From positions 1 to 38,146 of IMG/VR virus record IMGVR_UViG_3300028883_000022: a stretch of DNA of 38,146 nucleotides, one strand, 5' to 3'. The notes below the pieces were generated by a model, which had not been told where the DNA came from, searched no databases, and worked only from the letters and a program-made list of their open reading frames with translations. The position numbers and the translations under genes were made by a program. This DNA is from a virus. Below, one piece after another: positions 1 to 38,146 of this stretch (position 1 is its first letter; every line of letters begins with the position of its first letter).

Positions 1-127
1 GTCGAATATTTCAAGTGCTGTGTAAATTTTCATCTCATCCCTCCAACCACTCACCAAACTTGAATATCCCTAAACCCAATATGATCACGATGGCACCCAG
101 CGCCATTATCATCTGGCCGAACACTGC
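1..127. repeat. Left copy of the 127-bp terminal direct repeat
   Basis: These bases are identical to 38020-38146. An exact repeat of 127 bp at contig ends is what a short-read assembler leaves when it closes a circular or circularly permuted molecule with that overlap length. It is therefore probably one locus seen twice. Positions 1-33 hold the start of the coiled-coil gene annotated at 37588-38052, and 35-127 hold most of the small membrane-peptide gene. A genuine phage terminal repeat is possible but would usually not interrupt an operon. Confidence 0.95.
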
Positions 128-142
128 CCGGATCGCTTTCAT
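35..142 (-). CDS. Small one-helix membrane peptide (35 aa)
   Basis: A 35-residue ORF with a basic N-terminus, one hydrophobic helix (about residues 11-27, containing ALGAIVIILGLGIF) and a short polar tail. Its ATG overlaps the stop of the exonuclease gene as ATGA (139-142). Its TGA ends one base before the ATG of the next gene (the coiled-coil gene read across the contig join), and that gene's Shine-Dalgarno GGAGGG lies in its last codons. This tight coupling on both sides is the main reason to accept it. It is probably an inner-membrane micropeptide of unknown role. A truncated second copy appears at 38054-38146 because of the contig overlap. Confidence 0.6.
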   Translation of the reverse strand: MKAIRAVFGQMIMALGAIVIILGLGIFKFGEWLEG

Positions 143-732
143 GCAACTGCATCCAATTCATTCAGCGGCAGCGGCACCCGCTGGACCATCATGTCCCAGA
201 TCTCCAGGGCCAGGCGGGCGTCGTTTGCGGCATGGTGCTCACGGACGGCGTCTTCCGGCCATTCATCTGGATTCGCTTCCAGGATGCGCTGCTTGGCCAC
301 TGACTTGTAACGGCGCTTGAGATCCTGGAAGGATATCCCGTTCATGGCGGCCAGCAAATGAATGCAGGCATTCAGATCCACGGCGTGATCGTCCTGGTCC
401 AGCTGCTGGAACGTCACCGGCAACAAGCGCCGGATAAATTTCATGTCAAAACTTTCGGTGCGGAAGCCCACCGGAATGGCCCGGTCGGAATTTCGCTTCC
501 AGCTCCGGATCCAATGCGCCAGCTGCTGGTCCGCTTCGTGAAGCACGACGGCATGGCCCAGGGTCAAATCGATCTTGTTCACCCGCAGGGCGGCAGGCTG
601 CACCAGCAGCTCCTGGTGCTCTACGCGGCAATAGAATCCGGCGTGGCCAGCAACCCGAGCGCCAATGCTCAGCACCTGGTGCCGGGCCGGGTCCACACCA
701 CTGGTCTCGAGATCCAGGGCGAAATATTTCAT
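139..732 (-). CDS. DnaQ-like 3'-5' exonuclease (DEDDh family)
   Basis: This 197-residue protein shows the three exonuclease motifs of the DEDDh (DnaQ/RNase T) family. Exo I is ALDLETSGVDP at residues 5-15 (metal-binding D7 and E9). Exo II lies around GFRTESFDMKFI (D96). Exo III is HHAANDARLAL, where H166 precedes D171 by four residues. In this family the enzyme removes 3'-terminal nucleotides from DNA or RNA using two metal ions. It is a free-standing exonuclease rather than a polymerase domain and fits DNA replication, recombination or host nucleotide scavenging during early infection. It sits in the early operon between a 68-aa unknown gene (4-nt overlap) and a membrane micropeptide. The precise substrate cannot be told from sequence. 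Confidence 0.88.
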   Translation of the reverse strand: MKYFALDLETSGVDPARHQVLSIGARVAGHAGFYCRVEHQELLVQPAALRVNKIDLTLGHAVVLHEADQQLAHWIRSWKRNSDRAIPVGFRTESFDMKFIRRLLPVTFQQLDQDDHAVDLNACIHLLAAMNGISFQDLKRRYKSVAKQRILEANPDEWPEDAVREHHAANDARLALEIWDMMVQRVPLPLNELDAVA

Positions 733-935
733 GCGACTTGCATCCCCTTGTGATCGTACAGGATCTCAATCTCCTCGCAATCAATCCGGAAAGGCAACCG
801 GCTCTGGTCTTCCGGGGGAACCAGCCCGACAGTCCTGTCGCTGAAATCAACATCCAGAACATCCCAGCGTGTCCCCAGATATTGAGCTGTCATTCCGGAA
901 AACCATTGGATTTGATCGAATCTCTCAGGTGTCAT
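729..935 (-). CDS. Hypothetical early protein (68 aa)
   Basis: A small acidic protein of unrecognised family. The start is supported by AAGGAG seven bases upstream of the ATG. It overlaps the stop of the preceding gene at 932-935 and the start of the exonuclease at 729-732, both as ATGA, so it should be translated coupled to both. Its mixed beta-like composition (WDVLDVDFSDRTVGLV followed by a charged segment) gives no clear functional hint. Confidence 0.75.
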   Translation of the reverse strand: MTPERFDQIQWFSGMTAQYLGTRWDVLDVDFSDRTVGLVPPEDQSRLPFRIDCEEIEILYDHKGMQVA

Positions 936-1234
936 GCACTCACTCCTTCCCCGCAGTCAATCGGTGTGGTGTCCCACAACTGGCCATACCTAGGAAGGTT
1001 GCCGGTTTCTATCTGCTTTCGGAGATCCTGGAGATACCTGGGAAATGCGATGCGGAAGCAGAATCCCTGACTCCAGCCCTGATCCGCCAGCGCCAGGGGC
1101 AGATCTACCAGGCTGCAGGTCAGGATCCCATCCCCGCTCACCACTGCGTGTTGGCAATACCGTTTCCGGCCGGTGCTATGTGGGCAGCAGAAATTCCGGG
1201 GCGGTTCGCCGTTCATAAGATCTTCACGGGTCAC
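932..1234 (-). CDS. Hypothetical early protein with cysteine cluster (100 aa)
   Basis: Begins with GTG, preceded by AAGGAG at good spacing, and overlaps the upstream gene as GTGA. The sequence contains FCCPHSTGRKRYCQH near residues 15-28 and a further Cys around residue 40. This could form a small metal-binding site, but the spacing matches no family I recognise. The C-terminal half is rich in aromatic and basic residues. Function unknown. Confidence 0.7.
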   Translation of the reverse strand: MTREDLMNGEPPRNFCCPHSTGRKRYCQHAVVSGDGILTCSLVDLPLALADQGWSQGFCFRIAFPRYLQDLRKQIETGNLPRYGQLWDTTPIDCGEGVSA

Positions 1235-1569
1235 AGGCTCTCCTTCTCGTTCCCAACGCCTGCTGGAGCGGACGCTTCGCGCCGCTCAGCATTTTTGTTC
1301 GGCATCGCTTCACGCAGTGCTGCCGCTATGTGGTCTGCCAGCGCCTTCTTCGCCAGCCGCGTTGCGTGTGGCAACCCCTTTGACACTTCGCACAGCACCA
1401 GCGTATCGCGGCGGTACTTGCTGAACGGCATGTCCACCTTGTAGCAGTCGCACTGCGTGTGCGGGTAGTACGCCACATAGATCGGGTTATTGTTCCGTCC
1501 GGACAATGCCGAACAAAGCGCTGGACTGCGACCAGAAAAGGCGCGCCGAAGTCTCTTGAGAATGTTCAT
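1231..1569 (-). CDS. Hypothetical early protein (112 aa)
   Basis: A basic protein whose N-terminus is arginine-rich (MNILKRLRRAFSGR), with a central CDCYKVDMPFSKYRR segment and a helical, alanine-rich C-terminal half. A clear AGGAGG lies upstream of the ATG, inside the end of the zinc-ribbon gene that overlaps it by four bases (ATGA). No family recognised; early operon position suggests a host-interaction or DNA-metabolism accessory role, which is only inference. Confidence 0.7.
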   Translation of the reverse strand: MNILKRLRRAFSGRSPALCSALSGRNNNPIYVAYYPHTQCDCYKVDMPFSKYRRDTLVLCEVSKGLPHATRLAKKALADHIAAALREAMPNKNAERREASAPAGVGNEKESL

Positions 1570-1715
1570 ACCGTTTCCTCCTGCGCCTTTTCTGGCGCGT
1601 CAACTTGGTCGTTGGGCCTCGCATTTTTTTCAGGCCTTACCCAGCCACACATCTTGCACTTCTCTCCCGGACGAATTTCCTGCAGACGCTGTCCGCACTT
1701 CTGGCACCATTTCAT
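1566..1715 (-). CDS. Small zinc-ribbon protein (49 aa)
   Basis: A short ORF beginning MKWCQKCGQRLQ and containing two CxxC knuckles (C4-C7 and C20-C23), the pattern of a minimal zinc ribbon, followed by a charged, probably disordered tail. It overlaps the stop of the replication-like gene at 1712-1715 (ATGA) and the start of the next gene at 1566-1569 (ATGA). Zinc ribbons of this size usually bind nucleic acid or a protein partner; nothing more specific can be said. The tight overlaps and the metal-binding pattern make it credible despite its size. Confidence 0.75.
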   Translation of the reverse strand: MKWCQKCGQRLQEIRPGEKCKMCGWVRPEKNARPNDQVDAPEKAQEETV

Positions 1716-2650
1716 CGCAGCCCCGTAAAACTCAAACCGTAGCCATTCAACTCTTCCTCCGACAGATCCAACTTCAGCTTGCCCTTCCCCCAGGCCGGGG
1801 CATCCAGGATCTTCTCCGGGGGAATCCCCCGTTCGATGAGAAACTGCCGGCGGTCCACTTTGCCACCCGCCGTGGTGCCGCTGATGATGTTATCCGGCAT
1901 CGTTCCACGGATCTGCTCGAATCGGATTCGGCTGACCTCGCTTTCATCGATCTGATCAATGAATATTTTCAGCACCTTGAACGACGGTCGCTCAGCCTTC
2001 TGGATGAATTGCTCCAGGGCCAGTTTCGCACGGATTGGATGCACGTCTTCCAGGTGTCCCCAGACAACCTGATCCGTGATCGTTTTTTTGTAAGACTTGC
2101 TGATCATCCTGGCAACCTCTTCAACCAGTCCCGCAGGGACAGGCGGCAGCGGCGGCGGTAGATCCGAATCGGTTTCTCCCATACCATTATTCTGGCTACT
2201 AATAGTACTATTGCCTGCTAATTCTTTCTCTGTATCTGCTTCTGCTTCTGCTTCTAGTGCGACATTGTCAGGCGTCTCTCCGGACACACTCCGGACACCG
2301 GTTGAAGTCTTTCGTGTGTACTCGTCCCTGTATTTCAGTAACTTAGGACAACTTATCTCAAGTAAGTTTCCCTCATTTTTGAGAGAAAAAACAGCGTTCC
2401 CGCTACGAAAGTTTTTCGGCTCCGACAAAAAGCCGGTAACTTTCCGGAGCAAAGCCGGTGAAGTTCCGGTAAAATTTTGCCATTTTTTTACCGGGTACTG
2501 AACGGAAGTGCATCCAGAAGCGTCCATCTGAGCGGCGATTTTTTCGAGAATAATCCAGTAAATTCCATAGGCCGCGACACCGAATTTATCGATCATGGCG
2601 GCCAGTGATTCGTCGTCCGCGGCGTCGGATCTGTGCTTGAACCACCGCAC
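1712..2650 (-). CDS. Replication-initiation-like protein with Lin1244/DUF4373-type N-terminus
   Basis: A 312-residue protein whose first ~110 residues (MRWFKHRSDAADDESLAAM, then FGVAAYGIYWIILEKIA) match the pattern of the Lin1244/Lin1753-like (DUF4373) domain. That is a winged-helix fold found at the N-terminus of phage replication-initiation and DnaD-like proteins. A low-complexity acidic/proline linker follows (about 130-170, with EAEAEAD and LPPPLPPVP), then a C-terminal helical domain (about 175-312). This organisation of DNA-binding head, linker and helical tail is typical of proteins that load replication machinery at a phage origin. The start is GTG, directly abutting the TAG of the upstream membrane gene. 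No helicase or polymerase gene is present, so the phage should rely on host enzymes. The repeat-like Glu/Ala linker is a candidate place for an origin, but I see no clear iterons there. Confidence 0.7.
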   Translation of the reverse strand: MRWFKHRSDAADDESLAAMIDKFGVAAYGIYWIILEKIAAQMDASGCTSVQYPVKKWQNFTGTSPALLRKVTGFLSEPKNFRSGNAVFSLKNEGNLLEISCPKLLKYRDEYTRKTSTGVRSVSGETPDNVALEAEAEADTEKELAGNSTISSQNNGMGETDSDLPPPLPPVPAGLVEEVARMISKSYKKTITDQVVWGHLEDVHPIRAKLALEQFIQKAERPSFKVLKIFIDQIDESEVSRIRFEQIRGTMPDNIISGTTAGGKVDRRQFLIERGIPPEKILDAPAWGKGKLKLDLSEEELNGYGLSFTGLR

Positions 2651-2938
2651 CTATATGACCACCAAAATGGCACAAAAAAGCGTGCCCAGGATGTCGCCCG
2701 CGGCATCAAAAAAGAAGTGTTCCCAGCTGCCATAAACGACCTTGATATCGGCGGAAACCGCTTCCAGAAATTCCCACCAAATGGCCGCGAAGAATAGCAG
2801 TAAAAAGACAGGCCCGGGAGGCAAGAAAAGCAGGAGAAAATGTGCCAGAACACCCCCGCCAAGGATGTGAAACCACACCCATTTATTCTCGCAAAAACCC
2901 CATTTGATGAGGCGGAATTTGTACAGCCACGCGCTCAT
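2651..2938 (-). CDS. Small multi-helix membrane protein (95 aa)
   Basis: Strongly hydrophobic, with predicted membrane segments around residues 23-55 (GGGVLAHFLLLFLPPG then VFLLLFFAAIWWEF) and 78-95 (ILGTLFCAILVVI). It carries conserved-looking polar residues in or near the membrane (H33, E56, D79). Overlaps the upstream two-helix membrane gene by ATGA. Its place in the early operon argues against a holin. A role such as superinfection exclusion or membrane remodelling is only a guess. Confidence 0.75.
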   Translation of the reverse strand: MSAWLYKFRLIKWGFCENKWVWFHILGGGVLAHFLLLFLPPGPVFLLLFFAAIWWEFLEAVSADIKVVYGSWEHFFFDAAGDILGTLFCAILVVI

Positions 2939-3174
2939 GCCTGCCCCACCAGCTGCTGGTTCTCGCGCTCAAGCTGCATGATCCGCGTCTCCAGATCCGC
3001 CCGCCCGCTGGTGGCGCACAACGAAGCCACGAACATGCCGAAAACGACGCCGCAAAACAAAATGGCAATGGCAGCCACAACCGAAAGCAGGGACGCTTTA
3101 CCCAAGACAGCGCCCAAGTAGGCAGCGCCGGTCACAAACAACACTAAGGCAATGATAAATAAAAGTTTACGCAT
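2935..3174 (-). CDS. Two-helix membrane protein with coiled-coil tail (79 aa)
   Basis: Two hydrophobic segments (residues about 4-24 and 27-50) are followed by a charged heptad-like tail, LETRIMQLERENQQL (about 60-75), typical of a short coiled coil facing the cytoplasm. GGGGAG lies upstream of the ATG. It overlaps the next membrane gene as ATGA, so the two are probably made together and may work as a pair. Holin-like topology, but early-operon location makes lysis unlikely. Confidence 0.75.
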   Translation of the reverse strand: MRKLLFIIALVLFVTGAAYLGAVLGKASLLSVVAAIAILFCGVVFGMFVASLCATSGRADLETRIMQLERENQQLVGQA

Positions 3175-3400
3175 GATACTCCCCTTCTGAAATACTTTGA
3201 AGAGGGGCGTGAACCAGCCCCTCTTCGCTGTCTATTTTGCTGCAAATTGCAGCTCGCTCAGGGTCCCTTGCATCCATGCCGTCTGCAGGTCTCAATGCAG
3301 TTCCCATGGCAGGCCCATCGCTCCGGTGAGACCGCCCTCCCGGGTACTGGAGGGCCACGGCGAATCCCACGTTAACAGGTACTGAACTTGGTTTGTTCAT
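3167..3400 (-). CDS. Hypothetical early protein (77 aa), doubtful
   Basis: Accepted mainly because it fills the only gap in a chain of overlapping genes: its ATG overlaps the upstream stop as ATGA at 3397-3400, and its TAA lies eight bases inside the next gene. Composition (many Gly, Ser, His and Arg) is unusual and no fold is suggested. It may be a real coupled peptide or merely a leader that keeps ribosomes on the message. Confidence 0.45.
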   Translation of the reverse strand: MNKPSSVPVNVGFAVALQYPGGRSHRSDGPAMGTALRPADGMDARDPERAAICSKIDSEEGLVHAPLQSISEGEYHA

Positions 3401-3771
3401 ATCCGCCGCGTTGCTTGGTACTGTTCTTCTAAATTATTGATCATATTGGACATAACATCTTTCAGCGTGTCCGCGTCACCGCCACAGATCCCCAGCAGAT
3501 AGTCACGATCTTCCAGGGACTTGATCAGTGCCTGGACATCATCCAGGAGGACCTTGAGCGGCTTTATGCGCTGGCGATAGTTCAGGGTCCGGTGGTCGTT
3601 GATCCGCCAGTCTCGAGTGATGATCAGGCCGCGAATTTTCAGCCGCAGATCCAGCAGTCGGTTCATCAGCTCCATGCGCCGGCAGTACAGCCTGCTGATG
3701 CAAGGCTCCGATGGCGCAAACTCCCGCGGCTTCATCGTCGTGAATGGATGGCTGGGCATCATGTTAGGCAT
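3397..3771 (-). CDS. Hypothetical helical early protein (124 aa)
   Basis: A charged, largely helical protein with a Pro-rich start and then leucine-rich helices (MELMNRLLDLRLKIRG, LKVLLDDVQALIKSLED). AGGAGGG lies six bases before the ATG, one of the strongest ribosome-binding sites in the operon. No family recognised. Confidence 0.75.
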   Translation of the reverse strand: MPNMMPSHPFTTMKPREFAPSEPCISRLYCRRMELMNRLLDLRLKIRGLIITRDWRINDHRTLNYRQRIKPLKVLLDDVQALIKSLEDRDYLLGICGGDADTLKDVMSNMINNLEEQYQATRRI

Positions 3772-3847
3772 TGCGATCCCTCCTCAGATTCAGACTCACG
3801 CTGGCGACACAGAAAAACCCCATAAAAATCAACAGGATAAGTTCCAT
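3764..3847 (-). CDS. Membrane micropeptide (27 aa)
   Basis: A 27-codon ORF, MELILLIFMGFFCVASVSLN then a basic tail, that would form a single membrane helix with positive C-terminus. Its ATG shares one base with the upstream TAA (TAATG) and it ends eight bases inside the next gene, whose Shine-Dalgarno it contains. Similar coupled micropeptides occur elsewhere in this operon (35-142, 6840-6974), which raises its plausibility. Confidence 0.45.
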   Translation of the reverse strand: MELILLIFMGFFCVASVSLNLRRDRNA

Positions 3848-4089
3848 TATGATACCCGCCTCCGCTTTGCTTCAAAAGTCCAGCCGTCGCGCCAGTAACG
3901 GTGCCAGCGGGACTGCTCGTTAAAAGGATTTGCCCCGGCCTTACGACCCACACGGCAGGCGACCTGGCCGTTCAGAAAGGTTTCGCGCTTGGCGCGGTGG
4001 GGATCATTCAGCAGGGAGAAAAGCCCGGCATCCTGGCTGACGCGGCCGGGTTGCTTTTGAGAAGGAGTACGATGTGAGGGTTGCGTCAT
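3847..4089 (-). CDS. RMF-like small protein (80 aa)
   Basis: The central and C-terminal part shows a pattern like ribosome modulation factor and related phage proteins: CRVGRKAGANPF, then SRWHRYWRDGW (G..A...NP followed by W...W..GW). RMF itself binds the 30S subunit near the anti-Shine-Dalgarno region and dimerises ribosomes into an inactive form. RMF-like phage proteins are common in early regions but of unproven function. The basic, polar N-terminus (about 35 residues) is an extra. Overlaps the 49-aa gene upstream (ATGA). The family call rests on the pattern only. Confidence 0.6.
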   Translation of the reverse strand: MTQPSHRTPSQKQPGRVSQDAGLFSLLNDPHRAKRETFLNGQVACRVGRKAGANPFNEQSRWHRYWRDGWTFEAKRRRVS

Positions 4090-4235
4090 TTGAACACCGG
4101 GCTTTCAATTCTGAGGCCCGCAGCGGACGACAGCAATGCCACGGGCCTTTGGGGGGTTCTGAGGGCACCTGGGCGGCCTCCGCCCGTATATGAAGGGAGA
4201 TCTGACCATGGCGCTTCTGGTGCCCTGTAATTCAT
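4086..4235 (-). CDS. Hypothetical early protein (49 aa)
   Basis: A short Pro/Gly/Arg-rich peptide bounded by ATGA overlaps on both sides (4232-4235 and 4086-4089). A longer reading of the same frame, to 4304, would run through the upstream gene, so the internal ATG is chosen. Probably disordered; function unknown. Confidence 0.5.
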   Translation of the reverse strand: MNYRAPEAPWSDLPSYTGGGRPGALRTPQRPVALLSSAAGLRIESPVFK

Positions 4236-4474
4236 TTGATCACGGTTTCGATCGCGAGGGTGAGCCCACAGCCCAGGAGCATGCAGCAAAGCAGAATGCC
4301 CCACATGATAAGCCGCCCCTGCCAGAATTCATCCACGCGGAACACACAGGTCAGCAGCACGCTGAGACGGTGACCGAACTCGATCTCCCTGACCGTGTCG
4401 ATCCATTCCTCGTAATTTTTGCGCAAAGCCTTGCGAGCAGCGCGCCGGATCTTCTTGGCTCGTCTCCCGCTCAT
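4232..4474 (-). CDS. Single-pass membrane protein (80 aa)
   Basis: Highly basic N-terminus (MSGRRAKKIRRAARKALRK), an amphipathic middle, and one hydrophobic C-terminal segment (about 56-75, IMWGILLCCMLLGCGLTL) with three Cys. This should place the basic region in the cytoplasm. Overlaps both neighbours by ATGA. Function unknown. Confidence 0.7.
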   Translation of the reverse strand: MSGRRAKKIRRAARKALRKNYEEWIDTVREIEFGHRLSVLLTCVFRVDEFWQGRLIMWGILLCCMLLGCGLTLAIETVIK

Positions 4475-4788
4475 GACCGCTCCAGTTTCCGCAAACGGCT
4501 CATGGCCGCCTTACGGACCGTTTTCTGGCTTCCTGGATAGGTGATGACCGCACGCAGCTGGGCCATGCCCATTTTCTTGACCGCTTGCAATCGGCCATTA
4601 ACATCCACGGTTTCAATCTCGGGATGATCCAGATACCCCGAGCTGAACGGACTGATCCCATCCGGTTTGGTTAGTTGCCAAAGTTTTCTACCATAGAATG
4701 CTGCAGTGTCCTCCTGGCCTGCGTCCTCCAGGGCATGCCGCATATCGTTGATCATCTGAATGAGATCTGCGGTGTAGAGCTCCTTCAA
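4471..4788 (-). CDS. Hypothetical early protein (105 aa)
   Basis: Helical N-terminal half (YTADLIQMINDMRHALEDAG), a short beta-like middle, and a basic helical tail ending AAMSRLRKLERS. Starts four bases inside the ParB-like gene (ATGA), so the two should be translated together; a functional link with the ParB-like protein is possible but not shown. No family recognised. Confidence 0.75.
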   Translation of the reverse strand: MKELYTADLIQMINDMRHALEDAGQEDTAAFYGRKLWQLTKPDGISPFSSGYLDHPEIETVDVNGRLQAVKKMGMAQLRAVITYPGSQKTVRKAAMSRLRKLERS

Positions 4789-5582
4789 AACAACCTCACT
4801 CTCTTCTGGCGCCGGTAATTCACGATGCTTTCGATCTGGCGCAGATAATTTTCGGTGGTGATGGCCGCGTGCAACTGGTGCCCCTTGTCCAGCCGCATGA
4901 TGAAATCCTGATGGTTGAAATCAGGGGACTTCAAGACCTTGAGGTAGGCATAAACAAAACTGCGGGAAGTGAACTTCTCGAAATATTTTTCCAGCTCCAT
5001 GATCTGGTCGGCTGTCTGTACGGCTTTTTCCGTATCAAACCGAGCCAACTTTCCCGCCTTGAACTCCGCTAGCTGGCCCTGCTCCCTGCGATCCGATTGA
5101 TGAATGATTCCCAGCAGCACCGTGTGGTTGAAAGGGTACTTCTCCTTGAGCGTTCTGTAATCCTTGTAGGATTGGATGCCCAGATCGATGTAGGTGTTCA
5201 TGTAGTCATTCGTGGACCAGTTCTTGTGGTTCACGTTCAGGCGCTGGATCTCCGGCAGCTCGTAATTCGGCTGGATAATGAACAGCACCGGCATGCCCAG
5301 GTCCTTCCAGGTGGCGAAACGATGCTGGCCGTCGATGATTTCGAAACGGTCATTCACCAGAATGGGTGAAAACAGGGCCTGCTCTTCGATTGAACTCTTC
5401 AGCTTTTTCAAATGTGCGGCGCTGAGCTTTCGATTTCCTTTTACACCCTTGAAAATACTGTAGTTATCCGTTGCGAAAATAGTCCCCACCGGCTGGACAT
5501 CTGCCCCCTTGACCTTGTTCCGGCGCAGGGTTCGACTCAACTGCTCCTCGGACCAGGTCGTCTTGATCATGTCTGCATTCAT
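4785..5582 (-). CDS. ParB/sulfiredoxin-like domain protein (265 aa)
   Basis: Residues about 30-110 form a ParB N-terminal/Srx-type domain with the signature IIDGQHRF (82-89), preceded by the conserved FSPILVND strand. In this superfamily the region binds a nucleotide (CTP in ParB) or carries out phosphoryl or nuclease chemistry. The C-terminal ~150 residues are helical and charged (LEKYFEKFTSRSF, NYLRQIESIVNYRRQ), consistent with DNA binding. The chosen ATG overlaps the upstream stop (ATGA at 5579-5582) and has AGGGG at good spacing; a start at 5765 would overlap the neighbouring gene extensively. No ParA partner is present, so partition is unlikely. A DndB/DGQHR-like or regulatory role is an alternative. 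Confidence 0.75.
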   Translation of the reverse strand: MNADMIKTTWSEEQLSRTLRRNKVKGADVQPVGTIFATDNYSIFKGVKGNRKLSAAHLKKLKSSIEEQALFSPILVNDRFEIIDGQHRFATWKDLGMPVLFIIQPNYELPEIQRLNVNHKNWSTNDYMNTYIDLGIQSYKDYRTLKEKYPFNHTVLLGIIHQSDRREQGQLAEFKAGKLARFDTEKAVQTADQIMELEKYFEKFTSRSFVYAYLKVLKSPDFNHQDFIMRLDKGHQLHAAITTENYLRQIESIVNYRRQKRVRLF

Positions 5583-5800
5583 AGCCATTCCCCTGACTGT
5601 CTCCGTGCGGCCGCCGCCCGCGCCATTTTCCCGCGGGCCTTCATCCGGTGACTGCATGTCCCCGGCCGCTGGCGGTTTCGAGGCTGTTTTGCTTTCGCGG
5701 GCCGATATTTCTTGAACGATGAAGAAAATCCATCTGGCGAATCCCCACCAAACAGCGAGCCCCATATCCGGTACAGAAGCAGATTATCAATCATGTTCAT
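5579..5800 (-). CDS. Hypothetical basic early protein (73 aa)
   Basis: Starts MNMIDNLLLYRIWGSLFGG, then becomes very basic (KYRPAKAKQPRNRQRP and KARGKMARAAAARRQ). The composition suggests nucleic-acid binding or a disordered tail. ATGA overlaps at both ends (5797-5800 and 5579-5582). Unrecognised. Confidence 0.6.
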   Translation of the reverse strand: MNMIDNLLLYRIWGSLFGGDSPDGFSSSFKKYRPAKAKQPRNRQRPGTCSHRMKARGKMARAAAARRQSGEWL

Positions 5801-6015
5801 GCGGTTACCTTTACCACGTTATCCGCGTTCATGACGCCATGCTCCCGCTTCCAGTCGCGCCCGGTCCAGGCGGTCTCCTGGGCGGCGTTCATGGGCTGCG
5901 GTATGCGTGTGTGGGCGTGGCCGGATTGCAAATGATTGTAGCGCCAGGCGCCCGTGGTGTCCCGGTAGCTCCACAGCGTCACCTTGCGCGTGGAACAGAC
6001 ATGGATCTCGCTCAT
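5797..6015 (-). CDS. Hypothetical early protein (72 aa)
   Basis: Begins MSEIHVCSTRKVTLWSYRD at the ATG that overlaps the upstream stop (6012-6015). A longer in-frame reading to 6204 lies wholly inside the neighbouring gene and is of atypical composition, so it is rejected. Short aromatic-rich beta-like segment, then a Gln/Trp-rich tail. Function unknown. Confidence 0.6.
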   Translation of the reverse strand: MSEIHVCSTRKVTLWSYRDTTGAWRYNHLQSGHAHTRIPQPMNAAQETAWTGRDWKREHGVMNADNVVKVTA

Positions 6016-6287
6016 AGTCCCCTCGGATTGCGTTTGATGGCTTGTTGGCGGCTGATGGGCAGCGCATAGCTGCGGCCATTGTGTCCCCGCTGCAGCAGCA
6101 GCTCCAGGGCGACCTCCGCCAGATCCCGCCGCAGCCGGTGGAGCCGTGCCCGGATACCGTTCAACTCCGCCATGGCGGAAGGATGCAGCCCTTTCACGAA
6201 ACACGTGTGTTCAATGGCGTCCAGTTGTTGGCCCAGACGGTTCGCACGATCGCGCAGCTGGCGGTAAGTGTTGCTGATGTCGGTCAT
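6012..6287 (-). CDS. Hypothetical helical early protein (91 aa)
   Basis: Predominantly helical and basic, with long amphipathic stretches (YRQLRDRANRLGQQLDAIE and ARLHRLRRDLAEVALELLL) that could form a helical hairpin or coiled coil. ATGA overlaps at 6284-6287 and 6012-6015. Unrecognised. Confidence 0.7.
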   Translation of the reverse strand: MTDISNTYRQLRDRANRLGQQLDAIEHTCFVKGLHPSAMAELNGIRARLHRLRRDLAEVALELLLQRGHNGRSYALPISRQQAIKRNPRGL

Positions 6288-6475
6288 TCTTCATTCAAAT
6301 CATATTTGAGCTTGCGGATCAGCTTGTTCGCATTCCGATAGGTCAGCTTGCTGACGCGCCCCAGGCTCTGGTAGGGACGGACATAGTCGCGCCACCAGTC
6401 CTCGGTATGCTCCGGGAGCTTTTTCCGCAGGATCTGGATGGTGGCCTTCTGGCCGTTTGTAGCAAAGCGCGGCAT
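6284..6475 (-). CDS. Hypothetical basic early protein (63 aa)
   Basis: A small basic protein with aromatic residues (HTEDWWRDYVRPYQSLGRV) and a helical C-terminal part rich in Lys/Asn. Its ATG shares one base with the TAA of the gene upstream (TAATG). Possibly nucleic-acid binding; no family recognised. Confidence 0.7.
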   Translation of the reverse strand: MPRFATNGQKATIQILRKKLPEHTEDWWRDYVRPYQSLGRVSKLTYRNANKLIRKLKYDLNEE

Positions 6476-6843
6476 TAGAAATTGAAACTCGACTGAATGG
6501 AACGGGTGTCGGATTCGCTGAGTTGAGGCACCTGCTTCGGCTGCTTCTCCCGCGCCTCCGCCCTGCGGTTGATCTCCCGCAGGGTGTTCTTGACGCGGGA
6601 TTTCAGACAGCAGCGGGACAGATCGATCAAGGCCGGGTCCGTGACCAGCCGATACCAGACCAGGCCGGGCTTGTCATCGTCGTTGCGGGTCTCGAACTGG
6701 ATGCCGCCCAGGCGCTGCATCTCGTTTTTCCGCTGGTTGAAACTCCAGCCGAACATGCGCGTCAGGCTGTTGTTCGGGACCCATTCCAGATGATGATCCA
6801 TCATAAAGCCCAGAAAGCGTTGTTTTTTAGAGGTTTGTGTCAT
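6475..6843 (-). CDS. Hypothetical early protein, possible winged helix (122 aa)
   Basis: The first ~75 residues, with QKQ-like helix starts and the segment WVPNNSLTRMFGWSFNQRKN followed by RLGGIQFETR, look like a winged-helix DNA-binding fold (recognition helix and wing). The C-terminal third is highly charged and probably flexible. Overlaps the upstream membrane peptide by ATGA. Fold assignment is a pattern impression only. Confidence 0.65.
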   Translation of the reverse strand: MTQTSKKQRFLGFMMDHHLEWVPNNSLTRMFGWSFNQRKNEMQRLGGIQFETRNDDDKPGLVWYRLVTDPALIDLSRCCLKSRVKNTLREINRRAEAREKQPKQVPQLSESDTRSIQSSFNF

Positions 6844-6974
6844 GAATACACCCCCGTGCTGAATTGGCCGATGATCAACATGGCAAACAGGGCCAGGACC
6901 ACCAGGATGGCAAACACCCAGGGGCGTTCGCTGCTGGCCGGTCCCGGGCCGCCCTTGATCCCAAAGGTTCTCAT
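6840..6974 (-). CDS. Small membrane peptide (44 aa)
   Basis: Starts MRTFGIKGGPGPASSERPW and continues with one hydrophobic helix (about residues 19-37, FAILVVLALFAMLIIG). The ATG at 6974 overlaps the upstream stop (ATGA), while the longer in-frame reading to 7133 is an out-of-frame shadow of the gene above. Overlaps the next gene as ATGA too. Function unknown. Confidence 0.65.
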   Translation of the reverse strand: MRTFGIKGGPGPASSERPWVFAILVVLALFAMLIIGQFSTGVYS

Positions 6975-7255
6975 CCCTGACCTCCCTCCGTGGCCGGCAG
7001 GCGTTCGCCGGTGTGGGGATCCACCAGGTTCGACTTCTGCATGAATCGGGATTTCACGGCCTGAGTGATGGCGGTGACCTCCAGGTTGTGAAGGATGTCC
7101 GCCGCGTCGGCCATGGGGATCTGGACCGCCCATTCGATGCCGATGGTGATCCGGCCGTCTGGATACTTTGTCTGGAAAATGGTTCCCAGGGGGATCTGTT
7201 GCGGCTCTGTCGGCTGCTCCGGCGGCGGTGGCGGGATCTTCTTCATCTTGTTCAT
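6971..7255 (-). CDS. Hypothetical early protein (94 aa)
   Basis: Pro-rich N-terminus (IPPPPPEQPTEPQQIP) followed by a compact segment with beta strands (GRITIGIEWAVQIPM) and a helical region, ending in a Gly-rich tail. ATGA overlaps at both ends. Unrecognised. Confidence 0.7.
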   Translation of the reverse strand: MNKMKKIPPPPPEQPTEPQQIPLGTIFQTKYPDGRITIGIEWAVQIPMADAADILHNLEVTAITQAVKSRFMQKSNLVDPHTGERLPATEGGQG

Positions 7256-7698
7256 GCTTCGACTCCAGACAGCTCGGCCTGCAGGCGGTCCAGCAGGTCG
7301 CGCATTTCTTCGATCAGGTTGTAGATGTCGTTGGTGGCACCCTGCTTCTCCAGCAGCTTGTCGGAGATCTCGCCCAGGACCACCATCAGGCGCATGGCTT
7401 CGTCCTGGGTATCGCCGTTGAGCTCCAGCTCCGTCAATGGCCGAATGCGGTACAGGGTGTCGAAATAGGCCATCATCACCGGCAGGAATTCCCGGGGACC
7501 CATGGCCCGGGCCAGGCGCCGCAGCTCGCGGGCGTAGGGCTCCACGTCCCCGCTGCGGATCTCATAGAGGCGGTCCCGGCTGATCTTGCCGGTGCGCAAA
7601 TTGACGATATCGGCATCGAAAGCGATCTGATCATGGCCCTTGCGATGCTGCGCAATGGCTACGGTCATGGCTTCATGGGGCAACAGTTTGTCTGCCAC
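7252..7698 (-). CDS. Hypothetical helical early protein (148 aa)
   Basis: Mostly helical and acidic, for example ELNGDTQDEAMRLMVVLGEI and IYNLIEEMRDLLDRLQAEL. The chosen GTG at 7698 has AAGGGAG seven to eight bases upstream. The only in-frame ATG in the body, at 7668, has no ribosome-binding site, and extending to 7887 would run back through the HTH gene in a Ser/Arg-rich shadow. With the GTG it overlaps the HTH gene by 26 bases. Second gene of the leftward early operon; function unknown, though the position is one where anti-repressors and replication regulators are often found. Confidence 0.7.
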   Translation of the reverse strand: MADKLLPHEAMTVAIAQHRKGHDQIAFDADIVNLRTGKISRDRLYEIRSGDVEPYARELRRLARAMGPREFLPVMMAYFDTLYRIRPLTELELNGDTQDEAMRLMVVLGEISDKLLEKQGATNDIYNLIEEMRDLLDRLQAELSGVEA

Positions 7699-7906
7699 AG
7701 TTGGTCTCCCTTCTCCTCTGATCGATGTAGATTTTGAGGTCCTGTTTGTGAATGCGAACGGTGCGGTGGCCCAGCTTGACGCGCCGCAGCTGCTCGTAGG
7801 GGATGCGGCGAATGAAATCCACCTTGACCTGGAAGTGGTCCGCCGCCTGCTGGTAGGTGATCCAGTCCGGATCATTCCGATAATCAATGTCGTTTCGGAG
7901 TGTCAT
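7673..7906 (-). CDS. Excisionase-like helix-turn-helix protein (77 aa)
   Basis: The segment WITYQQAADHFQVKVDFIRR followed by GHRTVRIHKQDLKIYID is the pattern of helix_turn_helix_17 / excisionase-type (MerR-like) small DNA-binding proteins: a short HTH then a strand carrying a basic wing. Such proteins act as recombination directionality factors or as transcription regulators. Here it is the first gene after the Cro-like gene and lies opposite the integrase half of the genome, so excision control is a reasonable guess. The ATG at 7906 is chosen over an in-frame upstream ATG at 7930 because the latter lies in an inverted repeat that looks like an operator. Confidence 0.7.
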   Translation of the reverse strand: MTLRNDIDYRNDPDWITYQQAADHFQVKVDFIRRIPYEQLRRVKLGHRTVRIHKQDLKIYIDQRRRETNCGRQTVAP

Positions 7907-7914
7907 TATCACAC

Positions 7915-7966
7915 ACCCGGGGCCTATCATGGGACGCCATGAGTCTGATTATGATACTACCCGGGT
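7915..7966. promoter_or_regulatory. Imperfect 16-bp inverted repeat, candidate operator
   Basis: Arms 7915-7930 and 7951-7966 (ACCCGGGGCCTATCAT against ACCCGGGTAGTATCAT in reverse complement) agree at 13 of 16 positions and are separated by 20 bp. The repeat lies just upstream of the excisionase-like gene. This spacing and symmetry fit a pair of repressor sites. The sequence is unrelated to the repeat at 8317-8374, so a different regulator would be expected. Confidence 0.5.
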
Positions 7967-8040
7967 TTGGTTTTAGGCTGAAAAGTGAGATTATGTTACA
8001 TTTCACAACAGGCACGATGGGTCATTATCCCTTCGTTGCG

Positions 8041-8087
8041 GGGGGCTGCTTCAGGCGCCAACCTACAGAGCAGCCCCCGGATTTTTT
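8041..8087 (+). terminator. Strong stem-loop with T-run, plus-strand orientation
   Basis: A perfect 10-bp stem (GGGGGCTGCT at 8041-8050 with AGCAGCCCCC at 8069-8078) and an 18-nt loop, followed by GGATTTTTT. It has the form of an intrinsic terminator for rightward transcripts, yet no rightward gene precedes it. It may block antisense transcription into the switch, or serve as a leader hairpin for the leftward early RNA. Confidence 0.6.
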
Positions 8088-8088
8088 G

Positions 8089-8337
8089 TCAAACAGCAGC
8101 CACGGGGATCTCGTCGGAAGATGGCAAATGCCGCTTCCTTATGAGATTATCGACCACGTACCGGACACGGCGTCCCATGGGAGAGTCGGCATTGCGCTTC
8201 TCCCTTACGACGTAGCTGACGAACATCGATGAGCATCCGGCTACCGCCGCGACATCGGCCATCGTCAGGTCCAGATCGATCAATGCTTTGCGAAGCTCCT
8301 TGTGCTGGTCTGAAGTATGTGAGGGTTTAGCACTCAT
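8089..8337 (-). CDS. Cro-like HTH repressor (82 aa)
   Basis: Residues about 24-44 (LTMADVAAVAGCSSMFVSYV) form a helix-turn-helix of the lambda repressor/Cro type, with a basic following helix (MGRRVRYVVDNLIRK). The ATG at 8337 is preferred over one at 8382 because the latter would include the operator arm. It is the first gene of the leftward early operon and is divergent to the CI-like gene across the 15-bp inverted repeat 8317-8374. This geometry is the usual lysis/lysogeny switch. The left operator arm falls within its first codons. Confidence 0.75.
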   Translation of the reverse strand: MSAKPSHTSDQHKELRKALIDLDLTMADVAAVAGCSSMFVSYVVREKRNADSPMGRRVRYVVDNLIRKRHLPSSDEIPVAAV

Positions 8338-8374
8338 GTTTCGCTGGTAAACGTAATGCGCTAAACCCTCACAT
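8317..8374. promoter_or_regulatory. Lysogeny-switch operator: perfect 15-bp inverted repeat
   Basis: ATGTGAGGGTTTAGC (8317-8331) is repeated as its exact reverse complement at 8360-8374, with 28 bp between. The pair straddles the start of the Cro-like gene and lies just upstream of the CI-like gene, as expected for binding sites of one or both regulators. On the minus strand TTGCAT (8371-8376) and TACGTT, 17 bp apart, could serve as -35 and -10 of the leftward promoter, partly inside the right arm. Confidence 0.75.
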
Positions 8375-8388
8375 GCAAGCATTATTGA

Positions 8389-8874
8389 TTGAAAAGGGGT
8401 GCGCTTATAACACAGGGAGATCGAGTTCGTAAAGTCTTAGAAATACGGGGCGTTAGCATCGCACAAGCAGCCAGGGACCTTGGAATGGAGCGCTCCCATT
8501 TTCACAAAATATTGCGTGGCGGGGTTGAACTTCGTCGCACCATTGCCCTGGCACTTCAGGCCCTTTATGGTGTGGATGCCGACTGGGTCCTTACCGGCGA
8601 GGACCATCGGGGAAACGAGCTGAAGGAGCCTGCCCCGCTCTACACCCAGAAGGATATCACGCCGGCGGCCCAGTGTCTGCTCCAGGAGAAAGAGGAACTG
8701 ATCAATGACTGCTTCGACAAGATCGAAACGCTAAAAAAAAGTATACGAATACTTGCAGCAGACGATGCCTACTTAACTGAAGAGGGATGGAACCAGAACG
8801 ATGAACCTGATGATGTGATGAACAAAGCCGCTGGCTCTACCCCAAAGGCAAAAAGGTATGGTATTGGCACATAA
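8389..8874 (+). CDS. CI-like repressor with N-terminal HTH, no protease domain (161 aa)
   Basis: Residues about 23-46 (VSIAQAARDLGMERSHFHKI) are a typical HTH_3 motif, followed by LYGVDADWVLTGE, the conserved end of the DNA-binding domain in many phage repressors. The remaining ~90 residues are charged and helical and show no LexA-type Ser/Lys autocleavage domain, so induction must work differently (for example by an antirepressor). The start is uncertain: the frame opens with TTG at 8389 and has no ATG before the HTH. AAAAGGGG sits only a few bases after that TTG. Confidence 0.75.
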   Translation: MKRGALITQGDRVRKVLEIRGVSIAQAARDLGMERSHFHKILRGGVELRRTIALALQALYGVDADWVLTGEDHRGNELKEPAPLYTQKDITPAAQCLLQEKEELINDCFDKIETLKKSIRILAADDAYLTEEGWNQNDEPDDVMNKAAGSTPKAKRYGIGT

Positions 8875-8952
8875 TGATCAATGACCATATTAGTTATATG
8901 TCAATAGATAAGAGAATACGGTATATGGCTGGCACGGATCTGGAGGGTAATT

Positions 8953-9603
8953 ATGAAGGGGTTCATCGGTATCTGTTTATTAATTCTGACCGGTCTACAT
9001 GCATGGGGGATGGATAAACCAGATTCGATCTGGAGCAAAAAAGCGCCTGATACGGCCTTTGTTTGCGATGTTATCAATCTGTCGGAAACCACTGTATTTT
9101 ATGAGGCTGAGTCATCAAGGGGCGGTTACCCCCTGCAATACGTTCGCCTGATCAAGACCGGTGACGGTAAGGTATTATACCGGGACGATACGCCCTTACC
9201 CAAAACGTCCTTACCCAAAACGCCACCACCAGCGGAGCCGACCACGGAACAACTATATGGCGCGGACTGGAAAAACCCAGACGGGTGCCGCCCCTTCATT
9301 GACATCGGGTTCGGACAATCGAATCCTCATTATGAGCTGACAGAGGAAGAGCAGGAGCTTCTGGATTTTTACGAAATCGTGTTCCCCGGAAAGGCGAAAG
9401 GGTTTTCCGCCGCCTTCGGCATCCCCTTTCGCGCCGCGACATTTTATATCGAGACTGGAAGTGCGCAGCAAAAGCACGTCGATGGAAAAGTCACGCACGT
9501 CAATGCCAGCATCAGATTCTATTTGCCCCCGCTGGCCCGGGTGGCACGGGTCAGCTCCGCTGCTGCGGAGCGTGGCGCACAGGGAATAAATCCCAACAGG
9601 TAA
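8953..9603 (+). CDS. Exported protein of unknown function, possible lysogenic-conversion gene
   Basis: Starts with GGAGG at proper spacing and a classic signal peptide (MKGFIGICLLILTGLHAWG, cleavage probably near residue 18-20; no lipobox cysteine). The mature part has a Pro/Thr-rich linker with a short repeat (TSLPKT-like, residues about 83-98), then a mixed domain with two Cys (C39, C112) and aromatic strands. It lies between repressor and integrase on the plus strand, the part of a prophage usually expressed in the lysogen. It could alter the envelope or exclude other phages; this is inference from position and export signal. No family recognised. Confidence 0.7.
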   Translation: MKGFIGICLLILTGLHAWGMDKPDSIWSKKAPDTAFVCDVINLSETTVFYEAESSRGGYPLQYVRLIKTGDGKVLYRDDTPLPKTSLPKTPPPAEPTTEQLYGADWKNPDGCRPFIDIGFGQSNPHYELTEEEQELLDFYEIVFPGKAKGFSAAFGIPFRAATFYIETGSAQQKHVDGKVTHVNASIRFYLPPLARVARVSSAAAERGAQGINPNR

Positions 9604-9614
9604 CCCAGCAAGTC

Positions 9615-10613
9615 TTGGCAAAGATTTACAAAAATGGCAAGTCCTGGTATCTGACCCATGGCCGTCATGGGGAGCCGGGATCCGTGCGCAAGTCCCTGGG
9701 TCCTATCAGCCGGCGGGCGGCGGAACGGATACTGGCAAAATTCCGAGACGACCTGGAGCTGCGGCGCTGGGATCTGCGGGCCATGCCGGAGCCCATTCGG
9801 TATTGCGATTTCTACGACAGGCATCTGGCCCAAATCGAGATCGGCATCAGCGACGGTTACTATCGCCGGCAGGTGCAATGCCTGAAGAATTTCACGGAAC
9901 ACCTGGAGCATACGGCCATCTATCTGGAAGAGATCCAGGTGGACGAGATCCAGGACTTCGTGAATGCGCGGACTCGGGCCGGCAGATCGCCGAAGACGAT
10001 CAAGGAAGAGGTGGGGGCGCTGCGGCGGCTTTTCGAGCATGCCATCCTCCGCGGGCATCTGCGGCTGAACCCCTGTGATTCGCCACTGCTCAAGCTTCCG
10101 AAGCTTGTGCGGAACCCTTTCCCGCCCATTCACCGCGAACAGCGGGAAACGGCCTTTAAGGATGCACGTTTCGGCACCTATTACCAGGTGCTGTATTTCA
10201 CGGGGCTGCGGGCCATCGATGTGGCCGCGCTGACGTCGGACCAGATCGATAAAGACTTCCGGGTGATCGTACTGGACGGCACCCGGAAGACCGACGAGCC
10301 GGCGGGGACGCCGATCCACGAGAGCCTCGAGGAGCTGCTGTTGAATTTCAGGGGATACCTGTTCCACGAGAATCCGGAGTCGTGGTACAAGCGGGCGCAC
10401 AGTTCATTCAAGCGCATGGTGGTGCGTGAGGACTGGAACCCGCGTCTGACGATCCACAGCTTCCGGGTCGCTTTCAACAACGAGCTGCGCAACCATGGCA
10501 CCGGTTACGAGGACCGCAAGATCCTGATGACCCACAGCAGCAGCCGAGTGACGATGGATTACACACACCCGAACCTGGAGTTGGCGCGGACGTTGATCAA
10601 TCAGCTGAAGTAA
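9615..10613 (+). CDS. int: Tyrosine-recombinase integrase
   Basis: A 332-residue phage integrase. Residues about 1-50 form an AP2-like arm-binding start and 60-150 the core-binding helical domain. The catalytic domain carries R199 (FTGLRAIDVAALT), K225 (TRKTDEPAG), H281-x-x-R284 (TIHSFRVAF), H307 (MTHSSSRV) and the nucleophile Y316 (MDYTH). All five signature positions are present, so it should be active. The frame opens at TTG (9615); an early ATG lies only at 9658 in another frame, so TTG is accepted. Directly downstream are 18-bp direct repeats and a tRNA-derived fragment, the expected arm sites and attP. Confidence 0.92.
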   Translation: MAKIYKNGKSWYLTHGRHGEPGSVRKSLGPISRRAAERILAKFRDDLELRRWDLRAMPEPIRYCDFYDRHLAQIEIGISDGYYRRQVQCLKNFTEHLEHTAIYLEEIQVDEIQDFVNARTRAGRSPKTIKEEVGALRRLFEHAILRGHLRLNPCDSPLLKLPKLVRNPFPPIHREQRETAFKDARFGTYYQVLYFTGLRAIDVAALTSDQIDKDFRVIVLDGTRKTDEPAGTPIHESLEELLLNFRGYLFHENPESWYKRAHSSFKRMVVREDWNPRLTIHSFRVAFNNELRNHGTGYEDRKILMTHSSSRVTMDYTHPNLELARTLINQLK

Positions 10614-10629
10614 TCCACTCCCGATCCCA

Positions 10630-10696
10630 TGTCCCTATTTTGTCCCCTGGCCCCCTCAATTTTTACCCCCTGAAATTCTGTCCCCATTTTGTCCCC
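10630..10696. repeat. Pair of 18-bp direct repeats, candidate integrase arm sites
   Basis: TGTCCCTATTTTGTCCCC (10630-10647) recurs at 10679-10696 with one change, and each copy itself contains two TGTCCC units. They lie just after the integrase stop and about 110-170 bp from the tRNA-like core. A 12-bp palindrome, CCCATATATGGG, follows at 10702-10713. Arm-type sites for phage integrases are short direct repeats flanking the core, so this is a plausible assignment but untested. Confidence 0.5.
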
Positions 10697-10740
10697 GCAT
10701 CCCCATATATGGGACATTATAAGCGGTCATGAGCCACCAT

Positions 10741-10776
10741 GAAAAAACAAATAAGCCCCTGACAATCAGGGGCTTA
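10741..10776 (-). terminator. Intrinsic terminator of the late operon
   Basis: On the minus strand an 11-bp perfect stem (TAAGCCCCTGA with TCAGGGGCTTA, positions 10752-10776, 3-nt loop) is followed by TTTGTTTTTT. It lies after the last late gene and after the tRNA-like fragment. It would therefore end late transcripts in the phage, and could end the restored tRNA transcript in the prophage. Confidence 0.85.
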
Positions 10777-10800
10777 CGTTGAGAATATTGAGTTTAGAAA

Positions 10801-10858
10801 GGTGTGCCGAGAGCGGGATTCGAACCCCCAGAACGCCCTTATCCAGTAAGGGTTTGCG
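10801..10858 (-). other. Probable attP: tRNA gene 3'-end fragment
   Basis: Read on the minus strand, GGGTTCGAATCCCGCTCTCG is a T-arm and T-loop (TTCGAAT) running into an acceptor strand TCTCGGC plus discriminator A. A 17-nt hairpin (CCCTT...AAGGG) lies just before it. No matching 5' acceptor strand GCCGAGA is found upstream, so a full tRNA is not present. One T-stem pair is mismatched, which suggests identity with the host tRNA is confined to about 20 bp (roughly 10804-10825). Site-specific phages often carry the 3' end of the tRNA they integrate into, and the neighbouring integrase and terminator fit. The acceptor sequence resembles some tRNA-Leu genes. Confidence 0.55.
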
Positions 10859-10891
10859 GGTCACTACGTCCCATTCCCGCCCCGATTAGGG

Positions 10892-11968
10892 CTAATCGAG
10901 GCGAAATGGCGTCCAGTCGAACTCGCCATGTTTTGGGTGTACCAGCCAGGCATTTTGTGTTGGCCTGCTGAACCGTCCCTCCTTGTGATCATAGGCATCC
11001 GTGCCGCTTAAACTGCCATTGATCATAAATGTCGGCGAGTTGAAAGATGTATGGAAATGAGCTGTCAGAAGTTTATCGAATCGTAGATCCGGACGCAAGC
11101 CCTCTTCCACGTGCAAACGCTTCACGGCCTCGCGCCCGACCTTTCGCTCAATGCCATAGAAAGGAACGCCGGCCCAGCCCCGGATTCCATGCCCATGGGT
11201 CACCAGGTAGGCAATCCGACCGACATGGATAACCTTCTGTAAGAGCGCATGAATATTGAATTTAACATTTTTAAGGTGCCGCAGCCGCTCATTTGTCAGA
11301 TGGGCTATGATGTACCCGTATGAGTTTAAACCCTCCTCCCGCGATTGCGGCTTCCGGGTAAATCGCGAATGGTTGTCAGCAGTTATAAAATCCACCTCCA
11401 CCGTTTTAAAGTGCTCGCTCAGCGCGGCGATGGTATCCGCAAGCAGATACGAAACTTTTGCCGCCTGTACCGGACTGGGGAATGCCGCGGTGATCTTTAA
11501 CTCTTCATGGATATCACCACTGATGAGATCCCCGGCCACAACAACGCGCAGGGCGTCCACGCGGTAGCCGCTGCGATGGACGGACACCCAGTCCACAAAC
11601 TTGCGCACCAGCATGCGAATCCTGCGCTTTGCAATATCCGGTGAGAATTCGTTGATGCCCTCGATCTCTTCCGACGGCTGGACGGCGCCATAGTGCCAAT
11701 CGCTAAGGAACAGCACGGCTTCCACCGGCGAGCTGACAGCAGCCCCCCCCCGTTTCGGCGTGTATTTCAGGCGAGCTGCGCGGGCTTTCGGGATGGCCTG
11801 GAGCATATCGAACATGATGTTTTCAGAGCGGCCTTCCTCCTCGCGGATCTTTTTGATGGTTCCCTCGAGGCGAGTCACCTGAGCCCGCAGATCCCGAACG
11901 ACTGGATCCGGCTCAAGCTCGCGCTTGACCTGGTCAGGGCTTTTCGCCCCTTTTATCTTGGTTTTCAT
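10892..11968 (-). CDS. Calcineurin-like metallophosphoesterase (358 aa)
   Basis: An N-terminal coiled-coil region (about 20-60) precedes a metallophosphoesterase domain with the full motif set: DWH (D90, H92), GDLISGD (D147), DNH (N199, H200), THGHGI (H258, H260) and AHFHT (H304, H306). These residues bind two metal ions in the Mre11/SbcD and related families, so nuclease or phosphodiesterase activity is likely. It is the last gene of the late operon, overlapping the HTH gene (ATGA), just before the terminator. Similar proteins in phages are annotated as DNA repair exonucleases; a role in DNA processing at packaging or ejection is conceivable. Exact substrate unknown. Confidence 0.85.
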   Translation of the reverse strand: MKTKIKGAKSPDQVKRELEPDPVVRDLRAQVTRLEGTIKKIREEEGRSENIMFDMLQAIPKARAARLKYTPKRGGAAVSSPVEAVLFLSDWHYGAVQPSEEIEGINEFSPDIAKRRIRMLVRKFVDWVSVHRSGYRVDALRVVVAGDLISGDIHEELKITAAFPSPVQAAKVSYLLADTIAALSEHFKTVEVDFITADNHSRFTRKPQSREEGLNSYGYIIAHLTNERLRHLKNVKFNIHALLQKVIHVGRIAYLVTHGHGIRGWAGVPFYGIERKVGREAVKRLHVEEGLRPDLRFDKLLTAHFHTSFNSPTFMINGSLSGTDAYDHKEGRFSRPTQNAWLVHPKHGEFDWTPFRLD

Positions 11969-12408
11969 AAGACGTCCATCTTCTGCTGCAGCTCTTCGAA
12001 GGCAACGGGATCGCCCCAGTAGAGCTTGCCCTGGACCTTCATCATGTACGACTGAAACTCACCGAGCTGTTTGACGCGAGCCCAGCGCGTGGTGTCCACG
12101 CCAAGAGACATACGGAAGTCATTGTCCTGAATCACCGCCCCCTTCAGCATGGGCAATGCTTCGCGGACCTTTTTGGGCAGGTCAAATTCGTCAATCATTT
12201 TCGCGGCCGGGATGGCGCCGCGCAGCTTGATGGGCTTTTCGGGCTCAGGCAAACTTGCCTGCTTGGCCATTTTGTGCTTCACGCGGCGAACAACGGACTC
12301 TGTGACCCCGCATTGTTCGGCTGCTTTTTTACGAGACAATGTGGGATGGGCCAGGATGAATTCGCGGACCTTGGCGTCCTGTTCGGGAGTGGATGCAGGT
12401 GGGATCAC
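11965..12408 (-). CDS. Helix-turn-helix protein (147 aa)
   Basis: Begins at GTG with a near-perfect AGGAGGTGA upstream. Residues about 10-47 (FILAHPTLSRKKAAEQCG, then TESVVRRVKHKM) form a helix-turn-helix resembling the homeodomain-like fold of resolvases and small terminases. The rest is helical and basic. Translationally coupled to the metallophosphoesterase, so the two may act together, with the HTH protein directing the enzyme to DNA. Alternative: a late regulator. Confidence 0.7.
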   Translation of the reverse strand: MIPPASTPEQDAKVREFILAHPTLSRKKAAEQCGVTESVVRRVKHKMAKQASLPEPEKPIKLRGAIPAAKMIDEFDLPKKVREALPMLKGAVIQDNDFRMSLGVDTTRWARVKQLGEFQSYMMKVQGKLYWGDPVAFEELQQKMDVL

Positions 12409-12423
12409 GGGTCACCTCCTGAG

Positions 12424-14469
12424 TTACGAGTATTCGTACCCTTTGACATGGACAATCCGCCCCTTCTGCCGGATCTCCAAAACTTCAAATTTTTGCGCAC
12501 TCCAGTTGTAGCCGCCAGCGTTGTGGGTCACATCGATGATGTCCCCCCGCTCCAAAGTGCTGCCTTCCAGGTTGGTATCGAATTCGACAATCGTTCTCTG
12601 GTCTTTCCAAAGCGCCTTATTAAGGTCATTTTCTGCCCCGGCCCCACTAGAGTCACCAACAAACCGGTCGTTAATGTTTTTTACTCGAGTCCCGTAATTT
12701 GATTGGCTGGTTGCATCATCGTCATTCACTTCTTCCTGCATTTCGCTGCCGTCTGGATTTCGCATATATTTAAGTGTGATATCGTTATAGACGTCCGTGA
12801 TGGACATTTTTTGAGCTAACAACGACCCCCTAACTATATTTGCAGACGTAAAGCTTTTGATGGACGCCGATCCAGCAGTGTGCCTGCTTACCGTTACTTC
12901 GGCATCCTCATTTTTGTACATGATGACATTCTGCCGCTGGCATAGCTCGTCTAGGAGATCATAGAGATTGTTCTGCTCAGGCAAGTCAAACAGCCCCTGA
13001 ATTGAATCTGTTCCGAATCCTGTCGCAAGCGTGTCAAACGCCGAAGTGTTGGGGGTTACTCCCCCATACTCCCTCACAAGAGACTCTATTATCCCACCCA
13101 TATTTTCAATGCAGCCACCATTCCCGGGGGTTGATGTGTCTGGATGGCTGGCTCGCGACGATACCCAGGAACCATACTCCCACCCATTGACCTCCGCATA
13201 AATCTGAAAAGATTCATTCTTGCTATAGGTAATTTCCTTGAACGCCATGTACACTTTGCCAGAGTTGTTGTCGAAGGGTGGTGGCATTCCCCATGCGCCG
13301 CGACAGTGAAAGACAACATCGCTTTCAATAAGCGCCTTGGTGGCTGAAGCCCCTGGAATAGTAAAGAGTAGTGCATATAAAGAAGACGAGTTTCCCGTGA
13401 GATCATAGCCCCCCTGTACATAGAAGGTGCCATTCAGAATGCCGCTGGCATCAGTTCGGGAGTACAGCTTAACCGAAGAGATGTCGGAGTCGTCTACATC
13501 CTGATCCCAGTCTGGCATTTCGACAGTTAGGGAGCACCAGCCTTCGTCAAGGTGTCCAGCGGCATCTTCTGCTTCCAGCGTGGCATTTGTGTCATTATCA
13601 GAATCGCAACCATCTTCCGGGTCCGAGACTGACGATGTGTTGGCCTCGTTAGTTGAATAATCACCACTGGGTAAATGGTAATCGATCAGGGTCATAGGGA
13701 CTGACACAGAGACAATGCAACCATCAGAGGTGTTTTGAACGGTTGAATAAGAACTCACCTTTACCAGGCGCTTGAGACCAGTGTCGTATGCCCATAAATT
13801 TGTGATAGAATCAAGTTTATGGCCAGCAATGTACCAAACCGCGAGGCCGCCACCCATTTGAGTGTCTACCTGTATCGCTTTTACCAAATTGTGCTTGCGC
13901 TCAAAAGAGGTGACTGCCGCCACCGTTTTGCACAGGTTATATGCGCGGGCTCCATAGACAACCGGCAAAGCTTTCCCAATACTTTCGGGGGGTGCATTTG
14001 TCCATGGGGGTCCCTCAACGACTGAATCGGGGATTGTGGTGGTTCTTGCCCAATCCCAATCCTCTGAAACATTTATCGATACTTTCTTTTCCGTTACCGT
14101 GGGGCTGTTCCCCCTGATCTTCCCCTTGAAGCGTTGAAGGCTGTTGGCCAGGGTCAGGCTGTCCATGTGTTGCCAGATGGTGACGGTTGCGTTTCCCCAT
14201 ATCTCCGTGTCATATCCGCCGAACCAGTCATCCAGGTTGTTGAATTCGAGCGTAATGTCCCCGGTTGGGCAGATTCCTCGCCGCCAGTTTGCCTTTTCAA
14301 ATATGTTGATATCCCCCAGCAGGCGGCCATCATAGGCCTGGCCGCTCACGGTGATGTCTTTCGTGGACAGGTAGAGGGTGGAGCTGCTGAGCTCGAGCTT
14401 CACCAGCACCGTGGGGGCACTGCTGCTGGCGGCGATGGCCGTATTGTATCCGGCGCTGGCGGTCTTCAT
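12424..14469 (-). CDS. Tail tip / baseplate hub protein (681 aa)
   Basis: A large beta-rich protein following the tape measure and two small tail genes, where phages of this type encode the hub that closes the tail tube. The N-terminal part (about 20-150, with AYDGRLLGDINIFEKANW and ITLEFNNLDDWFGGYD) resembles distal-tail domains. The C-terminal part (about 500-681, with NLYDLLDELCQRQNVIMYK and ITLKYMRNP) has the look of a gp27/hub-type fold. A central region (about 290-420) rich in Asp/Ser and beta strands may be a carbohydrate-binding insertion. Starts in a TGATG overlap. Assignment rests mainly on gene order and size. Confidence 0.7.
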   Translation of the reverse strand: MKTASAGYNTAIAASSSAPTVLVKLELSSSTLYLSTKDITVSGQAYDGRLLGDINIFEKANWRRGICPTGDITLEFNNLDDWFGGYDTEIWGNATVTIWQHMDSLTLANSLQRFKGKIRGNSPTVTEKKVSINVSEDWDWARTTTIPDSVVEGPPWTNAPPESIGKALPVVYGARAYNLCKTVAAVTSFERKHNLVKAIQVDTQMGGGLAVWYIAGHKLDSITNLWAYDTGLKRLVKVSSYSTVQNTSDGCIVSVSVPMTLIDYHLPSGDYSTNEANTSSVSDPEDGCDSDNDTNATLEAEDAAGHLDEGWCSLTVEMPDWDQDVDDSDISSVKLYSRTDASGILNGTFYVQGGYDLTGNSSSLYALLFTIPGASATKALIESDVVFHCRGAWGMPPPFDNNSGKVYMAFKEITYSKNESFQIYAEVNGWEYGSWVSSRASHPDTSTPGNGGCIENMGGIIESLVREYGGVTPNTSAFDTLATGFGTDSIQGLFDLPEQNNLYDLLDELCQRQNVIMYKNEDAEVTVSRHTAGSASIKSFTSANIVRGSLLAQKMSITDVYNDITLKYMRNPDGSEMQEEVNDDDATSQSNYGTRVKNINDRFVGDSSGAGAENDLNKALWKDQRTIVEFDTNLEGSTLERGDIIDVTHNAGGYNWSAQKFEVLEIRQKGRIVHVKGYEYS

Positions 14470-14864
14470 CAGCTGATCTCTTCTTCCAGCTCCAGGGTGA
14501 TGTCGTGGAAACTGTTTTTCTTGCGTAAATATTTGAAATTGTTGATCCAGCGGCAGGTGTACAGCACCGAGTCCGTGTGCAAATACTCAAAGGTTTCCAG
14601 GGCTCCCTTGACGTTTTTGAAAAACGTTTCGAGATCCGAGATGGTCGTGGCGTCGATGTTATTCAAAACAAGCGTGAAGCGCCGGCGCTCCTCCCCGGCA
14701 CTGCGGCTCAGCAGGTTGCCGCCGGCATTCAGTGCGTATTCGGCATTGTCGTCCATGATGGGATCCGCCGGGACCTTGGGCCGCCGATCATTATCCTGCC
14801 AGACCACGCTGTCCGTGGCACCGGCCTGATCCGGGTAGTAGAGAGCGCAGATCGTGGTAGCCAT
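14469..14864 (-). CDS. Minor tail protein, paralogue of the next gene (131 aa)
   Basis: Starts MATTICALYYPDQAG at an ATG overlapping the upstream stop (TGATG, 14864). The C-terminal part, FEYLHTDSVLYTCRWINNF, aligns with LTGFNATTYAVRWINRF of the neighbour at 14864-15232, so the two are probably paralogues within the distal tail. Together they likely form rings between tube and hub. The longer in-frame reading to 15074 runs through the neighbour and is rejected. Confidence 0.7.
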   Translation of the reverse strand: MATTICALYYPDQAGATDSVVWQDNDRRPKVPADPIMDDNAEYALNAGGNLLSRSAGEERRRFTLVLNNIDATTISDLETFFKNVKGALETFEYLHTDSVLYTCRWINNFKYLRKKNSFHDITLELEEEIS

Positions 14865-15232
14865 CAGGGGGTGTACTCCTGTAAAATGATCGATCCGTTG
14901 TAGCGGCCATGAAGGCCGGGAGTAAGCTGGAAATTGAACCTGTTGATCCAGCGCACAGCGTAGGTCGTGGCGTTGAAGCCCGTCAGCGCCAGGCGGCTGT
15001 GCTTGCCGTTTGCACCATCCCAGAAGGTTTTGAGGTTGCCATAGTCCGTCGATGTGAGATGGGCCAGGTGCCACTCCAGCCGCACGAACGGACCGCCCAA
15101 CTCGTAGGCCATTCGCGAAAGGTCTTCAAATTCAATAATTTCAATGGAATACCGACTCTCATAGACCAGATGATCCACGTCCTCATCGTCCCATGACACC
15201 GTGGCGCCGGCCGGGTAGATCTGCAGCTGCAT
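14864..15232 (-). CDS. Minor/distal tail protein (122 aa)
   Basis: Beta-rich protein (IEIIEFEDLSRMAYELGG, RLEWHLAHLTSTDYGNLKT) immediately after the tape measure, overlapping its stop (TGATG). In siphoviruses this position holds distal-tail or minor tail proteins that cap the tube. The shared RWIN[R/N]F motif with the next gene supports a duplicated tail module. Family not identified by name. Confidence 0.7.
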   Translation of the reverse strand: MQLQIYPAGATVSWDDEDVDHLVYESRYSIEIIEFEDLSRMAYELGGPFVRLEWHLAHLTSTDYGNLKTFWDGANGKHSRLALTGFNATTYAVRWINRFNFQLTPGLHGRYNGSIILQEYTP

Positions 15233-16818
15233 CAGGTTTTCACCACCAGGTCAGACTGACCGCTGCGCGACATATCCACCAGCTCATCGTTGATGCGCAC
15301 CCGGACCAGGTCGCGGAGTCCGGCATCATCAAAGCTGAGGTGGATTGTGGTGGCGCCACCCTGGGGCCCGTTCACGTTGGGGCTGGATAGCGGCGTGACC
15401 TGGACATGCTCCCGCCCGCCGGGATTGTCCCCAACCAGGATCGGCGTGGGGCCGTTGGTGATGAAATCCCCGCCGCTGGCGAAGCCGAACAGGGATTTGG
15501 TGAGAAAATTACCAAACCCGATCCCCGTAATCGGGGCGCCGATACCCATGGCAGTGAGGAGCCCATAAAAGAGCGTCAGCAGGCCGGCTTTTGCCGTAAG
15601 CTGGACCATCAGTGATTCAACTGTATTCAACAGGGCCTTGCCAAGATGCTGCCCCTGCAGGGTGGCGTAGGCCAGGGAGTCGGCAAATTGGTCAACGTAA
15701 CCAACGGCGACAGGGAACCAGTCTGAAAGCCAGGTAGAGTAGTCGGCAGCCGGTAAAGCGGCTTGCTCATACGCCTGCGCCGATTTTATCACCAGCTCGT
15801 TGTGTTCTCGCAATTTGCCATTCAGATCTCCCAGCTGCATAAGCTGCGAGTTATAGAGTTCCCCAACGATTTTCAGCTTTGCATACAAAAGTTCATGGTT
15901 CTCGGTGGCGTTTGCGACATTGGTGTCAAGATCAGCCACTTCGGCGTTCAGCTCTTCCAGCATTTTAGCGAGCTCCAGCCCGGACATCTCCGAAACCTCG
16001 CCTGCGAATTTCTGCAGATCCTCGCCAAAGGTGACCAGCTGCTCACCATAGTTCACTTGCCCCATTCGTTGAAGGGCTTCAGCTACTTTCTGTGCGGAAT
16101 TCGCGAGTGCTTCGAGAAACCCCGCCCCGCTGATGACGGCCGGGGATAACAAAGCGCCCATTGCTTCGCCAGCGTCATTCATGGCGTGTTTCATCTGTGC
16201 GATTTTTCCGGCGGCAGTATCGCCGGCGGCGCGTGCAACGCCCCCGACCTGCTTTTCGATTTCGCCCAGGATCGCGACGAAATCCCCGGAAGCGGCAACG
16301 TCATCGTCAATCGTGATGCCAACCTCCCGCAGCTCGCCGGTGAGCCCCATGGCCGCCTTGCCGACCTTATTTGCAGCCGTCCGCATGTCCCCGCCCATGA
16401 GTTGAGCGATATCGGCCATCACGCTGATGGCCTGGGGCATAACGTCATCACCGATTTGCTTGTATGTCTGCAGAAACCCGATTCCTTCGATGATCGCTTC
16501 GTCGCTGAACAGGGTCACCTTCTGAAGCGTGTTGGCATACTCCTGCATTCGAGCGCTGAGCTCTGGCGTATAGCGCCCCATGGATTTCATTACTTGTTCC
16601 ATGGTCGCCACGGCCTGCTCTTTGCGATTGAAGGCTTCGGTGGCCTGGTTCACTGCGGAAATGAGAGCGGTTGGGCCGATCAGTGCCGCCCCGAACGTCA
16701 GGGCCGATGAGGTCATATTCTTCAGCGCCCCTGAAATTTTGTTCTGGCTCTGCTGGACGCCCTTCGAGGCTTTGTCCCGGTAGAGCAGCTCGAGAACGGC
16801 GCGAGATGTTGTTGTCAT
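15232..16818 (-). CDS. Tail tape measure protein (528 aa)
   Basis: Long Ala-rich helical protein with the features of a tape measure. It has an N-terminal helical region starting SRAVLELLYRDKASKGVQ, coiled-coil stretches (about 270-330, with AKMLEELNAEVADLDTN), a hydrophobic membrane-like segment (about 400-440, GLLTLFYGLLTAMG) and a glycine-rich C-terminal tail. Tape measures set tail length at roughly 0.15 nm per residue, so at 528 residues the tail should be short for a siphovirus (order of 80 nm). The ATG overlaps the stop of the frameshifted chaperone gene (16815-16818). Confidence 0.85.
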   Translation of the reverse strand: MTTTSRAVLELLYRDKASKGVQQSQNKISGALKNMTSSALTFGAALIGPTALISAVNQATEAFNRKEQAVATMEQVMKSMGRYTPELSARMQEYANTLQKVTLFSDEAIIEGIGFLQTYKQIGDDVMPQAISVMADIAQLMGGDMRTAANKVGKAAMGLTGELREVGITIDDDVAASGDFVAILGEIEKQVGGVARAAGDTAAGKIAQMKHAMNDAGEAMGALLSPAVISGAGFLEALANSAQKVAEALQRMGQVNYGEQLVTFGEDLQKFAGEVSEMSGLELAKMLEELNAEVADLDTNVANATENHELLYAKLKIVGELYNSQLMQLGDLNGKLREHNELVIKSAQAYEQAALPAADYSTWLSDWFPVAVGYVDQFADSLAYATLQGQHLGKALLNTVESLMVQLTAKAGLLTLFYGLLTAMGIGAPITGIGFGNFLTKSLFGFASGGDFITNGPTPILVGDNPGGREHVQVTPLSSPNVNGPQGGATTIHLSFDDAGLRDLVRVRINDELVDMSRSGQSDLVVKT

Positions 16819-17608
16819 TGTGACTCTCCCCAGATTTCTGCCCGCTCACGTTCCAGGAATGCCAGAATAGCCCAGTCGTCCAGGGACAGCATATTCACGT
16901 CGATGTGCCCTGCCGTTTCCCGTATCTTCAATATATTCAGCATGTTTTGAACGTACTGGATAAGGGGCTCCATTTCGCGGGACGGGCAGCGGCTACAAAA
17001 CTGTTCACGCTCGGAATCTGGGAGGAGAAACAATTCGCAATGCAAGCAGTCTTCATAGTCATCTTTCCCGAGAACAACCCGCAGGGCCTCCTTCAGTTTT
17101 TTTTTAAATCAGCCTGGTCCTTTTCCGACTTCTCGGCGGCATCCACCAGCTCATCCTTTTTATCCTTCGGGAGAAACCGAGCGGCGCTGGGGCTATTGAT
17201 CACTGCCCCGAACACATGATTGGCAAGCAATAGCAAATGGTGGCCAGCGCTGACCTCCAGGTGGGTTTTCCAGTCCTGGATATCCTGGCCCAGCTGTTTC
17301 CAGCTATACTTCTCGCCACCTACTTCGACATCCCCAGAGGAATCCGGCTGCAAGCACTCATAGCCGCGGCAATCCACAACCAGGTCAAGCGCGGAAGCGA
17401 TCAGCTTCTCGCGGGTAACCGACTCCATGATCTTGCGTAGCGCGTCTTCACCCTGGCCCTGTGCTGCAGCCATCGCTGCTTTGCGGGTGCCATCCAGATG
17501 AAAACGCAGGATCTGGTCGGTGGATGGCGGGGAATAGAGGAGAACGCACCTTTCCCCACCATCCATGATCTCAAATTCTCGCGGCGGACCACCAAGTCTG
17601 AAAGCCAT
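16815..17608 (-). CDS. Tail assembly chaperone, -1 frameshift fusion product (264 aa)
   Basis: A -1 slip at A AAA AAC (17096-17102) carries ribosomes from the 171-aa upstream frame directly into the downstream frame, without a stop, to 16815. That frame has no good start of its own: its first ATG (17045) lacks a ribosome-binding site. The extension begins after the slip and contains a Cys set CLHC ... CSRC (C-x2-C-x16-C-x2-C), which should bind zinc, then a short helical tail (MLSLDDWAILAFLERERAE). In lambda and many siphoviruses G and G-T recruit tail tube subunits to the tape measure. The gene lies between tube and tape measure as expected. Confidence 0.85.
17093..17608 (-). CDS. Tail assembly chaperone, unshifted product (171 aa)
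   Basis: The zero-frame product ends DLKKN just after the slippery run. It is a mixed protein with a beta-rich N-terminal part (FEIMDGGERCVLLYSPPS) and helical remainder, with an acidic/basic tail. By gene order (after the tail tube, before the tape measure) and by the frameshift it corresponds to lambda gpG. It is expected in excess over the shifted form and is not present in mature virions. Confidence 0.85.
   Translation of the reverse strand: MAFRLGGPPREFEIMDGGERCVLLYSPPSTDQILRFHLDGTRKAAMAAAQGQGEDALRKIMESVTREKLIASALDLVVDCRGYECLQPDSSGDVEVGGEKYSWKQLGQDIQDWKTHLEVSAGHHLLLLANHVFGAVINSPSAARFLPKDKKDELVDAAEKSEKDQADLKKN
17096..17102 (-). promoter_or_regulatory. Programmed -1 ribosomal frameshift site (A AAA AAC)
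   Basis: On the minus strand the codons read TTA AAA AAA AAC TGA, giving the classical heptamer A AAA AAC in the right phase immediately before the zero-frame stop (17093-17095). A nine-A run of this kind is rare in this GC-rich genome. Sliding back one base joins the frame that continues to 16815. Confidence 0.85.
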
Positions 17609-17611
17609 TCA

Positions 17612-18649
17612 TCACCCCGCGTAAGCTGCTTGGGCGTTATAGACCGTGAGCAGGACGCTGCCGTGGGTGGCGTGCTGCAGAACATCGCATTCCACGTCCA
17701 CGGTCATGATGTCACCGGAAAGCCCCATGGGTTTCCATTTGACGATATTCACCAGCGGGAAGATCAGATTGAAGCCGAAGTAATTGGCTCCATCGCCATC
17801 CACCTTGCTGCTGCCATAGACCTCGAACTCAATGCCCTTGTTCGACAGGCTGGTCATGCTGGCCAGCTCAGCGGCGCCGGCATCCAGCTCCAGGGTCATG
17901 GACAGGGTCTGGCTGCGCTTGCCGCGCACGGCCCTCTCCAGGACACCGTCACCATTCCAGTAATACCCGTCATCCACGTTACAGTTGTTGTTGTATCCCC
18001 AGTTCGCGCTGACGATACGGGAGGTCAGGTCGCTGGACCCGCTGAGGTCTGCGGTCGTTTTGTTCTGACTCACGCTGCCATCGTATCCGGTACCACTCCA
18101 GACCTTCGCGATACCGGCCATCAGCGGGTTCTCGCTAATAGCGCTGGGGCTTTCGCTGCCGGCAGCGGCCGTGCCGCTGCCGATGCAATTTGCCGCGATA
18201 CTCCAGAACCCCTTGCGCTGGCACGAAAGGGTGAAATCATTGATGAAAACGCCGGAATACTTGCGCTGCAGGGAGCCATGGAGCTTGTCCTCAACGGTGA
18301 AGGACGGCAGTTCATACGTCGATAGCGGCGTGATCGTGTGGACGTAGCTGTCGTAAGCGCCTTCCTGGGCGCTACTGATGGATCCCAGTGCATAGGTGGC
18401 AATGCCGGCCAATGTGTTTGGCCGCAGCTTGGATTGCTCAATGGGGATCTCGATCCGGTTGGCAACCTCCCAGGTGTTGTTTCCCTCTTCGTTGGACCCG
18501 ATCTCGTCCCGATCGTTGTCGGTCTCGACGATGGGCTCGCCCGGCTGGCTGTTTACGCGCAGTTCGCAATCGACCGTTTCGGCCGTATCATACGCCGCTT
18601 CCTTGCTGAAAAAGGATACATATAATTTGCGGCCATGTCCCTTGTACAT
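17612..18649 (-). CDS. Major tail (tube) protein (345 aa)
   Basis: Starts MYKGHGRKLYVSFFSKE after AGGAGAA. Beta-rich with alternating hydrophobic strands (NRIEIPIEQSKLRPNTL, FINDFTLSCQRKGFWSI) and few helices. It lies between the tail terminator and the chaperone pair, the standard place of the tube subunit. At 345 residues it is larger than minimal tube proteins (~180-250), so it may carry an additional surface domain (about 160-230, Ser/Gly-rich). Confidence 0.75.
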   Translation of the reverse strand: MYKGHGRKLYVSFFSKEAAYDTAETVDCELRVNSQPGEPIVETDNDRDEIGSNEEGNNTWEVANRIEIPIEQSKLRPNTLAGIATYALGSISSAQEGAYDSYVHTITPLSTYELPSFTVEDKLHGSLQRKYSGVFINDFTLSCQRKGFWSIAANCIGSGTAAAGSESPSAISENPLMAGIAKVWSGTGYDGSVSQNKTTADLSGSSDLTSRIVSANWGYNNNCNVDDGYYWNGDGVLERAVRGKRSQTLSMTLELDAGAAELASMTSLSNKGIEFEVYGSSKVDGDGANYFGFNLIFPLVNIVKWKPMGLSGDIMTVDVECDVLQHATHGSVLLTVYNAQAAYAG

Positions 18650-18650
18650 A

Positions 18651-19121
18651 TCAGTTCTCCTCTTCAAGGGCCACGATCACTTCCGTGGTCCCGGTAACGG
18701 CCCACCCCTGCTTGAGGGGGAACCAGGTGATCTCGAACGATCCGTTGTCGATGTTCTGTGCGTTTCCGCTGAGGATGCTGCCCGAATCCTTCATCTCCCT
18801 GATCAATCGGCGGACTTCCGCCACAATTCTTTTCGCGCTGGTATCCAGCGCATTCAGATCCGCACCAGCGACCACGATCTCCAGGACCATGTCCACGGTG
18901 AAGTCAAACGCTCCGAAAGACGTCTCATCCCCCGGCAGTTCATCACTGCCTCCGGTGACCATCACGCCGATCAGAGGGAGCTCGTGTTCCCCAACCTCTT
19001 CCAGGCGGCCGGAGATCTTTTGCTGGATCGTGGTGACATTGTCCGAGTCGCCCAGCCAGGTATCCGCCTGCAGGGCGGTGACCATCTGGGTTTCAAGGGT
19101 GTTGTACTGGTTATCGGCCAT
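18651..19121 (-). CDS. Tail terminator / tail completion protein (156 aa)
   Basis: Starts MADNQYNTLETQMVTALQ at an ATG overlapping the upstream stop by one base. Contains an alpha/beta arrangement (helix, strand LPLIGVMVTGG, strand FTVDMVLEIVVAG, helix KRIVAEVRRLIREM, strand TTEVIVALEEE) like lambda gpU-type terminators. These cap the tail tube and join it to the head. Position between the gpG-like connector and the tube agrees. Confidence 0.7.
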   Translation of the reverse strand: MADNQYNTLETQMVTALQADTWLGDSDNVTTIQQKISGRLEEVGEHELPLIGVMVTGGSDELPGDETSFGAFDFTVDMVLEIVVAGADLNALDTSAKRIVAEVRRLIREMKDSGSILSGNAQNIDNGSFEITWFPLKQGWAVTGTTEVIVALEEEN

Positions 19122-19630
19122 CAGGCACGCTCCAGGCTTTTGATCAACATATTGCGCAGGGTATTCACTTCGGACGGGGCGTTGATGAACAGCCACGGAC
19201 GCAGCTTCTGCTGGTGGCCGCCATACTTCATCCCGCTGCGCAGCTCCAGCTTGTTGCGGTCCATGCGGCTACTCAAACCGCCCTCGCGAGACATGCGCCC
19301 CTTGTCCCGCATGAGCTGTGAGCTGGAGGTAACACGCGCCCCGGACGGACGCAGGCGTCCCTGGACAACACCGTCGCCCCGGACCTTTGCCACGCCGCCC
19401 TCGGCCGGGACCACAGTCCCGTCCTTGCGCGTGTACTGCGGAGCGAACCACGGCCATTCCACGCCGCGATAGCTACCGCCATTGCCCAGCTGGTCAAATG
19501 TTTCCCGGGTCCATTTTATCAGAACAACCTTGGCCCGCTTGAAGAACGGGCGGGGATCGATGGCCCGGCCACGCAGCCGTTTCAGGGCCGGCCGGATCTC
19601 GTCGCGGGAGATATTCAGTCTGAACTCCAT
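19121..19630 (-). CDS. Mu gpG-like virion morphogenesis protein (169 aa)
   Basis: Basic protein with pattern typical of the phage virion morphogenesis family: a helical start, FDQLGNGGSYRGVEWPWFAP (mid-region) and a run of Arg/Ser-rich segments (KGRMSREGGLSSRMDRNK), then a C-terminal RPWLFINAPSE. In Mu-like head modules this gene follows gp36 and acts in head-tail joining. Confidence is moderate because the family is recognised by overall pattern only. Confidence 0.7.
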   Translation of the reverse strand: MEFRLNISRDEIRPALKRLRGRAIDPRPFFKRAKVVLIKWTRETFDQLGNGGSYRGVEWPWFAPQYTRKDGTVVPAEGGVAKVRGDGVVQGRLRPSGARVTSSSQLMRDKGRMSREGGLSSRMDRNKLELRSGMKYGGHQQKLRPWLFINAPSEVNTLRNMLIKSLERA

Positions 19631-19636
19631 GATCCC

Positions 19637-20140
19637 CTACCAGTCAAAGGTGTCCACGCTGCCGTTCTCGTCATCGATGAGCTCGCCTTCATCGTCGTAG
19701 CGGGCACGGCGCATGGCCGGTTCCGCATTTGCGTGGGTGTGATAGACGTCGCTGCTGGACCCCAGCTGGGCACCATCCGGATCGATCACTTCCAGATCAC
19801 CCTCGCGAATCCGCTTGAGCATCCGGTATGCCCGATTCTCCATGGAGGTGGCGCCGCTGGGTTCGTCACCGTCACGATTGATCTGCTTGATCCGGCGCAG
19901 GATCAGAGCAACGGTCAGCTCCCTCGTGATGCGATCGATGATGGCGGGCACATTGTCCGGATCGAACTTCTGAGTATTGGAATTGTACCCGGCACTGAAC
20001 AACGGCCCTACGGCACCATCCACTTCCGCAGTCGCCTCCAGGATCCGCGCATCGATGTAATCGTTGTCGATGCCTGTCGGCAGGCTGGTGGGCAGCTCGT
20101 CGGAGACCTTTGCGCGGGTGGTGTAGCCTGAGAGTGCCAT
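19637..20140 (-). CDS. Mu gp36-like head-tail connector (DUF1320 type, 167 aa)
   Basis: Helical protein with the typical start of this family (MALSGYTTRAKVSDELP), then DNDYIDARILEATAEVDG and IDRITRELTVALILRRIKQI, which follow the DUF1320/gp36 adaptor pattern. Such adaptors form a ring under the portal and connect to the tail. The acidic C-terminal tail (YDDEGELIDDENGSVD) is probably flexible. Starts in a TGATG overlap with the 54-aa gene. Confidence 0.75.
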   Translation of the reverse strand: MALSGYTTRAKVSDELPTSLPTGIDNDYIDARILEATAEVDGAVGPLFSAGYNSNTQKFDPDNVPAIIDRITRELTVALILRRIKQINRDGDEPSGATSMENRAYRMLKRIREGDLEVIDPDGAQLGSSSDVYHTHANAEPAMRRARYDDEGELIDDENGSVDTFDW

Positions 20141-20304
20141 CAGTCCTTCTGCTCCCTGGTTTTGCGCGGCGGCTTTACGGCCAGGCCACGCTTCACCATC
20201 AGGTGGTCATCCGGCAATTCCACGATCTCACCCGCGGTGAAGGTCTCCGAAGGCTGGTTGCCCTCGGAGATGGTGGTGGAGTTTGTGATCAGCCACTTCT
20301 TCAT
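20140..20304 (-). CDS. Small structural-region protein (54 aa)
   Basis: A short ORF, starting MKKWLITNSTTISEGNQ, lying between two head genes with one-base TGATG overlaps at both ends (20304 and 20140). The segment FTAGEIVELPDDHLMVKRG resembles the short beta motif of small proteins in Mu-like head operons that feed into connector genes. Function unknown, but the exact double coupling makes it a real gene. Confidence 0.75.
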   Translation of the reverse strand: MKKWLITNSTTISEGNQPSETFTAGEIVELPDDHLMVKRGLAVKPPRKTREQKD

Positions 20305-20948
20305 CACGCACCGTCCTCTGGCGGACGATTTTCCATAATAGCGAGAATGCGCTCGCCTTCATTCCAGCGACTGTAACCGGAGACGCCCAGGTGCTTCAGA
20401 AGCTCGATCTGCTCGTCCTTATTCAATGCTTCCAGTGCTTCCCCGTTGAAGTCACTGAACTGCTCTGGATCGAATAGGTTATCCTCTTTTTCGGCAGATT
20501 TTCTGGCCGCCTCTTCCTCGGCCTCGCGCTGTTCTTTGGAGATCTTCAGGATCTCGTCCACCAGGTCGCGGGTCTGCTTGATGGATGAATGATCGATTCC
20601 CATGTCATCCGCGATGGCGCGAATGCTTTCTGGCGCAAGGCCGGAAAGGTAATCGAAGTTCATTGTTTCCATGGCTTTACGCTCAAGTATCCACTTGATG
20701 CGCTCCTCCTTGGAAAGGTTGGGCTTGCCTTCCAAACCCATTTCGACGGCCAACTCCTCAATGCGGTCCGGACTCAGCTTGAGCAATCCGGGCTCGCTGA
20801 AATCCACCACGGGCGGGGGATCGTCAGGAAGCCGGGCAAAGCCCTTCTTGATCATGCGTTCGGCATCGACCTTTGGCAGATCCATCGGTTTGCCGGCCGG
20901 TGTCACCTTGCCCTTCAGGCTCAGGTTTCGATTGGTGATGATCTTCAT
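20304..20948 (-). CDS. Head-operon protein with SAP/Rho_N-like helical repeats (214 aa)
   Basis: Starts MKIITNRNLSLKGKVTPAG after GAGGAGC. The first ~60 residues form a small beta domain (PMDLPKVDAERMIKKGFARL) seen in Mu-like head operons. The rest holds at least three short helical modules, around LSPDRIEELAVEMGL, LAPESIRAIADDMGI and KDEQIELLKHLGV. They look like SAP or Rho N-type helix-extended-loop-helix modules and suggest binding to nucleic acid or to capsid partners. It lies between the capsid gene and the connector genes. Specific function unknown. Confidence 0.65.
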   Translation of the reverse strand: MKIITNRNLSLKGKVTPAGKPMDLPKVDAERMIKKGFARLPDDPPPVVDFSEPGLLKLSPDRIEELAVEMGLEGKPNLSKEERIKWILERKAMETMNFDYLSGLAPESIRAIADDMGIDHSSIKQTRDLVDEILKISKEQREAEEEAARKSAEKEDNLFDPEQFSDFNGEALEALNKDEQIELLKHLGVSGYSRWNEGERILAIMENRPPEDGA

Positions 20949-21012
20949 GTTTGCTCCTCGTTTTCGAGGGCGGGTCATCCAGACCCGCCCTCTATGGGAT
21001 CAGGGGAGAGAA

Positions 21013-21942
21013 TCAGCTCTGCGTGTTCTCGATCAGGTAACCGGCGGTTTCGCAGGTCATGACCGGATCCAGGCGACTGAAAACCTCGTGCTTCATGCCG
21101 CCTTCTCCACCATCGGGATAGGCCCAGGAAGCAACCTGCCAGGGCTTGCCCTTCGGCATGTTCGCGAAGGAATAACCGAAGCTCAGGGTCTTGGGTCCGG
21201 GGTTCTCGGCCACATGCGCGATCACCACGCTTTCGCCCCACAGGGCGGTGAGAGTTTCGGTCTGGCCGTACTTGGTGCTGGCATAACCGGCGCCGGCCTC
21301 GATGACCCGCAGGCCCCACAGCACGGGCGGCAACCCGGAGCGCAGGATCGTGTTGGGATCCGTGTACTTCAGGATGTCCTTGACGTGGGGGTGCAACGCC
21401 AGAGCCTGGGCCGTGGCATAGGGGATCACCATCGTGTTGGCTTCCTTGAGGGTCGCGGAATAGATGGTGGTCTTGGCCGTACTCACGTCCGACTGGGGCG
21501 TGGAGTTGGTGTAGTCGTCCCATTCATGGGTAAGGCTGACGCTGTTGGTGTAGTTGCCAGAAGTGGTCAGCATACTTGCGACTTCATACTCATATTCCAG
21601 CATGAGTTTTTCGGTCAGGACTTCCACGGAATCGACATCGGGATCGCCGAAATCGCTTTCATTGCGGTCCAGATCGGTCACCACATCATGCAGGGCGTAC
21701 TCGTTACAGAAGTAAGAGCTGTCCGACAGGGTGTAGCTGACCCGGTTCGAGGGCGTTCCGTTCTGCCGGCGAGCCATGCTGCGGTGCAAGTTCTCCTTGC
21801 CGAACTCGTAATACTTGTTCGACTGTTTGGAAACGTACACCGGCGGCAGGATCTGCATGGCGGCAAATCCGGAGTTTGCGTATTTGATGCTGACTTCACT
21901 CAACGCGGCGTCAATGTGACGTTCTTGAGGGGTTCTCATCAT
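21013..21942 (-). CDS. Major capsid protein (309 aa)
   Basis: The protein following protease/scaffold and cement genes, preceded by AGGAGG. Has the order of the HK97 fold as seen in Mu-like capsids: N-arm (SEVSIKYANSGFAAMQILPP), E-loop-like part with YVSKQSNKYYEFGKENL, a long spine region and a C-terminal A-domain with TKYGQTETLTALWGES and FGYSFANMPKG. No separate delta domain is obvious because scaffold functions are in the protease fusion. Expected to form the icosahedral shell. Confidence 0.85.
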   Translation of the reverse strand: MMRTPQERHIDAALSEVSIKYANSGFAAMQILPPVYVSKQSNKYYEFGKENLHRSMARRQNGTPSNRVSYTLSDSSYFCNEYALHDVVTDLDRNESDFGDPDVDSVEVLTEKLMLEYEYEVASMLTTSGNYTNSVSLTHEWDDYTNSTPQSDVSTAKTTIYSATLKEANTMVIPYATAQALALHPHVKDILKYTDPNTILRSGLPPVLWGLRVIEAGAGYASTKYGQTETLTALWGESVVIAHVAENPGPKTLSFGYSFANMPKGKPWQVASWAYPDGGEGGMKHEVFSRLDPVMTCETAGYLIENTQS

Positions 21943-21950
21943 TCACCTCC

Positions 21951-22328
21951 TTACGCGACCGGCAGGCCGTGAGGGATGACCAGGACGGCCACGCGATCTC
22001 CGGCGTCGGTTGCAGCCTCAAGGGCGATTGCAATGACATAGTCCGCGCTGGCGGCGGTATCCAGCTCGCCATTGGTGTCGGACGCCTGCAGGGAATCCCC
22101 GCGGGAGAACGCACCATCCGCGTAACCTTCCGTGATGCCCAGGATACAGACTTCGACGTTGTCACCCGCGCTGGCGGTATTCATGGCGATCCCGATGCAC
22201 TTGGCACCGGCAGCGGCCGGGGGCTTGACCTGGTCCACACTGGTGCCCAGGACCACAGCCTTCCCCTTCGTGATGGCGGATTCCGCCTCAAACGTCAGGG
22301 TAACGGCATGTTTTTCAACGGCTTGCAT
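21951..22328 (-). CDS. Capsid cement / decoration-type protein (125 aa)
   Basis: Small beta-rich, Ala/Gly-rich protein (VTLTFEAESAITKGKAVVLG, AGDNVEVCILGITEG, GDRVAVLVIPHG) of the DUF2190-like type found beside capsid genes. Such proteins bind at three-fold sites of the capsid surface and stabilise it after expansion. Gene order (protease/scaffold, cement, capsid) is the usual one. Confidence 0.75.
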   Translation of the reverse strand: MQAVEKHAVTLTFEAESAITKGKAVVLGTSVDQVKPPAAAGAKCIGIAMNTASAGDNVEVCILGITEGYADGAFSRGDSLQASDTNGELDTAASADYVIAIALEAATDAGDRVAVLVIPHGLPVA

Positions 22329-22374
22329 GATTGCATGCCTCCTTGTTCAAAGATTAGGGACCAGTCCGCACGAG

Positions 22375-22932
22375 CTATTCGCTCTTTCGGCGGTCGTCGG
22401 CCCGAACAACCCGAAGAGCGTCCGCGTAGGACACCTTGTTCTCTTCGGCGTATTTCTCGGCACGCTCCTTCTGGCCAACGTTCTCGGGGTCTTCCCCGTC
22501 GCCGTCAGCAGGCTCGTGCTTGGTTTTGCCCTTTTCGTCGAAGGGTACGTAGAGGTTGCCCTCCTTGGCCTTGCTTGCGATATCCTGCATGAGGGTATCG
22601 ATAAACTGGCCGGGGGAAAGTTCCTCGCCGTCCTCGGCGAACTTGGCAACAGGATCGGTATCCGGGATGGATTCGCGGATCTTCAGGAAAGTATCCACCA
22701 CCACCGGTGCCAATCCGGCCTTCTTCAGGTCCTCACCAAAAGCGGCGATGGCGGCCTTGCGGTCCGCTTCGGCCTTTTCACGCTGGTCCTGCTCCATCTG
22801 CTGGAGCTTGGCCACTGCGTCTTCGGGCTTCATGCCGTGCTTTTCGGCGAATTCCTGGACCAGGGCGTCTCGCGCTTCCTGCGCGGCCGCTTCCTTGGCC
22901 TCTTTCACGTCGGATTCAGAATAGGTCTTCAT
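22375..22932 (-). CDS. Internal-start scaffold protein (Mu gpZ-like, 185 aa)
   Basis: An in-frame ATG (codon 255 of the protease gene, 22932) is preceded by AAGGAG at nine bases, which would produce the scaffold domain alone. Mu and relatives make such a separate scaffold from the end of the protease gene. The sequence is helical and coiled-coil-like (AVAKLQQMEQDQREKAEADR). The internal start is inferred from the ribosome-binding site. Confidence 0.7.
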   Translation of the reverse strand: MKTYSESDVKEAKEAAAQEARDALVQEFAEKHGMKPEDAVAKLQQMEQDQREKAEADRKAAIAAFGEDLKKAGLAPVVVDTFLKIRESIPDTDPVAKFAEDGEELSPGQFIDTLMQDIASKAKEGNLYVPFDEKGKTKHEPADGDGEDPENVGQKERAEKYAEENKVSYADALRVVRADDRRKSE

Positions 22933-23694
22933 CGCTGAAGGCTCCTTTCCTTGGTTATCAACGGGTGGGATGTGATGGTATACCGTGAAGCCATCCGCTG
23001 GCTCCCCATAGAGGGCCAGATGATCGCTCAGGGAGCGGATCTTCGGGATGGCGGCGCCCAGCAGGGCCACGCGCCGCAACACGAATCCATGGTGTTCACC
23101 CTGTTTATCTTCGTAATCGGTGTAGATCTCAACGGAACGGTCCACGAGGGCCTTCTTCTCGATCAGGTCGGCGATGAGCTTTGGAACCTCGGCCACTTCC
23201 ATAAATAATTTTTTACCTTTCCGGTAAAGACGATTGACCCAGCCCGCAGCCGGCATGGAGTCTGCCTGCATGAAGGGGTTGTCCTCGTCGTGGGAGACCA
23301 CCAGGGGGACCTCATGACGGGCGTCGTCCGATTCACGCAGCTCGTCGAACTTGCCAATGATGTGATCCAGGTCTTCCTCGCTGTCGATATCGCCACTTTG
23401 GGCGGTGCCCGCCTCGAAGATCTCCACATCCTTCAGCTCGGCGTAGTACGCCTCTTCCAGCATTCCTTCGGGGACATTCCAGTCGATAGGATGCTCATCG
23501 TACCAGCGCTGGCAGGTCTCGGCATCCTGGAAAATGTTTTTTTCAAATTCGATGACGACGGGAGACCAGGTCTCATCCTTGAGCCCCAGGACAACAGTGA
23601 TGCCGGTTCCGGGCCAGTGATAGCGGAACTTCTCGAACTCCGCGGCGTCGGCCACGCTCATGATGAAGGCATATTCTTTTTCGATGATATTCAT
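22375..23694 (-). CDS. Prohead protease fused to scaffold (Mu gpI-like, 439 aa)
   Basis: The N-terminal ~250 residues match the pattern of Mu-like prohead proteases (gpI type), with VPLVVSHDEDNPF (about 129-141), GWVNRLYRKGKKLFMEV (151-167) and the catalytic-serine region ALVDRSVEIY (182-191). From residue 255 on it is a charged, Lys/Glu/Ala-rich helical scaffold (SDVKEAKEAAAQEARDAL), ending in a basic tail. The enzyme matures the prohead and cleaves the scaffold, which shapes capsid assembly. Fusion of protease and scaffold with an internal start is standard in this group. Confidence 0.85.
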   Translation of the reverse strand: MNIIEKEYAFIMSVADAAEFEKFRYHWPGTGITVVLGLKDETWSPVVIEFEKNIFQDAETCQRWYDEHPIDWNVPEGMLEEAYYAELKDVEIFEAGTAQSGDIDSEEDLDHIIGKFDELRESDDARHEVPLVVSHDEDNPFMQADSMPAAGWVNRLYRKGKKLFMEVAEVPKLIADLIEKKALVDRSVEIYTDYEDKQGEHHGFVLRRVALLGAAIPKIRSLSDHLALYGEPADGFTVYHHIPPVDNQGKEPSAMKTYSESDVKEAKEAAAQEARDALVQEFAEKHGMKPEDAVAKLQQMEQDQREKAEADRKAAIAAFGEDLKKAGLAPVVVDTFLKIRESIPDTDPVAKFAEDGEELSPGQFIDTLMQDIASKAKEGNLYVPFDEKGKTKHEPADGDGEDPENVGQKERAEKYAEENKVSYADALRVVRADDRRKSE

Positions 23695-23707
23695 GATGGC
23701 TTTTCTC

Positions 23708-24103
23708 CTACTTGCTCGCGTCTACGATGAGTAATTCAAACGTGTTCTGTCCCTGGAGACGTGTCATGAACTCATCGAATCCTTTGCGGCTTGAGAGCAC
23801 GGCTGGACGCTTATGCAACAGCCCGAACTCCTCACCGATCAAAATGCAGCCTGCTGAATGCTCAATTATGTTGCCGGTATGGAAAAGGATCCCGGATCTG
23901 GCAGGGACATCCAGGATCTGAAACGTGTCTTTGTGGCTGGCACTACTGAAGCGCTGGCAGGCAAAGAGTCCAACTGGGATACAGCTGGTGTTCCGCTCGT
24001 TATTCAGCCAGGGCCGCTCCAGGGTCAGGGCAAACGGGATTCCGCCATCCAGCAGCACACCAAATGTGCCGTGTTCCGTATATGCAACACGTTTCAGGAT
24101 CAT
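23708..24103 (-). CDS. DUF5675-type protein (131 aa)
   Basis: Matches the DUF5675 pattern: GTFGVLLDGGIPFALTLERP, then CIPVGLFACQRFSS, FQILDVPARSGILFHTGNII and SAGCILIGEEFG. The last two motifs (H-T-G-N and S-A-G-C) recall the active-site arrangement of L,D-transpeptidase (YkuD) domains, where an HxG and an SxGC carry the catalytic residues. A peptidoglycan-related or lysis role is therefore possible. It follows two small membrane genes, so these three may form the lysis cassette. No lysozyme or amidase was found elsewhere. Confidence 0.75.
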   Translation of the reverse strand: MILKRVAYTEHGTFGVLLDGGIPFALTLERPWLNNERNTSCIPVGLFACQRFSSASHKDTFQILDVPARSGILFHTGNIIEHSAGCILIGEEFGLLHKRPAVLSSRKGFDEFMTRLQGQNTFELLIVDASK

Positions 24104-24104
24104 T

Positions 24105-24356
24105 TCAGCCCTCGAGCTTCTTCTTCATCTCCGCCACCCAGATGTCATCGACATCCGTTTGGGTGCTGGCGGCAAATCCTTCGGCCAGGGCGATGAAGAC
24201 CCGCTTCAAAACTGCCTCACTGAAAGCGGCGCGAAAAGCAAGGGTGAGAACGGATCGCAGGCCGGGGATATACATCCCGCCCACCGCCGCGGCGATGGTC
24301 CCGATGATCGTGCTGATCACTTCGTGGTTTTGGATCCAGTTGATGATGGCTTCCAT
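24105..24356 (-). CDS. Small membrane protein, holin-like (83 aa)
   Basis: A single hydrophobic segment (about 13-32, VISTIIGTIAAAVGGMYIPG) followed by a helical, basic then acidic region. AAGGAG lies before the ATG at 24356. Lies between a TM/coiled-coil gene and DUF5675 in the late operon, a usual place for holin or antiholin. The topology is compatible with a class of small holins, but the evidence is only context and hydrophobicity. Confidence 0.65.
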   Translation of the reverse strand: MEAIINWIQNHEVISTIIGTIAAAVGGMYIPGLRSVLTLAFRAAFSEAVLKRVFIALAEGFAASTQTDVDDIWVAEMKKKLEG

Positions 24357-24365
24357 GATCACTCC

Positions 24366-24725
24366 TTATGGCACAATGATATCCTCGCGCTCCGCGAGGA
24401 TTTTCATGACGTCGTAGTTGAATTTGATCATCTCTTTCATGCGCTCGGCATCCTTGCCTGAATAAATGATCCCGCGCTCCAGACTGTCCTGGCGCGTCTC
24501 GATGCCATCGACAAGCACCACCAGCTCTCCAACTTTTGCGGGCAGAATGTTCAGGCTTTCGACGGCCGGCTTCAGCGCACTGATGTCGCGGGTATTGGTA
24601 CTGACCTCGCCGCTGAGCTGGCCAGCGAAAAAAACGGCACCCGCGACCATCCCGATAATGGCAATGGTCACCGTCCAGCCAGCCCAGCCCATATCCCTCA
24701 GGTTCTGATCAGTTTCGGGCTTCAT
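24366..24725 (-). CDS. Membrane-anchored coiled-coil protein, lysis-associated (119 aa)
   Basis: One N-terminal membrane segment (about residues 16-37, WTVTIAIIGMVAGAVFFAG) and a charged helical tail that looks like a coiled coil (TRDISALKPAVESLNILP and VVLVDGIETRQDSLERG). This resembles XhlA-like or holin-partner proteins of phages. A clear GGGAGG precedes the ATG. Adjacent to another membrane gene; late expression fits lysis. Confidence 0.65.
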   Translation of the reverse strand: MKPETDQNLRDMGWAGWTVTIAIIGMVAGAVFFAGQLSGEVSTNTRDISALKPAVESLNILPAKVGELVVLVDGIETRQDSLERGIIYSGKDAERMKEMIKFNYDVMKILAEREDIIVP

Positions 24726-24727
24726 GG

Positions 24728-26419
24728 TCAGCCTCCCAGGCGAACAACCTTCACTTCGGCACCAATCACCTTGATGGCTTCATTGCCGGATACCGTTGAC
24801 GTGCTCCCCTGGATCTCCAGGAGATACTGCTTGTCGGTGGCAACCTCTTCCTCGGCAGTCAGCTCCGCTGCCGCATCGACATTGCCGTCAGCGGTGACCT
24901 GGGTGATCCCACCACCGGCCACGTCCGTAGTGGTGATGGGATTGGCCTTGTTCACCCGGACGAGTTTTGCATCCAGGGTCACTGTGTCCCCGGCTTCCTC
25001 ATGGACATCACCCACCAGCTTGTAGCTGATGATCCGGTCGCCTTCCTTGAGGAAATTCAGGGGCAGCCAGCATTTCTTGGAGGACAGGTTGTTGGCCAGG
25101 GTCGCTCCGGAAATGGCCGGCGTCCAATCGGTGCCGGGATTGGGATACTGGAAAGCATTTGCGAAGAACTCGCGAACGACGCGGTAGCCGGTGAAGGATC
25201 CCGTAACGGCGCCGTTGTTGTTGTTTGGCATCTCATCGGCCCAGATGGTGGGCGTCATGGAGGCCGGGCTCCACTTGCCGACACAGCCGATCTGGATCTG
25301 GCTGAAGTTGTCAAAGTCAGCGCTGGAGTCATCGGCATCGGCCACGATCATAAATCCGCCATCGGTCTCTGCCGTGAACTCGAAGATCTGTCCCGTTCCC
25401 TCGGCATCGATGGTGGCCAGGGTCTGGGTGCCGCCTTCGTCCTTGATCGTCCAGGTGCTCACCAGGTTGGCAACGTCCAGCGACAGCCGATACCGCTTGC
25501 CCACGGTTGTGGGGGCTTCGGTTGCGGCCAGCGTGCAATACTGATCGGCTGCATCCGCCGTGATGGTGAGATCACCGGTTTCGTTGTATGCGTTGATATC
25601 GTTGTTGGTCCAGTCGGAAGCGCCGCTGAAATCACGGTCCACCTGGTCGCCGATCAGCTCCGTGGCTGATGCACCGACGTACTTGAAGGGTATGTTGCCC
25701 TTGCGGATCTGGTCGCGCTCATCGGCTGAGAAACCCACCATATTGAACACGGCGGCATCGTAATACTGGCCACTGAATTCCTTGGTCACACCACCGGATT
25801 CCGTGCCAAAGCGCAGCACGCCAGCGCTGGAGAGGGTCTTGCTGGCCGTGGAGATCGCCACCGTGCCGGCACTGACACCATTCACATAGGCGGTGGCGTT
25901 CCCTGAGCGGTCAAACTCAACAAAAACATCAACATCCTGGCCTGCAGCGAATACACCGGTGCCGATCTTCCCGGAGACATCCTTCGTGTCGTCATCGCAG
26001 CGGATATACAGGTCATCCTCGCGCATCTCGAGGCCGTAACCCACGCCACCGGCTTCCTTGTTTGCCAGGTACTGGTTGGCAGCCGAGACGCCGTCGGGGC
26101 GGAATTTCAGGAAGATAGCGAAGTCGCCGGTACCGAAATCCAGATCCGCGTCATCGGCCACTTCGATATACTGGCTGGTGCCGTTCAGGTAGTAGCTGGA
26201 CACACGGCCGGCATTGATGGCGCTCTGCTCGTTAAGGATGTTGTATCCCAGGAAATCCAGATTGTCTTCGGGGACCAGGTTCACGTACAGGCCCGGGGTG
26301 CCGGTTGTCTTGAGGACTGCATTCAGCACCTGTTCCGTGCTGCGGTGGTAGACGCCCAGGGCGTCCACGTTGAGCACCATGCTCAGGATCTGCTCTACGC
26401 TGTAATAATCTTCGGCCAT
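24728..26419 (-). CDS. LamG-like adhesin sharing its N-terminus with the variable protein (563 aa)
   Basis: Residues 1-45 (DYYSVEQILSMVLNV, then YHRSTEQVLNAVL) match the N-terminus of the DGR target. A concanavalin/LamG-type domain follows (about 70-250), with YYLNGTSQYIEVADDADLDF and the typical FDRSGNATAYVNG strand pair. A second beta-sandwich (about 285-400, including RYRLSLDVANL and FDNFSQIQIGCVG) resembles a carbohydrate-binding module. A C-terminal beta domain ends in IKVIGAEVKVVRLGG. LamG domains bind sugars or peptides, so this looks like a second receptor-binding or head/tail-fibre protein. Preceded by GGAGGG; it lies directly after the RT-linked small genes. Confidence 0.75.
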   Translation of the reverse strand: MAEDYYSVEQILSMVLNVDALGVYHRSTEQVLNAVLKTTGTPGLYVNLVPEDNLDFLGYNILNEQSAINAGRVSSYYLNGTSQYIEVADDADLDFGTGDFAIFLKFRPDGVSAANQYLANKEAGGVGYGLEMREDDLYIRCDDDTKDVSGKIGTGVFAAGQDVDVFVEFDRSGNATAYVNGVSAGTVAISTASKTLSSAGVLRFGTESGGVTKEFSGQYYDAAVFNMVGFSADERDQIRKGNIPFKYVGASATELIGDQVDRDFSGASDWTNNDINAYNETGDLTITADAADQYCTLAATEAPTTVGKRYRLSLDVANLVSTWTIKDEGGTQTLATIDAEGTGQIFEFTAETDGGFMIVADADDSSADFDNFSQIQIGCVGKWSPASMTPTIWADEMPNNNNGAVTGSFTGYRVVREFFANAFQYPNPGTDWTPAISGATLANNLSSKKCWLPLNFLKEGDRIISYKLVGDVHEEAGDTVTLDAKLVRVNKANPITTTDVAGGGITQVTADGNVDAAAELTAEEEVATDKQYLLEIQGSTSTVSGNEAIKVIGAEVKVVRLGG

Positions 26420-26441
26420 GATCTAGCCCTCCTTTGAGTCG

Positions 26442-26735
26442 TTAAGACAAACTGTAATACCTGTTAATTTTTCGGATTTTTGTGCAAAATGGGATTTCGT
26501 GGCCATAAGTGCTCATCTGATCAATTAGCACATCACTTCCAGTAAACAGTATTCGTGTTTGTTCATGCGCCTGAAACTGTAGCATGAGATACTTGCCCGA
26601 TTTATTTCGAGAATACCTACTGTTTTGAATTCTGAAACCCGTAACCACTATTTCCTCATCGACGATGTCGTCTATCCTTATCTTCTCACCATCAAGTGGG
26701 GCAGGATCTATCGAAAAATCCGAATAACACTTCAC
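26442..26735 (-). CDS. Small OB-fold-like protein coupled to the DGR RT (97 aa)
   Basis: Residues about 16-97 read like a five-stranded OB fold: EKIRIDDIVDEEIVVTGFRI, then SGKYLMLQFQ, ILFTGSDVLIDQM and IPFCTKIRKINRYYSLS. This pattern resembles small single-stranded-DNA-binding proteins of phages, though I cannot confirm it. It begins with GTG and overlaps the gene upstream as GTGA, which in turn overlaps the RT stop, so all three should be made from one translational unit. In a retroelement a cDNA-binding protein would be a natural partner. The region is AT-richer than its surroundings (about 38% GC in one 60-bp sample against 53% in the next gene). Confidence 0.65.
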   Translation of the reverse strand: MKCYSDFSIDPAPLDGEKIRIDDIVDEEIVVTGFRIQNSRYSRNKSGKYLMLQFQAHEQTRILFTGSDVLIDQMSTYGHEIPFCTKIRKINRYYSLS

Positions 26736-27052
26736 AACTCACTCAAGACCTCGTCAGCAATGATCTTGCAATTCCCGATGTATTCCCTGTATTCCACATA
26801 TTCCGGGTCGTTGGCGGGCAGCGCAACCATTGCAAACTCGTCATTGACATCGTACCTGTCCCGGACCAGTGTATCGATGATGGTTTTGCGACTAATCGGT
26901 TGAGCTAACTCGATGTAGTCGTAATCATAACGGATCTTGTCTAGCTCCTGCTCGTCCTGATATGCCACTTTTGTCACATTTATCCGAATCTGGATGTTTC
27001 CGTTTCGTTCAATGACCTTCTTGGGAAATCGCTTGCTGCTGCCTGACCTCAT
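26732..27052 (-). CDS. RT-linked hypothetical protein (106 aa)
   Basis: Starts MRSGSSKRFPKKVIERNGN at an ATG sharing the last A of the RT stop (TAATG), and ends in a GTGA overlap with the OB-like gene. Its first part is beta-rich and basic, then acidic and Tyr-rich (QELDKIRYDYDYIELAQP). The last part is helical, with IIDTLVRDRYDVNDEFAMVA followed by EYVEYREYIGNCKIIADEVL. It has no resemblance to the Avd four-helix protein of known DGRs. A similar helical motif occurs in small proteins next to phage tail fibres, so it could chaperone the adhesin; unproven. Confidence 0.65.
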   Translation of the reverse strand: MRSGSSKRFPKKVIERNGNIQIRINVTKVAYQDEQELDKIRYDYDYIELAQPISRKTIIDTLVRDRYDVNDEFAMVALPANDPEYVEYREYIGNCKIIADEVLSEL

Positions 27053-28005
27053 TATGATACTCCATATTTGTTTACAAGATTGTATGTGTCTGCCCACTTG
27101 AACCAGCCCCAGTAGCTCGGAATGCTCGTGGTTTGTCCGCTGGCTTGCTTGCGCTTAAAACGCTTAACGATTGATTTGCGGACCAGCGTGTACCCATGGA
27201 AGAATCTGTACCCTAAAAAGTCCAGGCCCCGGGCATCTACCGGAAACACCTGCCAGTTATCTTTCATCGTCAGGTTTAATCGGTCATTCAGATGGGTGTT
27301 TATCCTGCGGCGAATTCTGTGAAGACCAGCTTTATCTGGCGCAAGAATGACCATATCATCGCAGTAGCGAAAATAATAGCGACAGCTAAGTTCTTCTTTT
27401 ACCCAGTGATCGAAGTCAGATAAATAAAGATTCGCCAAATACTGACTTAGATAATTGCCAATCGGAAGACCCTTCGCACTATCGATAATTACATCAATCA
27501 GCCAGAGCAGATCCGCGTCCTTGATTTTTTTCCGGACGATCTTTTTTAGAATGTCGTTGTCCACTGATGGATAGAACTTTCTGATATCCATTTTCAGACA
27601 GTATCTTGTTCCTTCGTTGTCACGCATGGCCTGCTTCACCCGCTTAACGCCACGATGGACGCCCCGCCCCTTTATACTGGACCATGTATCCGCGATCAGC
27701 TGGCTGGTCCAAATAGGCTCTAGAACATTCATGATGGCATGATGGATAATGCGATCCGGATAATACGGGAGCTTCAATATCTCACGGGTTTTGCCATACT
27801 CGTTTCGCACCATGCGAGTGTATTTTGAGTTTTGAAAGGTTTTGTCCAGTAGCAGCTTTTGAATTTGTGCCAGATAGCGTTCTGGATTCGCATCGACCAT
27901 GCGCACTTCCGTGTAGTGCCGCTTGCCGCGTGAAGCGCGGCAATGAGCTTCGCGGAGATTTTCCATCGAACATACGGTCTGATATAAATTTCCGTGGCGT
28001 TTCAT
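27052..28005 (-). CDS. Diversity-generating retroelement reverse transcriptase (317 aa)
   Basis: Contains RT motifs in order: ILKLPYYPDRIIHHAIM (motif 1-2, residues 76-92), KMDIRKFYPSVDN (motif 3, catalytic D140), GLPIGNYLSQYLANLYL (motif 4, 179-195, with the DGR-type IGNxxSQ), YCDDMVILA (catalytic YxDD at 214-217), then LDFLGYRFF (motif 7, 261-269). Length and motif set fit DGR RTs rather than group II intron or retron RTs. There is no maturase or endonuclease domain. Its position after VR and TR on the same strand is the canonical order. The enzyme copies the TR RNA with errors at adenines and the cDNA replaces the VR. AT-richer than flanking genes, suggesting separate ancestry. Confidence 0.95.
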   Translation of the reverse strand: MKRHGNLYQTVCSMENLREAHCRASRGKRHYTEVRMVDANPERYLAQIQKLLLDKTFQNSKYTRMVRNEYGKTREILKLPYYPDRIIHHAIMNVLEPIWTSQLIADTWSSIKGRGVHRGVKRVKQAMRDNEGTRYCLKMDIRKFYPSVDNDILKKIVRKKIKDADLLWLIDVIIDSAKGLPIGNYLSQYLANLYLSDFDHWVKEELSCRYYFRYCDDMVILAPDKAGLHRIRRRINTHLNDRLNLTMKDNWQVFPVDARGLDFLGYRFFHGYTLVRKSIVKRFKRKQASGQTTSIPSYWGWFKWADTYNLVNKYGVS

Positions 28006-28115
28006 GGTGTGCTTGTGTTTGCCCGGAGCTTTCGATGCGCTATCGTTCTACTGGCACCTTTTGGGCTTGGTTTTGTGTTTTGCCAAGAGGCAGGGTGGGG
28101 ATGACTGAGATCTAC

Positions 28116-28231
28116 AAGCATAGCTGAGCCCCGATGTTCACATTGTCATTCGAAGATGCGTTATTCGCATTCACGTAGAACACGCCTGCATGCGCCGTGT
28201 TATTCGCGTTACTGCCCAATAGGAGCACCTG
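28116..28231 (-). repeat. DGR template repeat (TR)
   Basis: On the minus strand this 116-bp segment matches the VR at 28257-28372 at 95 positions. Of the 21 differences, 20 are adenines in this sense strand; TR contains 30 adenines, so two thirds of them differ. In the phase of the VR, TR has many AAC/AAT codons (asparagine), the usual mutable codons of DGRs. It lies 24 bp downstream of VR and 110 bp upstream of the RT start; that spacer (28006-28115) should contain the RNA elements needed for priming. Confidence 0.95.
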
Positions 28232-28252
28232 GTGCCATCCTTACCTTATGAG

Positions 28253-30133
28253 TTAAAAGCACAGCCGAGCCCCGACGCTCACATTGTCATCCGAAGACGC
28301 GTAATACGCAAGCACGCAGAACACGCCCGCACGCGCCGAGTCATACGCGCTACCGCCCAAGCGGAGCACCCGCCAGTCCTCGGAAAAGCCGCCTGATAAA
28401 TTGTCGTAATAGGTATAGAAATAGTCAGTGATCTTCGTCGAAGAGCTGGCCCCGACAGTGGCGGGCATAAAGCCGCGCATGGTTTGGATCAGCGTGTCCT
28501 GGTAATCATCAGACAGCGCCAGATCGCCGACGGCTTCATAGATAAGGGGTTTCAGGCTGACATCGTCAATCGTGAAGACTCCCTCGGTATCCGTTCCGCT
28601 CACGATACTTATTACAAAATCACTCGGAGACGAAGCGCTTGTGAACTCTACAATGTGAGTACCAGCAGTCAGCGGTAGCGATACGGCTTCAGCCGCAATC
28701 CCGGTTGTCAGCGTGGCGGCTCCGTCACCATCAAACGCCGTTGTAACAGCGACGGTGTAAGTCAGACGATAACGGGCACTTGGCGACATGGCGCTGTTGA
28801 AATCGCCAGATGCTTGAGTTGCCGTAGAGGTCTGGTTCGCCGTCCATGAGAACGCGAGATTGCCGCCGGAATCGTCCAGGTCGCCGGTGACATCCCAATT
28901 CGCATGGGTGGCGAAATCCGTTTCGGTAAGGACTTCCGTTCCCAGGATGTCGCCATCGTCCGCATATTCCGTCTCTTTGTTATGAACATATAAACGGCTG
29001 AAGGCACCGATCTCGTTATTGTAGACCACAGCACCGTCAATGAAATTCCAGGTATTGCCAAACAGGTTCTCAATCCCCCTGTATGTCATGTAGTCCTGAT
29101 ACGCCGCTTGTGATGTATCAATAGCTGATATGTTCAACTCGGCAGCGCGGTCGGTGGCGTTAGTGGCATTGCCGTCACCATTCGAGTAACCGCATGCCCC
29201 GATGTATTTCCCATTGCCCTGGTTCGCGGCTTCCCACGCGCCATTCGTAAACATGGTCCGGCCATTTCCGATCATGTCCTGACTGTTGAAGTCAGCATAT
29301 TCTACCAGGTAGAGTAGCTGGACAGCGCTCATCAGATCATAGTCCATGATGCGCCAGCCTGCTCCACGGGCAGAGGCGGCTGCACGAAACTCAGCACGGG
29401 TTTCATTTGTCTTGGGATACTCACCGGAGATCGAACAAAGCACATCTCCGGCAGCATACATATTTGTTTCAATATCAGCGTCACCCACCATTGCGCTGGC
29501 TGTATCGTCATACAGGCTGCCCTCGTAGGCACCGACATAACGGTAATCGACCTCATCGCCATCCTTGATGAACGCGGGGTGGACGGTAAACCCCTCAACG
29601 GGGCTGGCCGCTATATCCCAGGTGTGAGTATTGCTGGCGTAGCTGTAGCGATACCAGAACTTGGGGATTTGAACCATAACCTGACCATGACTCTGATCGT
29701 CTATGGTCGCATCCTCACCAGTGTCTTTTTTGGTTGAGTCAGTTGGATCAAGGAAATACAGCACATTTCCGGAGTCATCCAGGACACAGCGCTTCATGCC
29801 TTCCTGAACGGGCATGTACGCGGACGGCGATTCGCCCGTGTCCTGTCCGGCCAATGCTCCGGTGCGGGAATAGGCGTCAGTGGACTCGTTCCATGAAACG
29901 CCGTAATAGGGGGCGGCACTGATCCCACCATTTACAATCAGGTTTTTCACGTTCGTCAGGCTGTAATTACCAAAATCCAGATCGGCAGCCACCTGCAGGT
30001 CCACTGCAATAGCCGCCCGCGGCGAATCAAACACCGCATTGATGATGGATTCCGTGGAGCGGTGGACCGCACTGAATGCCACGTCCCCGGTGAGGACCTT
30101 GTTCAGGATCTGCTCGGTGTCATAGTGGCTCAT
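28253..30133 (-). CDS. DGR target: C-type-lectin (FGE-like) variable adhesin (626 aa)
   Basis: The ATG at 30133 follows GGAGG by seven bases. Residues 1-40 form a two-unit helical module (DTEQILNKVL and STESIINAVF) shared with the LamG adhesin. About 90-370 is the first part of a formylglycine-enzyme-like C-type lectin fold (MVQIPKFWYRY, RGIENLFGNTWNFIDG). An apparent beta-sandwich insertion follows (about 400-530, with SARYRLTYTVAVT and FTIDDVSLKP). The fold resumes (550-626) and ends WRVLRLGG and the VR. Such targets are cell-surface-binding proteins whose VR residues line the ligand site. Expected on the virion, recognising the host. Confidence 0.93.
   Translation of the reverse strand: MSHYDTEQILNKVLTGDVAFSAVHRSTESIINAVFDSPRAAIAVDLQVAADLDFGNYSLTNVKNLIVNGGISAAPYYGVSWNESTDAYSRTGALAGQDTGESPSAYMPVQEGMKRCVLDDSGNVLYFLDPTDSTKKDTGEDATIDDQSHGQVMVQIPKFWYRYSYASNTHTWDIAASPVEGFTVHPAFIKDGDEVDYRYVGAYEGSLYDDTASAMVGDADIETNMYAAGDVLCSISGEYPKTNETRAEFRAAASARGAGWRIMDYDLMSAVQLLYLVEYADFNSQDMIGNGRTMFTNGAWEAANQGNGKYIGACGYSNGDGNATNATDRAAELNISAIDTSQAAYQDYMTYRGIENLFGNTWNFIDGAVVYNNEIGAFSRLYVHNKETEYADDGDILGTEVLTETDFATHANWDVTGDLDDSGGNLAFSWTANQTSTATQASGDFNSAMSPSARYRLTYTVAVTTAFDGDGAATLTTGIAAEAVSLPLTAGTHIVEFTSASSPSDFVISIVSGTDTEGVFTIDDVSLKPLIYEAVGDLALSDDYQDTLIQTMRGFMPATVGASSSTKITDYFYTYYDNLSGGFSEDWRVLRLGGSAYDSARAGVFCVLAYYASSDDNVSVGARLCF
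28257..28372 (-). repeat. DGR variable repeat (VR)
   Basis: The last 39 codons (588-626) of the C-type-lectin-like gene. Sixteen residues differ from the translated TR: 588, 591, 594, 595, 597, 598, 599, 601, 606, 608, 610, 611, 615, 619, 620 and 623. The unchanged scaffold residues (AGVF, SS, DNV, GA, LC) match the lectin-fold ends of other DGR targets. Only five bases at the 3' end (TGCTT) remain identical past the last variable base, so the homing signal is short or lies elsewhere. Confidence 0.95.
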
Positions 30134-30135
30134 AT

Positions 30136-32364
30136 TCAATCCTCCAGGAATCCACCGTCCACGTCCGGGACGGTTTCGCTCTCGTTTTCAGTTCCGTCAT
30201 CAATTTCCCAGGTAAAGACCGGGACCTTGCTGCAGCGACAGTTATGATCCCAGGGCGGATCGTGGTGACGCCAGAAGTCATCGTCCTTGGCCCGGGTGAT
30301 CCCATGCAAAGCGGCATGGCGGTCTCGCACCCGGTCGTCAAGAATCGCCAGATAGCGGTAGCCCCAGATCGTGTTGGCCACGTCGGGATCATCGAACAGG
30401 TCGTTCTCCGCGTCCCGGAAAGACCGCATCATGGCATTCTGAAAGATCAGGCGGCTGCGCTCCGTCATCGCGCCACCCACCACCCAGTTGGCCTTTTGCG
30501 CATCGATGGCGGCGTCGAACTCGGACCAGGTCCAGCCCTCTTCCAGGCTGAGGCCGATCTGATCGAATACCTTCTCGATGTCCTGCTGGGTCATCCCCGA
30601 GACGGTGAAATACCGATCCGTGTAACGCTCGACCAGATCGTCAAATTGCTCCCGCGTGACAGGCACCAGACTTTTGAATGCGTCGAATGCTTCTTCCGGC
30701 GTGCCAAACCGCAGCGGTGGCATATCGTCGGCAAAGATCTTGACCTCGCCGGAGAGTTTGTGGGCCGTGTACATGCCAGCGAACCAGGACCAGATCCCGG
30801 CGGACAGCAGCGCCTTTTTCAAAGCGCCTACGTTTGCTCGGAAGCCGGGCAAAGACTCAAAGGCCTCCCCCTCGCTCAGCTTCTTCCGGATCTGCGCCGC
30901 AGCACTCTCGAATGCTTCGTCAAATACGGCGGCCTGCTCGCGCTGGATCCGGTCAACGAGCTTTTCCACAGCCTTCACCGCGGACAGCTGCTGTTTGTCC
31001 TTCGCGGGGGTCTCGTCAAATCGTTTCACGGGTTTGGACGGCTCACTGAAACTGGTGGCGCGGTTGTCAATGCCGCCAGCGGCGGCGGCCTCAACAGGCG
31101 TCAGGACGGTTTCGCCGTCGCGAGCCATGGGGATGTTCAGCTTTTTGTGCATCCATGAAGCCGGGATCTCCATGTTCCGAGTCAGCACATCCAGGTTCTG
31201 CATGATCACCACCATGTTTGGATCCGCGGCAAACACCAGCTGCGGGTATTCGTCCACCTGGTAGTTGAAATCCACCAGCCGGCGGATCAGCTGCTCGTTG
31301 ATGCAGGCGGCCAGCTGGCGGGCGTCGAAAGCCGTGTAATCTTCCAATGTGCTTAGGTGGGCCGTGCCCAGGGCATAGCTGCCCTGCCCGCGTTTGCCTT
31401 CCTCGGCGCTCAGGGTCTGCCCCACGATCTCCTTCGAGATCTCCTTGTTGCAGCGCTCGATGAAGTTGTCGTACTTCACATCACCGTTCCGGACCGCCTC
31501 CAGGAACTTTATATCGAAGCCTTCGGGAATCCGGATCCCGCTCTCGGCCTGCAGGGCCAGCAGTAGATCTTCAATGGCTGATTTGTCAGCCGGTGACGCA
31601 TTCCGCGGCGTGTTGGCCACAGCGGTGGGCATCCCGAACTTCTCGGCGTAAATCGCCCAGAACTGGCTGATGTTCTTTTTCAGCCATGCCCAGAATGCGA
31701 CCTTGGAAAGCGTCGGGTCGCCGTAGGGATTGTCGTCGTCGTCACCGTAAACGTAATGGATGAACTTGGAGCGTTGCAGCCGCTGGGCATTGCCCAGGGA
31801 GTATCGGTTCTCGGCGTACAAGATGCCGTCCGGTTTCAGCGCACCAAACTCGTCACAGTCGAAATGGTAATCCTGGACGGACTTGCGGCGCAGAGCCTTG
31901 ATCCCAACCATGCCATTGTATTTTCCGCCCTCGATATACTTCCAGACGATCTCTTCCAGCGCGAATCCGTAACCGATGGCCGTAAGCAATCCGCTCAGGT
32001 CCTGCTCGAATGCGCCTTCCATGTTGTCCAGCGCCCAGGACACAAATTCCGCGATCTTGCGATCCTTGAGCCTGTCACCGGCCGGCTGAATGACCCAGCC
32101 CCGGGCCAGCAATCGCTGCCGGCGGGTACGCAGCTGGCTGGATACATGGGTGTCCCTGCGGATTTTGTCCAGGTAGGCCATTCCCTTGCGCTTGATGAGC
32201 GTGTCGGGGTTCGTGTCCCCGATGGAATACTTGCTGAGCCGATCCACACCCGTCCGGCCGTATTCACTCAAATCCGGTTCTTTCTTTTTTTCGGCAAAGC
32301 TGCGATGAGTCTGCATTTCAAGAGATTTATGAACCGGGGCATTCATGGGATGAGGCAGTGTCAT
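30136..32364 (-). CDS. Portal protein fused to MuF-type head protein (742 aa)
   Basis: The N-terminal ~470 residues follow the Mu gp29-like (DUF935) portal pattern: VSSQLRTRRQRLLARGWVI, YGFALEEIVWKYIEGGKYN, and AIYAEKFGMPTAVANTPRNA. The C-terminal part (about 600-725) is a Phage Mu protein F-like domain with WTWSEFDAAIDAQKANWVVG and the hallmark DRVRDRHAALHG ... PPWDHNCRC. In most phages portal and MuF are separate; here they form one polypeptide, with a linker (about 470-530). The portal dodecamer is the DNA channel; MuF proteins are minor head proteins that enter with the DNA. Starts in a TGATG overlap with the terminase gene. Confidence 0.9.
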   Translation of the reverse strand: MTLPHPMNAPVHKSLEMQTHRSFAEKKKEPDLSEYGRTGVDRLSKYSIGDTNPDTLIKRKGMAYLDKIRRDTHVSSQLRTRRQRLLARGWVIQPAGDRLKDRKIAEFVSWALDNMEGAFEQDLSGLLTAIGYGFALEEIVWKYIEGGKYNGMVGIKALRRKSVQDYHFDCDEFGALKPDGILYAENRYSLGNAQRLQRSKFIHYVYGDDDDNPYGDPTLSKVAFWAWLKKNISQFWAIYAEKFGMPTAVANTPRNASPADKSAIEDLLLALQAESGIRIPEGFDIKFLEAVRNGDVKYDNFIERCNKEISKEIVGQTLSAEEGKRGQGSYALGTAHLSTLEDYTAFDARQLAACINEQLIRRLVDFNYQVDEYPQLVFAADPNMVVIMQNLDVLTRNMEIPASWMHKKLNIPMARDGETVLTPVEAAAAGGIDNRATSFSEPSKPVKRFDETPAKDKQQLSAVKAVEKLVDRIQREQAAVFDEAFESAAAQIRKKLSEGEAFESLPGFRANVGALKKALLSAGIWSWFAGMYTAHKLSGEVKIFADDMPPLRFGTPEEAFDAFKSLVPVTREQFDDLVERYTDRYFTVSGMTQQDIEKVFDQIGLSLEEGWTWSEFDAAIDAQKANWVVGGAMTERSRLIFQNAMMRSFRDAENDLFDDPDVANTIWGYRYLAILDDRVRDRHAALHGITRAKDDDFWRHHDPPWDHNCRCSKVPVFTWEIDDGTENESETVPDVDGGFLED

Positions 32365-33950
32365 CAAAACCTCTCGATGCTCAATTCTGAATGAAGATTG
32401 GCCTGCAGCTCGGTGGCAATCGATCGACGCGGCGTCTGGATCTGCCGGCGGCCGGTGGTGGCGATATCGCTGAGATCGATCTGGGCAACGGCCCGGTCGT
32501 GGGCACAGCCGGCAGCCATGGCCAGGCTGTCGAAATCATCATCGCCGATCTCTTTCTTGATGTATCCCAGGCTGGGGTAGCGGGCACCGGTTTTCTCGAT
32601 GCGCACATTCAACAGGTTCTGGATCAAGTGGTGAACGGCCATGGCGTGGGGATGGGTCTCCTGCCGATCGAAATACGGCAGCAGGATTTTGCCGGCCTCG
32701 AACTTGTTCCGCAGGTTGCTGGCCCAGTCCCATTTGTTCAGGCCGGTATTCCAGCGCGGCGCAAAATCCCAGTGATTCCAGTTTGACTGGCTATTTTCAG
32801 GGAACTGCTGCCGGTCTGTTCGGATCAGGTGCCGTTCATAGAGCATATCGTTGATATCGGCAATCAGATCCGGCTTCAGCGCGTCGCCGTAGCCTTCGCC
32901 GGCTCCGTAAAACTCCCAAAGATCCACAAACTCGCGCTTGACCTGGTTGGTGTCCGCCGTCGGTTTCCAGCGTTTGCCTCCCAGCCACATGATGGTCTCG
33001 CCGATCTGCTCGATAAACTGGGCGGAATAGTGCGAGCTCCCTTTTTTCTCGCCGGAATGCCCCATGTCCAGACCGGCGAACACCTGCCCCTGGGGCCGAT
33101 ACTGTTCACCCGGTAAATATTCGACACCCTGCCAGCCGATTCGCAGCGCCTGCTGTTGGCTGGCCATGATGTCGGGCTTCAGGATGAAATTCTTGGCTTC
33201 GGTAAATTGCAGCAGGTAGATGCGCTCCCATTCGTCACGGGAAAGACTCTGCTTGATGTCCGCGATATATTCCGGGCTGTAGTACCCCAGCTCGAGACCC
33301 ACGTAGACGTCCAGGTCCGCCAGGTTGTGGTAGCTGGGATCCTCGTAGATCTGGAAGATGTTGCCGCGGCCGGCCTGAATGGTGCCCGTCACGCGAATGC
33401 GGGTTGGCTTGCCGTTTCGGTTTGCGCCAGCGCCGCGATGCAGGATCCGGTGACGCCAGATGTCCAGGTCCATGTCATCGAATTCCTCGCCACGCAGGAT
33501 GGTGGCGTTTTCGCCTTCGAAATTGGAGCTCATTCCAAATGACTTGGCGTTGGACCGGTTCCAGAATTCGTAGCTGGTGGTGGAGAGCTGGCGCTTACCC
33601 TTCTTGGTCGCGATCCATGCGCTCAGGATCTGGGATGATTCGATGGCGTCCGTCTGGTAGCGTAGTGAGTTGATGGCCTGGTCGTATTTGGGCGCCCAGA
33701 TCCGGTAGTCCTCGAAGGGAGTCGTGGCGGTCTCGTAAAGTCCGGCCATTTCCACTTCCACGGTTTTTCCAAAGCGCGGCGGCGCCAGATCCAGAATTTT
33801 CGAATGCTCGAGGATCTCGCGAATGTTCACCATCTGGGTCGGGCGGGGTGTGAAATCACAAACATCCTTGAGCCACAGCAGCGGATCCGCGGCATAGCGC
33901 ATGACCGCCTGCTCGGCCTGATTGCGGACGCGGATCTGCGAGGCCTTCAT
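32364..33950 (-). CDS. terL: Terminase large subunit (528 aa)
   Basis: ATPase domain with Walker A variant LDLAPPRFGKT (about 53-63), Walker B around ILRGEEFDDMD (151-161) and coupling motif RVTGTIQAG (about 186-194). The nuclease domain begins QVFAGLDMGHSG (D295) and has a late acidic motif DDDFDSLAMA. The ATG at 33950 has GGGAAG seven bases upstream. The frame also extends upstream to a TTG at 34004 through a signal-peptide-like stretch (VFRIIILVALLLGSF), which is implausible for a cytoplasmic motor. It packages DNA into the prohead with the small subunit. Confidence 0.9.
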   Translation of the reverse strand: MKASQIRVRNQAEQAVMRYAADPLLWLKDVCDFTPRPTQMVNIREILEHSKILDLAPPRFGKTVEVEMAGLYETATTPFEDYRIWAPKYDQAINSLRYQTDAIESSQILSAWIATKKGKRQLSTTSYEFWNRSNAKSFGMSSNFEGENATILRGEEFDDMDLDIWRHRILHRGAGANRNGKPTRIRVTGTIQAGRGNIFQIYEDPSYHNLADLDVYVGLELGYYSPEYIADIKQSLSRDEWERIYLLQFTEAKNFILKPDIMASQQQALRIGWQGVEYLPGEQYRPQGQVFAGLDMGHSGEKKGSSHYSAQFIEQIGETIMWLGGKRWKPTADTNQVKREFVDLWEFYGAGEGYGDALKPDLIADINDMLYERHLIRTDRQQFPENSQSNWNHWDFAPRWNTGLNKWDWASNLRNKFEAGKILLPYFDRQETHPHAMAVHHLIQNLLNVRIEKTGARYPSLGYIKKEIGDDDFDSLAMAAGCAHDRAVAQIDLSDIATTGRRQIQTPRRSIATELQANLHSELSIERF

Positions 33951-34000
33951 CGGGAAGCTTCCCAGCAGAAGCGCGACCAGGATGATAATGCGAAACACAA

Positions 34001-34858
34001 TCAATTCTCCCTTTCCCCGGACGGATCGCTGTCGTCGTCCCGGTTCTTCGAGGCATTGCGAATCGCGTCCTGGACGGCCTTCGTGTTTTCTGCCATTTCC
34101 TGCCGGACTTCGTCCAGTGTGCTCTTATTGGCCTGCAGGTTGCCCTGGAGCGCGTCGGTCTCGTCCTGGGATTTCGGCGTCATTTCCTGCGACTCGGCAT
34201 CGAAGCCCAACGTCTTGACCAGCTCGCGAGCTTCTTTCAGCAGCGGATTCGACCGATAACGCTCTTCCTCGATGTTGCCGCGGCGGATTTTCTCCACCAC
34301 GCTGACACCGTCGGAGAAGACGCTGTTGACAACCATCTCGAACATCATGTACATCCGCGCCTGGCTGAGGGCGGCGATCTCCTGGAGGGATTTGGGGTCG
34401 CTGTTCTTGTAGGCCGCGATGAAATTCACCATGGCTTCGACATAGCGCGGGCAGTAATCGAAGGCTTTGGCCTCACAATCATCACGAATCGGGCAGTTGT
34501 CGCAGGCGGCATAGTGGCCGGCAAGGGCGGGAGCGACCAGGTGAGCGTGCTTTGAATAGCGGCCGTGCTTGAAGTTGTTCATGGAGGAGCGCCGGCGGGC
34601 TTCTTCAGAATTTCGCTTTCCGCGATGGCCATCCAGGTTCTGAGCACAACGAGCTTTCCCTTCGGGTGTTCTGGGGCCGGTTCGCTTCGTATTCAGCAGA
34701 TTTTTGAACCCTATGGAAATTTTCGGAACCAATTTTCCGCATTTCGGGCATTCCGCGACGAACTCGCCGTCCTCATTCTCCGTGTACTGGTCCGTCACGA
34801 AATGCGTTTTGCACGGCAGCGGGCAGTAGAAGTCGGTGGAGAAATCAAGTTCAGGCAT
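34001..34858 (-). CDS. terS: Terminase small subunit (285 aa)
   Basis: First late gene. Near the N-terminus is a likely zinc site (C12, C16, C37, C40) followed by GPRTPEGKARCAQNLDGHRG and SMNNFKHGRY, a basic DNA-binding segment common in small terminases. A second Cys set (CDNCPIRDDCEAK, with C135) follows. The C-terminal half is helical, with NPLLKEARELVKTLGFDAES like the end of P27-family small subunits, then a charged tail. It should recognise the packaging site, possibly in the adjacent non-coding region with 10-bp repeats. Confidence 0.8.
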   Translation of the reverse strand: MPELDFSTDFYCPLPCKTHFVTDQYTENEDGEFVAECPKCGKLVPKISIGFKNLLNTKRTGPRTPEGKARCAQNLDGHRGKRNSEEARRRSSMNNFKHGRYSKHAHLVAPALAGHYAACDNCPIRDDCEAKAFDYCPRYVEAMVNFIAAYKNSDPKSLQEIAALSQARMYMMFEMVVNSVFSDGVSVVEKIRRGNIEEERYRSNPLLKEARELVKTLGFDAESQEMTPKSQDETDALQGNLQANKSTLDEVRQEMAENTKAVQDAIRNASKNRDDDSDPSGEREN

Positions 34859-34920
34859 GGTTCCGTATCCTCATGCCTCATTCTATGGCTAAGTAGTTGA
34901 AAAACGTAGAGTTCTATAAT

Positions 34921-34957
34921 AGCTCATAATAGCTCATAATAGCTCATAATAGCTCAT
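34921..34957. repeat. 10-bp tandem repeats, 3.7 copies of AGCTCATAAT
   Basis: Three perfect copies (34921-34950), a partial fourth (AGCTCAT) and the end of a preceding unit (ATAAT, 34916-34920). The period of one helical turn places all copies on one face of the DNA, as for iterated protein sites. They lie 63 bp upstream of the small terminase gene, so terminase binding or late transcription control is plausible. Confidence 0.9.
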
Positions 34958-35093
34958 GCTGGCACTTTCGACCGCCGACGATTCCGAAAATCGCTTGAAA
35001 ATCGGGGCCAACGATTTGGGCTAAGAGGCTTAAAATGTGAGTTCTGTGGAAATTTCAGGGGGTGAGAGAATAGACCTGTACAGGCAAAGACTC

Positions 35094-35148
35094 AAAGCCC
35101 CCGGCCTGTTCCTAATTGTAGATTGAAGAAGGAACAGACAGGGGGTTT
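35094..35148. other. Large imperfect inverted repeat
   Basis: Arms 35094-35112 (AAAGCCCCCGGCCTGTTCC) and 35131-35148 (GGAACAGACAGGGGGTTT) pair over about 16 of 18 positions around an 18-nt loop. In minus-strand RNA the stem is GC-rich and followed by only CTTTG, so it may be a weak terminator for the early operon. It could also be a site recognised during DNA packaging. Confidence 0.6.
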
Positions 35149-35344
35149 AGAGCATGTTAATGGACTGCAAACCCTTATTTCTCGTTGGATGTAAAGGGAA
35201 CGGTTCTCTTTATGCCTCTTTAAGGAACAATTATCCGGGTCCGCTGAAAACCGATTTTCGGGTTCTTCTGTGCCCAGTGGCTGAGGCAGGGGTTTTCCGG
35301 GGCACTATTCGAACACAACTAACGTTTAAGGGTCGTAAGGTGTT

Positions 35345-35350
35345 ATTATA
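35345..35350 (-). promoter_or_regulatory. Candidate -10 element (TATAAT)
   Basis: A perfect TATAAT on the minus strand, just after the last early gene and about 490 bp before the small terminase start. No good -35 hexamer lies 16-18 bp upstream, so if used it would need an activator, as for many late promoters. Weak evidence. Confidence 0.25.
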
Positions 35351-35377
35351 CTTATACTTAGGTGCTTTTCTGGCTTT

Positions 35378-35656
35378 TTAGAACCTGGATGTAAGCGGAC
35401 GCGCCAGAAGGGCGCAGCGAACGTAATCCGTGTCGGCCTGGAAGTGGGTGATGGAAACAGTCATACCTTTAACCGTAACCGTCTCGAGCTGTTTGTTGTT
35501 TACCGCTATGGCGGGGCCGATAACATAGTCCTCACGAATTTCAGCTATCAGTTTCGAGGCAGCTCTCTCGCCGATAACAATGTGATTCGGGACGTGGTTT
35601 GTCATCGCGATGAATGCCTGGCGCTCTTCCTCAATCTTGTCAATCACTAGTCTCAT
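35378..35656 (-). CDS. Hypothetical protein at the end of the early operon (92 aa)
   Basis: The ATG at 35656 has AAGG six bases upstream, just after the recombinase stop. Mixed alpha/beta composition: VPNHIVIGERAASKLIAEI, IGPAIAVNNKQLETVTV and a conserved-looking ITHFQADTDYVRCALLA. Small phage proteins with this pattern occur without known function. Last gene before the non-coding region. Confidence 0.7.
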   Translation of the reverse strand: MRLVIDKIEEERQAFIAMTNHVPNHIVIGERAASKLIAEIREDYVIGPAIAVNNKQLETVTVKGMTVSITHFQADTDYVRCALLARPLTSRF

Positions 35657-35659
35657 CAC

Positions 35660-36673
35660 TCACCTTCCGCGGCTCGATCTGTCCAGTTCCTTCTGGATCT
35701 TCACGAACCCGCGGTGCTCCCGCGGGGCCATCAGGCCAGACGTTGGTCCCTTGTCCAGCTGCGGGTCGCCGTAGAGATCCGCCAGGTGCACATAGCGGGT
35801 GGTCGTTTCGATGGAGGCATGCCCCATCCGCTGCCGCAGGATCTCCATGCTGGTGCCATTCACCACGGCATAGGTCCCGTAGAAATGCCGCAGCGCGTGC
35901 GGGTAGAGGGGCTTGTCCACCGGAGACCGTTCGATCAGGCGCTTTACCAGTGTGTAAACGCCACCCCTATGCATGTGTTTATTCACGATCCGCTTGCTGG
36001 AGGGATCCTGGGGGATGAATAGTGGATCTGCCGGCTTGGCCTTCATGTACAGCCGGCGATACTGCCAGTAGACGGTCCAGTATTCCGCGATGAGGGAATT
36101 TTCCGTCATCTTCGAAAACGGGATGATCCGCTCCCCGGTCTTCCCCCGGGCGATCAGCTTGAAATGATCCTTCTCCTGAGCAATACTGCTCATGGTGAGA
36201 TTCACCAGCTCCGATTCGCGAATGCCCGTATCCGCCAGCACACAGATGATGGCGGCATTGCGCATGGCAACAAATTTTCCCTGCTCCGTATTTTTATCAT
36301 GATGCGGCGGGATGGAGGCCGTCACCACGATCTGCACCAGCTCATTGGGCGTGATGAGCATGGGGTCCTTGACCTCCTCATGGGGAATGGATATCCTGGA
36401 GATCGGATTGGGCTTGCCCGGCCGCTGCCAGTCGTAATAGGTGCGCAATGCGATGAGCCGCAGGCGCTGGGTGTTGGCGGCCAGGTTGCGGACCTTCATG
36501 CTGGCAGCAAATTCCTCGAGGTCGTGATCGGTGGCATCTGCGGCCGGCGCTTCCAGAAATCTTTCCAACGATCTAAGCGCGTAAAAATAGTTCTCCGCAC
36601 TGGATGGCTTGAGGCCCAGGCGGCCGGTGAGATGGGTGCGGTATGCTTTCAGATGGTCATCGGTTGATTTCAT
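35660..36673 (-). CDS. Tyrosine recombinase, full length (337 aa)
   Basis: Complete two-domain recombinase. The core-binding domain spans residues 1-90 (DDHLKAYRTHLTGRLGLKPS, YALRSLERFLEAP). The catalytic domain has R152 (DTGIRESELVNL), K178 (ARGKTGERIIPF), H259-x-x-R262 (YPHALRHFYGTY), H285 (MGHASIETT) and Y294 (TRYVHL). It is XerC/D-like rather than like the phage integrase at 9615. The ATG overlaps the stop of the neighbouring recombinase by one base (TGATG), so the two should be made in equal amounts and may act as a heteromer. Expected to carry out site-specific recombination; its target is unknown. Confidence 0.9.
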   Translation of the reverse strand: MKSTDDHLKAYRTHLTGRLGLKPSSAENYFYALRSLERFLEAPAADATDHDLEEFAASMKVRNLAANTQRLRLIALRTYYDWQRPGKPNPISRISIPHEEVKDPMLITPNELVQIVVTASIPPHHDKNTEQGKFVAMRNAAIICVLADTGIRESELVNLTMSSIAQEKDHFKLIARGKTGERIIPFSKMTENSLIAEYWTVYWQYRRLYMKAKPADPLFIPQDPSSKRIVNKHMHRGGVYTLVKRLIERSPVDKPLYPHALRHFYGTYAVVNGTSMEILRQRMGHASIETTTRYVHLADLYGDPQLDKGPTSGLMAPREHRGFVKIQKELDRSSRGR

Positions 36674-37350
36674 CACATCACCTTTGGTAAAATGTCCTTG
36701 CTGCACAGGTGGAGGTAGCGCTCCGTGGTCTTCACGGACGTGTGCCCCGCCAATATCTTGACCTGCATCAGCGTCATGCCATGGTTGAGGCGGTGGGTAA
36801 GCTGCTGGTGACGGAACAGGTGCGGGAATACGCGCTTCTCCAGATCCGCGGCTTTGGCATAGCGTTTCACGATCTTGCCAACAGCCCGGGTGGTGAATGG
36901 CTTGTGATACATGGACTCGAACAGGTATTCCTGCCGCGAGGGGATCCCCTTCTGCATGTAAAGCAGCAGGTTGGTCTTGAATTCGGCGCTGAAATCGACG
37001 TAACGGTCCTTGTCGCCCTTGCCGGTAACGAAAATTGTGCGGTCCGGAATGTTGATGTCCTGGACCTTCACATTCACCAGCTCGGCCACGCGCATGGCGG
37101 TCTCGTACATGAGGCGCAGCATGATGTAGTGCATGGCATCGCCGCCCTTGAGAACGGCTGCGAAAAAAGCGTCCAGCTCATCCTCGCTGAGGAGCTTGGG
37201 CAGCCGGCGGCCGGTTGGCTTCGTCCGGACCAGCCCCACCTTTTGGCGGGCTTCTTTCACCACGTAGGGGATCTGCTCGTAGCTAAGCTCGTGCTTGCGG
37301 ATCAGTTTGACCAGGTCCCGAATGGCCGGCTGGAGGGGGTTGTCGCTCAT
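36673..37350 (-). CDS. Tyrosine recombinase, catalytic domain with short N-terminus (225 aa)
   Basis: Carries all catalytic residues: R87 (ETAMRVAELVN), K111/K114 (GKGDKDRYVDF), H177-x-x-R180 (FPHLFRHQQ), H203 (LAGHTSVKTT), Y212 (ERYLHL). Only about 50 residues precede the catalytic domain, so the normal core-binding domain is largely missing. It may depend on the full-length recombinase encoded directly downstream. The ATG at 37350 overlaps the upstream stop (ATGA); a start at 37410 would overlap the neighbour and adds an unlikely leader. Confidence 0.88.
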   Translation of the reverse strand: MSDNPLQPAIRDLVKLIRKHELSYEQIPYVVKEARQKVGLVRTKPTGRRLPKLLSEDELDAFFAAVLKGGDAMHYIMLRLMYETAMRVAELVNVKVQDINIPDRTIFVTGKGDKDRYVDFSAEFKTNLLLYMQKGIPSRQEYLFESMYHKPFTTRAVGKIVKRYAKAADLEKRVFPHLFRHQQLTHRLNHGMTLMQVKILAGHTSVKTTERYLHLCSKDILPKVM

Positions 37351-37595
37351 GTGAACAGACTCTTCTGATTGGGGTCTTCCACCTGTTTCTCGTCCTTCCT
37401 CATTGAGCAATCCGGATCGTGGCTTTCGATTGATACCGGGAACTCTGTTTCGAACTGGCGAACACGGAGTCCTTCCTTCGTGAAATCGATCGTATCCTGC
37501 TTGAAGCTCTTATCATCACCCCAGTGGACTGCAGCAGCGATTCGAGCACCACACTCCGGGCAGCGGCCTTCGACGTATAGCCTTTTCTCAGCCAT
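37347..37595 (-). CDS. Small zinc-binding protein (82 aa)
   Basis: Contains CPECG near the N-terminus (residues 12-16) and a second Cys late (about 63, PDCSM), with alternating strands (GLRVRQFETEFPVSI). Looks like a small zinc-ribbon fold with an acidic tail. Overlaps the coiled-coil gene by eight bases and the recombinase by ATGA. Function unknown. Confidence 0.7.
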   Translation of the reverse strand: MAEKRLYVEGRCPECGARIAAAVHWGDDKSFKQDTIDFTKEGLRVRQFETEFPVSIESHDPDCSMRKDEKQVEDPNQKSLFT

Positions 37596-38052
37596 TTTTC
37601 TGCCCCTTTTCGCCTTTGCTCTGCGCCGCAGCCGTGCACCCTTTCAGGCGCATGGTCTGCTCGACGCGCTGCTGGTCGTCAAGCACCTTTTCCTTGGCCC
37701 ATTTGACCTTCTTCTCATCGGAGTCGTATGCATCGTAGTCCGGTATCAGTATTGCAGACTGCTTTTCCATTTTGCCATTGATTATATCAACAAGCGTAGC
37801 ATTGAGCGTTGCTGCATCAACCGACAACGCCTGTATAATGGCATCCTTGAGCCGTATTTCTTTCTCAAGCCGCTCGATTTTGGATTGCTTTTCGCTTGCT
37901 ACATTCATCCAGCTAACGATAGTGTCTGCCATCTGGTCTTTTTCTGCCGTCAGCTTCTCTATTTCGGTTTCATGGTCTATGAAAGTGACATAGCGAGTGA
38001 CGTCATCCATTTTACGGCTGTCGAATATTTCAAGTGCTGTGTAAATTTTCAT
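37588..38052 (-). CDS. Coiled-coil early protein (154 aa)
   Basis: Starts MKIYTALEIFDSRKMDD at 38052, with GGAGGG upstream; an in-frame ATG at 38076 lies within the membrane-peptide gene and is rejected. Residues about 28-75 are a regular coiled coil (ETEIEKLTAEKDQMADTI, KIERLEKEIRLKDAII). The C-terminal third is charged and ends in Lys/Gly-rich sequence. Small phage proteins with this plan are common in early operons and of unknown role. Its beginning is duplicated at positions 1-33 because the contig ends overlap. Confidence 0.8.
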   Translation of the reverse strand: MKIYTALEIFDSRKMDDVTRYVTFIDHETEIEKLTAEKDQMADTIVSWMNVASEKQSKIERLEKEIRLKDAIIQALSVDAATLNATLVDIINGKMEKQSAILIPDYDAYDSDEKKVKWAKEKVLDDQQRVEQTMRLKGCTAAAQSKGEKGQKNG

Positions 38053-38146
38053 CTCATCCCTCCAACCACTCACCAAACTTGAATATCCCTAAACCCAATA
38101 TGATCACGATGGCACCCAGCGCCATTATCATCTGGCCGAACACTGC
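38020..38146. repeat. Right copy of the 127-bp terminal direct repeat
   Basis: Identical to positions 1-127 (see there). It includes the start of the coiled-coil gene and, at 38054-38146, a truncated copy of the 35-aa membrane-peptide gene. These should not be counted as separate genes. Confidence 0.95.

Follow-up and report, generated by a model that had tools for sequence, protein, structure and literature searches.

An Avd-less diversity-generating retroelement in a probably temperate phage, with a candidate OB-fold partner and adenine changes that depend on the neighbouring base

Organization of the retroelement

The window, that is the whole stretch of DNA analysed here, comprises 38,146 nucleotides (positions 1 to 38,146 of IMG/VR virus record IMGVR_UViG_3300028883_000022). 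It carries a diversity-generating retroelement (DGR) in the gene order target (with the VR), TR, reverse transcriptase (RT), the TR being non-coding and located between target and RT. The features are as follows:

28253..30133, minus strand: target, tail/receptor-binding protein of 626 aa with ATG at 30133 (phrog_5302 tail protein, E 3e-86)
28257..28372, minus strand: VR, final 116 nt of the target coding sequence before the stop
28257..28275, minus strand: approximate IMH at the VR 3′ end (variability lost between positions 95 and 111)
28116..28231, minus strand: TR (repeat alignment with VR; relatives)
28116..28134, minus strand: approximate IMH* at the TR 3′ end (same column comparison)
28005..28097, minus strand: RT-17 RNA (Rfam RF03020; 51 bits against a gathering threshold of 40.4)
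27052..28005, minus strand: DGR RT of 317 aa (RVT_1, E 5e-16; phrog_1423, E 1e-121; motifs IGNYLSQ and YCDD)
26732..27064, minus strand: orf110, 110 aa counted from its ATG, a small conserved gene that immediately follows the RT
26442..26735, minus strand: orf97, 97 aa, predicted OB-fold, candidate DGR accessory (RT linkage, AlphaFold, fold matches)

An earlier note on this DNA had placed a complete element within 28116-30133. TR, VR and target do lie inside these bounds, which exclude the RT as well as the accessory gene downstream of it.

On the minus strand, TR (28231-28116) and VR (28372-28257) align without gaps over 116 nt each and differ at 21 positions. Twenty of the 30 TR adenines are changed in the VR (13 to G, 5 to T and 2 to C), altering 16 residues with respect to the TR. 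The sole non-A difference, 1 in 86 non-A positions, is a T to G at repeat position 11. The probability of at least 20 of 21 differences falling on adenines is 2.8e-11 (binomial, 30/116). Our recount thus returned the figures of the earlier note, both for differences and for changed residues. Both strands of the whole window were searched for a third TR/VR copy and none was found. The VR-TR spacer of 25-30 nt, read by eye, showed no clear BPP-1-like hairpin stem after the VR.

The RT frame is open. IGNYLSQ corresponds to the DGR form of motif 4 (GxxxSQ) and YCDD fits YxDD; assignment of the RT to the DGR class rests on this GxxxSQ motif and on the phrog_1423 match. Compared with its relatives, the RT is 70% identical in protein and about 65% in nucleotide sequence, and this excess of protein over nucleotide identity indicates that it is under constraint.

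The DGR identity proposed earlier is borne out by A-specific divergence, an RT with DGR motifs, a lectin-fold target, a fixed difference between IMH and IMH*, and the target-TR-RT order. The phage had also been called temperate, which is supported because the window contains two tyrosine recombinases. Altogether we are confident that the element is a genuine, intact and functional Avd-less DGR belonging to a known lineage.

The target protein

A profile built from 20 target homologues matched the Thermus aquaticus DGR protein TaqVP (5VF4; E 2.7e-6) over the C-terminal half, VR included, and 5VF4 was also ranked first by Foldseek. Because profile and Foldseek both point to the same protein, the lectin fold that had been attributed to the target is supported: its C-terminus appears to be a C-type-lectin-like domain carrying the VR, the VR region of the target's own predicted model being poor (pLDDT <50). 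An insert of about 110 aa (residues ~400-525; 28555-28930) is absent from close relatives. Below the DGR protein, matches to the whole model include carbohydrate-binding modules (8xmz), which plausibly match this insert.

VR diversity in related contigs

An RT-based search retrieved 80 viral loci. With an ungapped repeat scan tolerating adenine mismatches only, a TR/VR pair bearing the A-specific signature was detected in about 70 of them, and the eleven closest relatives have the same layout as the window. Comparison of VRs in related phages, as proposed in the earlier note, gave differences mostly at TR adenines. Six contigs (L002-L007) carry an identical 951-nt RT and an identical TR, and their VRs, five complete and one partial, are all different. 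The ten pairwise comparisons of the five complete VRs yielded 166 differences, 144 of them at TR A. Between the VRs of L009 and L010 there are 17 differences, all 17 at TR adenines. Because VRs differ on an identical RT and TR, these sequences show natural retrohoming in the sister group, and hence a lineage that diversifies in nature.

Another proposal was a database search for the TR: the window's exact TR was absent from the other viral contigs searched and no near-identical contigs of the same phage were found. Since this TR was found nowhere else, we infer activity in this very phage from the sister contigs, the phage itself contributing a single VR from one genome.

In several relatives (L023-L036, L063), one TR feeds two or three VRs carried by small neighbouring genes.

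The 3′ boundary of the transferred tract

Twelve VRs were then compared column by column. Most TR adenines vary freely. Position 95 is variable, position 97 is almost always G, and position 111, in a TAT context, is G in 12/12 VRs and A in 12/12 TRs. As position 95 varies and position 111 is fixed, although the RT would be expected to vary TAT, the transferred tract should end between about 95 and 111. From this comparison of sequences, the last ~19 nt of the repeats would act as IMH and IMH*.

Adenine changes follow the 3′ neighbour

The same comparison revealed adenines that are G in nearly all twelve VRs: positions 2, 19, 42, 45 and 107, all in CAG context, and also 97 and 111. Position 45 is silent and flanked by freely varying adenines. 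For a count of contexts, the RT search supplied 75 TR/VR pairs and the orf97 search described below a further 76. In pairs of the window lineage, A before G became G in 311 of 347 cases (~90%). At four-fold degenerate third positions this was so in 72 of 75 cases, compared with 4 of 31 where the silent adenine precedes A or T (p 9e-18). Adenines before C were converted to G or left unchanged, while before T or A all four bases occurred.

For comparison, 49 TR/VR pairs of BPP-1-type DGRs were fetched. In these, A before G became G only about half the time (15/29, ~50%; Fisher p 1.6e-6 against the window lineage), and at silent sites in 6 of 11 cases (Fisher p 6e-4 against 72/75). Conversely, A before C became C more often in the BPP-1 type (12%) than in the window lineage (4%; p 4e-8). 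That the 3′ neighbour affects errors of the BPP-1 bRT is already known, and the elevated G misincorporation reported for this enzyme at NAC agrees with our A-before-C result (PMC12875486). The near-deterministic edit at NAG and the difference between lineages appear to be new within the literature accessible to us.

Whether or not a locus has orf97, the context rule and the mutation spectrum are the same. The rule must therefore belong to the RT or its RNA, and orf97 was rejected as the cause of the A-to-G context bias.

These results modify the reading of the window's own VR. The A-specificity of the earlier note holds, but the view that all 20 A changes are random variation does not: about 6 of the 20 are context-driven, constrained or part of the IMH, being G in nearly all relatives' VRs. 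Position 111 belongs to the IMH, 97 is G in almost every VR, and 2, 19, 45 and 107 are each followed by G; none of these provides evidence of random mutation, whereas about 14 of the 20 changes do. The claimed absence of other drift stands in so far as only one non-A change exists; this change belongs to a recurrent class and is not plain drift, T to G being the commonest non-A change in all three pair sets, and T11G recurring in L004 and L005, which share one TR.

A structured spacer RNA between TR and RT

The match to RT-17 fills the gap between TR and RT up to the RT start codon. Among the relatives scanned, RT-17 was found at the same place in eleven, and RT-18 in three. In an alignment of 14 spacers, three helices were obtained with 98.8% of cells paired and double compensatory changes in 11 of 13 pairs. 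The covariation score was reached by 0 of 500 shuffles and slid versions collapsed. A structural signal was seen in the alignment but not on folding the window spacer as a single sequence (z 0.63). Judging from the BPP-1 spacer, the RT probably binds and primes at the RT-17 spacer. Both Rfam families, RT-17 and RT-18, can be assigned to DGR RNAs.

A small protein, orf97, linked to DGR RTs

Avd (PF22296, phrog_3206) was not detected above cut-off in the window or in 48 related records, whereas the BPP-1 positive control was found. Among 49 orf97-bearing records, there was likewise no Avd above cut-off and one sub-threshold match. Conversely, the 67 BPP-1-type loci included 61 with Avd and none with orf97.

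Homologues of orf97 are present in 42 of the 80 RT-related loci, mostly directly after the RT. The HMM iteration used to collect them included a length cut, and an unfiltered version, which drifted into RT ORFs, was discarded. As a blind test, viral and genome contigs were searched with the orf97 alignment alone, without reference to RTs. The query was an 11-row alignment, a 34-row alignment being too diverse for searching; a single-sequence search with the window's orf97 gave no matches. A DGR-type RT was present in the fetched flank of 112 of the 116 orf97 loci, with GxxxSQ in 109 of these RTs; some contigs are shared with the RT set or among the 116 loci, so that the independent number is nearer 100. 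The four exceptions are diverse. L147 keeps a remnant of an RT at the edge of its contig, and L091 begins at a contig end. L193 (2945-4282), an Alphaproteobacterial locus, has a VR/TR pair and orf97, with a DGR-type RT encoded at another place in the genome, so that this DGR possibly acts in trans. In L171 (4001-4270), a Clostridium contig, an orf97 homologue was found with no RT or TR/VR pair nearby.

The position of orf97 is not constant. It follows the RT in most loci, lies between TR and RT in Alphaproteobacteria, and occupies the BPP-1 Avd slot between VR and TR in six loci (L016, L043, L071, L124, L151 and L172, the last from Methanogenium cariaci). With three different slots, linkage of orf97 follows the DGR and not a fixed gene order.

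AlphaFold predicted orf97 with pLDDT 92 and the strand order of a five-stranded OB barrel, with a helix between strands 3 and 4. The top structural matches are mostly OB-folds (SSB, PriB, RPA, POT1) at moderate Z of 4-7, all <8. The predicted fold thus resembles SSB/PriB/RPA-type OB-folds (SSB 3lgj, Z 6.5; PriB 5wqv, Z 5.9), from which orf97 differs in having no sequence similarity to them. No Pfam or NCBIfam family fits orf97. Eighteen of 34 relatives matched phrog_19665, of unknown function, the window's own orf97 being below threshold. Its pI is 6.7, compared with 9.6 for Avd. According to a 2023 paper (PMC10053308), one DGR-associated protein from Wu et al. 2018 has no Pfam family, and orf97 may be that accessory.

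Since about half of the 80 RT relatives lack orf97 and the spectrum is unchanged, orf97 is not needed for A-specific errors. We nevertheless think it likely that orf97 is a functional part of the DGR, and it possibly does the job of Avd in this element.

The neighbouring orf110 was also considered as an Avd replacement, as it follows the RT, but was set aside: its distant relatives in phrog_11557, of unknown function, look like tail-module genes, and orf110 is probably one as well.

Alternative explanations

Three other readings were weighed against these data. The bias at A before G might reflect selection or gene conversion at the VR and not RT chemistry, as a change at some of the sites concerned, near the repeat ends, alters the residue (Gln to Arg, Ser to Gly). 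We hold this to be highly improbable, because the bias persists where third positions are four-fold degenerate, in the middle of the repeat and at sites flanked by adenines that vary freely. The DGR could also be decayed or frozen, its VR recording past mutagenesis and the element being now inactive in this phage, of which there is one genome, activity being seen only in relatives whose RT is about 65% identical in nucleotide sequence. The integrity of RT, TR and VR, the single change over 86 non-A positions, the constraint visible in the RT protein and the paired structure retained by the spacer RNA make this very unlikely and favour a functional element.

As for orf97, it sits within the tail gene cluster, roughly half of the RT relatives do not have it, and its presence leaves the error spectrum unchanged, as would be expected of a neutral tail-module gene merely neighbouring the DGR, which orf110 may be. 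That reading seems unlikely in view of the RT-blind search, where loci flanked by a DGR-type RT included genomic contigs of Alphaproteobacteria and Methanogenium, and in view of the three slots that orf97 occupies relative to VR, TR and RT. In addition, both phage records with an orf97 homologue, ANMV-1 and vir525, have it adjoining the DGR RT. A dedicated DGR protein remains the better account of orf97.

Comparison with known DGRs

As a DGR the element is ordinary, the Avd-less kind being known from crAss-like phages. In the part of PMC7290462 available to us, the DGR of crAss-like phages (crAssphage LMMB, RT lineage 3) shares with the window the order target-VR-TR-RT, a C-type lectin target and the absence of avd, and that same part names no accessory protein beside the RT, whereas the window has orf97. 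Matches to the window RT in the phage collection had crAss-like records on top, at 43-50%. Unlike these, the phage of the window is 38 kb in size, encodes two integrases and has a portal of the Mu type.

The Bordetella phage BPP-1 resembles the window in A-specific mutagenic homing, in a VR that forms the end of a tail protein with lectin fold, in IMH/IMH* and in a spacer between TR and RT. It has Avd, unlike the window, and its RT is 36% identical. The DGR of ANMV-1 (PMC4372165) carries an orf97 homologue, AJP62065.1, directly after the RT, as in the window lineage; ANMV-1 differs in being an archaeal virus, and AJP62065.1 is annotated as a hypothetical protein only.

Proposed mechanism and implications

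We propose that TR and RT-17 spacer are transcribed as a single RNA. The RT would bind the structured spacer and reverse-transcribe the TR, making its errors where the template has adenine. Upstream of the fixed 3′ IMH, the resulting cDNA would take the place of the VR. At the lectin-fold tip of the tail protein, as many as 16 residues or more could change in this way, and receptor binding would thus probably be altered. The error at an adenine would be set by the base copied just before: nearly always A-to-G after G, mostly A-to-G or unchanged after C, and all four bases after A or U. The orf97 protein could be a dedicated accessory, probably binding TR RNA or cDNA during synthesis or transfer, as Avd in BPP-1.

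With DGRs, nature offers a means of hypermutating proteins in a targeted way. As a small OB-fold protein tied to DGR RTs in three slots, orf97 is a direct candidate for a part in how the Avd-less ones make and deliver their cDNA. We tentatively suggest, as a proposal about which we have slightly more doubt than belief, a class of DGRs, widespread among bacteria, archaea and their viruses, in which an uncharacterised OB-fold protein stands in for Avd as the partner that binds nucleic acid and A-before-G edits are near-deterministic. Its new parts would be the OB-fold partner, which could be the Wu et al. 2018 family, and the lineage-specific error code. If this is true, every template specifies fixed recodings together with free diversification. 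Given a lineage-specific neighbour rule, the TR can be read as a program in which AAY codons specify open variation and A before G near-fixed edits. The rule also changes the way in which recent activity should be judged from VR/TR mismatch counts, and it bears on template design for directed evolution.

Other genes in the window

The two tyrosine recombinase genes (35660-37410) are adjacent and share a strand; a SAM-like domain is present at the N-terminus of one product and absent from the other. They possibly represent a split or paired integrase system. A single ORF of 743 aa (30136-32367) encodes a Mu-type portal fused to a Mu F-like minor head domain. Directly downstream of orf97 lies a ConA/laminin-G-like protein of 563 aa (24728-26419), for which no relatives were found in the viral collection. 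The major head protein (21013-21942) had one distant relative (25%) in the IMG/VR search, and the phage backbone is therefore poorly sampled.
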